DNA from: Clostridia bacterium
GTDB taxonomy: Bacteria > Bacillota > Clostridia > Christensenellales > Aristaeellaceae
Length of the DNA stretch: 49,258 nucleotides
Assembly: GCA_017433405.1 (NCBI GenBank)
Contig: JAFRHH010000081.1
Coordinates: forward strand, 1-49,258
Direction: 5' to 3'
Under the pieces are notes generated by a model, which was not told the DNA's origin, searched no databases, and saw nothing but the letters and a program-made list of their open reading frames with translations. Made by a program: the position numbers and the translations under genes. Shown here in pieces: positions 1-49,258 of this stretch (its first letter is position 1; each line of letters starts with the position of its first letter).

Positions 1-334
1 GAACGAAGTCGAGCGCGGCCAGGTGCTGGCGAAGCCCGGCTCCATTCATCCGCATACCCACTGCATCGGCCAGGTGTACGTACTGACGAAGGAAGAGGGC
101 GGACGGCATACCCCGTTCTTCAACGGCTATCGTCCCCAGTTCTACTTCCGGACGACGGACGTGACCGGCGACATCAAGCTGCCCGAGGGCGTTGAAATGG
201 TGATGCCCGGCGACAACATCGACATGGAAATCACCCTGATCACCCCCATCGCCATGGAGCAGGGACTGCGCTTCGCGATCCGTGAAGGCGGCCGTACCGT
301 TGGCTCCGGCGTTGTGGCCAAGGTCATCGAATAA
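1..334 (+). CDS. tuf: Elongation factor Tu, C-terminal part (5' end outside window)
   Basis: This is the last 110 codons of EF-Tu, the GTPase that delivers aminoacyl-tRNA to the ribosome. Reading from base 2, the frame gives [18 protein letters not shown] and then the domain-3 barrel ([21 protein letters not shown], a GDNI turn, and an end at AKVIE with a TAA stop). This is the standard EF-Tu C-terminus. The GTPase domain lies upstream of the window, so the start cannot be assigned; the GTG at 23 is only an internal valine codon. A strong terminator follows 16 bases after the stop, so tuf is the last gene of its transcript. There is no sign of truncation or frameshift. Confidence 0.97.
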
Positions 335-349
335 TTCACCCGCATATCC

Positions 350-383
350 GGAACGCTCCCGACCCGGGAGCGTTCCTTTTTTC
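350..383 (+). terminator. Rho-independent terminator after tuf
   Basis: A perfect 11-bp stem (GGAACGCTCCC at 350-360 pairing with GGGAGCGTTCC at 366-376) encloses a 5-nt loop and is followed by six T residues at 377-382. It separates tuf from the TSCPD gene. Confidence 0.95.
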
Positions 384-477
384 GGACTGTTTCTTTTCGG
401 GTTTTCCCTGTTTCAGACATTCCCTGTTTCACGCGTGGCCGCGCGGTAAACGAATCGTTTTTTTCAGGAGGCTCATC

Positions 478-723
478 ATGTATCACTATCAGTGCCGGGG
501 CACCTGCTCCACCTCCATCGATCTGGAGATTCAGGACGGCATTATTACCTACTGCAAAATCAATCAGGGCTGCCGCGGCAATACCGTCGGCGTGGCGAAG
601 CTGGCCGTCGGACGCAGGGCGGATGAAGTCGCCGCCGAGCTGGAGGGGATTCCCTGCCGCGGCAATACCTCCTGCCCCGATCAGCTGGCAAAGGCCATCC
701 GGTCCTATCCCGCCGGGGCATGA
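478..723 (+). CDS. TSCPD-domain small protein (four-Cys type)
   Basis: An 81-residue protein of the small TSCPD family, named after the motif seen here as TSCPDQLAKAI near the C-terminus. It has the family's spaced cysteines: C6 and C10 at the N-terminus, CRG motifs, and the final NTSCPD. The same domain is found at the C-terminus of some class II ribonucleotide reductases, where it is thought to bind metal; free-standing copies have no firmly known function. The start is an ATG with an AGGAGG SD at 466-471. The gap before it (384-465) contains an 11-bp direct repeat, TCCCTGTTTCA, at 405-415 and 421-431 (period 16), and I see no clear promoter. The helicase gene starts 18 nt downstream, so the two are probably co-transcribed. 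Confidence 0.85.
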   Translation: MYHYQCRGTCSTSIDLEIQDGIITYCKINQGCRGNTVGVAKLAVGRRADEVAAELEGIPCRGNTSCPDQLAKAIRSYPAGA

Positions 724-741
724 CAGGAAAGGAGTTCACCC

Positions 742-1923
742 TTGAATCCAGAAAATCAGACCCCTGTATCCTTTGACCAGATGGATCTGTCCCCGGAGAT
801 CCTCAAAGCCGTAGAAGCGATGGGCTTTCAGGAACCCTCCACCGTCCAGGCGCGGACCATTCCGCTGATGATGTCCGGGACGGATATTAACGCCATCGCG
901 CCCACCGGCACCGGAAAAACCTGCGCCTTCGGCATCCCCATGCTGGAATACGTCCAGCTGAAGGATTCCCGCGTGCAGGAGATTGTGCTGGCGCCGACCC
1001 GGGAGCTGGCGCTGCAGATCGGCGAGGAGCTGACAGCCCTCGCCCGCTTCATCCAGGGGGTTCGCATCGCCGTCATCTACGGCGGGCAGCCCATCTCCCG
1101 GCAGATCTCCGCCCTGAAGCGGAATCCGCAGATTGTTATCGCCACCCCCGGCCGGCTGCTCGACCATATGCAGCGGGGGAACATCCGGCTGAACGCGGTG
1201 CATACCATGGTGCTCGACGAGGCGGACGAAATGCTGAACATGGGCTTCGTCAAGGACGTGACACGCATCATCGAGGCCACCCCGCCGGACCGGCAGCTGG
1301 TGCTCTTCTCCGCCACAACCAACCAGGATGTACTGACCATCGCCTGGAAATATCAGCATGACCCGGTGGAGATCGTGGTGGAGGCCACGAAGAAAGACCG
1401 GCCCCAGATCACCCAGTACGTGATCGCCACGGAGCCCAACGAAAAGACGGATCATCTCCTCTATCTGCTGGACGCGGACGTGTATCAGCGGGTCATGATC
1501 TTCTGCAACACGAAGTTCATGACCGACAAGCTGACCAGCCGCCTCTGCAAGGAGGGGTACAACGCCCAGTGCCTGCACGGGGACATTCCCCAGGCGAAGC
1601 GCAACGTCGTCATGAACGACTTCAAGCGGGGGCGCTTCCCCATTCTCGTCTCCACGGACGTGGCGGCCCGGGGCATCGACGTGGACGATGTTGAGGCGGT
1701 CATTAACTACGACCTGCCCAACGAGAACGAATACTATCTGCACCGGATCGGCCGCACCGGCCGCGCCCACAAGCACGGCGTCAGCTTTTCCCTGGTCACC
1801 TTCCGGGAGAGCGTCCGGATGGATGAAATTCTCAAATACATGATCACCGTGCCGACCCCGCTGCATTTTAAGGACGGGGTGCTGCGCCGGGAGGATGAGC
1901 AGCCTTTCTTTGAGCATATCTGA
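742..1923 (+). CDS. DEAD-box ATP-dependent RNA helicase, minimal core
   Basis: A 393-residue DEAD-box RNA helicase with all core motifs in order: Q-motif region, motif I APTGTGKT, Ia PTRELALQ, II DEAD, III SAT, then the second RecA domain with ARGIDV and HRIGRTGR. Such proteins unwind short RNA duplexes in ribosome assembly or mRNA turnover. It ends soon after motif VI and lacks the basic or RNA-binding C-terminal extension of DeaD/CshA, so it is eIF4A-sized and its substrate cannot be inferred. The start is TTG, chosen because AGGAAAGGAG at 724-733 is well placed and the next in-frame Met lies inside the Q-motif region. It follows the TSCPD gene closely and is ended by the paired hairpins at 1935-2014. 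Confidence 0.93.
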   Translation: MNPENQTPVSFDQMDLSPEILKAVEAMGFQEPSTVQARTIPLMMSGTDINAIAPTGTGKTCAFGIPMLEYVQLKDSRVQEIVLAPTRELALQIGEELTALARFIQGVRIAVIYGGQPISRQISALKRNPQIVIATPGRLLDHMQRGNIRLNAVHTMVLDEADEMLNMGFVKDVTRIIEATPPDRQLVLFSATTNQDVLTIAWKYQHDPVEIVVEATKKDRPQITQYVIATEPNEKTDHLLYLLDADVYQRVMIFCNTKFMTDKLTSRLCKEGYNAQCLHGDIPQAKRNVVMNDFKRGRFPILVSTDVAARGIDVDDVEAVINYDLPNENEYYLHRIGRTGRAHKHGVSFSLVTFRESVRMDEILKYMITVPTPLHFKDGVLRREDEQPFFEHI

Positions 1924-1934
1924 CTGTGGAAAGT

Positions 1935-1957
1935 CCCGTTCTGAACTTCAGAACGGG
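1935..1957 (+). terminator. Hairpin after the DEAD-box helicase
   Basis: A perfect 10-bp stem, CCCGTTCTGA (1935-1944) with TCAGAACGGG (1948-1957), 11 nt after the stop. Only a short T run (TTT at 1961-1963) follows, so it probably acts together with the next hairpin. Confidence 0.6.
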
Positions 1958-1963
1958 GCCTTT

Positions 1964-2014
1964 AAAAAGGAGCCGTGAATCTCAGGATGGCAATCCTGTT
2001 CACAGCTCCTTTTT
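1964..2014. terminator. Bidirectional terminator between convergent genes
   Basis: A long inverted repeat: AAAAAGGAGC (1964-1973) pairs with GCTCCTTTTT (2005-2014). The intervening bases fold further as GTGAA/TTCAC and CAGGAT/ATCCTG. The A and T tracts at the two ends make it a terminator on both strands, serving the helicase (+) and the zinc-ribbon gene (-). Confidence 0.9.
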
Positions 2015-2038
2015 GTAACCGTTTTTCGTTCCAGGTTC

Positions 2039-2317
2039 TCATCCGCGGCGGGCGGCAAAGCACTCGCTGCAGTACACGGGACGATCCTCCTTCGGCTCGA
2101 AAGGAACCTGGGTAGGCTTCCCGCATTCCGCGCAGATGGCGTCAAACATCTGGCGCGGAGCGCCGGATGCGCGGCTGGCTTTCCGGGCCTGACGGCAGGC
2201 CTTGCACCGGGTGGGCTCGTTCTGGAATCCCTTTTCCGCATAGAACTCCTGTTCTCCGGCGGTAAAAACGAACTCCGCTCCGCAGTCCTTGCAAACCAGC
2301 GTTTTGTCTTCGTACAT
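2039..2317 (-). CDS. Double zinc-ribbon protein
   Basis: A 92-residue protein made of two zinc ribbons. The first has CKDC (C9, C12) and, after an AEKGFQNEPTRC segment, CKAC; the second has CAEC and YCSEC near the C-terminus, typical of the small Firmicute 'probable zinc-ribbon' proteins. No enzymatic motif is present; it is presumably a cytosolic nucleic-acid or protein-binding factor of unknown role. I start it at ATG 2317, where the zinc-ribbon homology begins and a GGGGG stretch lies about 10 nt upstream. The reading frame stays open to 2386 but that part is rich in unlikely residues and overlaps the structured RNA. The gene lies about 40 nt after the ncRNA candidate on the same strand, so it may be expressed from the same promoter. 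Confidence 0.82.
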   Translation of the reverse strand: MYEDKTLVCKDCGAEFVFTAGEQEFYAEKGFQNEPTRCKACRQARKASRASGAPRQMFDAICAECGKPTQVPFEPKEDRPVYCSECFAARRG

Positions 2318-2358
2318 GATCCGGTAACCCCCATACAGTTTAAAATAGGTGATTTCCC

Positions 2359-2570
2359 CCGGCTGACCTGGTCTTTGACCCCACACTCGCCGCCTGGAAG
2401 GTTGCTCCGCGCTTCCGCGCCCTCACGCGCTCCTCTCGGGGACGACGCCCCCGGACGGACTTACATCTAGACCGCACCATGCTCCCCGCCGCTTTTCAGC
2501 GGATTACGTGGACCGTTTTGCCTGCGACTGGCCTCGGCTTGCAACCACAGACCCGAAGGAATTCAACCGG
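2359..2570 (-). ncRNA. Structured noncoding RNA candidate, about 212 nt
   Basis: A consensus promoter (2575-2603) should start transcription at about 2568-2570. The first bases of that transcript, CCGGUUGA (2570-2563), pair perfectly with UCAGCCGG (2366-2359), closing a domain of about 212 nt. Inside are GGUCU (2553-2549) with AGACC (2374-2370), CCGCU-GAAA-AGCGG, GGGG-CGUCGU-CCCC and GCGC-GGAA-GCGC hairpins. No convincing ORF covers it. It does not match what I know of tmRNA, RNase P, SRP RNA, 6S RNA or the T-box. Size and clostridial context would suit the raiA-motif class, but I cannot confirm this. It could be independent or a leader of the zinc-ribbon gene. Confidence 0.6.
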
Positions 2571-2574
2571 CGAC

Positions 2575-2603
2575 ATTATAGCCCCCCGGCTTTAAAAATG
2601 CAA
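2575..2603 (-). promoter_or_regulatory. Sigma-A promoter for the structured RNA
   Basis: On the minus strand, -35 TTGCAT (2603-2598), a 17-nt spacer, and -10 TATAAT (2580-2575). The expected start site coincides with the 5' strand of the closing stem of the RNA. Confidence 0.8.
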
Positions 2604-2693
2604 TTCATTCTTCCTGAAAACCGTGAAAAAGACAGGGAAAGTGTACCATATTTTACCATTTTAAATTCAAATACCTTTGTTTTCCAGCTGTCC

Positions 2694-2740
2694 AGATACG
2701 TCCCCCTGTCTTGCCAGACAATAGATACGTCCCCCTGTCT
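2694..2740. repeat. Two copies of an 18-bp dispersed repeat
   Basis: AGATACGTCCCCCTGTCT occurs at 2694-2711 and 2723-2740, and a third identical copy lies at 29075-29092. The second copy is preceded by AGACA, giving an inverted AGACA...TGTCT frame. The rest of the intergenic stretch (2604-2772) is AT-richer than its surroundings and shows no gene; I see no clear terminator for araD. Confidence 0.85.
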
Positions 2741-2772
2741 TCGTGTCAACAGCGGCTTTTGGTTCCGTTCGG

Positions 2773-3477
2773 TTACCGACCCTGGCCGTAGTAGGCGTTG
2801 GGGCCGTGCTTGCGCATGAAGTGCTTTTCCTTCACGTGGTCCGGGAGGCAGGCCACCGGCTGGGCCTGGGGCAGGGTTTCCGTATGCCAGGCCATCATGG
2901 CGACCTCCTCGAGCACCACGGCGTTATGAACCGCCTCCATGGCGTCCCTGCCCCAGGCGAAGGGGCCGTGATGCCGGGCCAGGACGCAGGGAACGTGATT
3001 CGGGTTCAGGCCGCGGCTTTCAAAATGATCCGCGATGACCTTTCCGGTTTCCAGCTCGTAGGCCCGCTCCACCTCCTCCCGGGTCAGATCCCGGCAGCAG
3101 GGCACATTGCCATAGATGTAATCCGCGTGGGTGGTTCCGTAGGCCGGGATATCACGGCCGGCCTGGGCCCAGATCGTCGCCCAGCGGGAATGGGTATGCA
3201 CGACGCCGCCGATCTCCCCGAAGCGGCGGTACAGCTCCGCGTGGGTCGGGGTGTCCGAGGAGGGATTCAGGCGGCCCTCCACCTTCTTTCCCTCCAGGTC
3301 GATGACCACCATATCCTCCGGCTTCAGCTCCTCATAGGGGACGCCGCTGGGCTTGATGACGAAAAGGCCCTTCTCCCGGTCGATTCCGGAAACATTCCCC
3401 CAGGTAAAGGTCACCAGATGGTAGGCGGGCAGCAGCATATTGGCCTCATAGACTTTCTGTTTCAGGGCTTCCAGCAT
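2773..3477 (-). CDS. araD: L-ribulose-5-phosphate 4-epimerase
   Basis: A 234-residue class II aldolase-family epimerase that converts L-ribulose-5-phosphate to D-xylulose-5-phosphate, the last step of L-arabinose catabolism. It has the family landmarks: TWGNVSG (phosphate binding), [17 protein letters not shown] with D75, and zinc ligands H94 and H96 in HTHS plus a His in RHHGPF (H169/H170). Length matches E. coli AraD. The ATG has AAAGGAG at 3487-3493, which overlaps the clpC stop (3493-3495), so it is the third gene of the ctsR operon. araA and araB are absent from the window. A paralog such as UlaF or SgbE is possible, but arabinofuranosidase and an AraR-type regulator elsewhere in the window favour AraD. 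Confidence 0.9.
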
Positions 3478-3492
3478 GTTTCTTTTCTCCTT

Positions 3493-6249
3493 TCACGATC
3501 CTGTCTTCGTTGGCTGTGGTTCTTCACTGGCGCGGGGTTCCCCGCCGGCCGGGTTCTCCCTGTTGTTCCGGGGCTCTTTTGTTACCGCAATCCGGTTCTC
3601 CCGTACCGTCAGGCGGACCGTTCCTCCCAGGGTCAGACGGCCCGTCAGGAGCTCCTCGCTGAGGGTGTCCTCCACCGTCCGCTGGATCAGCCGCCGCAGG
3701 GGCCGGGCGCCGAATTTCGGATCGTATCCGTCCTCCGCCAGCTTCTTCACCACCGCCTCATCCCAGGAAAGGGTGATTTCCTGCTCCTTCAGCCGCTCCG
3801 CCACCAGGGAGAGCATCAGCGCCGTAATCCGTTCGATTTCCTCCGCCGTCAGCGCGTGGAAAACGATCAGCTCATCCACCCGGTTCAGGAATTCCGGCCG
3901 GAAGAGCTCCTTCACTTCCTTCATGACGGAGTCCTTCATTTCCCCGTAGCTTCGGGCGCTGTCCTTCCGATCCGCCCCGAAGCCGAGGGCGCGGCCGTTT
4001 CCGATGGCATGGGCCCCGGCGTTGGAGGTCATAACCACAACGGTGTTCTTAAAGCTGACCACCCGGCCGGTATTGTCCGTCAGCCTGCCGTCCTCCAGGA
4101 TCTGCAGCAGGATATTGAAGACATCCGGATGCGCCTTTTCCACCTCGTCGAGCAGCACGACGCTGTAGGGCTTCCGGCGGACCGCCTCCGTCAGCTGACC
4201 GCCTTCCTCGTAGCCTACGTAGCCCGGCGGGGAGCCGACGAGGCGGGAGACCGTATGCTTCTCCATATACTCGCTCATATCCAGACGGATGACCGCCTCC
4301 TCATCCCCGAACATGGCCTCGCCCAGGGCCCGGCAGAGCTCCGTCTTTCCGACGCCCGTGGGGCCGAGGAAGATAAAGCTGCCGATCGGCCGCCGGGGAT
4401 CCTTGAGCCCCGCCCGGGCCCGGCGGATCGCCCGGGCCACCGCGCTGACCGCCTCCTCCTGGCCCACCAGCCGCCGGTGCAGCGTTTCCTCCAGGTGGAC
4501 CAGCCGGTCCGCCTCCCTCTCCGTCATCCGGTTGACGGGAATCCCCGTCCACTGGGAGACGACCTGGGCGATGTCCTCCTCGGTCACCGTATCCCGGGCC
4601 GCGGTCTGGGACCGGTTCCACTCCGCCCGCTTCTCCTCGATCTCCCGGTTCAGGTTCCGCTCCTGGTCCCGCAGGGCCGCCGCCTTTTCAAAATCCTGGT
4701 GGGCGACGGCTTCCTTCTTTTCGATCACGACGGCCTCGAGCCGCTTTTCCTGCTCCCGTACATCCAGCGGCGCGGTACAGGCCTGAATCCGGACGCGGCT
4801 GGCCGCCTCGTCCATCAGGTCGATGGCCTTATCCGGCAGAAAGCGGTCCGGAATATACCGGTCCGACAGCTTGACCGCCGCCGACAGCGCCTCGTCCGTA
4901 ATCCGCACCTTATGGTGGGCCTCATAGCGATCCCGGAGACCGAAGAGGATCGACAGGGTTTCCTCCGCCGTGGGCTCCTCCACCGTCACCGGCTGGAACC
5001 GGCGCTCGAGGGCCGCGTCCTTTTCGATATGCTTCCGGTATTCATCCAGGGTCGTGGCTCCGATGCACTGGATTTCCCCCCGGCTCAGGGCCGGTTTGAT
5101 CATATTGGCCGCGTCCAGGCTTCCCTCGCTGGCGCCGGCCCCGATGATCGTATGGATCTCATCGATAAAGAGCAGCACGTTTCCCGCCCGGCGCAGCTCC
5201 TCCATGACGTTCTTCAGCCGCTCCTCGAACTCGCCCCGGTATTTGGTTCCGGCCACCATGCTGCCCAGATCCAGGCTCAGCACCCGTTTTCCCAGCAGCA
5301 TTTCCGGCACGTTTCCCTGAACAATGCGCTGGGCCAGCCCCTCCGCCACGGCGCTCTTGCCGACCCCCGGCTCCCCGATCAGCACCGGGTTGTTCTTCGT
5401 CCGCCGGATCAGGATCTGAATAATCCGCTGAATTTCCGCGTCCCGCCCGATCACCGGATCCAGGGCGTTCTTGGCCGCCGCGGCCGTCAGATCCCGGCTG
5501 AACTGGTCCAGGGCCGATTTTTCGCCGCCCCGGCGCCCGCCGGCGGCCCCGAAGGGGAAGCCCTGGGGACGGCGGGCCGGATCCGCGCCCTCGCTGTCCC
5601 GCATTTGGCTGAGCAGCTGCTCCCGGGCGGCGGACAGATCCACCCCCGCCTTGCGCAGAAGGCTTCCGGCCACCCCGTCGTCATTCCCCAGCAGCGCCAG
5701 CCAGATATGCTCCGCCGTCACGTAGTTCTGGCCCAGCTTATGGCTTTCGACCACGCTGTTTTCCAGGGTCTTCTTCGCCCGGGGGCTCAGCTCCATCCTT
5801 CCGCCCTGCTCCCCGGGGTTTTCCGGCGCGCCTTCCCCAATGGTCTTCAGGTGCTCCTTCAGCTCCGCGGTCACGCTGTCATAGCTCATCCGCTCCGAAA
5901 CCGCCCGGGGCACAGAGGTTCCCGTCTTCATCAGGGCCAGGAGCATATGCTCCGTTCCCACATAGGTCTGGCCCAGCTCGCCGGCGATCCGGGACGCCAG
6001 CTGCAGAATCTGCTGAGAGCGCTGGGTCAGCCGCCCGAACATCGGCATCGAGAATTCCTTCCGGCTGCCGCTGCCCGCCTGGATCGCGCTGAGCACGGTA
6101 TTTAAAAGGCTCCGCACGCTGCCCCGCATCAGATCCGAATTCATCCGGCTCATACAGTCCGCGCAGAGATGGCGCACGGAGGTCTCCTCCCCCGTGACGA
6201 CCGATACGGTATAATTGGCTTCATTGACACGGCATTCCTCGCACAGCAA
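3493..6249 (-). CDS. clpC: ClpC AAA+ unfoldase with fused McsA-like N-terminal zinc finger
   Basis: A 918-residue Hsp100 unfoldase that feeds substrates to ClpP. Residues 1-35 are not ClpC: CEEC (C3, C6) and CADC (C29, C32) reproduce the N-terminal zinc finger of McsA. Then come the two Clp_N repeats (about 70-215), AAA1 (GEPGVGKS 293-300, FIDEIH), a UVR segment (about 510-545), AAA2 (GPTGVGKT 629-636, LLDEVEKAH), an LGF ClpP-contact loop near 755-757, and the D2 small domain. The start is TTG at 6249 with GGGAGG 8 nt upstream. A second start, ATG at 6048 (M68) with AAGGA at 6060-6056, would give conventional ClpC. ctsR is directly upstream; no separate mcsA or mcsB is present. Confidence 0.95.
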
Positions 6250-6338
6250 GCGCGCCGCCTCCCTTCCGTTTCACAAACTTATCAGGCTGTGCGGTTGAGC
6301 CGCCCAGCTGCGGTGTTTTCGCCCGCACATCCCGAGAC

Positions 6339-6809
6339 TTAGCCCCTGTTCCGGGCCGCGATGCTCATCAGCATGCTCTTCATCATCCGGGCCCGGAGGG
6401 CGTTCTTCAGCGCATCCGGGATCGGCACCGCCATCGCCCGGGTGCTCAGGGCCGAGGACATCAGGGACGCCTCCTGCGGCGTCACCAGCTGCTGATCCTT
6501 CAGCTGGCTGATCAGCCGGAGGGCCTCCTCCTCGCTCAGCTCCTCGCCAATCCGCTCGTTCACCAGGTACATCAGGCGCTGGGAGCCGGATTCCACCACC
6601 CGGACGATCCGGATATACCCGCCTCCGCCGCGGCGGCTCTCCGTCAGATACCCGTGATCCGGCGAAAAGCGGGTCGCCAGCACGTAATTGATCTGGCTCG
6701 GCGCGCAGCCGAAATATTCCGCGAGCTCATTTCTTTTCAGCTCCACCTCCGCCGACTCATCCGTCAGCAGGGTTTTGATAAAGCTCTCTATACTGTCGCT
6801 CAGTCTCAT
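6339..6809 (-). CDS. ctsR: CtsR, heat-shock transcriptional repressor
   Basis: A 156-residue class III stress repressor that binds heptad operators upstream of clp genes. It shows the winged-helix N-terminus (SDSIESFIKTLL, ELAEYFGCAPSQINYVL), the glycine wing RGGGGYIRIVRV that senses temperature and touches DNA, and a C-terminal helical domain (EEALRLISQLKDQQLVT, followed by a basic end). Start ATG 6809 with an AGGGGAGG-type SD at 6818-6825. It is the first gene of ctsR-clpC-araD, and its own promoter carries a CtsR operator. In Bacillus CtsR is inactivated via McsB and McsA; mcsB is not here, so control must rely on temperature sensing or on a kinase encoded elsewhere. The 89-nt gap to clpC shows no gene. 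Confidence 0.96.
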   Translation of the reverse strand: MRLSDSIESFIKTLLTDESAEVELKRNELAEYFGCAPSQINYVLATRFSPDHGYLTESRRGGGGYIRIVRVVESGSQRLMYLVNERIGEELSEEEALRLISQLKDQQLVTPQEASLMSSALSTRAMAVPIPDALKNALRARMMKSMLMSIAARNRG

Positions 6810-6855
6810 TTTTCTGGCCTCCCCTTGTCAAAGGATCCCCTGCAGCAGGGAATGG

Positions 6856-6872
6856 ATTGACTTTCTTTGACC
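6856..6872 (-). promoter_or_regulatory. CtsR operator
   Basis: On the minus strand GGTCAAA-GAA-AGTCAAT reproduces the known CtsR heptad direct repeat (RGTCAAA-NAN-RGTCAAA), with the second heptad deviating at its end. It lies just downstream of the ctsR -10 box, over the expected start site, so bound CtsR would block its own promoter. Confidence 0.9.
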
Positions 6873-6877
6873 AATAC

Positions 6878-6906
6878 AGTATAGCACAGTCCCGGTTCTC
6901 TTTCAA
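6878..6906 (-). promoter_or_regulatory. Sigma-A promoter of ctsR-clpC-araD
   Basis: Minus strand: -35 TTGAAA (6906-6901), 17-nt spacer, -10 TATACT (6883-6878) with an extended TGC in front. The -35 box overlaps the stop codon (6903-6905) of the upstream hydrolase gene. Confidence 0.88.
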
Positions 6907-8126
6907 GCCCCCGGGGCGGGATTTGTTGTTTCCGGCTCGAAAGGAGCCTCCGGCCAGCCCATGATCTCCGCGATCACCCGGTGAAGATGCTCATCCTTCT
7001 GATGCACATAATGCACGGAGGAAGGAATCGTCTCCCCGTCCTCCCAGCGGAAAAAGCCACGGCCGTCCGCGGCCAGCCCGTAATCCGTCAGGGTTTTCCC
7101 CTCCTCCGGCAGGAGCACCGTCAGCCGGTTCAGCACCCGGTTCCCGAGGAAAATGGCAAAGATGCCCCGCTCCGGATCCAGGGAGAGATGATTCCCCGTA
7201 AACCCGCCGATGCCGAAGGCCTGATCACCCATATAGGCCGGGATCTCCGAAAAATACTGAACCGGGTGGCGCACATTGCACTGCAGCCCGAGAAACTGGC
7301 TGAAGGAGCCGTCGGGAAGGCGCCGCCCCGTCCGGTTTTCCGCCATCCGCCGGAGGGACTCCGACGAAACCACCCGGCCGGCCAGCACCGCCCGGCAGAA
7401 GCGGACCAGATCCCCCCGGGTCGAAAAAAGCCCCGCGTGGCCGCAAAGCTCCCCCGTATCCCCCTGCAGGATCGCCGCCTTGGGATCATGGGGAACGCCG
7501 CGGCGGCCTTCCCGCAGGATCCGGCGGGAACCCTCGATCCGATGCTCCCGGTCGTACAGCTCGCAGTCGCCAAGCCGCTCCTCCGGCACCCGGGCCCAGG
7601 TTTCCGCCATGCCCGCCGGCCAAAGGATCCGGCTTCGGACGCAGTCCATCAGGGAGGTCCCCGCCGCCCCCTCGATCACATAGCGGAGGATCATCGCCGG
7701 GATATCCGAATAGGCCCTCTTTTCCGGAACGCCGTCGGGCGCAGCGGCGAACAGGCAGGCCCGGGCTTCCTCCCGGGTCCGGCAGGCGTCGATCCGCCCC
7801 GGGGTTCTGACGACGACCCGGAAGGCCATCAGCTGATCCACCGTGATCCCCCGGAGCCCGGCAAAGGCCGGGGCGTAATCGCAAACCGGCCTGCTGAAAT
7901 CCAGCAGGCCCTCTTCCCGGAGCTTCATGGCGCAAAGCCCCGTAAACAGCTTGGTTACGCTCGCCAGGTCGAACACCGTGCTCTCCCCCGCCGCTGTGCC
8001 CTCCTCCGCCGTTTCCAGCCGGGAAGCCGATCCGCAGGCGACGGACAGCCCGGACATGATTTTCGTTTCCCGCGTAAAGAACCGGACCGCCTCCAGCAGC
8101 GCCGGATTCATCGCTTCCGCCCTCAC
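6903..8126 (-). CDS. Serine hydrolase, beta-lactamase/class C fold, cytosolic
   Basis: A 407-residue member of the beta-lactamase-related serine hydrolase family. It has the nucleophile motif SVTK (S56, K59), YSD (Y139) at the position of YxN, and HAGLFST, which is typical of esterase-like members. No signal peptide or membrane segment is visible, so it should act in the cytosol as an esterase or peptidase rather than in antibiotic resistance. The GTG start at 8126 overlaps the stop of the upstream kinase gene (GTGA), implying translational coupling; an alternative ATG (M6) lies 15 nt further in. The substrate is unknown. The end of the gene overlaps the ctsR promoter. Confidence 0.8.
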   Translation of the reverse strand: MRAEAMNPALLEAVRFFTRETKIMSGLSVACGSASRLETAEEGTAAGESTVFDLASVTKLFTGLCAMKLREEGLLDFSRPVCDYAPAFAGLRGITVDQLMAFRVVVRTPGRIDACRTREEARACLFAAAPDGVPEKRAYSDIPAMILRYVIEGAAGTSLMDCVRSRILWPAGMAETWARVPEERLGDCELYDREHRIEGSRRILREGRRGVPHDPKAAILQGDTGELCGHAGLFSTRGDLVRFCRAVLAGRVVSSESLRRMAENRTGRRLPDGSFSQFLGLQCNVRHPVQYFSEIPAYMGDQAFGIGGFTGNHLSLDPERGIFAIFLGNRVLNRLTVLLPEEGKTLTDYGLAADGRGFFRWEDGETIPSSVHYVHQKDEHLHRVIAEIMGWPEAPFEPETTNPAPGA

Positions 8127-8962
8127 GGCTCCCCGTCCTTCCGGATCCCAATCCGGGTACAGGGCACCCGGCCTTCCACCAGGTCCGAAAGATGATGGCG
8201 GGCGTGGCCGATGATGACCGTCGTTCCCCCGCGGACGCAGGACAGGGCGTATTCCAGCTTGGCCCGGGCCCCGCCGGCCCCCTCGCGGCTCGCCCCGACG
8301 CAGGCCTTCTGGAGCTCCCGAACCTTCGCCTCAACCTCTCCGTAGTCGGCGCCGAAGATATCCCGCACCAGGGTCGAGGGATCCCCCGCCCGGTGATAGA
8401 TGCCCTCCGTCGAGGTCATCAGCACCAGCAGCTTCGCCTTCACCAGCCCGGCGATCACCGCCGCCGTCTCGTCGTTATCGACGCATTCGTGAACCTCTTC
8501 CCCCCGGTCCCGGCGGGCCGCCAGCTCCATCTTCCGGTTTTCCTCGTCGGAAACCGGATCGTTATAATTGACGATCGGAATGGTCTTCTGGCGGGCGGCG
8601 CGGATCAGCATCTGGCGGATATGCTCCGCCTTCTCCGGATCGTTGAAATGGGTATGCTCCACCAGGATCTGGCGAATACCGAACTCCGGCGGAATGAACT
8701 GGCGGTAATTCTGCATCAGGATCGCCTGGCCCTGGGCGGCATAGTCCGCCTTATCCTGCTCCGGATCCCCGGAGAGCTCGCAGCCCGTCCGCTTTTTATA
8801 ATCCAGCCGCCCGATCTCCGTGGCGCCGCTGGTGACCCAGATCATCCCGGGCTTCAGCTCAGCCCCGAGGCGGGAAAAAATATTATAGTCAATATCCCGG
8901 TCCTCTTTCCGGATCAGCGCCATGGACCCGATCTTGCCCACCAGATCAAACTGATATTCCAT
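8123..8962 (-). CDS. Glutamate-5-kinase-like amino-acid kinase (no PUA domain)
   Basis: A 279-residue amino-acid-kinase-fold protein. The N-terminal KIGS, the WVTSGATEIGRLDY strand-turn, PIVNYNDPV, the NDETAAVIAGLVKA region and GAGGARAKLEYA correspond segment by segment to ProB, which phosphorylates glutamate in proline synthesis. It lacks the C-terminal PUA domain of many ProB proteins, and no proA is nearby, so another small acid could be the substrate. I start it at ATG 8962 (GAGGG at 8976-8972); a GTG at 9001 would add 13 basic residues. It ends in a GTGA overlap with the serine hydrolase, and shikimate kinase is 46 nt upstream. Function inferred from fold only. Confidence 0.72.
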   Translation of the reverse strand: MEYQFDLVGKIGSMALIRKEDRDIDYNIFSRLGAELKPGMIWVTSGATEIGRLDYKKRTGCELSGDPEQDKADYAAQGQAILMQNYRQFIPPEFGIRQILVEHTHFNDPEKAEHIRQMLIRAARQKTIPIVNYNDPVSDEENRKMELAARRDRGEEVHECVDNDETAAVIAGLVKAKLLVLMTSTEGIYHRAGDPSTLVRDIFGADYGEVEAKVRELQKACVGASREGAGGARAKLEYALSCVRGGTTVIIGHARHHLSDLVEGRVPCTRIGIRKDGEP

Positions 8963-9008
8963 TTTCTTCAGCCCTCTTTTCCTTTTTCGGTCGGTTCTCA
9001 CAGACGGT

Positions 9009-9515
9009 TCAGAACCGCTCCCGAATCAGCCGCGTCAGCGTATAGACCGCCATATGGTAGCCCTGGTTGTTCCGGAGCACCACGTCCGCCAGCTCCCGAT
9101 AAAGCCCGATCCGCTCATGATAAACCCGCTCCACCTCCGCCAGCCCCCCGTCCCGGAGGGTCGGCCGCCGGTCCAGCTTAATATCCCCGAGGATTTCCTC
9201 CAGCGGCCGGTCGATCAGCACGATGGATCCCCAGGAGCGCATGATCTTCCGGTTCTCCAGGTTCATCACCGTTCCTCCGCCGGTGGAGATAATCATCGGC
9301 CGGGCGTAGGTCAGCGCCACCAGCGCCGCGGTTTCAGCCCGACGGAAGGTGTCCTCCCCGTAGCGCTCAAAAAACTCGTTGACGGTACAGCCGGCGCTCT
9401 GGGCGACGACGGCGTCCGTATCCGCGAAAGGATTGCCGGTTTCCTTCGCCGCGCGCTTGCCGAGGCTGCTCTTCCCGCAGCCCTGCATCCCGATCAGAAA
9501 AAGATGCCTGTCCAT
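9009..9515 (-). CDS. aroK: Shikimate kinase
   Basis: A 168-residue P-loop kinase that phosphorylates shikimate at the 3-OH, the fifth step of the chorismate pathway. Diagnostic features: Walker A GMQGCGKSS (residues 9-17), DTD at 32-34 (Mg and substrate), FR at 57-58, the STGGGTV loop (GGG 79-81) and the lid DRRPTL (115-120). Length is standard. Start ATG 9515 with GGGAGG at 9528-9523, 7 nt away. No other aromatic pathway gene is in the window; it is grouped instead with the amino-acid kinase and the hydrolase. Upstream, towards the histidine kinase, lies a degenerate 14-bp tandem repeat instead of an obvious promoter. Confidence 0.93.
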   Translation of the reverse strand: MDRHLFLIGMQGCGKSSLGKRAAKETGNPFADTDAVVAQSAGCTVNEFFERYGEDTFRRAETAALVALTYARPMIISTGGGTVMNLENRKIMRSWGSIVLIDRPLEEILGDIKLDRRPTLRDGGLAEVERVYHERIGLYRELADVVLRNNQGYHMAVYTLTRLIRERF

Positions 9516-9540
9516 CCTTTCGCCTCCCTTCCTTTGTCCG

Positions 9541-9638
9541 CCTGCCTACGGTTACCTGCCTATGGTTCCCTACCTACAGTTACCTGCCTATGGTTTCCTG
9601 CCTACTGTTTTCTGCCTACTATTTTCTGCCTTCATCTA
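9541..9638. repeat. Seven degenerate 14-bp tandem repeats
   Basis: Seven consecutive units of the type CCTGCCTAYGGTTH (+ strand) with exact 14-bp periodicity, each differing by a few bases. The array fills most of the 154-bp gap between the histidine kinase stop and aroK. The period is not a multiple of 3 and no spacer structure is present, so it is neither coding nor CRISPR. Confidence 0.92.
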
Positions 9639-9669
9639 CCCTGAGCATACCCTATCTCTTCCCCCTTCG

Positions 9670-11124
9670 TCAAGTGTCCGGGAGTTGGGGCCGGCTCTCC
9701 GCCCGCTCCAGGGTAAAGCGGAAGGCCGCGCCCCTGTCCGTATCCAGCAGCACGATCTGGCGGCCGTGAAGCTCCATGATCCGCCGGCAGATGCTCAGCC
9801 CCAGGCCGGTTCCCTTGCCGGAGGTTCGGGCTCGGTCCGCCGTAAAGAACCGCTCGAAGACCCGCTCCCGATCCTCCGGCGCCACGCCGGGCCCGCTGTC
9901 CCGGACGGTGACCTCCACCTCTCCGCCCCGCACGGCGGATTCCAGCCGGATCTCACCGCCCTCCGGCGTAAACCGCAGCGCGTTGTCCAGCAGGTTGATC
10001 ACCACCTGCTCGATCCGGTCGCTGTCCGCCCGGACCGGGCAGGGATCCGTTTCGCACTCGCAGGCGATGTCGATCCGCTTCTCCTCGATTTCGTTCATCC
10101 GGCGGATCACCGCCCGGCGAAGCATCTCATTGATATCAAAGACGGTAAAGTCCGGCTTCGCGTCCTCCCGGTCCATCCGGGAAAGCGTCAGAAGATCCGT
10201 CACCAGGCCGCTTACCCGCTTGCTTTCCTCCGCGATCAGCCGGAGGGTGCTCTCCCGGTCCTCCTCCGGAATCACCCCGTCCGCCAGTCCCTCGGCGAAG
10301 CCCCGGATGCTGGTAATCGGCGTACGGAGCTCATGGGAGACATTGGCGACGAACTCCCTTCGGCCTTCCTCCACCCCCTGCAGCTTCGACGCCATGGCGT
10401 TAAAGGTCCGGGCCATTTCCCGCAGCTCCGGCGCGCCCCGGTTTTCCTCCACCCGGACGGTGAAATCTCCCCCCGCGACCGCCCCCGCCGCCGTCGTCAG
10501 CCGCCCCAGGGGCCGCAGGGCGGAGCGGAGAAAGAGGAACACCGCCACGCCGGAGAGCAGGATCATGGCCGCCGCCACCGCGATAATCGACCCGAGGGTC
10601 TCGGAGAGGCCGGACTCAATCCGCTGGGCCCGGGTCTGGATAAAGACCGCCCCGGTCACCGTGTCGTTCTGAATAAAGGGCACCCCCACCGTGAAGGTCG
10701 GCGCGTCCCCCGCGCTGGATCGCAGGCGGATCGTTTCCCCGCTCAGGATCCGAACCAGGGCCTGGCTGATCTCCTCGCCGCTCAGGCTGTAGACGAAGTC
10801 CGGATCCTCGTCGTAGGCGGTCCGGAGGTTGTCCATCACGTTGCCCCGCCGATCCACCACCGCGATATAGGCGCCGAACTCGTCGTTGACCCGGGTCGCC
10901 TTCTCCGCCAGATAGGCCCGGGTCGGATTGCCGTAAAAATAGCTCTCAAAGCCGGTGCTGTTCAGGTTCGCCGCCAGATAGGCGATGTCCCGGGCCTGGG
11001 CCGTCAGCGCCTCCAGCCGGGCGTCGATCTGCCGGCTCCGCAGCGTGACCCACCACACCGCCGACAGCGCCGCCGTCGTCAGCAAAATGGCGATCATCAC
11101 CACCGCCATAATCCGTGTAAACAT
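9670..11124 (-). CDS. Sensor histidine kinase, HAMP type
   Basis: A 484-residue membrane histidine kinase. Order: TM1 (about 5-28), an extracytoplasmic sensor region (about 30-177), TM2 (about 178-200), HAMP (about 200-252), HisKA with FVANVSHELRTP (phospho-acceptor H264), then the ATPase domain with the N box (NLLDNALRF), G1 (DSGPGV) and G2 (GTGLGLSI). It resembles the WalK/PhoR/ResE branch, but there is no PAS domain, so its signal is not predictable. Start ATG 11124, 14 nt after the response-regulator stop, so the two are co-expressed partners. Downstream is only the tandem repeat array. Confidence 0.95.
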   Translation of the reverse strand: MFTRIMAVVMIAILLTTAALSAVWWVTLRSRQIDARLEALTAQARDIAYLAANLNSTGFESYFYGNPTRAYLAEKATRVNDEFGAYIAVVDRRGNVMDNLRTAYDEDPDFVYSLSGEEISQALVRILSGETIRLRSSAGDAPTFTVGVPFIQNDTVTGAVFIQTRAQRIESGLSETLGSIIAVAAAMILLSGVAVFLFLRSALRPLGRLTTAAGAVAGGDFTVRVEENRGAPELREMARTFNAMASKLQGVEEGRREFVANVSHELRTPITSIRGFAEGLADGVIPEEDRESTLRLIAEESKRVSGLVTDLLTLSRMDREDAKPDFTVFDINEMLRRAVIRRMNEIEEKRIDIACECETDPCPVRADSDRIEQVVINLLDNALRFTPEGGEIRLESAVRGGEVEVTVRDSGPGVAPEDRERVFERFFTADRARTSGKGTGLGLSICRRIMELHGRQIVLLDTDRGAAFRFTLERAESRPQLPDT

Positions 11125-11138
11125 GCCTGCTCCCTCTT

Positions 11139-11834
11139 TCAGCGGGCGACCGCGAACTTGTATCCCACGCCCCGCACCGTTTCGATGCTCCAGCCGTAGC
11201 GCCCGCTGCCTTGCAGCTTTTCCCGCACCCGCTTGATATGCACGTCCACCGTGCGGCTGTCGCCGAAGAAATCAAAGCCCCAGACCTTTTCCAGGAGCTG
11301 CTCCCGGGTAAAGACCTGATTCGGATGGGACGCCAGAAAATACAGCACCTCCAGCTCCTTGGGGGGCATCTCCACCCGGTTTCCCTCATACCGGGCCTCG
11401 TATTCCGAAATGCTGACCGTCAGGCCCGGAAAGGCCAGGCTTCCGCCGGTCTCCTCCTCGCCGGACTGGGTCCGCCGCAGCACCGCCCGGACCCGGGCGA
11501 TCATTTCCTTTCCGTCGAAGGGCTTGACAATATAGTCGTCCGCCCCCAGCTCCAGGCACAGCACCTTGTCAAAGGTTTCGCCCCGGGCGGTGACCATGAT
11601 CACCGGGATATTTCCGGTTTTCCGGATCGCCTTCAGCACCTGGTAGCCGTCCTGCCCCGGCAGCATCACGTCCAGCAGCACCAGATCCGGCGGCAGCCGG
11701 TGAAACTCCTCCACCGCGGTATCGCCCCGCTCCGCCTCCCGAACCGTAAAACCGTCCTTCTCCAGATACAGGCGCATCAGGCGCCGTATATTCGGGTCAT
11801 CGTCCACCACCAGGACATCGGGATGTTCCTTCAC
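11139..11834 (-). CDS. OmpR-family response regulator
   Basis: A 231-residue two-domain regulator. The receiver domain has the acidic DDD pocket at 11-13, phospho-acceptor D55 (LVLLDVMLPG), a conserved Thr/Ser (VTARGE) and Lys (YIVKPFDGKEM). The C-terminal winged helix carries the recognition pattern of OmpR/PhoB proteins (TREQLLEKVWGFDFFGDSRTV, VHIKRVREKL). It should bind DNA when phosphorylated by the kinase encoded 14 nt downstream. Start GTG 11834 with a GGAGAGG SD. It lies 19 nt after the mutS2 stop, making it part of the U32-mutS2 transcript unless a promoter is hidden in mutS2. Confidence 0.95.
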   Translation of the reverse strand: MKEHPDVLVVDDDPNIRRLMRLYLEKDGFTVREAERGDTAVEEFHRLPPDLVLLDVMLPGQDGYQVLKAIRKTGNIPVIMVTARGETFDKVLCLELGADDYIVKPFDGKEMIARVRAVLRRTQSGEEETGGSLAFPGLTVSISEYEARYEGNRVEMPPKELEVLYFLASHPNQVFTREQLLEKVWGFDFFGDSRTVDVHIKRVREKLQGSGRYGWSIETVRGVGYKFAVAR

Positions 11835-11853
11835 GCGTACCTCTCCTTTCCGG

Positions 11854-14238
11854 CTACTTCAGCGTCACGACGGTCACCCCGTCCTCCCCCTCGCCGTAGA
11901 GCCCCCGGCGAAAGCTCTTCACATGCCGGTTCTTTCTCAGATCCTGCTGGATGCCGGCCCGCAGAACGCCGGTTCCCTTGCCGTGGATGACGTAAACCTC
12001 GTTCAGCCCCGCCAGCACCGCCTCGTCCAGATACCGCTCCACCGCGGCGAGGGCTTCCTCCAGCATCATGCCCCGCACGTCGCACTCCGGGGAAACCGTC
12101 CGGCTCAGCATGCCGGTTTTCGCCCGCACGGTGACCTTTTCCGGCGGCGGCGCCTCCTTTTTGATCCGAAGCTGGGACAGCTTCGCCTGGAGCTTCATGC
12201 CGCCCGCCTGGAGCTGCACCTCGCCCCGGCTGTCCGGGGGCGCGAGCACCGTGCCCTCCGCGCCCAGGGTCAGGATCAGCACCCGGTCCCCCGGCCGGAC
12301 GGTCTTCGGGGGCTCCGAGCTCTCCCCGGCGTCGGTTTTCAGCCCCTCGGACAGGCTGTCGATGTCCCGATCCAGCTTCCGCCGGAGCTCCGCGGCGCCG
12401 CCGGCCTCCTGGGCGTTCTTCCGCATTTTCTTCAGATCCGCCAGGATGCTCTCGCTCTCCTGCCGGGCCTGAGTCAGAATCCGCTTCGCGTCCTCCCGGG
12501 TCTTCCGCAGGGTCGCCTCCCGCTTCTCCTCCATTTCCCGGCGCAGGCGCTCCGCCTCGTCCCGGAGCCGGACGGTTTCCCGGCTCGCCTGCTGGGCGAT
12601 CTCCCGCTCCCGTTCGGCCACCTGGCGGTGGTATTCCGCGTTGGCGATCACGTCCTCGAAGCGCACCGTCTCGGAGGACAGGAGCTTCTTCGCCCCCTCG
12701 ATCAGGTTTTCCGGCAGCCCCAGCCGCCGGCTGATCTCGAAGGCGTTGCTCTTGCCCGGCACCCCGATGGACAGCCGGTAGGTCGGCCGGAGGGTTTCCA
12801 CGTCGAACTCCACCGAGGCGTTCTCCACCCCCTTCGTCGTCAGGGCGAAGGCCTTCAGCTCGCTGTAGTGGGTGGTCGCGACGGTCCGCACCCCGATATG
12901 CAAAAGCCGGGTCAGAATGCTCTGGGCCAGGGCCGCGCCCTCCGTCGGGTCCGTTCCCGCCCCCAGCTCGTCAAAGAGCACCAGATCCCGGGGCGTCACC
13001 TCCCGCATGATGGACACGATATGGGTCATATGGCCGGAGAAGGTGCTCAGGCTCTGCTCGATGCTCTGCTCATCGCCGATATCCGCGAAAACCTGTTCGA
13101 AGAGGGAGAGCTCCGTTCCCGGATCCGCCGGGATCTGCAGCCCCGCCTGGGCCATCAGGGTAAAGAGGCCGACGGTCTTCAGGGTCACCGTCTTTCCGCC
13201 GGTGTTCGGGCCGGTAATCACCAGGGTATTGAACCCAGGCAGCTCCTCCGGCCCCTTTTTCGGATCCATGCCCAGCCAGAGGCTGATGGGCACCACCCTT
13301 TCCGGATCGATCAGCGGATGCCGGCCCCGGACGATATGCAGCCAGCCCCGGCTGTTCATCTTCGGGCCGACGCAGTTCCAGCGGCGGCTGAGCAGCCCCC
13401 GGGCGAAGATGAAATCCAGCTCCGCCAGGGTTTCCGCCGCCTCCCCGATGGCGTCGGCCCAGGGCGCCACCTCCGCCGACAGCGCCGCGAGAATCCGGGC
13501 GATCTCCCGCTGCTCCTTCAGCTCCCATTCCTTCAGCTCGTTGCCCATCTCCACCGCGGCCATGGGCTCGATAAACAGCGTCGCCCCGGAGGCGGACTGG
13601 TCGTGCACCAGGCCGGGAACGCTCGCCCGGTATTCCGCCCGCACCGGCAGCACATAGCGGTTTCCCCGCACCGTCACGATGGCGTCCTGCAGCACGCCGC
13701 GCATATTCGGGGAATGAATCATCTGGTTCAGCTTTTCCCGGATCCGGTCCTGGGCCCCCCGCAGATGGCGCCGGATGTTCGCCAGCTCGGAGGAGGCCCG
13801 GTCGGCGATCTCCTCCTCCGTCAGAATCGCGTCGGTAATATCCTTTTCCAGGGGCCGGGAGGTATAGAGCCCCTCGGCCCGGGCCCGCAGAAGGGGCGTA
13901 TTCTCCCGGTCGGTGACCAGCGCGTCCCTGGCGCCCCGGGCCGCCCGCAGCACCGCCGCCACGTTCAGCAGCATGCCGGGGCTCAGGCTGCCGCCGCGGC
14001 TGCACAGCGCAAGCGCCTCCCGCACGTCCGGAAAAGAGGTCAGGGGATGCCCCCCCACGTACTGCAGGATGACCGCCGCCTCCTCCGTCTCCGCCTGGGC
14101 CGCCTCCACCTCCGGGAGGCTTTCCAAGGGCGTCAGGCGCCGGCATTTTTCCGCCCCCGCCGCCGTCAGAGCGCCCTCCGCCAGCAGCTCCCGGATCCGC
14201 GTAAATTCCAGCACCCGCAGGGTTCTCTCCGGCATCAT
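11854..14238 (-). CDS. mutS2: MutS2 (Smr-domain endonuclease/ribosome rescue ATPase)
   Basis: A 794-residue MutS2. It has the N-terminal core domains without a mismatch-binding domain, an ABC ATPase (Walker A TGPNTGGKT, LVLFDELGAGTDPTEGAA, then the STHYSEL switch seen here as TTHYSELK), a long coiled coil (about 515-630) and a C-terminal Smr domain (CDVRGMMLEEAL, HGKGTGVLR). MutS2 suppresses homologous recombination and, in Bacillus, recognises collided ribosomes. Length matches the family (about 785). Starts at the first of two adjacent ATGs (14238); the SD is a GGAGGG about 11 nt upstream. It lies 58 nt after the U32 gene; that gap contains a 17-bp repeat shared with the serS leader. Confidence 0.95.
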   Translation of the reverse strand: MMPERTLRVLEFTRIRELLAEGALTAAGAEKCRRLTPLESLPEVEAAQAETEEAAVILQYVGGHPLTSFPDVREALALCSRGGSLSPGMLLNVAAVLRAARGARDALVTDRENTPLLRARAEGLYTSRPLEKDITDAILTEEEIADRASSELANIRRHLRGAQDRIREKLNQMIHSPNMRGVLQDAIVTVRGNRYVLPVRAEYRASVPGLVHDQSASGATLFIEPMAAVEMGNELKEWELKEQREIARILAALSAEVAPWADAIGEAAETLAELDFIFARGLLSRRWNCVGPKMNSRGWLHIVRGRHPLIDPERVVPISLWLGMDPKKGPEELPGFNTLVITGPNTGGKTVTLKTVGLFTLMAQAGLQIPADPGTELSLFEQVFADIGDEQSIEQSLSTFSGHMTHIVSIMREVTPRDLVLFDELGAGTDPTEGAALAQSILTRLLHIGVRTVATTHYSELKAFALTTKGVENASVEFDVETLRPTYRLSIGVPGKSNAFEISRRLGLPENLIEGAKKLLSSETVRFEDVIANAEYHRQVAEREREIAQQASRETVRLRDEAERLRREMEEKREATLRKTREDAKRILTQARQESESILADLKKMRKNAQEAGGAAELRRKLDRDIDSLSEGLKTDAGESSEPPKTVRPGDRVLILTLGAEGTVLAPPDSRGEVQLQAGGMKLQAKLSQLRIKKEAPPPEKVTVRAKTGMLSRTVSPECDVRGMMLEEALAAVERYLDEAVLAGLNEVYVIHGKGTGVLRAGIQQDLRKNRHVKSFRRGLYGEGEDGVTVVTLK

Positions 14239-14262
14239 GGCTGTGTTTCCCTCCTCCGTTCC

Positions 14263-14279
14263 CGGACAAAATCTGTCTC
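14263..14279. repeat. 17-bp dispersed repeat, copy upstream of mutS2
   Basis: CGGACAAAATCTGTCTC, identical to 32567-32583 in the jag-serS gap. In mRNA sense both read GAGACAGATTTTGTCCG and sit upstream of a minus-strand start codon. Confidence 0.8.
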
Positions 14280-14296
14280 CTCCGCTCTTCCGGGCC

Positions 14297-16606
14297 TTAC
14301 TCGACCGGCCGCTGCCAGTGGCCCGCCGTCGCCTCCATGCCGGTTTTCCGGGAGGCGGCCGCCGCCGCGAAAACCCGCTCCGCCTCCTCCCGGCTCTCCG
14401 TCGACAGCACCACCGCAGGGAAAAAACCCCCGGCCCGATCGGTCCACTCCGTCGGCCGCTCGTTCATCAGCCGGACCAGGCAGCCCTCCGGCAGCCGCTG
14501 CCGCAGCAGCGGATAGGCGTAGCCCCGGGGATCCCGCAGCAGGGAGCCGCGAAGCGCCTCCGGGGCCCCGCGGTCGCATAAGTCGCAGTCCCGGTGGCCC
14601 TGCCGCAGCCCCAGCGCCGTCCGCGCCGGGCAGTGATGCAGGAGCATCAGCTGGGTCCGGCCCCAGATTTTGACCGCGATGGGCGCCCCGCCCGCTGTCA
14701 GGGTCTTCAGCTCCGCCCCCGTCAGCTCCTCCGAGGCGGTTACGAATTCGCAGCCCTCCTCCAGGAGCAGAGCCGCCGCCTGGCGGTTCATAACCGGAAG
14801 GCCGGGCCCCGCGGCAAAGGGCAGGGGCCAGTCCCTGCCCAGCTGGCCGACGCTGCCCAGCACGACCCCGCCCAGCTTTCCCCGGGCGGCGGCGCACAGG
14901 CCAAGGAGCGCCTCCAGGGTCGCCTCCTCGCAGACCGCCGGCAGCTGCAGCCAGTCCCCCGGCGCCATCTCCTCCAGCAGCCGGGCCAGGGCCTCCGCCC
15001 GGAAATCCTCCGGATCCCGGATCACCCGCCAGCCCGCCGCCCGGGCGGCCTCCGCCTGTTCCCCCGTCCGAACCCAGGCCAGGGGCGGCAGGGGGCGGGC
15101 TGGAAGCTCCGCCGGGGGAAAGGGCCCCGCCGGCCCCCGCCGCGCCGGCTCAAAGGCGCGGATCCGCTCCTCCGCCAGGCGGGAAAGCGCCTCCCGCCGC
15201 AGGGCGTTGACCTCCCCGACCGGCACGAAGGCCCCCGCCGTTTCCGCCCGGACCTCTCCGGGAATAAAGACCGTATCCCCGGTCTTTTTCAGGGCCCGGG
15301 CCAGCGACGCCTCCGACGCGGGGCTCGTCCGGGCCGGGCTGAGCATCGCTCCGGTCACCCTCACCCAGCTGATTCCGTCCGAGGCCTCCAGCTCCAGGGG
15401 CCGGCCGGGAAAGGCCGCAAGGTTCAGGGAAACCGGCACCCGCCTCCCGGGCAGGGCCATGGCCTCCCGCAGCTGCTTCCCGTCCGTCAGCCGCCGGACG
15501 GGATCCCCCGGGGCCGCGTGGGTTCCCTCCCGCAGCCGCAGGGTCACCGTTTCCCCGGGAAGGGCATCCTTCCCGGCGTAGATCATCTCCGCCCGTTTCT
15601 CCCCGCGGCCGACGGCCACCGCGTCCCCGTCGAGCAGCGCCTCCGTCAGCCGCACCCGGGCCAGCCGGCCGGAGACGTTTTCGACCTTTCCCAGGGAAAG
15701 CCCCAGGTGGCCGGAGGCCGCCAGATCGATCACCGCCGCGTCCTCGCTGCCCAAGGCGTAGCCCTTCATGAAATCCCCCCGGCTGAAGATCTGGCGGAGC
15801 GCCTTCCGCACCTCCCCGTCCGCCTCCGGCGGCCGGCCGGTTTCCAGCGCGTCCAGGCCCCGGCGGTAGGCCCCCGTCGTGACCGCCACGTATTCCGGGC
15901 GCTTGAGTCGGCCCTCCAGCTTGACCGAGGTGACCCCGGCCTCCTCCAGCAGGCGCAGATCCTCCAGCAGGCACAGATCCCGGGGGCTGAGCCAGGCACC
16001 CTCCGCCCCCCGGTATTCATACCGCTTCCGGCAGGGCTGGGCGCAGCGGCCCCTGTTCCCGCTCCGCTGACCCACCATGGAGGAAAAAAGGCACTGGCCG
16101 CTGACGGAAACGCACTGGGCCCCGTGGCCGAACACCTCGATTTCCGCCCCGGCCCCTTCGCAGCGGCGGATCTCCTCCAGGGAGCATTCCCGGGCCAGCA
16201 CCACCCGGCGGATTCCCCGCCGGGCGCACCAGCGGACCCCCGTCCGGTTGTGGATCGTCATCTGGGTGCTGGCGTGCACCGTCAGATCCGGCGCCAGGCT
16301 CCGGCACAGCCGGAGAACCCCCAGATCCTGCACCAGGACGGCGTCCGCCCGGAGCTCCCGGAGCAGAAGCAGCACCCGGGCCACCTCCTCCAGCTCCCCG
16401 TCCTTGACCAGGGTGTTCACCGTCACATGCACCCGCATATGGCGCAGATGGGCAAAGCGGATCGCCTCCGCCAGCTCCTCCCGGTTAAAATTTCCCGCGC
16501 CCGCCCGGGCGCTGAAGGCGGAATAGCCCAGATAAACCGCGTCGGCTCCGGCGGCATCCGCCCGCTCCAGCGCCTCCCGGTTTCCCGCCGGGGCCAGGTT
16601 TTCCAT
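14297..16606 (-). CDS. U32-family peptidase/RNA hydroxylation protein with DUF3656-like C-terminus
   Basis: A 769-residue U32 protein. The N-terminal TIM-barrel-like domain starts at LAPAGNREALERADAAGADAVYLG; the signature E[IV]FGHGAQC then GQCLFSS...GNRGRCAQPCRKRY is clear, with the cysteines thought to hold an Fe-S cluster. Large U32 proteins of this layout (E. coli RlhA) hydroxylate 23S rRNA C2501; TrhP relatives modify tRNA U34. The extra 350 residues fit the DUF3656/C-terminal architecture of RlhA. So an RNA hydroxylation role is more likely than proteolysis, though I infer it. ATG 16606 lies 2 nt after the zapA stop, so translation is coupled to zapA. Confidence 0.88.
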   Translation of the reverse strand: MENLAPAGNREALERADAAGADAVYLGYSAFSARAGAGNFNREELAEAIRFAHLRHMRVHVTVNTLVKDGELEEVARVLLLLRELRADAVLVQDLGVLRLCRSLAPDLTVHASTQMTIHNRTGVRWCARRGIRRVVLARECSLEEIRRCEGAGAEIEVFGHGAQCVSVSGQCLFSSMVGQRSGNRGRCAQPCRKRYEYRGAEGAWLSPRDLCLLEDLRLLEEAGVTSVKLEGRLKRPEYVAVTTGAYRRGLDALETGRPPEADGEVRKALRQIFSRGDFMKGYALGSEDAAVIDLAASGHLGLSLGKVENVSGRLARVRLTEALLDGDAVAVGRGEKRAEMIYAGKDALPGETVTLRLREGTHAAPGDPVRRLTDGKQLREAMALPGRRVPVSLNLAAFPGRPLELEASDGISWVRVTGAMLSPARTSPASEASLARALKKTGDTVFIPGEVRAETAGAFVPVGEVNALRREALSRLAEERIRAFEPARRGPAGPFPPAELPARPLPPLAWVRTGEQAEAARAAGWRVIRDPEDFRAEALARLLEEMAPGDWLQLPAVCEEATLEALLGLCAAARGKLGGVVLGSVGQLGRDWPLPFAAGPGLPVMNRQAAALLLEEGCEFVTASEELTGAELKTLTAGGAPIAVKIWGRTQLMLLHHCPARTALGLRQGHRDCDLCDRGAPEALRGSLLRDPRGYAYPLLRQRLPEGCLVRLMNERPTEWTDRAGGFFPAVVLSTESREEAERVFAAAAASRKTGMEATAGHWQRPVE

Positions 16607-16608
16607 GC

Positions 16609-16938
16609 TCAGCCCTCCGCCTTTCCGTCCGGCATCCCATCCACCGGAAGCCTTCGTTCATGCCGCTCCTCGGTAAACGGCGGTTCCCGTCTGCCGTTCC
16701 GGGCCTCCATCTGCAGCCGGAGGGTCCGGTTTTCGTCCTGGGCCTTTAAAAGCTCGTCCGCCAGCTGGAAGCAGGTCAGCACCGCCCCCTGGGCGGAAGG
16801 CAGATTCGTCACCGCGGCGGTCTCCCTGAGCTTCCGGTCCACATAGGCGGCCACCCGCCGGACGTAATCCGGCGGATCCGACGAGGTCAGGGTATAGTTC
16901 TTTCCGCCCACCAGCACGGTCAGGGTCTGCTTCTCCAT
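16609..16938 (-). CDS. zapA: Cell-division protein ZapA
   Basis: A 109-residue ZapA-like protein, which bundles FtsZ protofilaments at the division septum. Visible are the N-terminal beta domain (TVLVGGKNYTL, SSDPPDYVRRVAAYVDRKL) and the C-terminal coiled coil (AVLTCFQLADELLKAQDENRTLRLQME), followed by a charged disordered tail. Start ATG 16938 with GAGGAGG upstream. It sits just downstream of the cyclophilin terminator and 2 nt before the U32 gene; the zapA-U32-mutS2 order is common in Firmicutes. No promoter is evident between the terminator and the start codon. Confidence 0.9.
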   Translation of the reverse strand: MEKQTLTVLVGGKNYTLTSSDPPDYVRRVAAYVDRKLRETAAVTNLPSAQGAVLTCFQLADELLKAQDENRTLRLQMEARNGRREPPFTEERHERRLPVDGMPDGKAEG

Positions 16939-16959
16939 CCGCGATCGCTCCTCCTCTCA

Positions 16960-17007
16960 GACGAAAAACAGCGCAGAAGGCTCTCTCTTCCGCGCTGTCT
17001 TTCGTCA
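16960..17007 (-). terminator. Terminator after the cyclophilin gene
   Basis: On the minus strand, an imperfect stem ACAGCGCGGAAG/CTTCTGCGCTGT is followed by TTTTTC. The outer GACGAA/TTCGTC arms extend it, and it overlaps the cyclophilin stop codon at 17005-17007. Confidence 0.85.
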
Positions 17008-17523
17008 GATCTGTTCGAAGGGATAAACCTCTCCGAAGGTATCCACCCGAATGGATTCCATCACCTGAGGCTCCAGGGGCTTGTCCGCCCCGTCCCGCGG
17101 CGTATTGACGATCGCCTCCGCCGCCTCCATGCCCTCGAGCACCTTTCCGAAAGCCGCGTATTGGCCGTCGAGATGCGGGCTGTCGCTGGTCATGATGAAA
17201 AACTGGCTTCCGGCGGAATCCATCGACATGCTCCTGGCCATGCTCAGGACGCCGTAGGTATGCTTCAGCGGGTTATCCACCCCGTTGGCCGTAAACTCGC
17301 CCCGGATACAGTACCCCGGACCGCCGTAGCCCATACCCTTCGGATCCCCGCCCTGGATCATGAAGCCGGGGATCACCCGGTGAAAGATCAGTCCATCGTA
17401 AAAGCCGCTGTTGGCCAGGGCTACGAAGTTCCCCACCGACTGGGGCGCAACCTCCGGATAGAGCTCGCCCTTCATCACCCCGCCGTTTTTCATCCGTATT
17501 ACAAAAACCGGATTCTTTGCCAT
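17005..17523 (-). CDS. Cyclophilin-type peptidyl-prolyl cis-trans isomerase
   Basis: A 172-residue cytosolic cyclophilin that catalyses proline isomerisation in folding proteins. Core motifs: [15 protein letters not shown] (catalytic Arg), [15 protein letters not shown] and [14 protein letters not shown]. No signal peptide or lipobox. I start it at ATG 17523 with GAGGAGG 5 nt away, instead of the ATG at 17553, which would add ten non-conserved residues and place the initiation inside a hairpin. A 140-nt leader runs from the promoter at 17671-17699 and ends in the hairpin at 17538-17553 next to the SD. It is monocistronic, with its own terminator. Confidence 0.95.
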
Positions 17524-17537
17524 CGTTTCCTCCTCTT

Positions 17538-17553
17538 GTGAACGTCCCTTCAC
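17538..17553 (-). repeat. SD-adjacent hairpin of the cyclophilin gene
   Basis: In mRNA sense GTGAAG-GGAC-GTTCAC: five base pairs with one G-G mismatch next to the loop, 2-3 nt upstream of the GAGGAGG SD. It is the most diverged member of the GTGAAC-N4-GTTCAC set. Confidence 0.6.
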
Positions 17554-17670
17554 GCTTTCGCTTGAACCTGAGAATCGCGCACGCGGGATCCCGTGCCCGG
17601 GGCTTCCGCCCGTTCTCGAGCGCTCCGAACCCCGCGCCGGAAAGCCGCTTTCGTCTCACGCAACGGACTT

Positions 17671-17699
17671 ATTTTATCAGGATTCCCCTTCCATGGCAA
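17671..17699 (-). promoter_or_regulatory. Promoter of the cyclophilin gene
   Basis: Minus strand: -35 TTGCCA (17699-17694), 17-nt spacer, -10 TAAAAT (17676-17671). It lies back-to-back with the GNAT promoter; the two -35 boxes are 5 bp apart. Confidence 0.75.
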
Positions 17700-17704
17700 G
17701 CTTT

Positions 17705-17733
17705 TTGACATTCCGCCCGTTTCCGACTATAAT
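17705..17733 (+). promoter_or_regulatory. Perfect-consensus promoter of the GNAT gene
   Basis: TTGACA (17705-17710), 17-nt spacer, TATAAT (17728-17733): full sigma-A consensus, about 80 nt upstream of the start codon. Confidence 0.92.
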
Positions 17734-17817
17734 GAGACGCTCCTGTACACGGGGCAAATCGCGCCGCGGGCGCTGTTTTTTCCCATTCCGACAGGCGATG
17801 AAAGGAGCTGGGCAGCC

Positions 17818-18621
17818 ATGAAGATCGTTCATCCCCCGCAGCCGGTCAACGGGCTGAATCCGGAGGACGTTTTCTATGCCATCGACGATCTGGGAACCCA
17901 GACCGGCTACGGCTTCATCCTCTATCAGCTGCAGCCCGGGCTGTATCCCGACTGCCCCGTGAACCTTTATTTCTCCATCGACGGGGACGCCGCTTCCCGA
18001 TACCTGCTCTTCGGCGCCCTGGTAGCCCGGGCCCGGATCCTGCAGAACGTCAACCCCCAGCTCCGGGCCCGGCTGTATACCAGCCTGTCCCCCACGGATA
18101 CGCAGATGAAGGAGTTCTATCTCCATAACGGCTTTGACTGCGAGGAGACGGATCAGATCCTGCAACTGACCATTCCCTTCGGGGACGGGCGGATTCCCAT
18201 GAGCTGCACCGTGGCGCCCACGCCGCTGAACACCTGGGACGAGCAGAACCACCTGATCTACCGGCTGCAGATGAACGAGATCACCTTCGTTGACATGAAC
18301 TATCTGGGAGCCCTGCGGCGGATGCCGCATTTCATGACCCTCGGGCTGTACCGCAACGCGGCGCTGATCGGCGAGACCATCATGGCCGGCCAGGGCAGCG
18401 ACTGCGAGCTGGTGGCGATCTATATCGAGCCCGGCAGCCGCCGCCAGGGCATGGGCCGGGCCCTTCTGCACCGGATGATGGCCATCATGGCGGCGGAGGG
18501 CGTCTCCCGGATCACCACCCGGATCATGAGCCGGAGCCTTCCCCAGCAGCACCTGATGAACGACTTTGGCGCCGCCCCCCTGGGCGTCAATATGATCTTT
18601 CCCGGGATGTATCTGAATTAG
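17818..18621 (+). CDS. Tandem GNAT-fold acetyltransferase
   Basis: A 267-residue protein. The C-terminal half is a clear GNAT domain with the acetyl-CoA loop RRQGMGRALLHRMMAI and preceding strand CELVAIYIEP. The N-terminal half looks like a degenerate GNAT unit (FYLHNGFDCEETDQ resembles the end of the fold). Tandem GNAT proteins are common in Firmicutes; the substrate cannot be told. I start it at ATG 17818 (AAAGGAG at 17801-17807, 10 nt away); the frame is open upstream to 17593 but that part contains the promoter. Served by its own perfect promoter; secD follows from a separate promoter. Confidence 0.85.
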   Translation: MKIVHPPQPVNGLNPEDVFYAIDDLGTQTGYGFILYQLQPGLYPDCPVNLYFSIDGDAASRYLLFGALVARARILQNVNPQLRARLYTSLSPTDTQMKEFYLHNGFDCEETDQILQLTIPFGDGRIPMSCTVAPTPLNTWDEQNHLIYRLQMNEITFVDMNYLGALRRMPHFMTLGLYRNAALIGETIMAGQGSDCELVAIYIEPGSRRQGMGRALLHRMMAIMAAEGVSRITTRIMSRSLPQQHLMNDFGAAPLGVNMIFPGMYLN

Positions 18622-18625
18622 TTCC

Positions 18626-18654
18626 TTGACGAACAAAAGGGGAAAGACTATAAT
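18626..18654 (+). promoter_or_regulatory. Near-perfect promoter of secD-secF
   Basis: TTGACG (18626-18631), 17-nt spacer, TATAAT (18649-18654), starting 5 nt after the GNAT stop and 36 nt before the secD start. Confidence 0.92.
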
Positions 18655-18689
18655 CAATTCATCTGTGTTCGAAGGAGGAAACGATCGAC

Positions 18690-20009
18690 ATGAAATCCAA
18701 CAGAAAGCGCGGGATGGGCAAAACCGGCTCCATCATCGCGCTGTGTGTGGTGCTGGTGCTGACGCTGGTCGCGGGCATCATCGGCGTCACCGGACTGAGC
18801 CTGCCGCCTCAGGGCCTGTACAAGGTGCTGAGCTGGCTGCCGACGACGAATTCCGCCGCCTGGCCGGAAAGCCTTCCCCTGGGACTGGATCTGCGGGGCG
18901 GTATGTATGTGGAATATTCCGGAAAGGCTCCGGAAGGCTCCACCGCCAATTTTGACGAGCTGATGAACGGAACCATGAGCATCATCCAGCAGCGGCTGAG
19001 CGACAAGGGCTTCAACGAGGCCAACGTTCAGCGCATCGGGACCGACGGCATCCGCGTCGAGATTCCTGACGTGCAGGACGATACGGTGCTGGATCTGATC
19101 GGAACCCCCGCCAAGCTGGAGTTTTACAACCCGGACGGCGAGGTGTTCATGACCGGCGACATGGTCAAGACCGCCCAGTACTACTACGCCGACGGCGATC
19201 ACCAGATCGCCTTCCAGCTGACGGACGAGGGCGCGAAGCTCTTCGGCGACGTGACCAGCGCCAGCATCGGCCGGACCATCGCCATTCATCTGGACGGGGA
19301 GCAGCTGATCGCCCCCACCGTCCAGAGCGCCATTACCAACGGCTCCGGCGTGATTAACGGCCTGGGCAGCGCCGAGCGCGCCACCACCATCGCCGCCAAG
19401 ATTCAGAGCGGCGCCCTGCCGCTGGAGCTGACTCAGCAGAAGGTGGACAAGGTTTCCGCCACCCTGGGGCAGGACGCGGTTTCCAGCTCCGTCCGGGCCG
19501 CCATCATCGGCATCCTGCTGATCATGCTGCTGATGATCGTCCGGTACCGGCTCAACGGCGTCATCGCCAGCTGGGCCCTGACCATCTACATCATCCTGCT
19601 GTTCATGCTGATCGCCGTCTTCCGGATTCAGCTGACGCTGCCGGGCCTGGCCGGCGTGGTGCTGGGCATCGGCATGGCGGTCGACGCCAACGTGATCATC
19701 TTTGAGCGCTTCAACGAGGAAGCCCGGAAGGGCCGTCCGGCCAGGGCTGCCGTCCGCGCCGGCTTCCGCAACGCCATGAGCGCCGTGCTGGACGCCAACG
19801 TGACCACCCTGATCGCCGCCGTCGTGCTGCTGATCTTCGGCACCGGCTCCATCCAGGGCTTCGCCAAGACGCTGCTGCTGGGCGTGGTGGTCTCCATGAT
19901 CACCGCCATCCTGATTACCCGCTTCCTGATGAACCGGTTCATCGGCGCGGGCGCCACCAGGATCAGCCTTTATACCAAAGTGTCCGCTGAAAAGGAGGTG
20001 GAGGCGTAA
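18690..20009 (+). CDS. secD: Protein translocase subunit SecD
   Basis: A 439-residue RND-type membrane protein that works with SecF to pull translocating proteins outward using the proton gradient. TM1 is at about 12-33; the signature LGLDLRGGMYVEY follows; the extracytoplasmic P1 region is short compared with E. coli SecD, as usual in Gram-positives. The C-terminal five-helix bundle contains the conserved VDANVIIFERFNEE segment. Start ATG 18690 with AAGGAGG at 18672-18678. The stop overlaps the secF start (TAATG), and the end of the gene carries the secF SD (AAAGGAGGTGGAGG). Confidence 0.97.
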   Translation: MKSNRKRGMGKTGSIIALCVVLVLTLVAGIIGVTGLSLPPQGLYKVLSWLPTTNSAAWPESLPLGLDLRGGMYVEYSGKAPEGSTANFDELMNGTMSIIQQRLSDKGFNEANVQRIGTDGIRVEIPDVQDDTVLDLIGTPAKLEFYNPDGEVFMTGDMVKTAQYYYADGDHQIAFQLTDEGAKLFGDVTSASIGRTIAIHLDGEQLIAPTVQSAITNGSGVINGLGSAERATTIAAKIQSGALPLELTQQKVDKVSATLGQDAVSSSVRAAIIGILLIMLLMIVRYRLNGVIASWALTIYIILLFMLIAVFRIQLTLPGLAGVVLGIGMAVDANVIIFERFNEEARKGRPARAAVRAGFRNAMSAVLDANVTTLIAAVVLLIFGTGSIQGFAKTLLLGVVVSMITAILITRFLMNRFIGAGATRISLYTKVSAEKEVEA

Positions 20010-20899
20010 TGGTGATCAAAAACCGTTCCAGAATCTGCCTTTGCATCAGCTGCGCCATCATCGTCATCGCGCTGATTATGACCATCTTCGGTCACGGGAT
20101 TAACCTGGGCATCGACTTCGAGGGCGGCCTGAGCATGCAGTATGATCTGAAGGCTGCCGTCGCCAAGGGCGACGTGGAAGCGGTCCTGAACGGCATGGAG
20201 GTCAGCTCCTATACCGTCACCGTCCAGGGCGCCTCCGGCAACGAGGTCAACATCCGCATCAAGGACGTCGCCAAGGACGATATCCAGAAGGTGCAGGAAA
20301 CCTTTGAAACCGGGATTAAGGAAAAGTATCCGGAAGCCGTATCCATCGGCGACGTCAACTACGTCGGCCCCGTCGCCGGCGCGACCCTGATCCGCAACGC
20401 CGTCATCAGCGTGCTGCTGGCCACCGTGCTGATGCTGATCTACATCGCCATCCGCTTCGACTTCAACAGCGGCCTGTCCGCCGTCTTCGGGCTGGTGCAC
20501 GACGTGCTGATCATGCTGAGCTTCATGGTGATCTTCCGCAGCTTTATCCAGATGAACTCCAGCTTCATCGCCGCGGCCCTGACCATCGTCGGCTACAGCA
20601 TCAACAACACCATCGTGATCTTCGACCGGATCCGGGAGAACGCGAAGAAGCAGCCCACCGCCCCCCGGGAGGAAATTACCAACCTTTCCATCCGGGAAAG
20701 CCTGGGCCGCACCATCTGCACCACGGTAACCACCCTGATCACCATCGTCGCCCTCTGCATCCTGGGCGTTCCCTCCATCCGGGAGTTCGCGCTGCCCATC
20801 ATCATCGGTATCCTGTCCGGCGTCTACAGCGCCAACATGATCAACGGTTACGTCTGGGCCTTCCTCGAGGAGAAGCGCCGGACCAAGAAAAAAGCCTGA
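20009..20899 (+). CDS. secF: Protein translocase subunit SecF
   Basis: A 296-residue partner of SecD with six predicted membrane helices. It shows the N-terminal NLGIDFEGGLSMQY motif, then the GPVAGATLIRNAVIS turn and the conserved VGYSINNTIVIFDRIREN segment equivalent to the SecD helix bundle. Its ATG (20009) overlaps the secD stop by one base, so the two are translated together in equal amounts. A terminator follows 16 nt after the stop; yajC is not present nearby. Confidence 0.97.
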   Translation: MVIKNRSRICLCISCAIIVIALIMTIFGHGINLGIDFEGGLSMQYDLKAAVAKGDVEAVLNGMEVSSYTVTVQGASGNEVNIRIKDVAKDDIQKVQETFETGIKEKYPEAVSIGDVNYVGPVAGATLIRNAVISVLLATVLMLIYIAIRFDFNSGLSAVFGLVHDVLIMLSFMVIFRSFIQMNSSFIAAALTIVGYSINNTIVIFDRIRENAKKQPTAPREEITNLSIRESLGRTICTTVTTLITIVALCILGVPSIREFALPIIIGILSGVYSANMINGYVWAFLEEKRRTKKKA

Positions 20900-20915
20900 T
20901 TCCTGCGTTTTACGG

Positions 20916-20957
20916 AAAGAGGGGCGTGCCGGAAGGCACGGCCCCTCTTTGGATTTT
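20916..20957 (+). terminator. Terminator after secF
   Basis: Stem AAAGAGGGGC-GTGCC with GGCAC-G-GCCCCTCTTT (20916-20950), loop GGAA, one bulged base, followed by a mixed T run (GGATTTTG). Confidence 0.88.
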
Positions 20958-20973
20958 GTGAGCTGACGTTCAC
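20958..20973 (+). repeat. SD-adjacent hairpin of recJ
   Basis: GTGAGC-TGAC-GTTCAC, a 6-bp stem with one G-U pair. GGAGG of the recJ SD begins directly at its 3' side (20974). Confidence 0.7.
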
Positions 20974-20986
20974 GGAGGTGGGCCGC

Positions 20987-22960
20987 ATGCGATTTATCCA
21001 GCGAAAGGGCGCGGAGGAGAAGGCCCTGGGCCGCCTGGAGCCCTGGTTTTCCGCCCTGCTCCGGGCCCGGGGGATCGATACGGAGGAGAAGGTGGAAGCC
21101 TTCCTGAACCCCGGGCCGGAGGACTTTCACGACCCTTTTCTGCTCGAGGGCATGGCGGAAACCGTCCGCCTCCTGAAGGAGGCCGCCGGGCGGGGAGATC
21201 CCATCCTGATCTGGGGGGACTACGACGCCGACGGCGTCTGCGCCGCCTCCCTGCTGCTGCAAACCCTCCGGGAGACCGGCGCGAAGGCCGGGGTCTTTCT
21301 TCCCAGCCGTCACCGGGACGGCTACGGCCTGAACCGGGATCGGATCGCGGAGATGGCGGGGGATTTCCGGCTGCTGATCACCGTTGACTGCGGAATCAGC
21401 GGCGCTGAGGAGGTGCGGCTGGCCCAGCGCCTCGGCCTGCGGGTCATCGTCACGGATCATCATGAGCTGCCGGAAACCCTGCCCCCCGCCGACGCGGTCA
21501 TGGACCCGCTGATCGGAAGCTACCCCTGTCCCCGGCTCTGCGGCGCCGGGGTCGCCTGGAAGATCGCCCAGGCGCTGCTGGGGACGGAAGGCGCCCGAAA
21601 GCACCTGGATCTGGCCGCCCTGGCCACCGTGGCGGATCTGGTTCCCCTGACGGGGGAAAACCGGGTCATCGTCCGGGAGGGGCTGAAGGTCATGGCGGAA
21701 ACCCGGCGGCCGGGGCTGAGGGCGCTGATGGCCTCCGCCGGCATCCGGGGCCTGCCCCGGAGCGAGGATCTCGCCTTCCGGCTGGGGCCCCGGATCAACG
21801 CCGCCGGACGCATGGGGGACGCGGATCCCGCCCTGCGGCTTCTGACCACCGACAGCGAGGAGGAGGGCCAGGCCCTGGCCGCCTTCCTGGAAAAAAACAA
21901 CGCCCTCCGCCAGGGGGAGGAAGCCCGGATTCAGCAGGAGGCCCTCGAGGCGATCCTCCGGGAGGGGGATCCGGAATCGGCGCCGGTGCTCATCGCCCTG
22001 GGCGACGCCTGGAACCCCGGCCTCATCGGCCTGGCCGCGGGGAAAATCTGCCAGCGGTACCACCGGCCCGCCATCGTGCTGACCCGGAAGGACGAATTCG
22101 CCGTCGGCAGCTGCCGCTCCATTCCCGGCATTCCGATCTTCAGCCTGCTTCAGGCGTGCGGCGATCTGCTGATCCGCTGCGGCGGCCATGCCCAGGCGGC
22201 AGGGCTGACGATGGATCCGGAAAAGCTGCCCGCCTTTCGGCAGCGGCTCTCCGGCCTGATCCGGGAGGGCTTTGACCCGGGTCTTTTCGTGCCGGCGGCG
22301 GAATACGATCTGCGTCTGCCCTTCGGAAGCTGGACCGCGGACCGGCTGGCCATGCTGGAAGCGCTGGAACCGACGGGCCTCGGCAACCCGGCCCCCTCCT
22401 TCCTGCTGGCCGGCGCCGCCCGCCAGTCCGCCCGGAGGGTCGGCCGGGACGGCGCCCATCTGAAGCTGACCCTGGCCGAGGAAGGGGGCGCCCTGATCGA
22501 CGGGATCGCCTTCGGCCACGGGGAGGAGGCGGAAGGCCTGGCTCCCCGGCTGGATGTGATCTACCATCCCGTCCGGAACGACTTCGGCGGCCGCGTCCGC
22601 ATCGAAGCCCAGGCGGAAGCCCTGCGGGAGGCCTGCCCCGATCCGACGCTGCTTTCCCTCGAGGGGCAGGAGGAGGGGCTCAGGCTGATCCGGCAGCGGA
22701 CCCTGACGGACGAGGAGCTGCGGAGCGTCTACCGGCTGCTTCGGGCGAAACAATTCCCCTCCGCGGAGGCGCTCGCGGAGGCCGCCGGCTTTTCCCGGGA
22801 ACAGATTCTGACAGCGCTGACGGCCTTTTCCGACACGCGGCTTATCCGGTGGACGGTGGAGCCCTTCTCCGTCACCCTGCTTAAGGCGGAGCGCTGCAAA
22901 ATGTCGGACAGCCCGCTGATCCGCTACCTCCGGAGCTTTACCGGAAACGGATTTTCCTGA
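20987..22960 (+). CDS. recJ: Single-stranded-DNA 5'-3' exonuclease RecJ
   Basis: A 657-residue DHH-family exonuclease for recombination and base-excision repair. Metal-binding motifs: GDYDADG (D78, D80, D82), SRHRDGYG (H109), VDCG (D134), TDHHE (D157-H158-H159); the DHHA1 domain has GGHAQAAGLTM, and an OB-like region follows. The C-terminal 90 residues form a small helical domain of unclear role; the protein is shorter than B. subtilis RecJ (about 786). I start it at ATG 20987 with GGAGGTG 6 nt upstream; a GTG at 20978 would overlap that SD. relA follows 82 nt later, a common neighbour. Confidence 0.94.
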   Translation: MRFIQRKGAEEKALGRLEPWFSALLRARGIDTEEKVEAFLNPGPEDFHDPFLLEGMAETVRLLKEAAGRGDPILIWGDYDADGVCAASLLLQTLRETGAKAGVFLPSRHRDGYGLNRDRIAEMAGDFRLLITVDCGISGAEEVRLAQRLGLRVIVTDHHELPETLPPADAVMDPLIGSYPCPRLCGAGVAWKIAQALLGTEGARKHLDLAALATVADLVPLTGENRVIVREGLKVMAETRRPGLRALMASAGIRGLPRSEDLAFRLGPRINAAGRMGDADPALRLLTTDSEEEGQALAAFLEKNNALRQGEEARIQQEALEAILREGDPESAPVLIALGDAWNPGLIGLAAGKICQRYHRPAIVLTRKDEFAVGSCRSIPGIPIFSLLQACGDLLIRCGGHAQAAGLTMDPEKLPAFRQRLSGLIREGFDPGLFVPAAEYDLRLPFGSWTADRLAMLEALEPTGLGNPAPSFLLAGAARQSARRVGRDGAHLKLTLAEEGGALIDGIAFGHGEEAEGLAPRLDVIYHPVRNDFGGRVRIEAQAEALREACPDPTLLSLEGQEEGLRLIRQRTLTDEELRSVYRLLRAKQFPSAEALAEAAGFSREQILTALTAFSDTRLIRWTVEPFSVTLLKAERCKMSDSPLIRYLRSFTGNGFS

Positions 22961-23042
22961 GGCGGGCGGAAGGAAAACCGCGGGCGGCCGCCGAACCATA
23001 AAGCATTCCCACGAGACGATTTTACAGAAAGGAGGGCTTTCC

Positions 23043-25247
23043 ATGGCGTTTTCTTCCTATGAACCGATGCCCCTGGATCAGATGCTGAACCGGATCCAGA
23101 AATATCATCCCGGCGACGGCTACAAGCTGGTCGAAAAGGCCTGGAAGTTCGCCGAGAAGGCCCACGCGGGCCAGGTTCGCAAGTCCGGGGAGCCCTATTT
23201 TACCCATCCCTGCCTGGTAGCCAGCATCCTGACGGATCTGATGATCGATCCCCCAACCATCGCCGCCGGCCTTCTCCACGACACGGTGGAGGACTGCGAG
23301 GGCGTCACCCCGGAGATCATCCGCGCCGAGTTTGGCCAGGAGGTCGCCGATCTGGTGGACGGCGTGACCAAGCTGAACAAGCTGGACTTCGCCAACCGGG
23401 AGGAGGCCCAGGCGGAATCCCTCCGGAAGATGATCCTCGCCATGAGCCGGGATATCCGGGTGGTGCTGATCAAGCTGGCCGACCGGCTCCACAACATGCG
23501 GACCCTGAAGTATCAGCCGGAAGACCGCCGGGTCGCCATCGCCCGGGAAACCCTGGATATCTACGCGCCCCTGGCTCACCGGCTCGGGGTCTATGCCCTG
23601 AAGCAGGAGCTGGAGGATCTTTCCCTGAAATACATCGATCCCGAGGGCTATAACCGGATCGTTCACCTGGTCGGCATGAAGCGGGCGGAGCGGGAGGAAA
23701 GCATCCGCCTGGTCATCGACGAGCTCAGCGAGCGCCTGGATCAGCAGGGGATTCATTTTGACATCGACGGGCGCAGCAAGCATTTCTATTCCATCTACCG
23801 CAAGATGATCCTTCAGCAGAAATCCTTCGACCAGATCTATGACCTGATCGCCATCCGGGTGATCGTCGATACGATTCCGGACTGCTATACGGTGCTGGGG
23901 ATCGTACATACCCTCTGGAACCAGGTGCCCGGCCGGTTCAAGGATTATATCAGCGTGCCGAAGGCCAATATGTATCAGAGCCTGCATACCACCGTCGTCG
24001 GCGGGCGGAAGATTCCCTTCCCCTTCGAGGTTCAGATCCGGACCTGGGAGATGCACCGGGTCGCGGAATACGGCATCGCTGCCCACTGGCGCTACAAGGA
24101 AGGCGCCGCCAAGGAGGACAACCTGGACCACAAGCTCTACTGGGTCCGCCAGATGCTGGACTGGCAGACGGAGACCCGGGACAGCCAGGAATTCCTCGAT
24201 ACCCTGAAAACCGATCTCTTCTCCGAGGAGGTTTTCCTCTTTACCCCCAAGGGCGACGTCATCTCCATGCCCAAGGGCGCCACGCCCCTGGACTTCGCCT
24301 ACCGGGTTCATTCCGCCGTCGGCAACCAGTGCGTCGGCGCGAAGGTGAACGGGAAGATCGTTCCCCTGGATACGACCCTGGCCACCGGCGACCGGGTCGA
24401 GATTCTGACCTCCCCCTCCTCCAAGGGGCCGGGAACCGACTGGCTCCGGATCTGCAAGACCCCTCAGGCCAAGGCCAAGATCCGCCAGTTCCTGAAGAAA
24501 GCGCTGAAGGAGGAAAACATCGAGCTGGGCCGGAGCATGGTGGAGCGGGAATGCGCCCACCGCAGCGTCCGCCTCCCGGATCTGATGAAGCCGGAGCTGA
24601 CGGAGCCCCTCCTGAAAAAATACGGCTTTACGGAGATGAACGATATCTTCGGATCCGTCGGCTACGGCGGCATGTCCGCCACCTATGTGGTCTCCCGGCT
24701 GATCGAGGAGCAGAAAGCCCACGAGGCCCCCGCTCCGATCCACGTGCCCCAGCAGCTGTCTGAGGAGGAGCGGCTCAAGGCTCACCGGGCTCATCACGGC
24801 ATCGTGCTGACCGGCAGCGAGGATCTGGATATCCCCGTGCGCTTCGCGAAATGCTGCAGCCCCGTTCCCGGGGATGAAATCGTCGGCTATATTACACGGG
24901 GCCGGGGGGTGACCGTCCATAAGGCGGAATGCGTCAACGCGGCCGCCGGGGAATCGGAGCGGCGGATCTCCGTCGAATGGGCCTCCGCCAGCGAGGACAA
25001 CACCTTCTACGGCAGTATCACCATCCTGGCCTACGACCGGGTTAACATGCTCGGGGAAATCGCCACGATCATCGGTCAGCACAACGTTTCCATCCGGGCC
25101 GCCTCCATCCAGACCGACGACCGGACCCGGGTTTCCACCCTGCGTCTGACCCTGGAGGTCCACAGCCGGGAGGAGATGGACCATGTCATCGCCGCCATCC
25201 GCAACAAAACCGACGTCCTGGACGTCTACCGCGCGACGGGGAGCTGA
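23043..25247 (+). CDS. relA: Bifunctional (p)ppGpp synthetase/hydrolase Rel
   Basis: A 734-residue long RSH enzyme that makes and degrades the alarmone (p)ppGpp. Hydrolase domain: HD motif H55, H79-D80 with TVED. Synthetase domain: YSIYRK, GRFKDYISVPKANMYQSLH (RxKD type, as in bifunctional Rel) and EVQIRT. Then TGS (MPKGATPLDFAYRVH), a helical region, the zinc-finger domain with CC (FAKCCSPVPGDEIVGYIT) and a C-terminal ACT domain. Start ATG 23043 with AAAGGAGG. The last 22 bp overlap the convergent nagA gene. dtd, a frequent partner, is absent. Confidence 0.96.
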   Translation: MAFSSYEPMPLDQMLNRIQKYHPGDGYKLVEKAWKFAEKAHAGQVRKSGEPYFTHPCLVASILTDLMIDPPTIAAGLLHDTVEDCEGVTPEIIRAEFGQEVADLVDGVTKLNKLDFANREEAQAESLRKMILAMSRDIRVVLIKLADRLHNMRTLKYQPEDRRVAIARETLDIYAPLAHRLGVYALKQELEDLSLKYIDPEGYNRIVHLVGMKRAEREESIRLVIDELSERLDQQGIHFDIDGRSKHFYSIYRKMILQQKSFDQIYDLIAIRVIVDTIPDCYTVLGIVHTLWNQVPGRFKDYISVPKANMYQSLHTTVVGGRKIPFPFEVQIRTWEMHRVAEYGIAAHWRYKEGAAKEDNLDHKLYWVRQMLDWQTETRDSQEFLDTLKTDLFSEEVFLFTPKGDVISMPKGATPLDFAYRVHSAVGNQCVGAKVNGKIVPLDTTLATGDRVEILTSPSSKGPGTDWLRICKTPQAKAKIRQFLKKALKEENIELGRSMVERECAHRSVRLPDLMKPELTEPLLKKYGFTEMNDIFGSVGYGGMSATYVVSRLIEEQKAHEAPAPIHVPQQLSEEERLKAHRAHHGIVLTGSEDLDIPVRFAKCCSPVPGDEIVGYITRGRGVTVHKAECVNAAAGESERRISVEWASASEDNTFYGSITILAYDRVNMLGEIATIIGQHNVSIRAASIQTDDRTRVSTLRLTLEVHSREEMDHVIAAIRNKTDVLDVYRATGS

Positions 25248-26371
25248 TCTTCCCGAATGATTTCCTTCATCTCCCATTTCGGACTCCACCGGGTCAGCGG
25301 CAGCGGGCTTCCCGGGATCAGCCGGCCGCAGACCGCCTCCCCCACCGAGGCCGCCGGCGTTTCCGTTACCATGGCGCAGGCCGTCTCCGGCGGGATCCCG
25401 AAGCGGCGGATCAGGTTCCCCAGCGCCTCCTTCATGGTCAGCACCGAGCCAGCCAGGGTCCCGTCCCGCAGCCGGGCTTCCCCGCCCCGGACGACCACCT
25501 CCTGGCCCCCCAGCTGATAGATGCCCTCCGGCATGCCGGCCGCCTCCATGGCATCCGTTACCGCCAGCACCCGGCCCGCTCCCGCGGCCCGGACCGCCAG
25601 GCGGATGATGTCCGGATGCAGATGAATGCCGTCGCAGATCAGCTCGCAGAAGAACCGGTCATCCGTCAGCGCCGCCCCCGGAACCCCCGGCTCCCGATGA
25701 TGCAGCGGGGTCTGGGCGTTGAACAGGTGGGTCACATGATCCGCCCCCCAGTCCCCGGCCCGGTGAACCGTCGCCCCGTCGGCGGCGGTATGCCCCAGGG
25801 AGACCCGGACCCCCGCGGCCCGGGCCTTCCGGATGAAGGCCTCGCTGCCCGCCAGCTCCGGAGCCACCGTGATCAGCCGGACGGATTCCGGCCTTCCGCC
25901 GGTCATTTCCAGAAAGCTTTCCCATGCCGGCAGCCGGAAGCATTCCTTCCGCTGCGCCCCGGCCCTCGCGGGACTCAGGAAGGGGGCTTCCATATGCGCC
26001 CCCAGCACGCGGGCACCCTCCGGCTCCGGCCGGTCCATCACCGCCTGAATCCCCCGGAGGGCCCGGGCCGTTTCCTCCGGGGAGGCGCTCATCGTCGTCG
26101 GGCAGAAGGCGGCCACGCCCTCGGCGAAAAGGCTCCGGCTCATGGCCCGGACCGCTTCCTCCCCCGCCATCGTATCCCGGCCCCGGAAGGCATGGATATG
26201 CACGTCCACAAAGCCCGGCAGAACCGTATCCCCTTCCGCGTCCAGGATCCTTTCCCCGGCCCGGGGAGAAAGCTCCCGGCCCGTTTCCGTGACCCGGCCC
26301 CCGCCGGTCCGGATCCGCCCCTTCTCTTCAAATCCCTTTCCGTTCCAGACGTTCGCGTTTACGATCAGCAT
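25226..26371 (-). CDS. nagA: N-acetylglucosamine-6-phosphate deacetylase
   Basis: A 381-residue amidohydrolase that releases acetate from GlcNAc-6-phosphate, feeding amino sugars to glycolysis or back to wall synthesis. Metal and catalytic residues are visible: H58-x-H60 (VDVHIHA), E128 (AHMEAPF, usually HLEGPF), H194 (LGHTAAD), H215 (THLFNAQTPLHHR) and D273 (VTDAMEA). Start ATG 26371 with a weak AAGGGG SD. nagB is not adjacent. Upstream are two near-identical -10-bearing repeats (26404-26510). The 3' end overlaps relA by 22 bp on the opposite strand. Confidence 0.92.
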   Translation of the reverse strand: MLIVNANVWNGKGFEEKGRIRTGGGRVTETGRELSPRAGERILDAEGDTVLPGFVDVHIHAFRGRDTMAGEEAVRAMSRSLFAEGVAAFCPTTMSASPEETARALRGIQAVMDRPEPEGARVLGAHMEAPFLSPARAGAQRKECFRLPAWESFLEMTGGRPESVRLITVAPELAGSEAFIRKARAAGVRVSLGHTAADGATVHRAGDWGADHVTHLFNAQTPLHHREPGVPGAALTDDRFFCELICDGIHLHPDIIRLAVRAAGAGRVLAVTDAMEAAGMPEGIYQLGGQEVVVRGGEARLRDGTLAGSVLTMKEALGNLIRRFGIPPETACAMVTETPAASVGEAVCGRLIPGSPLPLTRWSPKWEMKEIIREDQLPVAR

Positions 26372-26403
26372 CGGCCTGACCCCTTTTTCTGTTTTCTAAA
26401 CCA

Positions 26404-26424
26404 GCTCCAGTATAGCGCATCCGG
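26404..26424. repeat. 21-bp direct repeat with -10 box, copy nearest nagA
   Basis: GCTCCAGTATAGCGCATCCGG. On the minus strand it holds TATACT (26414-26409). The match to the second copy extends, with a few changes, through a shared AAAACAG. No good -35 is present for this copy. Confidence 0.85.
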
Positions 26425-26451
26425 GGAACGCGGGGACAGTCCCCACGTTCC
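26425..26451. repeat. REP-like palindrome
   Basis: 27-bp near-perfect inverted repeat: GGAACG-C-GGGGAC, central A, GTCCCC-A-CGTTCC, abutting the 21-bp repeat. The core GGGGACAGTCCCC resembles palindromes associated with REP/RAYT-type elements. Confidence 0.75.
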
Positions 26452-26489
26452 GTTCCAGCTCGTATCTTTTTCATGCTGTTTTCCGACCC

Positions 26490-26510
26490 GCTCCAGTATA
26501 GCGCATCCGG
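26490..26510. repeat. 21-bp direct repeat with -10 box, upstream copy
   Basis: Identical to 26404-26424. Minus strand TATACT (26500-26495) is preceded at 17 nt by TGGACG, so this copy could be a weak nagA promoter. Together with the palindrome, the phased repeats and the plus-strand promoter, these account for the 335-bp gap 26372-26706; no gene is seen in it. Confidence 0.8.
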
Positions 26511-26561
26511 CGTTCTCCGTCCACATGGTTTTTTCCAGCCGGGACGGGGCGTCCCGCGGCC

Positions 26562-26614
26562 GGAAAGGTTTGCAGAGAATGGGAAGGTCTGCACAGACCG
26601 GGGAAGGTTTGCAA
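26562..26614 (+). repeat. Three phased direct repeats upstream of a promoter
   Basis: AAGGTTTGCA (26565), AAGGTCTGCA (26584) and AAGGTTTGCA (26604) recur at 19- and 20-bp spacing, about two helical turns. The last copy overlaps the -35 box of the downstream promoter. The layout is that of a regulator binding array. Confidence 0.65.
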
Positions 26615-26637
26615 AGGACTGAAAAAGAGGATATAAT
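26609..26637 (+). promoter_or_regulatory. Promoter of the membrane-protein/rsuA operon
   Basis: TTGCAA (26609-26614), 17-nt spacer, TATAAT (26632-26637), about 70 nt upstream of the ATG at 26707. Confidence 0.85.
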
Positions 26638-26706
26638 ACGGGGGTTAACGAAGGGGATGGCCTGAGGGGCCGGGATGATTCCCCGCGGAAAGGACTGACC
26701 TGAACG

Positions 26707-27534
26707 ATGAAGATTTCCCGGGCCATGGGCCAGGCGTTTCGGACCTATTTTAAAAAGCCCTACGAAGGCGTCTGCTTCATGCTGACGGAGCTCTGCCTGA
26801 CGCTGGCGTGCTTTACGCCCCTTTTATTCTGGACGACGGAAAGCCTGAAGAGCCTCTGCCTGCTGTGCGTTCCCTTCTATCTGCTGCTGATGCTCCCGGC
26901 CCGGATCAACGCCGCCGGCGTCATGCAGGACGCCCTTGGCGGCGGGAGCCTCCTGAGCGTTCATCTCGTCGATCCCGAGGGCTATGGCGGAAAGCTGGCT
27001 TTCGGGCTGAAGCAGGCGCTGAAGCTCGTGCTCTGGGGAAGCCCGCTGATCGCCGGCCTCCTCTACGCCCGGACCCAAATCTCCGGAGAGACCGACGCCT
27101 TTACCCTGCTGCGGGCCATCAAGGCCTTCGGCGGCGGGGAGCTGATGCAGGGCGGGATCAACCTGCTGGTCATCGCGGTGGCGCTGATTCTGATTCTCTT
27201 CTTCGGCATCGCCTGGCACAGCGGGGAGCGGCACGCCCTGGTGCTCGGAGAAAAGCGCCTGCTTTCGGGGCATCGCTGGAAGGGGGTCGGCTGCTGGCTG
27301 GCTTCCCTGATTACGATCACCCCGGCCCTGATCGCCATTCTCGCGCTGATCTTCCGCTACGCGCCGGCGCTGTCCAACCTCGACGGGCTGATCATGGGAG
27401 ACGCCCATCTCCCGGATACCCGGACCAGCCTGATCATCCTGGCCGTCGGCGGCGTTCTGACGATTCCGCTGATGCCGGTCCGCTCCCTGATGATCGGCGC
27501 CTGGGTTCGCGGGCTGAAGGAAGGAAAGGCATGA
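26707..27534 (+). CDS. Integral membrane protein, unknown function
   Basis: A 275-residue protein I do not recognise. It has about six hydrophobic stretches, near residues 22-42, 48-66, 105-122, 150-170, 195-215 and 240-260, with a basic N-terminus (MKISRAMGQAFRTYFKKPYEG) that looks cytoplasmic. There is no transporter or enzyme signature; the pattern resembles small DUF624- or YesL-like membrane proteins but I cannot assign it. The ATG at 26707 has only a poor SD. Its stop overlaps the next gene's start (ATGA), so it is translated with the pseudouridine synthase. Three direct repeats before its promoter suggest specific regulation. Confidence 0.75.
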   Translation: MKISRAMGQAFRTYFKKPYEGVCFMLTELCLTLACFTPLLFWTTESLKSLCLLCVPFYLLLMLPARINAAGVMQDALGGGSLLSVHLVDPEGYGGKLAFGLKQALKLVLWGSPLIAGLLYARTQISGETDAFTLLRAIKAFGGGELMQGGINLLVIAVALILILFFGIAWHSGERHALVLGEKRLLSGHRWKGVGCWLASLITITPALIAILALIFRYAPALSNLDGLIMGDAHLPDTRTSLIILAVGGVLTIPLMPVRSLMIGAWVRGLKEGKA

Positions 27535-28271
27535 TCCGGCTGGATCGATGGCTGGCTTCCCTCGGCGAGGGCAGCCGCCGGGAAGTCAGGGAATGGATTC
27601 GCGGCGGGCAGGTCTGCGTGGACGGGCGGGTGATTCGGGATCCCGCCCTTTCCTTTGATCCCGAAGGCGTCCGGCTGTCCCTCCGCGGGCGGGCGCTGGA
27701 CGGGCGGCTGACCCGCCATGTGCTTTTGCATAAGCCCGCCGGCGTGCTGACCGCCGCCCGGGATCCGAAGCAGCCCACCGTGATGGATCTCCTTCCGCCG
27801 GTCTATCGGAGCCTCGAGTGCATGCCCGTCGGCCGGCTGGACCGGGACACGACGGGGCTTTTGCTGCTGACGACGGACGGCGAGATGAGTCATCGGCTGC
27901 TGAGCCCGGGGCGGCATGTGGACAAGGTCTACCGGGCCCGGGTGCGGGGCCGGCTGGAGTCGGCGGACGTTCAGGCCTTCGCGGCGGGCATGGATCTCGG
28001 CGTCTTTACCGCCCTCCCGGCGGTGATGACGATTCTTCGGGCAGAGGCGGAGTTCTCCCTGGCGGAAGTCACCCTCCGGGAGGGAAAATATCATCAGGTC
28101 CGGCGGATGTTTGCCGCCACGGGCCATGAGGTAACCGCCCTGCACCGCCGGAGCTTCGGGCCCCTTCTCCTGCCGGAGGAGCTTCGGGAAGGGGACTGGC
28201 GGGAGCTGACCCGCGCGGAAGTCTGCGCCTTGCGCCGGGCCGCGGGCATGGAAACGGAAAGACAGGCTTGA
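27531..28271 (+). CDS. rsuA: 16S rRNA pseudouridine synthase, RsuA family
   Basis: A 246-residue RsuA/RluB-family enzyme. The N-terminal S4 RNA-binding domain (IRLDRWLASLGEGSRREVREWIRGGQVCVDG) is followed by HKPAGVLTA, the catalytic PVGRLDRDTTGLLLLT (nucleophilic Asp in GRLD), KVYRARV and the KYHQVRRMFAATGHEV motif. The closest pattern is RsuA (pseudouridine 516 of 16S rRNA), though RluB/RluE relatives cannot be excluded. ATG 27531 overlaps the previous stop. The last four codons and the stop lie inside the first unit of a 37-bp tandem repeat, so the native C-terminus may have been replaced. Confidence 0.9.
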   Translation: MIRLDRWLASLGEGSRREVREWIRGGQVCVDGRVIRDPALSFDPEGVRLSLRGRALDGRLTRHVLLHKPAGVLTAARDPKQPTVMDLLPPVYRSLECMPVGRLDRDTTGLLLLTTDGEMSHRLLSPGRHVDKVYRARVRGRLESADVQAFAAGMDLGVFTALPAVMTILRAEAEFSLAEVTLREGKYHQVRRMFAATGHEVTALHRRSFGPLLLPEELREGDWRELTRAEVCALRRAAGMETERQA

Positions 28272-28330
28272 ACTGTCGTTCACAGCGGAGACAGAAAGGC
28301 AGACATGAACTGCCGTTCACAGCGGGGACA
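28257..28330 (+). repeat. Tandem 37-bp duplication with hairpins
   Basis: Two adjacent 37-bp units, 28257-28293 and 28294-28330, differ at five positions. Each contains TGAAC-N4-GTTCA followed by ACAGCGGNGACA. The first includes the rsuA stop; the second precedes the SD of the methyltransferase gene and belongs to the hairpin set seen at 32496-32511. Confidence 0.88.
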
Positions 28331-28347
28331 GATGAGGAGACGACTGT

Positions 28348-28995
28348 ATGAACGATCATTATTATACCCAGGATCCCCGGAGCGAGTCCCGCCCCGTTTC
28401 CTGCGGCTGGGTGTTTCGCGGCCACGGGATGACCTTTGAAACCGACGCGGGGGTCTTCTCCCGGGGGGAGGTGGACAGGGGAACCCGGCTGCTGCTGGAA
28501 GCCCTGCCGGAAACCCTGGGCGGGGAAATTCTGGACCTGGGCTGCGGGTGGGGCGTCATCGGAATCTCCGTCAAAAAGGCCTGGCCGGAAACCACCGTCA
28601 CCCTGGGGGACGTGAACCGCCGGGCCCTGGAACTGAGCCGACAAAACGCGAAAGCAAACGGCGTCACGGTTCAGTGCGTCGAGAGCGACGGGATGACCGC
28701 CTTCCTGGACCGCCGGTTCGACGCGGTCATCACCAATCCGCCGATCCGGGCCGGAAAGCAGGTGATTTATCGCATGTTTTCCGACGCCGCAGGCTGTCTG
28801 CGTCCCGGCGGCGCCCTGTATCTCGTCATCCGGAAGCAGCAGGGGGCGGAAAGCTGCCTGCGCTACCTGTCCGGGCAAAGACAGGGGGACAGTTCTGACA
28901 AACGTCCGCTCTTCGGAAAGGTCGAAAAACTGACCTCCTCCGGAGGTTACTGGGTGCTGAAGGCTTCGGAGCCCCTGATCAACACCGCAGAGTGA
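28348..28995 (+). CDS. RsmC-like SAM-dependent methyltransferase with an in-frame insertion
   Basis: A 215-residue class I methyltransferase. It has the SAM loop LDLGCGWGVIGIS, an acidic end of the next strand (LGDVNRRAL), and the amino-methyltransferase motif ITNPPIRAGK, diagnostic of RsmC/RlmG-type 16S/23S guanine-N2 methyltransferases. Start ATG 28348 with a GAGGAG SD. Between LRYL and LFGKVEKL, where relatives run straight on (a KxxGA...LF-GNVE pattern), about 12 extra residues (SGQRQGDSSDKRP) coincide with a REP-like DNA motif at 28879-28900. The insertion precedes the last strands and spares the active site. The next 105 bp hold no gene. Confidence 0.85.
   Translation: MNDHYYTQDPRSESRPVSCGWVFRGHGMTFETDAGVFSRGEVDRGTRLLLEALPETLGGEILDLGCGWGVIGISVKKAWPETTVTLGDVNRRALELSRQNAKANGVTVQCVESDGMTAFLDRRFDAVITNPPIRAGKQVIYRMFSDAAGCLRPGGALYLVIRKQQGAESCLRYLSGQRQGDSSDKRPLFGKVEKLTSSGGYWVLKASEPLINTAE
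28879..28900. repeat. REP-like motif inside the methyltransferase gene
   Basis: AGACAGGGGGAC (28879-28890) is identical to the core of the 18-bp repeats at 2694, 2723 and 29075 (reverse complement); here it continues as AGTTCTGACA. It encodes the extra residues of the methyltransferase. Confidence 0.75.
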
Positions 28996-29065
28996 CAGGC
29001 AGACAGAGGGAGCAGACAGCCCTGATCGCGCAATCGTTTTCTGTTTCCACAGCGTTCGGTATTCC

Positions 29066-29094
29066 GAAGACAAAAGATACGTCCCCCTGTCTTC
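29066..29094. repeat. Third copy of the 18-bp repeat, within an inverted frame
   Basis: AGATACGTCCCCCTGTCT at 29075-29092 is identical to the two copies near 2700. Here the unit is bounded by GAAGACA (29066-29072) and TGTCTTC (29088-29094), a 7-bp inverted repeat. It lies between the convergent methyltransferase and aconitase genes. Confidence 0.85.
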
Positions 29095-29100
29095 CTGGCG

Positions 29101-31044
29101 TCAGTTTTCTTTCGTTTTGGCCTGTTGCCGGATGAAATTGATCAGGCCGCCGGCGAGGATCATTCCCCGCTGGCGCTCCGTCAGCGGCAGCAGCACCCGG
29201 TAGCTTTCCTGCTTCGTCTCGTTCCGGAGCTCCAGCTCCTCCCGCCCGGCGGCAATGGCCTCCCGGACGCCGGGAAGGCTCAGGCTGTCCCCCTGATCGA
29301 TCCGGTCGTAATCCCCTTCCGCCGCGAAGGTCAGCGGCAGGATACCGTTATTGATCAGGTTCGCCTGATGAATCCGGGCAAAGCTCTTCGCCGCGACGGC
29401 CCGGATGCCGAGATACAGCGGCACCAGCGCCGCGTGCTCCCGACTGGAGCCCTGGCCGTAATTGGCGCCGGCCACCAGGATACCGCCCTTTTCGGCCTTC
29501 GCCCGGGTCGGGAAGGTCTCGTCCACCGGCGTCAGGCAGAAGTCCGCCAGATGCGGAATATTGCTCCGGAAGGGCAGGAGCTTCGCGTTGCTGGGCATGA
29601 TATGATCCGTCGTAATATTATCCTCCATCTTCAGGAGCACCCTGCCCGTCACCGTTTCCTCCAGGTCGTGGCCCAGGGGGAAGGGCCTGATGTTGGGGCC
29701 ACGAACCACCTCGACCGTGTCCTCCGCGCCTTCGCCCACCGGCGGGATCACCAGGTTGTCGTTCACTTCAAACTGCTCCGGCTGGGGAATGGTCAGATCC
29801 AGCCCCAGGGTCCGGGGATCCGTCAGCACCCCGGCCAGCGCCGTCGCCGCGGCGGTTTCGCAGCTGACCAGATAGATGCCCGCGGAGGCGGTTCCGCTCC
29901 GGGCGTAGAAGTTCCGGTTGTTCGTCCGGACGGAAACCGCGTTCGTCTTCGGGCTCTGGCCCATGCCGATGCACGGCCCGCAGGCGCTTTCCAGGATCCG
30001 CGCCCCGGCCCCCAGCATATACGCCAGAGCGCCGTTGCGGGCCAGCATGGTCAGCACCTGCTTGCTGCCGGGGCCGATAACCAGGCTGACATCGGGATGC
30101 ACGGTCTTTCCCCGCAGGATCCGGGCCACCCGCATCATATCCTGATAGCTGGAATTGGTGCAGCTGCCGATAAAGACCTGATCCACCTTAATCGGCCCCA
30201 CATTCCGCACCGTATCCACCCGGTCGGGCATATGGGGCTGGGCCACCAGGGGCTCGAGGGCGCCCAGATCGATCTCCAGGATCTCGTCATACCGGGCGTC
30301 CGCGTCGGCATACAGCTCCCGGAAATCATTCTCACGGCCCTGGGCCTTCAGGAAGGCCCGGGTCACCTCGTCGCTGGGGAAAACCGACGTCGTGGCCCCC
30401 AGCTCCGCCCCCATGTTGGCGATGGTCGCCCGCTCCGGCACCGTCAGGGTTTTCACCCCGTCGCCGATATATTCCATGACCTTTCCGACACCGCCCTTGA
30501 CCGTCAGCCGGCGCAGCACCTCCAGAATAATATCCTTGGCCGCCACGCCGTAGGGCAGCTTTCCGGCCAGCCGGACGCCCACCACCTTCGGATAGGTCAG
30601 ATAATAGGCGCCGCCGCCCATGGCCACCGCCACGTCGAGACCGCCGGCCCCGATCGCCAGCATCCCGATGCCCCCGCCCGTCGGCGTATGGCTGTCGCTT
30701 CCCAGCAGGGTCATCCCCGGCACGCCGAAGCGCTCCAGATGCACCTGGTGGCAGATGCCGTTGCCCGGCTTGGAGCAGTAGATCCCGTGCTTCTTCGCCA
30801 CGGACTGAATATACTGATGATCGTCCGCGTTTTCGAAGCCGGTCTGCAGCGTATTATGATCGATATAGGCGACGCTGCGGCGGGTCCTGACCCGGCCGAT
30901 CCCCATGGCCTCGAACTGGAGGTAGGCCATGGTGCCGGTTGAATCCTGGGTCAGCGTCTGATCGATCCGGATGGCGACCTCCTCCCCGGCGGCGGGCGTC
31001 CCGCTGATCAGATGGTCGGCCAGGATTTTCTGCGTCAGATTCAT
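29101..31044 (-). CDS. acnA: Aconitate hydratase, short monomeric type
   Basis: A 647-residue aconitase that interconverts citrate and isocitrate. Fe-S ligands are C295 (GSCTNSS), C355 and C358 (ACGPCIGMG). Substrate-loop motifs SDSHTPTGGGIGMLAIGAGG and GQGSSREHAALVP are intact, the latter in the C-terminal swivel domain. The length and order (catalytic domains then swivel) match the roughly 640-residue putative aconitases of anaerobes, which are shorter than AcnA/AcnB; homoaconitase or isopropylmalate isomerase is less likely because both parts are fused. Start ATG 31044 with GGAGG 9 nt upstream. Citrate synthase and isocitrate dehydrogenase are not nearby. The leader contains the serS terminator. 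Confidence 0.9.
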   Translation of the reverse strand: MNLTQKILADHLISGTPAAGEEVAIRIDQTLTQDSTGTMAYLQFEAMGIGRVRTRRSVAYIDHNTLQTGFENADDHQYIQSVAKKHGIYCSKPGNGICHQVHLERFGVPGMTLLGSDSHTPTGGGIGMLAIGAGGLDVAVAMGGGAYYLTYPKVVGVRLAGKLPYGVAAKDIILEVLRRLTVKGGVGKVMEYIGDGVKTLTVPERATIANMGAELGATTSVFPSDEVTRAFLKAQGRENDFRELYADADARYDEILEIDLGALEPLVAQPHMPDRVDTVRNVGPIKVDQVFIGSCTNSSYQDMMRVARILRGKTVHPDVSLVIGPGSKQVLTMLARNGALAYMLGAGARILESACGPCIGMGQSPKTNAVSVRTNNRNFYARSGTASAGIYLVSCETAAATALAGVLTDPRTLGLDLTIPQPEQFEVNDNLVIPPVGEGAEDTVEVVRGPNIRPFPLGHDLEETVTGRVLLKMEDNITTDHIMPSNAKLLPFRSNIPHLADFCLTPVDETFPTRAKAEKGGILVAGANYGQGSSREHAALVPLYLGIRAVAAKSFARIHQANLINNGILPLTFAAEGDYDRIDQGDSLSLPGVREAIAAGREELELRNETKQESYRVLLPLTERQRGMILAGGLINFIRQQAKTKEN

Positions 31045-31073
31045 ATTGCTCGTCCTCCGATTCCTTTTCTTCG

Positions 31074-31109
31074 CAAAAAACGATCGCCCTCATCGCTCGG
31101 GCGATCGTC
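31074..31109 (-). terminator. Terminator after serS
   Basis: Minus strand: ACGATCGCCC (31108-31099) pairs with GGGCGATCGT (31089-31080), 9-nt loop, followed by TTTTTTG. It ends the serS transcript but lies between a candidate promoter and the aconitase start. Confidence 0.93.
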
Positions 31110-31122
31110 CGTCGGCAGACAA

Positions 31123-31151
31123 ATTTTACCTGTTCCGGGAATCAGAATCAA
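31123..31151 (-). promoter_or_regulatory. Candidate aconitase promoter
   Basis: Minus strand: TTGATT (31151-31146), 17-nt spacer, TAAAAT (31128-31123). Good spacing, moderate boxes. Transcription from it would cross the serS terminator hairpin before reaching the aconitase ATG. Confidence 0.5.
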
Positions 31152-31195
31152 TGTCCTTTCCGGGAAAGAACAGGAAAAGGACAGGAAAGGACGCC

Positions 31196-32476
31196 TTAAC
31201 CGATATGGTCCTTTCCGCCCATGTACATACGCAGGGCTTCCGGGATCGCCACTGTTCCGTCCTCCCGGAGATTGTTTTCCAGGAAGGCGATCAGCATCCG
31301 CGGCGGGGCCACGCAGGTATTGTTCAGGGTATGGGCGAAATACTTCTTCCCGTCCGCCCCCCGAACCCGGATCTGCAGCCTTCTGGCCTGGGCATCCCCC
31401 AGGTTCGAGCAGCTGCCGACCTCGAAGTATTTCTTCTGGCGGGGGCTCCAGGCCTCCACATCCAGGCTCTTGACCTTCAGATCCGCCAGATCGCCGGAGC
31501 AGCATTCGAGGGTCCGCACCGGGATATCCAGCGTCCGGAAGAAATCCACCGTGTTCTGCCACAGCCGGTCAAACCACAGGGGGCTCTCCTCCGGTTTGCA
31601 GACCACGATCATCTCCTGCTTTTCGAACTGATGGATCCGGTAAACGCCGCGCTCCTCGATACCGTGAGCGCCCACTTCCTTCCGGAAGCAGGGGCTGTAG
31701 CTGGTCAGCGTCTTCGGAAGGCTGTCTTCCTCCAGGATCGTATCGATGAACTTGCCGATCATGCTGTGCTCGGAGGTTCCGATCAGATAAAGATCCTCCC
31801 CTTCGATCTTATACATCATGTTTTCCATCTCGGCGAAGCTCATGACGCCGGTAACCACGTTGCCGTGAATCATGAAGGGCGGAACCACATAGGTAAAGCC
31901 CCGGTCGATCATGAAATCCCGGGCATAGCTGAGGATCGCGCTGTGGAGCCGGGCCACGTCGCCCATCAGGTAGTAAAAGCCGTTGCCGCTGGTGCTGCGG
32001 GCCGCGTCCAGATCGATGCCCTGCAGGCGCTCCATAATCTCAACGTGATAGGGAATCTCCCAGGCGGGCACCACCGGCTCGCCGAAGCGCTCGATCTCCA
32101 CGTTTTCGCTGTCGTCCCGGCCGATGGGCACGCTGTCGTCGATGATGTTCGGAATAACCAGCATGCGCTTGCGGATCTCCGCCTTCAGCTCCTCTTCCTT
32201 CGCCTCCAGCGCCTCCAGCTCCTCCGCCATGGCGGCGACCTGGGCCTTGACCTTCTCCGCCTCTTCCTTCAGGCCTTTGGCCAGCAGCCCGCCGATTTCC
32301 TTGCTCAGGGTTCGCCGCTTATTGCGCAGCGCGTCCGCCTGCTGCACGGCCTCCCGGAACTCCCGGTCAAACCGGAGCACCTCGTCCACCATGGGCAGCT
32401 TCTGATCCTGAAACTTTTTGCGGATATTCTCCCGGACCTTCTCCGGATCGTTCCGTATCAGATTGATATCCAGCAT
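31196..32476 (-). CDS. serS: Seryl-tRNA synthetase
   Basis: A 426-residue class II synthetase that charges tRNA-Ser. The N-terminal antiparallel coiled-coil arm (about 30-105) contacts the long variable arm of the tRNA. Motif 2 (CFRKEVGAHGIEERGVYRIHQFEK), the serine-binding TSEHSMIG region and motif 3 (NNTCVAPPRMLIAFLENN) are complete. Start ATG 32476 with GAGGAGG. No T-box or SAM-type leader is seen in the 117-bp gap to jag; that gap instead contains two hairpins (32496-32511 and 32535-32577). It follows the rpmH-jag cluster and ends at its own strong terminator. Confidence 0.97.
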   Translation of the reverse strand: MLDINLIRNDPEKVRENIRKKFQDQKLPMVDEVLRFDREFREAVQQADALRNKRRTLSKEIGGLLAKGLKEEAEKVKAQVAAMAEELEALEAKEEELKAEIRKRMLVIPNIIDDSVPIGRDDSENVEIERFGEPVVPAWEIPYHVEIMERLQGIDLDAARSTSGNGFYYLMGDVARLHSAILSYARDFMIDRGFTYVVPPFMIHGNVVTGVMSFAEMENMMYKIEGEDLYLIGTSEHSMIGKFIDTILEEDSLPKTLTSYSPCFRKEVGAHGIEERGVYRIHQFEKQEMIVVCKPEESPLWFDRLWQNTVDFFRTLDIPVRTLECCSGDLADLKVKSLDVEAWSPRQKKYFEVGSCSNLGDAQARRLQIRVRGADGKKYFAHTLNNTCVAPPRMLIAFLENNLREDGTVAIPEALRMYMGGKDHIG

Positions 32477-32495
32477 TGATTCCGCTTCCTCCTCT

Positions 32496-32511
32496 GTGAA
32501 CGGCAGTTCAC
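32496..32511 (-). repeat. SD-adjacent hairpin of serS
   Basis: Perfect palindromic hairpin, mRNA sense GTGAAC-TGCC-GTTCAC, one to two nt upstream of the GAGGAGG SD. Same core as in the 37-bp repeats at 28257-28330. Confidence 0.85.
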
Positions 32512-32534
32512 GTCTGTCATTCTGGCCGGATGAC

Positions 32535-32577
32535 GATTTTGTTACCGCTTACGCTGACGCGATTCGCGGACAAAATC
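32535..32577 (-). repeat. Stem-bulge-stem hairpin before serS
   Basis: Plus strand GATTTTGT (32535-32542) pairs with ACAAAATC (32570-32577); a TA bulge follows on the left side only, then CCGC (32545-32548) pairs with GCGG (32566-32569). The same architecture is seen at 39485-39576. It overlaps the 17-bp repeat at 32567-32583. Confidence 0.75.
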
Positions 32578-32583
32578 TGTCTC
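32567..32583. repeat. 17-bp dispersed repeat, copy upstream of serS
   Basis: CGGACAAAATCTGTCTC, identical to 14263-14279 upstream of mutS2. Confidence 0.8.
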
Positions 32584-32593
32584 TCCGTTTCGC

Positions 32594-33640
32594 TTACTTC
32601 TTCACCGTAATCACCACGTGACGGTTCGGCTCATCCCCCTCGGAATGGGTGTCCACCGCCTCGTTCTGCTGCAGGGCGTAATGAATAATCCGCCGCTCGT
32701 AGGGATTCATCGGCTCGAGGCTTACCCGCCGCCCGGTCCTCACCGCGCGGTTGGCCATGCGGTTCGCCAGCCGGATCAGGGTATCCTCCCGGCGGGCCCG
32801 GTAATTCTCCGTATCCAGCGTCACCCGGGTATAGTGCTCCTGGCCCCGGTTGACCTTCAGGCTGGTCAGGTACTGAACGGCGTCCAGCGTCTCGCCCCGG
32901 CGGCCGATCAGGATGCCCAGGGTGTCCCCGCTCATGGCGCCGTAGACATTGCCCTCGGCGTCGGTTCCCATATCAATCGTCACATCCACGCCCATCAGCC
33001 GGGTCAGCTCCGACAGGAAGGCCTTCGCGACGCCCGCGCGGCTCTCCGGATCCAGGTTCTCCGCCGGAATCATCGTGATTTCCGGCTTTTCCAGCGCCCG
33101 AACCGAAGCCGCTTCCGCCGCCCCGTCCGGATGCTCAGCGGGCTCATCCGTATCCGCCTTCGGCTCCTCCGGCTTCTTCTCCGGCGCCTTCTTCATCGCG
33201 GACTTTTTCGCGGGCTTCTCCTCCCGGGCCGCCTTCGGCTCTGAGGCCGGCTTCTCCGCCGCCTTCGGCTGGGGCTTCGCCTCCGCGGGCTTCTTCTCCT
33301 CCGCGTCCGGCTTTTCCGCCGCCTTCGGCCGGGGCGTCGACTCCGCGGGCTTCTTCTCGGCCGGCTTCTTTTCCGCCGGCTTCTTCTCCGCAGGCTTCCT
33401 GTCCGGCGCCTTCTTCGTCTTCGCCGCTTCCTCCGCCATCAGATCCTGCAGCGGATCCGCCTCGGCCTCCTTCACCGTCAGCCGCACCTTCGCCGGGCGG
33501 GAGCCGAACAGACCGAACAGGCCCTTGCTCCCCTCCTCAAGCACCAGCACCTCTACATCCCCGATGGATACGCCAAGCTCCTGAAGCCCCTGTTCGATGG
33601 CTTCCTCAACCGTCCTGGCGGACGCTTCATACTGTCTCAT
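32594..33640 (-). CDS. jag: Jag/KhpB RNA-binding protein with long Lys-Pro-Ala linker
   Basis: A 348-residue Jag (KhpB/EloR) protein that binds RNA and helps control cell elongation. The Jag_N domain (about 1-55; SARTVEEAIEQGLQELGV, KGLFGLFG) is followed by a low-complexity linker (about 60-185) built of PAEKK and KAAEKP units, then a KH domain (GTLGIL-type loop seen as DTLGILIGRRGETLDAVQYL) and an R3H domain (RLANRMANRAVRTGRRVSLEPMNPYERRIIHYAL). The linker is longer and more repetitive than usual and probably disordered. Its ATG overlaps the yidC stop (ATGA). Confidence 0.95.
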   Translation of the reverse strand: MRQYEASARTVEEAIEQGLQELGVSIGDVEVLVLEEGSKGLFGLFGSRPAKVRLTVKEAEADPLQDLMAEEAAKTKKAPDRKPAEKKPAEKKPAEKKPAESTPRPKAAEKPDAEEKKPAEAKPQPKAAEKPASEPKAAREEKPAKKSAMKKAPEKKPEEPKADTDEPAEHPDGAAEAASVRALEKPEITMIPAENLDPESRAGVAKAFLSELTRLMGVDVTIDMGTDAEGNVYGAMSGDTLGILIGRRGETLDAVQYLTSLKVNRGQEHYTRVTLDTENYRARREDTLIRLANRMANRAVRTGRRVSLEPMNPYERRIIHYALQQNEAVDTHSEGDEPNRHVVITVKK

Positions 33641-34650
33641 TTGACCGTTCCTTCCCCGGCCACAGCGGCCGTTTTCGCTTCTTTACTGTCAAGATACCGG
33701 TTGATCGCCAGGGTCTGCACCATGCTCACCAGGTTCCCCGCCACCCAGTAAAGGGCGAAGGCGGAAGAGTAGCTGAAGCACAGCACGAGGGAAAAGATGG
33801 GGAAGAACCACATCATGAACTTGCCGGTGGAGGCCGCCGGATCCGATCCGGCAGCGCCGTTCTGATTCTGATTCTGGCCCGTCAGCTTCGTCATCGCGAT
33901 CTGGCTGACCGCGGACAGGATCGGCAGGATCATCAGGCCGTTATAGTCCCTGACGAAGTTCAGCTGGGTCACCAGCAGGTTGACGCTCATGCCCGGCGCC
34001 ACCGACAGGGCCTCGGCATAGGCGGCGTTGCCATTCTGCAGCGCCCCCTGGATGGCCGTGATGGTATTCCGGATCTGGTCGCCCGCGAAGCTGGCCTCCG
34101 TCAGGTTCAGCCCCTGCAGAAGCGCCGGCAGATGAGCCTGATCCAGGCCCTTGAACCAGGCCAGCCACTGATCCGCGCCGATCTGGTTCAGCGTCCCCAG
34201 ATCCGGATAGGCGGGGCTGAAGAGGCTGTCGGGCATCCACAGGTTCTTAATCCACAGCCAGCGCTCCAGGGTCGGCGCCTCCAGGTTCAGCAGCTGACCG
34301 ACCTGCACCAGCAGCTCCTGATTCGCCGCCGTCCGCATCGCGCCGAACACGGCGATCAGGATCGGCCAGGTCAGCAGCAGCGGCAGGCAGCTGGAGAGGG
34401 GGTTGATATGCTCCTTCCGATACAGCTCCGCCGTCTTCTGGTTCAGCTTTTCCTTGTCGTTGGCGTACTTCTTCTGCAGGGCGGCCATCTGCGGCTGGAG
34501 CTTCGCGGTTTTCCGCATGCTGACCCGGCTCTTGACATCCAGCGGCGTCAGCACCAGGCGGATCAGCACGGTAAAGACCACCATGGCCCAGCCGTAGCTG
34601 CCCACCCAGCTGTTGATCCATTGCAGGATTCCGAACAGGAAATCGTTCAT
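33637..34650 (-). CDS. yidC: Membrane protein insertase YidC
   Basis: A 337-residue YidC/Oxa1 insertase that places membrane proteins in the lipid bilayer alone or with SecYEG. TM1 carries the conserved Arg of the hydrophilic groove (R31 in VVFTVLIRLVLTPLD); the cytoplasmic hairpin has RKTAKLQPQMAALQKKYANDKEKLNQKTAELYRKE, and further TMs start at PLSSCLPLLLTWPILIAVF. There is no lipobox, unlike SpoIIIJ of Bacillus. A roughly 110-residue loop separates TM2 and TM3 and is larger than typical. Six nt separate its ATG from the yidD stop; its stop overlaps the jag start. Confidence 0.95.
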   Translation of the reverse strand: MNDFLFGILQWINSWVGSYGWAMVVFTVLIRLVLTPLDVKSRVSMRKTAKLQPQMAALQKKYANDKEKLNQKTAELYRKEHINPLSSCLPLLLTWPILIAVFGAMRTAANQELLVQVGQLLNLEAPTLERWLWIKNLWMPDSLFSPAYPDLGTLNQIGADQWLAWFKGLDQAHLPALLQGLNLTEASFAGDQIRNTITAIQGALQNGNAAYAEALSVAPGMSVNLLVTQLNFVRDYNGLMILPILSAVSQIAMTKLTGQNQNQNGAAGSDPAASTGKFMMWFFPIFSLVLCFSYSSAFALYWVAGNLVSMVQTLAINRYLDSKEAKTAAVAGEGTVK

Positions 34651-34656
34651 TCTGGG

Positions 34657-34899
34657 TTATTCCCTCCTTAAAGTTGTCGCGGGATCCTCCGGCACCGGAT
34701 CATAGCCGCCCCTGCTGAACGGATTGCAGCGCAAAACCCGCCAGGCCGCCATCCCCCCGCCCCGCAGCGCGCCGTACCGCTCTACCGCGGTCATGGCGTA
34801 TTCGCTGCAGCAGGGAATATAGCGGCAGGTGGGATGCTTTTTCCTGCGGCTCAGATTTTTCCGGTAAAAGCGGATCAGAGAAAGCAAAAGACGCTTCAT
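34657..34899 (-). CDS. yidD: Membrane protein insertion efficiency factor YidD
   Basis: An 80-residue member of the YidD family, small amphipathic proteins that aid membrane protein insertion. The conserved pattern is complete: [55 protein letters not shown] start it at ATG 34899, where the family begins; the frame is open upstream but runs through rnpA. The ATG overlaps the rnpA stop (ATGA). Order rnpA-yidD-yidC-jag is the canonical one. Confidence 0.95.
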
Positions 34900-35255
34900 G
34901 GGGCGCTGCTCCCTTCCAGCCCTTCCGCGGACTTCACCGCATCCGCTTTTTTCAGCAGATAGCGCACGTCCTGCTTCAGGCTCCGAAAGTCGGCCTGAGC
35001 GGCTGACGGTCTGGCAACGATGACGTACAGGCCGGTTTTCACATCCCCCAACCAGGGCCGAAAGCATTCCCGCAGGCGCCGTTTGACCTTATTTCGGACC
35101 ACGGCCTTGCCTACTTTTTTGCTGACGGAAAACCCAACCCGGAGCTCCCTGCTGCGGGCGGAGAGCAGCACCAGATCGCGGCAGGCGACAGAATGCCCCT
35201 TGCGGTAGACATACTGAAACGCTCTGTTTTTTTGCAGCCGAAACCGTCTTTCCAT
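34896..35255 (-). CDS. rnpA: Ribonuclease P protein component
   Basis: A 119-residue protein subunit of RNase P, which trims tRNA 5' leaders. The diagnostic [22 protein letters not shown] motif is present. I start it at ATG 35255 ([20 protein letters not shown]), where the family homology begins; the frame is open further upstream to 35348 but that would enter the terminator hairpin at 35335-35367. The SD is poor (AAGGA directly abuts the ATG). It is separated from rpmH by a terminator, which may lower its expression relative to rpmH. Confidence 0.94.
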
Positions 35256-35334
35256 TCCTTGATCTCTCTTCCGAACCGTCCGAAAACGGTTCCCCTCCGG
35301 ACCCCGGGAACGGCCCATCCGTTCCCTTATGAGG

Positions 35335-35367
35335 AAAAGCCCGCCCATACAGATCCAGGGCGGGCTT
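35335..35367 (-). terminator. Terminator between rpmH and rnpA
   Basis: Minus strand: AAGCCCGCCC (35367-35358) pairs with GGGCGGGCTT (35346-35337), 11-nt loop, followed by TTTTCC. Presumably partial, letting some transcripts continue to rnpA. Confidence 0.88.
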
Positions 35368-35396
35368 CATCCACAATCAAAAGGCATCCGCGGCAG

Positions 35397-35531
35397 TTAC
35401 ACCGTCAGTTCCTTCCGGCCACGGCGGCGGCGGGCCGCCAGCACCCGACGGCCGTTCTTGGTCGCCATCCGGGCGCGGAAACCGTGAACCTTGCTGCGCT
35501 GACGCTTTTTGGGCTGATACGTACGGAACAT
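35397..35531 (-). CDS. rpmH: Large ribosomal subunit protein bL34
   Basis: A 44-residue, highly basic ribosomal protein of the 50S subunit. The translation starts [18 protein letters not shown] and ends [11 protein letters not shown], matching bL34 over its full length. ATG 35531 has GAGGAG 8 nt upstream; TAA stop at 35397-35399. It has a consensus promoter at 35599-35627 and an 8-bp leader hairpin. It heads rpmH-rnpA-yidD-yidC-jag, usually next to dnaA/oriC, but here dnaA, DnaA boxes, mnmE and mnmG are not found. Confidence 0.97.
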
Positions 35532-35558
35532 GGTCAACACTCCTCGTCTTTTGGTCCT

Positions 35559-35579
35559 GACGGGGACAGCTTCCCCGTC
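35559..35579. repeat. Hairpin in the rpmH leader
   Basis: GACGGGGA (35559-35566) pairs perfectly with TCCCCGTC (35572-35579), 5-nt loop. It lies in the 5' untranslated region of rpmH, about 28 nt before the start codon. The GGGGACAG core resembles the other REP-like motifs of the window. Confidence 0.75.
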
Positions 35580-35598
35580 TGCTGCGAACAGCCTTTAC

Positions 35599-35627
35599 AG
35601 TATACAGAACCTTCAAAGGCTTGTCAA
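35599..35627 (-). promoter_or_regulatory. Promoter of rpmH
   Basis: Minus strand: TTGACA (35627-35622), 17-nt spacer, TATACT (35604-35599). One mismatch from the sigma-A consensus, as expected for a ribosomal protein gene. Confidence 0.92.
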
Positions 35628-35653
35628 GATTGATTTTTAAGATTTTTCGCCGG

Positions 35654-35926
35654 TCAGCTCGCGCCCCAATGATCCGGGACATCCGGGCAGGACATCCGCC
35701 GGCGGGCGGCGCGCAGCTCCACATAGCAGCCGCAGGCGGCACAGGTGCCCCGGTTCAGCTTTCCGCAGGCCCGGCACCTCGAAAGGCGCCGCTCCCGTTC
35801 CGCCTCCGCCGCCCGCTCCGACTCCGGCATCTGGGCAATCCGCTCCCGGATGATCTCCGAAAGCGCCCGCTCGTCGGGAAGCTCGGAAAGCAGGCAGCGG
35901 ATACAGGGCTTCCGCGCCTCCGTCAC
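35654..35926 (-). CDS. Small zinc-ribbon protein, DUF6171-like
   Basis: A 90-residue cysteine-rich protein. It starts with CIRC (C8, C11), has a charged helical middle ([20 protein letters not shown]) and a second zinc ribbon CRAC...[22 protein letters not shown]. This matches the small DUF6171 proteins of Clostridia, whose function is unknown. The start is GTG 35926; it overlaps the stop of the arabinofuranosidase gene (GTGA), so it is translated with it. The gene ends 27 nt before the rpmH -35 box. Confidence 0.8.
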
Positions 35927-37386
35927 AGCCTGATTGCCGCCACGGCGCAGGGCGGCAGCACCGCCGTCAGCCGGCCGTCTTTGAGCGTAAAGTCCGTATA
36001 CGCCCGGACCGCCACCCGCTCCCGGCCGAAATCGTTGTAATCCGCCATCCGGCCGGAAAGAATCCGTCCCCGGGCGCCGGCGATTTCCTCGCCCCGGAGG
36101 GAAATCTCCACCTCCCGGGCCTTTTCCGGATCCAGGTTGCTGAGGGTCAGGGTGATCCTTCCGTCCTTCTCGCTGGCGCTGGCAGAAATCGCGTCCACCG
36201 CGTGCTTCTCCGTCCCGATCCGGTCCGACTGAACAAAGCAGTCCAGCTGGCGGGCATCCATGTGATCCTTATACAGATCGAAGACGTGATAGGTGGGTGT
36301 CAGCACCATCCTGTCCCCCTCCGTCAGGATGATCGCCTGGAGCACGTTCACCGTCTGGGCGATATTCGCCATAAAGACCCGGTCGCAGCAGCGGGCAAAG
36401 AGGTCGAAATGGATCGCCGCCACCAGGGCGTCCCGCATGGTGTTCTGCTGGTACAGGAAGCCGGGATTCGTGCCCTCCTCCACCTGGAACCAGGTTCCCC
36501 ATTCGTCCACCACCAGGCCGATCCGCTTCTCCGGATCGTACCGGTCCATGATGGCCGCATGGCCCCGGATGATCTTTTCCATGTTCGCCGCCAGCGCCAG
36601 GGTTTCAAAATAGTCCTCCCGGGAGAAGGTCAGGGCCTGATTCTTATGGCTCCAGCCGCCGGGAATCGTATAGTAATGCAGGCTCAGCCCGTCCATGCAG
36701 AAGGCCGCGTTCTTCATCAGGGTTTCCGTCCACTCCAGGTTCCCGTCGCTGGGGCCGCAGGCGATTTTGTACAGCCTGTGATCCCCGTACTGACGGCAGA
36801 AGCCCTGATACCGGCGGTAAACGTCCGCGTAGTACTCCGGCCGCATGTTGCCGCCGCAGCCCCAGCTTTCGTTCCCCACGCCCCAGAAGCGGACACCCCA
36901 GGGATCCTTCCGCCCGTTTTTCCAGCGTTCCCGAACCACGGTGGAATCCCCGTCGCTGTTGAGGTATTCCACCCATTCGCTCATCTCCTGCACCGTGCCG
37001 CTGCCCACGTTCCCGGTGATATAGGGCTCGCAGCCCACCTGGCGGCAGAGCTCGAGAAACTCATGGGTGCCGAAGGAATTATCCTCCACCACGCCGCCCC
37101 AGTTGGTATTGACCATGCGCCTGCGCGCCTCGAGGGGGCCGATGCCGTCCCGCCAGTGATACTCGTCCGCGAAGCAGCCGCCGGGCCAGCGGAGCACCGG
37201 AACCTTCAGGTTCCGCATGGCCTCCACCACGTCCCGCCGCATCCCGTTTACGTTCGGAATGGAGCTGTCCTTCCCCACGAAGATGCCCCCGTAGATGCAG
37301 CGGCCCAGATGCTCCGCGAAATGGCCGAAGATATACCTGGAAACCGTTCCCGCGGACCGGGCCCGGTCAATCGTGATGCCCGCCAT
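35923..37386 (-). CDS. abfA: Intracellular GH51 alpha-L-arabinofuranosidase
   Basis: A 487-residue retaining arabinofuranosidase of family GH51 that removes terminal arabinose from arabino-oligosaccharides. The acid/base is E173 ([11 protein letters not shown]) and the nucleophile E295 (VDEWGTWF). N-terminal [14 protein letters not shown] and [14 protein letters not shown] are family hallmarks; the C-terminal beta-sandwich begins near residue 375. No signal peptide, so it acts on imported oligosaccharides. The ATG at 37386 lies 20 nt inside rnc, and its stop overlaps the zinc-ribbon gene. With araD at 2773 it implies arabinose use, but neither is in a sugar operon. Confidence 0.95.
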
Positions 37387-38047
37387 GCTTCCTCTCTCCC
37401 TTCACGCTTCTGAGCGCGGCCAGCGCCGCCGCCTGCTCCGCCTGTTTCTTGGTCTTTCCCTCGCCCCGGCCCAGGGTTTTTCCGCCCCGGATCACCACCG
37501 CCTCGAACCAGGGCGCGTGATCCGGTCCCCGCTGGCCCAGGATCTCGTAGACGGGGGGATCCCCACCGTCCTTCTGCAGCTCCTCCTGCAGTTCGCCCTT
37601 TGCGTCCTGCAGGGGACGGGAGACCTCCTCCGGCTTCGGCCAGCATCGGGTCACCACGCCCCGGGCCGCCTCCATGCCGCCGTCGAGATACACCGCCGCC
37701 AGCACCGCCTCCATGGCGTCGCACAGGACGCTGGGCTTGGTCCGGCCGCCGGTCTGCTCCTCGCCCCGGTCCATGATCAGCGCCTCCCCCAGGCCCAGCT
37801 TTCCCGCCACCTGGCTCAGCGCCGCCTCGCAGACCAGCAGCGCCCGAAGATGCGTCAGTCCGCCTTCCCGATCCTCCGGATGCTCCCGGTACAGCTGATC
37901 GCTCATCAGGTACTGCAGCACCGCGTCCCCGAGAAATTCCAGCCGCTGGTTATCCTCCCGACCCATGGAAGGGTGCGTTAAAGCGCGGCGAAGCAGCGCT
38001 TCGTCGCGAAAGGTGTAGCCCAGGGCTTCCATCAGTTTTTTTCGCAT
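37367..38047 (-). CDS. rnc: Ribonuclease III
   Basis: A 226-residue double-strand-specific endoribonuclease that processes rRNA and structured mRNAs. The signature reads [13 protein letters not shown] with E37 and D41; the second metal pair is D110 and E113 ([17 protein letters not shown]). The C-terminal dsRBD ends in [16 protein letters not shown]. Start ATG 38047 with a weak SD; a second ATG at codon 6 is also possible. It follows acpP after 12 nt, the classical plsX-acpP-rnc order, and overlaps abfA by 20 nt. Confidence 0.96.
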
Positions 38048-38059
38048 GCGGCCTGCGCC

Positions 38060-38290
38060 TCAGCCCTTTACTCTGGCAATATAATCCGCCACGTCGCCGA
38101 CCGTCTTCATCTTCATGATCTGGTCATCCTCGACGGTGATGCCGAACTGATCCTCCAGATCCATGATCATCACCATGATGTTGGCGGAATCAGCCTTCAG
38201 ATCTTCGATCAGCCGGGTTTCCCGGGTGATGGTGGAAGCATCGGCCTTCAGCTGGGCGGCGATCATGTCGCGTACGGTTTCAAAATTCAT
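38060..38290 (-). CDS. acpP: Acyl carrier protein
   Basis: A 76-residue ACP that carries growing fatty acids on a phosphopantetheine arm. The attachment residue is S35 in ADSANIM; the usual DSLD is replaced by DSAN, a variant I believe occurs in other Clostridia. The four-helix pattern and acidic helix II (IMDLEDQFGITVEDD) are normal. Start ATG 38290 with AAGGAGG. It is preceded by a 136-bp gap (38291-38426) from plsX that holds two GCGCTGTCTCCCG-like direct repeats (about 38370 and 38396), with no gene seen, and is followed by rnc. Confidence 0.95.
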   Translation of the reverse strand: MNFETVRDMIAAQLKADASTITRETRLIEDLKADSANIMVMIMDLEDQFGITVEDDQIMKMKTVGDVADYIARVKG

Positions 38291-38426
38291 GGGGTTTCCT
38301 CCTTTTGCTTTGACATAAGCTGTTTCTCTATGATATGCCGGCTCTGTCGGCGATATCCCCTTTCCTGCGGCCCGGCTGACGCTGTCTCCCGACCTGCGCT
38401 GTCTCCCGGCCGCGCCCCTGACGCTG

Positions 38427-39455
38427 CTATTTTTCTGATCCGGCGCCTTTCTCCGCGGCCTCCGCGATCTTCCGGACGCCTTCCTCGATGATCTGAACCA
38501 CCCGGCCGTCGATCATCCTGACGCACTGGCTGATCGCGTTGCAGAAGGCATAATCATTGCTGGAGCCGTGGGCCTTCACCACGGCCCCCTGTACGCCCAG
38601 CAGCGGCGCTCCGCCCACCTCGTCGGGATCCAGGACCTTTTTCACCCGCCCGAAGGAGGGCCTGGCCAGCAGCCCCGCCACCTTTCCGCGGAAATCCGAC
38701 ATCAGCTCCTGCTTAATGACGCCCAGCAGCGCCTTGGCCAGCCCCTCGGTATATTTCAGGATCAGGTTGCCGCTGAAGCCGTCCGTCACGATGACGTCCG
38801 CCGCGTCCAGGGGAATATCCCGGGCCTCCACGTTGCCGACGAAGTCATAGGGAGCCTTTTCCATCAGCGGATAGGTCTCCTTGACCAGGGCGTTGCCCTT
38901 TTCCGCCTCGGCCCCGATGTTGGCCAGCCCGATCCGGGGCTTTTCCAGCCCCCAGACGCCCCGCATATAGGCGTCGCCCATGACGCCGAACTGGACCAGG
39001 TACTCCGGCTTGCAGTCCACGTTCGCGCCACAGTCGATCAGCAGGAAGCGGCCCCTGCCGTTGTTGATCACGGGGGCCAGCGCCGGCCGTTCCACCCCGG
39101 GAATCCGTCCCAGCCGGAACATGCCCCCCGCCAGGGTCGCCCCGGTGGAGCCGGCGGAAACAAAGCCGTCCGCCTCCCCGCTCCGGACCTTCAGCATGCC
39201 CTGAACCGTGGCGCTGTTGACCTTTTTCCGAACGCCCATGACCGGGCTTTCATGGTTGGTGATCACCTCCGGCGCCTCCTCCAGGGTCAGCCGGCTTTCC
39301 ACATCCTCGCTGCCCGAGAGAAAGGGGCGAACCTCCTCCAGGCGCCCCGCCAGGATGATCTCCAGATGGGGATACTGCCGGAGGGCCCGCAGGGCTCCCT
39401 TCACCGGCGCTTCCGGCGCGAAATCGCCGCCCATGGCGTCAACGTAGATCCTCAT
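38427..39455 (-). CDS. plsX: Phosphate acyltransferase PlsX
   Basis: A 342-residue enzyme that makes acyl-phosphate from acyl-ACP for phospholipid synthesis. It shows IYVDAMGGDFAPEAPVKGAL, then SAGSTGATLAGG, ALAPVINN, DCGANVDCKPEYLVQFG and VTDGFSGNLILKYTEG, the family's conserved blocks. I start it at ATG 39455 because AGGAGG (39468-39463) is 7 nt away; two earlier in-frame ATG codons are worse placed. It heads plsX-acpP-rnc; FapR, the usual regulator upstream, is absent. Confidence 0.95.
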   Translation of the reverse strand: MRIYVDAMGGDFAPEAPVKGALRALRQYPHLEIILAGRLEEVRPFLSGSEDVESRLTLEEAPEVITNHESPVMGVRKKVNSATVQGMLKVRSGEADGFVSAGSTGATLAGGMFRLGRIPGVERPALAPVINNGRGRFLLIDCGANVDCKPEYLVQFGVMGDAYMRGVWGLEKPRIGLANIGAEAEKGNALVKETYPLMEKAPYDFVGNVEARDIPLDAADVIVTDGFSGNLILKYTEGLAKALLGVIKQELMSDFRGKVAGLLARPSFGRVKKVLDPDEVGGAPLLGVQGAVVKAHGSSNDYAFCNAISQCVRMIDGRVVQIIEEGVRKIAEAAEKGAGSEK

Positions 39456-39484
39456 GAGCATTCCTCCTGTATTCATCTGCGTCC

Positions 39485-39532
39485 GCTGTTACCCGATCCT
39501 GCTTCAGCTTGCGCCTCGCACGATCGGACAGC
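39485..39532. repeat. Stem-bulge-stem hairpin downstream of proS (unit 1)
   Basis: Plus strand GCTGT (39485-39489) pairs with ACAGC (39528-39532); a TAC bulge on the left, then CCGATC (39493-39498) with GATCGG (39522-39527); the loop is 23 nt. CAGCTTGCGC occurs in the loop (39505) and again just after the hairpin (39529). Confidence 0.75.
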
Positions 39533-39542
39533 TTGCGCATGG

Positions 39543-39576
39543 GAGCCGTTACCCAAATCGGAGATTTGGACGGCTC
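39543..39576. repeat. Stem-bulge-stem hairpin downstream of proS (unit 2)
   Basis: GAGCCGT (39543-39549) pairs with ACGGCTC (39570-39576); TAC bulge on the left; CCAAATC (39553-39559) with GATTTGG (39563-39569); 3-nt loop. It lies 4 nt after the proS stop and could act as its terminator, though no T run follows. Confidence 0.8.
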
Positions 39577-39580
39577 CGCA

Positions 39581-41029
39581 TCAGTACGCCTTAGCGAAGT
39601 ACATGACCTTGTCCGCGGGTTTGCCGCAGCAGACGCAGCGGTCCGAGAAGCGGCGCTTCTCCTGGTCGAAGGGCATGTTCCGGGAGGAGGCGTTGTACTT
39701 TTCCTTGATCGCGTCCTCGCAGGCCCGGTCCCCGCACCACATGGCTTCGGCAAAACCCGTCTCCACGGCCTTTTCCAGCTCCTCCATGGAGCTGACCCGC
39801 ACCGTATGCGCGTCCCGGAAAGCCTTCGCCTGATCGAACAGGGACCGCTGAATCTCCTCCATCAGATCGCCCAGCCGATCCTCGAGCCCCTCCCGCGGCA
39901 GGGTAAACTTCTCCAGCGTATCCCGGCGGAACACGGTCACCACGCCGTTTTCCAGGTCCCTCGGGCCCACCTCCAGCCGGACCGGCACGCCCTTCAGCTC
40001 CCAGTCGTTGAACTTGAAGCCCGGGGACACGGTATCCCGATCGTCCAGCTTCACCCGGAAGCCGGCCTTCTTCAGCTTCGAAAACAGCTCCTCACAGGCC
40101 TCCATGACGCCGCCCTTATGAGCCGCGATGGGCAGGATCACCGCCTGAACCGGCGCCACCTTCGGCGGCAGCCGCAGCCCCCGCTCATCCCCGTGGGTCA
40201 TGATCAGGGCGCCGATCAGCCGGGTGCTGATCCCCCAGCTGGTTTCATTGACGTATTCCAGCTTGCCTTCCTTACTCTGATACCGGATATCGTAGGCCTC
40301 GGCGAAATTGGTGCCGAAGTTATGGGAGGTGCCCGCCTGGAGCGCCTTCCCGTCCTGCATCATGGCCTCCATGGAATAGGTGGAACGGGCGCCGGCAAAC
40401 TTTTCCTTTTCGCTCTTGCGCCCCACATAGACCGGGATCGCCAGCACGTCCTCCGCCACCTGGCGGTAGACCTCCAGCATCCGCAGGGTCTCCTCCTCCG
40501 CCTCCTCCGCGGTCGCGTGGATGGTATGGCCCTCCTGCCAGAGGAACTCGCTGGTGCGCAGGAATGGCCGGGTCGCCTTTTCCCAGCGCATGACGGAGCA
40601 CCACTGATTGTACATCATCGGCAGATCCCGCCAGGTCTGAACCCACTTGGAATACATGGCGCAGAAGATCGTTTCGCTGGTCGGCCGGATCGCCAGCCGC
40701 TCCTGCAGCTGCTCCTGACCTCCCTGGGTGACCCAGGCGACCTCCGGGGCGAAGCCTTCCACATGCTCCGCCTCCTTGAGCAGCAGGCTTTCGGGAATCA
40801 GCATCGGAAAATAGACGTTCTCCGCGCCGGTTTCCTTGAAACGGGCGTCCGCCTCCGCCTGAATCCGCTCCCAGATGGCGTAGCCGTAGGGCCGGATCAC
40901 CATGCAGCCCCGGACCGGCGCGTAGTCGCACAGCTCCGTCTGTTTGATCACGTCCGTATACCACTGGGAGAAGTCCTCGCTTCGGGGGGTGATATGGGTG
41001 ACAAATTCCTGTTTCTGATTCTTAGCCAT
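39581..41029 (-). CDS. proS: Prolyl-tRNA synthetase, archaeal/eukaryotic type
   Basis: A 482-residue class II synthetase that charges tRNA-Pro. The layout is the short ProS type without the bacterial editing insertion: SEDFSQWYTDVIKQTELCDYAPVRGCMVIRPYGYAIWERIQ at the start, motif 2 around RWEKATRPFLRTSEFLWQEGHT, GTSHNFGTNFAEAYDI, then the anticodon domain and the C-terminal zinc site (MWCGDRACE ... CVCCGKPA) ending in Tyr (FAKAY). Common in Clostridia. Start ATG 41029 with GGAGG; an ATTTCAATGAAAT palindrome lies just before this SD. Confidence 0.97.
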   Translation of the reverse strand: MAKNQKQEFVTHITPRSEDFSQWYTDVIKQTELCDYAPVRGCMVIRPYGYAIWERIQAEADARFKETGAENVYFPMLIPESLLLKEAEHVEGFAPEVAWVTQGGQEQLQERLAIRPTSETIFCAMYSKWVQTWRDLPMMYNQWCSVMRWEKATRPFLRTSEFLWQEGHTIHATAEEAEEETLRMLEVYRQVAEDVLAIPVYVGRKSEKEKFAGARSTYSMEAMMQDGKALQAGTSHNFGTNFAEAYDIRYQSKEGKLEYVNETSWGISTRLIGALIMTHGDERGLRLPPKVAPVQAVILPIAAHKGGVMEACEELFSKLKKAGFRVKLDDRDTVSPGFKFNDWELKGVPVRLEVGPRDLENGVVTVFRRDTLEKFTLPREGLEDRLGDLMEEIQRSLFDQAKAFRDAHTVRVSSMEELEKAVETGFAEAMWCGDRACEDAIKEKYNASSRNMPFDQEKRRFSDRCVCCGKPADKVMYFAKAY

Positions 41030-41063
41030 GGGTTTCCTCCAACGATTTCATTGAAATTGATTG

Positions 41064-42254
41064 CTATTTCTGGGGCAGCGTCAGGGAATACATCGCCTCT
41101 CCCGAGGCCAGCAGCATCCGCCCGTCCGAGGTGATCCCAAGGAAGGCGGTCATCATCGTCCCCTCCGGCACCGGAATCCGGTAGCCGAAAAACTTCTGGC
41201 TGTTGATATCCGCCCGGTAAATATAATCCCCGGCCACCGCGTAGATATTGCCCTGATACATACCGGCGCCGACGCAGGTCGTCGGCAGGGTATAGCGCTT
41301 GTCCCCGGTTCCTTCCAGTACCCGCAGCTCCGAAATCACCTGGGCGCTGGAGGTCTGCGAGGTGGGAGCCAGCAGCATCCGGGCGTTTCCCCGATCGGGG
41401 ATTTCCGCGTCGATCAGCTTCCAGCCGTAGACCAGCATCGTCGCGTTGGTGTCCTGAACGCATTTGTAATCATAGGTGTAAACCTGGCGGGTGGTAAAAA
41501 CCCGAAGGCGTCCGCTTTCATAGATCACCTTATAGGTCAGGGCTTCCCCCAGATTCACCTCGCCCGTGTTCATCTTGCCCACCTGGAAGGTGTTCAGGAC
41601 GGTATTGGGCGCCGTTCCGAACACGTCCAGCGCCAGGGTCCAGAGATACTGTCCCTGATCCCCGTAGAACCCGGTATCCAGGATCATTAGGCTGGAAAAG
41701 GCTTCCGCCTCCGCGTCCACCTGCGCCCCCCGCAGATCCTTGACCACCAGCTTCGGCTCCGTCTCCTCCCCCAGCACCACGGCCGCGTACCGCTCTCCGA
41801 CCCGGGCGAACTGAACCGTCGCCTCCATGCTCTCGTTATAGGTGGAGTTTCCGTCCTTATCCACCAGGTAGAGCTGGGTTCCGCTCCAGATCGCCAGATG
41901 GGTGGGCCCTACGGAAAATTCGACGCCCGTTCCCGCCGGGAAGCTCCAGCGGATCGTCCCGCCGCTGGACAGATGGTGAATGGAGGCCCCGTCGTAATAC
42001 AGGATTCCGTCCCGGAAGGGCGTCACATTCTGGTTGGACCAGCAGGGCAGGTTCACCAGGGTGATCTCCTTGCCCTTTCCGTAGTTTCCCAGAAAATGAA
42101 CCCCCAGGGCGACCGCCACCACCACCGCCACCAGGATCACCCAGCTGCGGATCTGCCGCCGCCGGTCCCGTTCCGGATTCGGCTGTTCCCGGGCGGCGTT
42201 CCGGCTTCGGGTCCGGTACAGCTGGTCGTTAATATTCTGGTTTCCCCTCGCCAT
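41064..42254 (-). CDS. Membrane-anchored propeller-like protein, DUF5711-like
   Basis: A 396-residue protein with a basic disordered N-terminus, one membrane helix (about 36-56; SWVILVAVVVAVALGVHFLG) and a large outer domain of repeating beta-strand patterns (for example GILYYDGASIHHLSSGGTIRWSF, THLAIWSGTQLYLVDKDG, YVWT-like QYLWTLALD), resembling a PQQ-type beta-propeller. It matches the uncharacterised DUF5711 type of clostridial proteins. It is probably a type II membrane protein with its propeller outside. ATG 42254 with AAGGAG. It follows the Mrp gene by 12 nt. Confidence 0.75.
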   Translation of the reverse strand: MARGNQNINDQLYRTRSRNAAREQPNPERDRRRQIRSWVILVAVVVAVALGVHFLGNYGKGKEITLVNLPCWSNQNVTPFRDGILYYDGASIHHLSSGGTIRWSFPAGTGVEFSVGPTHLAIWSGTQLYLVDKDGNSTYNESMEATVQFARVGERYAAVVLGEETEPKLVVKDLRGAQVDAEAEAFSSLMILDTGFYGDQGQYLWTLALDVFGTAPNTVLNTFQVGKMNTGEVNLGEALTYKVIYESGRLRVFTTRQVYTYDYKCVQDTNATMLVYGWKLIDAEIPDRGNARMLLAPTSQTSSAQVISELRVLEGTGDKRYTLPTTCVGAGMYQGNIYAVAGDYIYRADINSQKFFGYRIPVPEGTMMTAFLGITSDGRMLLASGEAMYSLTLPQK

Positions 42255-42266
42255 CTCCCGGCTCCT

Positions 42267-43106
42267 TTATGCCATGTTTTCCGCCGCTTCCACCACCGGA
42301 TCCAGCCAGTTTTCATTGAACAGCTCGATCACGCCGGTATCGCATTCCCGGGCCAGCGCCGGATCCATGGGCAGCCTCGCCAGCAGGGGAATTCCCAGCC
42401 GCTCCGCCGCCTTCTCCGAGGTTCCCTCCCCGAAGGGATAGATCTTCTTTCCGCAGTCGGGGCAGGCGATCCAGCTCATGTTTTCCACCAGGCCCAGCAC
42501 GGGAATATTCATCATCTTCGCCATGTTGACGGCCTTTTCCACCACCATGCCCACCAGCTCCTGGGGCGTGGCCACGATGATAATCCCGTTGACCGGCAGG
42601 GACTGGAACACCGTCAGCGGCACGTCCCCGGTTCCCGGAGGCATATCCACATACAGGCAGTCCACATCCCCCCAGCAGACGTCCGTCCAGAACTGCTTCA
42701 CCGTCCCGGAAATCAGGCTTCCGCGCCAGATGACCGGATCCGTCTCATTTTCCAGCAGCAGATTGATGCTCATCATTTTGATGCCCGTTTTGCTCTCCAC
42801 CGGCAGGATCCCCTCGTCCGATCCCATCGCCCGGTCATGCACGCCGAACATCTTCGGAATCGAAGGCCCCGTAATATCCGCGTCCAGGATACCGGCCTTT
42901 TTGCCGTTCCGCTGGGTCAGCACGGCCATCAGCCCGGTCACCAGGCTTTTGCCGACGCCGCCCTTGCCGCTGACCACGGCGATGATTTTCTTTACATGGC
43001 TCGCCGGATTCGGCGCCTCCAGCAGGCTCGCCGGCTGCTGATCCCGGGAAGCGCAGTCCGCTCCGCAGGTGGAGCAGTCATGGGTACATTCAGACATTTC
43101 ACTCAC
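42267..43106 (-). CDS. mrp: Mrp/NBP35-family P-loop ATPase (Fe-S cluster carrier)
   Basis: A 279-residue ATPase of the Mrp/ApbC group, which holds and transfers Fe-S clusters. The deviant Walker A GKGGVGKS is at 47-54; DADITGPSIP and VDMPPGTGD follow; the bridging CPDC is at C215/C218. The N-terminus has C7, C11, C14 and C18, recalling the extra cluster-binding extension of Nbp35. Start ATG 43106. It lies 63 nt after the caspase-like gene; the gap has a run of seven T (mRNA sense) but no strong stem. Confidence 0.93.
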   Translation of the reverse strand: MSEMSECTHDCSTCGADCASRDQQPASLLEAPNPASHVKKIIAVVSGKGGVGKSLVTGLMAVLTQRNGKKAGILDADITGPSIPKMFGVHDRAMGSDEGILPVESKTGIKMMSINLLLENETDPVIWRGSLISGTVKQFWTDVCWGDVDCLYVDMPPGTGDVPLTVFQSLPVNGIIIVATPQELVGMVVEKAVNMAKMMNIPVLGLVENMSWIACPDCGKKIYPFGEGTSEKAAERLGIPLLARLPMDPALARECDTGVIELFNENWLDPVVEAAENMA

Positions 43107-43169
43107 CTCAAAAAAACAGTTTCCCGATACATTTCGCCCCCGGGGCCCGGTTTTCCTTCTTGCCCTTTT

Positions 43170-44621
43170 TTATTCCGCCTCCCGCAGCTCGAAGGTTCCC
43201 GAAAAGGCCTCCCGGGTTCCCAGGGCGTCCTCCCAAATCACGTGGAGAAGGTAGAACCCCGGTTCCGCCGTTTCTCCGTCCTCCCGGAGGCCGCTCCAGC
43301 TCCAGTCCAGCCAGCCTCCGCCGTCCGCCGCCGGCAGCAGCGGCTCCTCCCGGCTCAGCGTCCGGATGACCTCCCCGGATTCGTTCTCCACCTGCGCCGT
43401 GACGGAGCACGGGGCGTCGATGGTCAGGAAGGCGTGGAGCTCCTCTCCCGCCGAGGGCGTAAAGCTTTCTCCGCAGGTCAGGGCCGCCACCGTTTCCCGG
43501 TTCCCCGTCAGGGCGATGCGCCGGCTTCCGGCCGCCGCGCCGGCGCCCTCCCGGATCGTCATCAGCTGCAGGAGCGCGAAGCCGGAGTCCTCGCCGTCCA
43601 CCGTGGTCATCCGCACCGTCCGCTGCTTTTCCCCCGCGGAAAGGTTCGCCCGGATGCCTTCAAAGCGCTCCCGGTCCGGCATCTGGACCGCGCCGTCGAA
43701 ATCCCATCCGCCTTCCTTCCAGAAGACCATCCGGTACCACAGCTGCAGCGTGGTCCCCACCGTAAAGGTGAGCTCCGTTTTCGGGCGGCCCGCGTCATCC
43801 TTTTCCGAGAGGATCCTTAAATTGGAAATCGCCCGGTCCGCCTCCGGCTCCCCGACGGAGAACAGCGGCTCCGCCCCATCCTCCGGATAGCAGCAGGCCC
43901 GGCTGTCGCCGCAGAGGGTCCGGATGCCTTCCCGCAGCTCCCGGAGGCTGAAAAAGCCGTCCCCGTTTCCGCCGCCCGGCACCGCCTTTCCCGAAAGCAG
44001 CGCCTCCAGCGCCGCCAGGAACCAGCTTCCCCCGCCGCCTTCGTCCATCCAGAGGGCGCTCTCCTCCAGGCCGCCGGCGCTGGTCAGCACCTGGATGCCC
44101 GTTCCGGCGAAGGCATTGACGCCCTCCGCCATCCCTTTTCCGATCATCCCGCCGGAATAGCAGGCGTCGAGGATCAGGATCTTTTTCCCGGGCAGGCGGG
44201 AGAGCATGTCCGTCAGCCGCTCCGCCGTCAGGGCTTCCTCCTCCCGCCCGTCGGACAGGAGCAGCGCCGTCCGCCCGTCGGCATAGTGCAGGCCGTGGGT
44301 GGATACATAGATCAGCGCGGTATCCTCCGCCGCGGCGCCCCCGAAGGTTTCCTGGAGAAGACGCTCCAGTCCCTCCGCCGTCCCCGGGCTGTTCAGGGCC
44401 GTCCGGCAGTCCGTCATCCCGGGCCGCCGGGTCCAGAGAATTTCCTCCATCCGGATCAGGTTCTGTTCCGCGGCCGGCGCCGTATTCGGCATGGAGACGA
44501 AGGTATCGCACCCCAACAGCAGGGCCCGGGTCACGCCCTCCCCCGCCGCGGAGGAGACCGCCAGCAGCAGAAGCGCCGTCAGGAAAAGCACCGGCAGCCA
44601 CCGCAGCATCCCCTTCCGCAT
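43170..44621 (-). CDS. Secreted caspase-like cysteine peptidase (C14 fold)
   Basis: A 483-residue exported protein. Signal peptide MRKGMLRWLPVLFLTALLLLAVSSA, cleavage near residue 26. The caspase-fold dyad is clear: H109 (IYVSTHGLHYADG) and C154 (ILILDACYSGGMIG), with TSAGGLEESAL behind. The rest (about 270-483) is beta-rich, with an FG-type module near the end (GEVIRTLSREEPLLPAADGGGWLDWSWSG, a FlgD-like pattern). Caspase homologs usually cleave after Arg/Lys or Asp; specificity is not evident. I start it at M6 (44621) because GGAGGAAGG is 5-7 nt away. It follows the lipoprotein gene by 30 nt. Confidence 0.87.
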   Translation of the reverse strand: MRKGMLRWLPVLFLTALLLLAVSSAAGEGVTRALLLGCDTFVSMPNTAPAAEQNLIRMEEILWTRRPGMTDCRTALNSPGTAEGLERLLQETFGGAAAEDTALIYVSTHGLHYADGRTALLLSDGREEEALTAERLTDMLSRLPGKKILILDACYSGGMIGKGMAEGVNAFAGTGIQVLTSAGGLEESALWMDEGGGGSWFLAALEALLSGKAVPGGGNGDGFFSLRELREGIRTLCGDSRACCYPEDGAEPLFSVGEPEADRAISNLRILSEKDDAGRPKTELTFTVGTTLQLWYRMVFWKEGGWDFDGAVQMPDRERFEGIRANLSAGEKQRTVRMTTVDGEDSGFALLQLMTIREGAGAAAGSRRIALTGNRETVAALTCGESFTPSAGEELHAFLTIDAPCSVTAQVENESGEVIRTLSREEPLLPAADGGGWLDWSWSGLREDGETAEPGFYLLHVIWEDALGTREAFSGTFELREAE

Positions 44622-44651
44622 GGTTCCTTCCTCCATCCTTTTTTCTTTCCG

Positions 44652-46613
44652 TCAGTATCCGAAAAGCACCATCAGCGTCTGGTTGCCGGCGATTCCGTCC
44701 GCCGTCAGGCCGTTGGCCTTCTGGAAGGCCCGGACCGCCGCCTCCGTCTTCGCGTCGTACTCCCCGTTCACCTCGTCCAGGAAGCCCATCTGCTCCAGGC
44801 ATTCCTGAATCTCAACCACCTCGTTGCCCCGGGCCCCCGGCCGAACCGACTCATAGGAGGTCTGGGCCGCGGTCGCCGACCGGGCATCCCTGGAGTACAG
44901 CTTCTTCAGGGTCTCCGTGCCCGCCTTGCCGTCCACCTTCAGCCTGTTCTGAATCTGGAAGGCCCTTACCGCGTCCGACGTGGTCTGGCCATAGACGCCG
45001 TCGATGCTGCCGTCATAGTAGCCCAGCTCATAAAGGGTGTACTGCAGATTCCGCACCGCGGTTCCGTCGTCCCCCATCTGCATGGCGGAATAGGTAATCG
45101 ACGCGGAGGAACCGTAAAGCAGCCGCTGGGTCGCGGGGCCGGCCTTGCCGTCCACCGTCAGGCTGTTCCGCAGCTGGAAGGCCATGACCGCCGCCTGGGT
45201 GCCGGAGCCGTACCGTCCGTCCACCGACCCGGTATAATACCCCAGATCCTTGAGGCGCTGCTGCAGCCGTCGGACCTGCTCGCCCTCCGATCCGTCGCTC
45301 AGGGTGGCGTAGCCCGTGGAGGAAATATCGGAGGTATCGGCGCCGCCGAGCTTCTCCGCCGTCCCCGAGATCCGGACCGCCTTTCCGGAGGCCCTGACCG
45401 CCGTCCCGGAATACAGCTTGCTCAATGTCGCGGTACCGGCCTTGCCGTCCGCTGTCAGATTGTTGTTCTTCTGGAAGGCGATCACCGCCGCCTCCGTCGC
45501 CACCCCGAAGGAGCCGTCCACCGAGCCGCTCAGATAGCCGAGATCCTTCAGCTGCTGCTGCAGCTGGCGCACCGCCGCGCCCTCGCTGCCGTTCTGCAGC
45601 GTTTCGCCGGAGCCGGAAACGGCGTGGGCCGTTCGGGCCGCGCCCGAGGAATAAATCGCCCGGAGGGTATCGGGACCGGCGATGCCGTCCTCCCACAGGC
45701 CCTTGGTCTTCGCCTGGAAGGCGGTGACCGCCGCCTGGGTCGCCGCGTCGTATTCCCCCGTCACCTTTCCGCTCAGCCATCCCAGCTCAATCAGCCGGCG
45801 CTGCAGGGTCGTGACCTTGTTTCCCCGGGAGCCGAGGGTCAGATAATAATCCCGGCTCAGGTTCGGCGTCGCCGTCGGCCGGGGCGTGGGCGTCGCCCTC
45901 GGGGTCGGCCTGGCCGTCGGTCTGGCCGTCGCCTTCGGTGTCGCCGTGGCGTTGGCCTGCTTCGCTGAGATGGCGTTTTTCGAGTTCAGCTTCTCCAGGG
46001 TCTTCGCGCCGGCCTTGCCGTCCACCGTCAGGCCATTGGCCTTCTGGAAGGCCCGGACCGCCCTTTCCGTCGCCGGGCCGAAGTCCCCGTCCGCCGCCCC
46101 GGAATAGTATCCGAGCGCCTTCAGCCGCTTCTGGAGCGCCCGGACCTCATCGCTGCCCTTGAAGCCCTGCTGCAGGCTGGCGGGCGTCGGGGAGGGAGTC
46201 AGGGCGATGGGGGTGTTCGTCGGCTTCGCCGTTACCACCGCGATGGTCTCCCGGGGATCCGGCGTCGGCGTGATCACCTCGAAGGTTCCGCTGGAGGGAA
46301 TCGGCGTCTTCTGCTCCACGCTGCCCCAGTCGTTCCAGCCCACCGTTCCCGAAGCCGGGGTCGGCGTCGCCTGGGGCTGGTTTCCTCCCTGAGGGGAGCC
46401 GCCTCCGCCGAAAACGTTCTGGGTTTCCACCACCACCGTGTCCGGCGTCACCTCCACGGTCGCCGTCGGCGCCAGCGTATTGAAGGGCAGGCTGTTTCCC
46501 GTGGGCGCGCCGCCGTCGTTATTCACGTCGTCCGGGGCGATATAGCAGCCTGTCAGCACAAAGCACAGGCCCACCGTCAGGATCAGCCCCGCCGCTTTTC
46601 CGTTTCTCTTCAA
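44652..46613 (-). CDS. Lipoprotein with six peptidoglycan-binding repeats
   Basis: A 653-residue surface protein. It has a type II signal peptide with lipobox LTGC (C23), a Thr/Pro linker, then six PG_binding_1 units of about 65 residues, each LQxxLxxLGYxxGxxDGxFGxxTxxAVxAFQxxNxLxxDGxAGxxTLxxL. Units 1 and 2 are separated by a Pro/Thr/Arg linker (TPRPTATPN and similar); units 3-6 follow with short spacers. No hydrolase domain is attached, so it would act as a cell-wall-binding scaffold or anchor. TTG start at 46613 with AAAGGAGG 7 nt away. It lies between the barnase-like and caspase-like genes. Confidence 0.92.
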   Translation of the reverse strand: MKRNGKAAGLILTVGLCFVLTGCYIAPDDVNNDGGAPTGNSLPFNTLAPTATVEVTPDTVVVETQNVFGGGGSPQGGNQPQATPTPASGTVGWNDWGSVEQKTPIPSSGTFEVITPTPDPRETIAVVTAKPTNTPIALTPSPTPASLQQGFKGSDEVRALQKRLKALGYYSGAADGDFGPATERAVRAFQKANGLTVDGKAGAKTLEKLNSKNAISAKQANATATPKATARPTARPTPRATPTPRPTATPNLSRDYYLTLGSRGNKVTTLQRRLIELGWLSGKVTGEYDAATQAAVTAFQAKTKGLWEDGIAGPDTLRAIYSSGAARTAHAVSGSGETLQNGSEGAAVRQLQQQLKDLGYLSGSVDGSFGVATEAAVIAFQKNNNLTADGKAGTATLSKLYSGTAVRASGKAVRISGTAEKLGGADTSDISSTGYATLSDGSEGEQVRRLQQRLKDLGYYTGSVDGRYGSGTQAAVMAFQLRNSLTVDGKAGPATQRLLYGSSASITYSAMQMGDDGTAVRNLQYTLYELGYYDGSIDGVYGQTTSDAVRAFQIQNRLKVDGKAGTETLKKLYSRDARSATAAQTSYESVRPGARGNEVVEIQECLEQMGFLDEVNGEYDAKTEAAVRAFQKANGLTADGIAGNQTLMVLFGY

Positions 46614-46661
46614 GAAAATTCCTCCTTTCCGGGCGCTCCGAATTTCGGGGCTGCCGCCCCG

Positions 46662-47438
46662 CTACTTTCCGTTTCCCTGCTCCCATGAGGGGAACAGCTC
46701 CTGGAAGGTCCGGTAATGATCCCCGGTATACCAGACCCGGCCCTCCGAGGAATAAATGATCCGCTCCGCTCTTCGCCGGCCGGAAACATAGTTCGCGTCC
46801 GCTTCAATATACTGAATTCCCCACACCTGGGGCAGGCGCCCTTCGTAATTCCCGAAGCGGTCCCCGCCGATGGATTTCCCCGGCGCCACGTCGCTGACAT
46901 AGTTCCAGGAGCTGTCCCAGCCCAGGGCCTGGGCCTCCCGCTTTGTAATAAAGTTGGGGGGCAGCTCCCCGTACATAAACAGGTAATCCGCGATCGCCTG
47001 GGGCTTGATAATCGGGCCGTCCTCCTCCGCGAAGGCCGGCCTCCCGGCCGGAGCGGCGGTCACCGCCGGCGTCTTCGCGGCCTCCCCCGGGGCCGGGGTC
47101 TTCGTCGGCGCCGCGGTTTGCGCCGGCGCCCATGTCGGACGGTTCCGCTTCTTTCTGGACGTCACCCGGAAGGTAAGCGTTCCCGCCTTCCCCTCCCGGG
47201 TTTCGGTTCCTTCCCCCAGGGTCAGCGGAGCCTCCCCCTTCTCTCCGAACCGGGTTTCCGTCCCGAGGCTCGCCGGAGCCGCCGCCCCGTCCTCCGGCAG
47301 ACGGCCTTCCGTCCATCGGATGCTCTCTTCCGCCGCCCCCGGTCCCTTTCCCGGCCAAAGGACTTCTTCTCCCAGCGCCGTCACCGCCAGCAGCACCGAA
47401 AGCAGCGCCGCCAGCAGGCCCATCCATCGTCTCTTCAT
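46662..47438 (-). CDS. Secreted barnase-type ribonuclease
   Basis: A 258-residue protein: signal peptide (MKRRWMGLLAALLSVLLAVTALG), a Pro/Ala/Thr linker to about 138, and a C-terminal domain that aligns with barnase over its length: IADYLFMYGELPPNFITKREAQALGW, DVAPGKSIGGDRF, EADANYVSG, ERIIYSS, DHYRTF. All catalytic residues are kept: K166, E212 (general base), R226 and H241 (general acid). It should cleave single-stranded RNA outside the cell. No barstar inhibitor gene is visible in the window. The ATG overlaps the rlmH stop (ATGA); the lipoprotein gene follows after 48 nt. Confidence 0.93.
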   Translation of the reverse strand: MKRRWMGLLAALLSVLLAVTALGEEVLWPGKGPGAAEESIRWTEGRLPEDGAAAPASLGTETRFGEKGEAPLTLGEGTETREGKAGTLTFRVTSRKKRNRPTWAPAQTAAPTKTPAPGEAAKTPAVTAAPAGRPAFAEEDGPIIKPQAIADYLFMYGELPPNFITKREAQALGWDSSWNYVSDVAPGKSIGGDRFGNYEGRLPQVWGIQYIEADANYVSGRRRAERIIYSSEGRVWYTGDHYRTFQELFPSWEQGNGK

Positions 47439-47911
47439 TTATGATACCGCTCTCCCGCCGCAATTTTTTCCGCCCGATACAGCTGTTCGAGCAGCATCAC
47501 CCGGGCCAGCTGGTGCGGAAAGGTCAGATCGCTCATGGACCATTCCTCGTCCGCCCGCCGAAGCAGATTCTCCCCCAGGCCCAGGCTGCCGCCGATGACG
47601 AACACCAGGCTGCTTTCGCCGGAAAGCCGCAGCTCGCCGAGCCGCCGGCTGATCCCCGGGGAGTCGAATTTCCGGCCCCCGATCGTCAGGGCCACCACAT
47701 GATCCCCCGGACGGATTCGGGAAAGGAGCTCCTCCCCTTCCCGTTCCCGGATCCTGGCCTCTTCCGCCGGCGAACCCGAGCCCTCCGGCAGATCCGCCAC
47801 CTCGATTTCCCGAACCTTTCCGAAGCGTGACAGGCGTTTGAGATATTCATCCGCCATCTCCCGGAAGGGCTTTTCCCTCAGGCGGCCCACCGCCAGCACC
47901 GTCATGCTCAT
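47435..47911 (-). CDS. rlmH: 23S rRNA (pseudouridine-1915-N3) methyltransferase RlmH
   Basis: A 158-residue SPOUT-fold methyltransferase that modifies pseudouridine 1915 of helix 69. It has the knot motifs FVIGGSLGLGENLL and LTFPHQLARVMLLEQLYRAEKI, and ends in the hallmark YHK. ATG 47911 overlaps the stop of the regulator gene; its own stop overlaps the RNase start. A conserved housekeeping gene placed inside a group of exported proteins. Confidence 0.96.
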   Translation of the reverse strand: MSMTVLAVGRLREKPFREMADEYLKRLSRFGKVREIEVADLPEGSGSPAEEARIREREGEELLSRIRPGDHVVALTIGGRKFDSPGISRRLGELRLSGESSLVFVIGGSLGLGENLLRRADEEWSMSDLTFPHQLARVMLLEQLYRAEKIAAGERYHK

Positions 47912-48996
47912 TCCCGGTCCACCCGCGGAAGGCTCTCCCGGTCCACCAGGCTCCAGGCCATGCTGACGCTCCTCTCCCGCTCCCCGACGATCATCCGCAG
48001 GAGCTTTTCCGCTACCAGCGCCCCGAAGGCTTCCTTCGGATGCCCCAGCGTCGTCAGCCCCGGCCGGATCATTTCCGCCACGGGGGCGTTGTCAAAGCCG
48101 ATGACCCCCAGCTGATCCGGCAGCTTCATGCCCTGCTCCCGCAGAATCGTCATCAGGGTCACGGCAAAGATATCGTTATAGCAGACGATGCTGTCCGCCG
48201 TTCCGGCCAGCAGGCGGCGGATCAGCCGCTGGCCCGCCGGATTCTCGTACACCGTGTAGCGCTCCTCCGTCCCAAAGGTCAGCAGGTTCTCCTCCGGGAT
48301 CTCGATCCCCTGGCTCCGGAGCTCCGCCAGGAAGCCCTCCAGCCGCTCCCGCCCCTGAAGATCGTCGGTCTTGAACAGGCCCGCCGGCCGGTGATACCCG
48401 CGGTTCACCAGCTCCCGGGCAGCGATCCGGCCCCCGCCGAAATCGTCCATGACCACGTGGGGAAAATCCCCCAGCCCGGGATAGTACCCGTTCATGAAAA
48501 GCACGGGAATATTCCGCTCCGCCAGATGCCGGTATAGCGCCGCGTTGGGCGTTTCGCTGGCGGTCCTCACGCCCTCCACGATCAGCCCGTCCACCCGGCC
48601 GTCCATCATCCGCTCCAGCACGTCCCGCTCGATGGCGCTGTCGTTATACGTGGCGCTCAGGCTCATAACCGCCCCGTCCCGGTTCAGCACGGATTCGATC
48701 CCGCTGACGATGGAGGGAAAAATATAATCCGTAATATAGGTGGTCACCACGGCCACATGCATCGTTCCCTGCCGGCGGCGCGGCCCATGGCGGACATAGG
48801 TTCCGCTCCCCCGGCGCCGGTCGACGAGGCCGTCGTTCTCCAGCAGGGCGATCGCCTGCCGGACCGTCTGGCGGGAAACCTTGAAGCGAAAGCGAAGCTC
48901 CTCCTCCGTCATCAGCGCCTGGCCGTCCTGAAAGACCCCTTCGGCGATCTCCCGCCGCAGGGTATCCGCTACCTGCATATATTTCGTCTCGGCCAT
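47908..48996 (-). CDS. GntR-LacI hybrid (AraR-type) transcriptional regulator
   Basis: A 362-residue regulator. A GntR-type winged helix at the N-terminus (MQVADTLRREIAEGVFQDGQALMTEEELRFRFKVSRQTVRQAIALLENDGLVDRRRGSGTYV) is fused to a LacI/periplasmic-binding-like sugar-sensing domain (HVAVVTTYITDYIFPSIVSGIE, GLIVEGVRT, VMDDFGGGRIAARELVNRGYHRPAGLF, GVIGFDNAPVAE). This is the AraR layout; arabinose genes in the window fit but are distant. I start it at ATG 48996 (GGAGG 9 nt upstream); the frame is open to 49041. A palindrome over its -10 box suggests self-repression. It leads rlmH and the exported-protein genes. Confidence 0.9.
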   Translation of the reverse strand: MAETKYMQVADTLRREIAEGVFQDGQALMTEEELRFRFKVSRQTVRQAIALLENDGLVDRRRGSGTYVRHGPRRRQGTMHVAVVTTYITDYIFPSIVSGIESVLNRDGAVMSLSATYNDSAIERDVLERMMDGRVDGLIVEGVRTASETPNAALYRHLAERNIPVLFMNGYYPGLGDFPHVVMDDFGGGRIAARELVNRGYHRPAGLFKTDDLQGRERLEGFLAELRSQGIEIPEENLLTFGTEERYTVYENPAGQRLIRRLLAGTADSIVCYNDIFAVTLMTILREQGMKLPDQLGVIGFDNAPVAEMIRPGLTTLGHPKEAFGALVAEKLLRMIVGERERSVSMAWSLVDRESLPRVDRE

Positions 48997-49019
48997 CCAT
49001 GCTCGCCTCCCTCTGGAAC

Positions 49020-49041
49020 TTGTTGGTATTATACCAGACAA
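49020..49041. promoter_or_regulatory. Operator-like palindrome over the regulator promoter
   Basis: TGGTAT-T-ATACCA (49024-49036) is a perfect inverted repeat with outer TTGT (49020) and ACAA (49038) arms. It covers the -10 box of the regulator gene. It does not match the Bacillus AraR operator as I recall it. Confidence 0.7.
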
Positions 49042-49057
49042 TTTCCATTCTTTTCAA
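49028..49057 (-). promoter_or_regulatory. Promoter of the GntR-LacI regulator gene
   Basis: Minus strand: TTGAAA (49057-49052), 18-nt spacer, TATAAT (49033-49028), about 30 nt before the start codon. Confidence 0.82.
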
Positions 49058-49118
49058 TATCTTCCCCTGAAAAAAGTACGAACAACCCGGAACAAAAAAG
49101 ACCGTCCCGCCGTTCCGC

Positions 49119-49146
49119 TTTACTTTTTCGGGGATTTCCTTATAAT
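49119..49146 (+). promoter_or_regulatory. Promoter of the NusG-like gene
   Basis: TATAAT at 49141-49146 with a weak -35 TTTACT (49119-49124) at 16 nt. The roughly 50-nt leader contains GGACAGGGGCCGTCCCTG, a short GGAC/GTCC-type hairpin. Confidence 0.6.
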
Positions 49147-49207
49147 AGGAATCGGACAGGGGCCGTCCCTGCCCAGAGACCGCCAACCGAAAGAGGAGGG
49201 CCCGCCC

Positions 49208-49258
49208 TTGCACGTTTACTGCCTGTTTTGCCGGACGCAGCGCTGCCGGATTATCGCC
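49208..49258 (+). CDS. Start of a probable NusG-family protein (3' end outside window)
   Basis: Seventeen codons from TTG 49208 (GAGGAGG at 49193-49199) read MHVYCLFCRTQRCRIIA. A short Met followed by YCLFCRT is how NusG-family antiterminators begin (compare the W-Y-A/V-L-F/H-V-K/R-T opening), and specialised NusG paralogs (LoaP, RfaH-like) with their own promoter often head surface-polysaccharide or secondary-metabolite operons. Too little is present to be certain. Confidence 0.5.
   Translation, partial: MHVYCLFCRTQRCRIIA

Follow-up and report, generated by a model that had tools for sequence, protein, structure and literature searches.

ClpC of Bacillus subtilis and Staphylococcus aureus carries no zinc finger and depends on the adaptors MecA or McsA/McsB (PMC13125188). 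McsA, a separate adaptor and the working partner of McsB, has a UVR motif and two zinc fingers. The second finger contacts McsB and activates it (PMC12467219, PMC7235348). The N-domains of McsA, ClpE (its NTD) and ClpG (its N1 domain) are regarded as homologous zinc domains; N1 of ClpG binds both zinc and aggregates, a property speculatively extended to the McsA domain in the same paper (PMC10641755). ClpE, with cysteines at positions 3, 6, 29 and 32, binds zinc and, unlike ClpC, needs no adaptor; its NTD differs from that of ClpC and takes part in targeting casein and aggregates (PMC13125188). According to the same source, the zinc subdomain of ClpE (residues 1-46) is not essential for aggregate processing (a 2.6-fold effect), the adjacent segment 47-81 matters more, and the NTD is not needed for CtsR degradation by ClpE (PMC13125188). 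Where a species lacks McsA/McsB, ClpE has also been linked to the control of CtsR. ClpG/ClpK is an autonomous disaggregase.

The window, the whole 49,258-nt stretch of DNA analysed here (contig JAFRHH010000081.1 of a Clostridia bacterium), exhibits an ORF in which a zinc finger precedes ClpC (Table 1). Its N-terminus reads MLCEEC...LCADC. Pfam identifies Clp_N (PF02861, present as two stretches), both AAA modules, the AAA lid, a UVR-like M-domain and the C-terminal domain, and residues 70-890 form one aligned stretch with the solved B. subtilis ClpC. A sequence-only reading of this DNA had described a C3/C6/C29/C32 finger followed by a complete ClpC, and the sequence, the Pfam matches and the ClpC alignment agree with it. 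The four cysteines and an RHLC stretch are invariant when 27 fused sequences are aligned with five of McsA; the 32 rows comprise 26 of the 31 fused named loci, the window and the five McsA. Among the open-licence PMC papers searched, the fusion is undescribed.

Table 1. Features of the fused clpC locus in the window
Feature	Position	Strand	Basis
Fused ORF, McsA-type zinc finger and complete ClpC, 918 aa, TTG start	3493..6249	-	sequence, Pfam, alignment
McsA-derived part, residues 1-60 (first zinc finger and next helix)	6070..6249	-	hhalign against McsA profile
Zinc-finger ligands C3-x2-C6-x22-C29-x2-C32	6154..6243	-	sequence; invariant in 32-row alignment
Shine-Dalgarno-like GGGAGG of the finger-bearing start (TTG 6249)	6258..6263	-	sequence
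Internal Shine-Dalgarno AAGGA, 7 nt before ATG 6048	6056..6060	-	30 of 33 genomes; synonymous conservation
Internal start codon, Met68, equivalent to stand-alone ClpC start	6046..6048	-	sequence, comparison
ClpC part: Clp_N, AAA1, M-domain, AAA2, C-terminal domain	3493..6048	-	Pfam, alignment
UVR-like stretch of M-domain, residues 501-534	4648..4749	-	PF02151 over cut-off
LGF in the position of the VGF-type ClpP-binding loop	3979..3987	-	aligned to VGF of B. subtilis ClpC
ctsR, first gene of operon	6339..6809	-	PF05848, PF17727
Putative CtsR operator GGTCAAAGAAAGTCAAT upstream of ctsR	6856..6872	-	exact consensus match

By membership the fused protein is a ClpC with an added domain. It resembles ClpE in its four-cysteine zinc finger on an Hsp100 with an M-domain and, by prediction, ClpP as partner. 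It is not a ClpE because Clp_N is present, whereas the ClpE layout has the finger followed by an AAA ring without Clp_N; to our knowledge ClpE has no Clp_N double repeat. ClpE is, moreover, typically monocistronic, whereas the fused clpC sits in the ctsR operon. With ClpG/ClpK it shares the layout of zinc N1, Clp_N, AAA1, M-domain and AAA2, and position 91 of the ClpG profile meets Clp_N residue 76 of the fused ORF. It is not a ClpG, because its scores of 824.5 and 860.2 bits against NF033607 and NF033606 (ClpG/ClpK) are far under the 1900-bit cut-offs and because its zinc ligands are different. We know of no ClpG with a VGF/LGF-type loop, while the fused ORF carries LGF in AAA2, by sequence a predicted ClpP-binding loop. 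PMC13125188 names VGF as the ClpP motif.

The finger is best matched to McsA. A profile-profile comparison (hhalign) with McsA gives a probability of 99.4% over 59 columns, and the identity to a sister-lineage McsA is 54% over 59 residues, continuing past the finger into the helix that precedes the second finger of McsA. The McsA sequences of four sister loci (L116, L119, L120, L121) share 53-56% identity with the window across the finger and the following helix. In all 33 fused ORFs the match to the McsA profile stops at position 60-69, before the second finger, and the second zinc finger and the free-standing form of McsA are absent from the fused ORF, which scores 24.1 bits as a whole, and 19.7 bits for residues 1-66, against the 210-bit cut-off of the McsA family NF053706. 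Across the genus, the only matches to the finger part of this profile are the fused ORFs of 33 genomes. It is highly implausible that the finger was instead acquired separately, from an N1 domain of ClpE or ClpG type. The cysteine numbering is that of ClpE (PMC13125188) and the N1-N2-AAA layout is that of ClpG; however, the identity to sister McsA extends beyond the finger, the fused gene lies right after ctsR where sister loci have mcsA, and a PDB search with the finger lists McsA only, weakly (E-value = 0.067). The ligand places of ClpG/ClpK are, in addition, C/C/C/H (PMC10641755 and the ClpK N-terminus), against the four cysteines of the fused finger. A Pfam domain, PF24734 (DUF7685), matches the fused finger with 24.8 and 25.2 bits and McsA first fingers with 26.3 and 18.7 bits, all below the 27-bit cut-off, and may be a member of the group formed by the N1 domains of McsA, ClpE and ClpG.

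The gene order points in the same direction. A scan of named contigs yields the whole architecture in 31 of 49 loci. In all 31, ctsR is located upstream (at 9-359 nt) and no mcsB match is found in the locus DNA scanned, while the other 18 loci all exhibit separate mcsA and mcsB genes. The kinase and serine-hydrolase genes neighbouring the fused gene are also found in five of these 18 unfused loci (L115, L116, L119, L120, L121). The nearest sister lineages keep the order ctsR-mcsA-mcsB-clpC. A midpoint-rooted tree of the ClpC core, built from the 41 of 54 loci with a ClpC long enough, groups the 27 fused proteins together (support 99/97) beside L115, L116 and L121, in which the quartet is intact. 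G375, from a different genus of the family, has ctsR, mcsA, mcsB and clpC as well, but its McsB shares only 25% identity with the query and its ClpC forms the longest branch in the tree. Given sister lineages with the intact quartet, a single deletion-fusion is the simplest history: in an ancestor of the genus, the stretch from mid-mcsA through mcsB would have been lost, joining the first finger of McsA in frame to ClpC. McsA is homologous to the fused ORF over residues 1-60 and occupies the same operon position after ctsR, while the later parts of McsA, including the second finger to which the literature assigns McsB contact, are gone together with McsB. The proposal that the finger is a former adaptor domain of McsA is upheld by the McsA profile, the locus order and the sister identity. 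Comparison of these sequences supports such a history, together with selective upkeep of the finger and of the internal ribosome-binding site discussed below.

The fusion is not confined to one assembly. McsA-type finger and Clp_N in one chain, which the sequence-only reading had suggested looking for, recur across the genus: in a sample of 61 genomes (the own genome, 36 of the same genus and 24 from other families of the order), a finger plus Clp_N query matches over its full length in 33 of the 37 genus genomes and in none of the 24 others, with 52-79% identity in genus genomes other than the own. The fusion is in frame in all 33 genus genomes with the N-terminus present. Of the four genus genomes without it, one (G024) has its ClpC cut by a contig end, and no ClpC was found in three (G005, G009, G034). 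An assembly artefact is ruled out by the 33 separate assemblies, two of which are single-contig (G022, G035). In surveys of 391 genomes of the class and of 398 genomes of the phylum (the latter at E-value 1e-20 and 90% completeness), only the own genome, among the matches listed, matches the finger plus Clp_N profile from position 1; rarer or more diverged fusions may exist elsewhere. G286 and G119, which stood out by a longer frame or a match beginning earlier, prove to carry a plain clpC with an ORF upstream that is McsB-like by eye. Separately, in G009, a 91% complete genome of the genus, neither ClpC nor ClpB was found.

The partners of ClpC were looked for in the genus and not found. A McsB protein query finds no McsB in the 37 genus genomes, ten of them at least 90% complete, and finds it in 14 of the 24 genomes of other families. 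With a closer query, none of 23 genus genomes gives a match at an E-value below 0.1, a single match (E-value = 0.3) being at chance level. Two McsB protein queries find no mcsB in the operon of the window or elsewhere in its assembly, which is 89% complete. These results confirm the reported lack of mcsB in the operon. Protein queries were used because searches with the McsB families PF00217 and NF002194 are uninformative, giving no match in any of 14 controls, including B. subtilis, which we take to have McsB; a whole-genome first-pass search with these two families seems to miss the McsB family. Near-full-length McsA is likewise found in none of the 37 genus genomes by the McsA profile and in 11 of the 24 others. 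Other matches to this profile in the genus have E-values of 1.9e-5 or worse and cover only the C-terminal UVR part, in ClpC or other long frames. A separate mcsA/mcsB pair elsewhere, named beforehand as the result that would contradict the sequence-only reading, was thus searched across the 37 genus genomes and not found. MecA is found in none of the 61 genomes (B. subtilis and L. lactis controls being positive); as the other families lack it too, its absence probably predates the fusion. Neither known ClpC adaptor, MecA or McsA/McsB, is therefore found in the genus. The Hsp100 proteins of 23 genus genomes are the fused ClpC, a ClpB-like protein and a single-module protein of about 640 aa, with no further ClpC/ClpE-like protein seen among them.

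One way to read these absences is that tagged proteins still reach ClpC through an arginine kinase unrelated to McsB or through an adaptor that has escaped recognition. The Clp_N repeats do keep Glu100 and Glu180 in all ten rows of an alignment, the counterparts of which are presumably the phospho-arginine ligands in B. subtilis. However, the EH motif holding these residues is also present in the N-domains of other Hsp100 proteins, so that their conservation is not diagnostic, and protein queries find no McsB-like protein in the genus genomes. We regard such a kinase or adaptor as quite improbable. The loss of McsB is not unique to the genus. Two loci of other families lack the arginine-kinase system as well: in one (L145; G042:C4:128500-135500) ctsR is directly followed by a finger-free clpC without mcsA/mcsB, and in the other (L146; G043:C3:53000-60500) a finger-free clpC has no ctsR, mcsA or mcsB beside it. 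These are further losses of that system, and indicate that ClpC can live without McsB and without the finger, which counts against the functional reading preferred below.

Median pairwise dN/dS in 20 sequences is 0.08 for residues 2-36, 0.19 for residues 37-58 and 0.26 for Clp_N, values that are rough because dS is near or over 1; pairs with dS of 0, undefined or at least 3 were omitted, which removed 55 of the 190 pairs for the finger, 32 for the helix and 1 for Clp_N. Judged from these substitution patterns, the finger is under purifying selection. This evidence bears on the view that the finger is a passive relic and that the working product starts at Met68. The internal Shine-Dalgarno element is more constant than the upstream one, and the species of the window, alone of 33, starts the long form with TTG, as such a relic might lead one to expect. 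But the finger evolves under a lower dN/dS than Clp_N, its four cysteines are invariant and the reading frame has been kept in every genus genome with the N-terminus present, and we consider a relic unlikely.

The second start noted in the sequence-only reading (ATG 6048, with AAGGA at 6060-6056) is located as described and is conserved at synonymous sites. In 30 of 33 genomes AAGGA lies 7 nt upstream of the internal ATG; it is missing in L014 and L040, and the match in L039 is weaker and more distant. Codons 63-67 (RKEFS) exhibit the top codon conservation beyond codon usage (0.345) among 504 windows along the gene, scanned in 26 sequences (the 30 long ones minus L039, L040, L003 and L004). 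The next-highest value is 0.317 at codons 297-301, and codons 297-304 nearly match codons 63-67. Codons 63-67 are also at the top of the 155 windows of an N-terminal alignment, from which near-identical sequences were removed (33 to 31) and L039 and L040 set aside, 29 being used. Arg63 alone among 47 conserved arginine columns is mostly AGA (23 of 25), a codon making up 72 of the 1567 arginine codons. Met68 is the only one of 13 conserved methionine columns with a 5-base Shine-Dalgarno match in 96% of sequences, the annotated start reaching 60% and the next best methionine column 43%; such counts are not independent, the sequences being related. Downstream of the ATG, codons 69, 70 and 73 vary at synonymous sites, and codons 71, 74 and 75 are strongly conserved. 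These three, and codons 297-304, indicate that other codon constraints exist in the gene. Comparative evidence of this kind suggests that ClpC is produced in two forms, one with the finger and one lacking it, and the TTG start in the species of the window may tilt the output to the short form.

Two sister loci (L121 and L119) share AGAAAGGA at the same spacing, agreeing with the genus consensus at 12 and 11 of its 18 bases. The idea that the internal ribosome-binding site is a relic of the stand-alone clpC is only suggestive, because L115, L116, L118 and L120 do not share AGAAAGGA at their clpC start. Products of two lengths are known from other Hsp100 proteins. In L. plantarum, ClpE exists in two forms, the small one lacking the finger peptide and including a fragment from residue 66 (PMC3472708). 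That form is ascribed to ClpP-dependent processing, whereas the short form of the fused ClpC would use an internal start. Two start sites giving an Hsp100 with and without its substrate-binding N-domain are described for E. coli ClpB95/ClpB80, although protein and domain are others and the two lengths are established there, here coming from comparison alone (PMC6941012).

From the homology of N1 and NTD and the literature on ClpE and ClpG, we take the finger as a substrate-binding domain acting in cis in place of McsA/McsB. As a predicted N1-type zinc domain like those of ClpE and ClpG, it would hold misfolded or aggregated proteins and feed them to the ClpC ring to which it is attached, replacing both McsA/McsB delivery and arginine phosphorylation, so that ClpC would need no arginine kinase. 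Initiation at the internal site would provide finger-free ClpC, which would either mix with the fingered form in hexamers or make up a second pool. Control of CtsR would come from the heat sensing of CtsR itself and from degradation through the fused ClpC with ClpP, without phospho-arginine. Taken as a whole (deletion-fusion of the McsA finger, in-cis substrate finger, finger-free form and phospho-arginine-free CtsR control), this is our best explanation, to which we assign a probability of roughly 0.55. The functional bypass of McsB, raised in the sequence-only reading, is what we infer from it.

A stronger version, which we put forward tentatively, makes the fused protein a self-sufficient, phospho-arginine-free ClpC. 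Here the finger would act as an adaptor built into the chain, bringing in substrate and also activating the ring. The ratio of the two starts would set the number of fingers per hexamer, and one gene and one mRNA would provide both adaptor-loaded and adaptor-free ClpC. In either version an activator may still be required, because the M-domain phenylalanine that holds ClpC in its resting state is Phe or Tyr at the corresponding position of the fused ClpC.

The four invariant cysteines would also suit a finger that serves chiefly as a thiol/zinc stress sensor. Oxidation would unfold it and relieve CtsR repression through changed ClpC activity or self-clipping, a mechanism put forward for ClpE of species that lack McsA/McsB. 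Redox sensing is a function of McsA, and ClpE has been suggested in that role where McsA/McsB are missing (PMC5506225); zinc loss makes ClpE clip off residues 1-35, and a truncated ClpE has also been reported from oxidatively stressed cells (PMC13125188). On the other hand, the McsA finger reported to be oxidised is the second (PMC7235348), the one lost here, and the hosts are presumed anaerobes, an animal gut site, mostly of ruminants, being named in 13 of the 31 fused-locus titles. A role chiefly as sensor appears somewhat doubtful.

The locus is a natural separation-of-function experiment, the first finger of McsA and ClpC being kept and the second finger and McsB dropped. This pattern points to a kinase-independent role of the first finger, a role that has so far been a matter of speculation in the parts of the literature consulted. 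It would also add, by a traceable event, a further Hsp100 with an N1-type zinc domain to ClpE and ClpG. Thanks to the conserved internal start, the idea of mixed rings of fingered and finger-free subunits can be tested directly.

The operator upstream of ctsR matches exactly the CtsR consensus taken from PMC3472708. A shuffle control, made for sites with up to one mismatch only, gives two found against 0.79 expected, which is weak on its own. On the other side of clpC, a class II aldolase gene (2773-3477) directly follows in the window. Three other loci exhibit an additional gene between clpC and the aldolase (L045, 1651-2214; L039, 4993-5574; L040, 5052-5633), presumably thymidine-kinase-like from its N-terminus. 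The window also contains a small ORF with CxxC motifs (2039-2386, minus strand), zinc-ribbon-like by eye.
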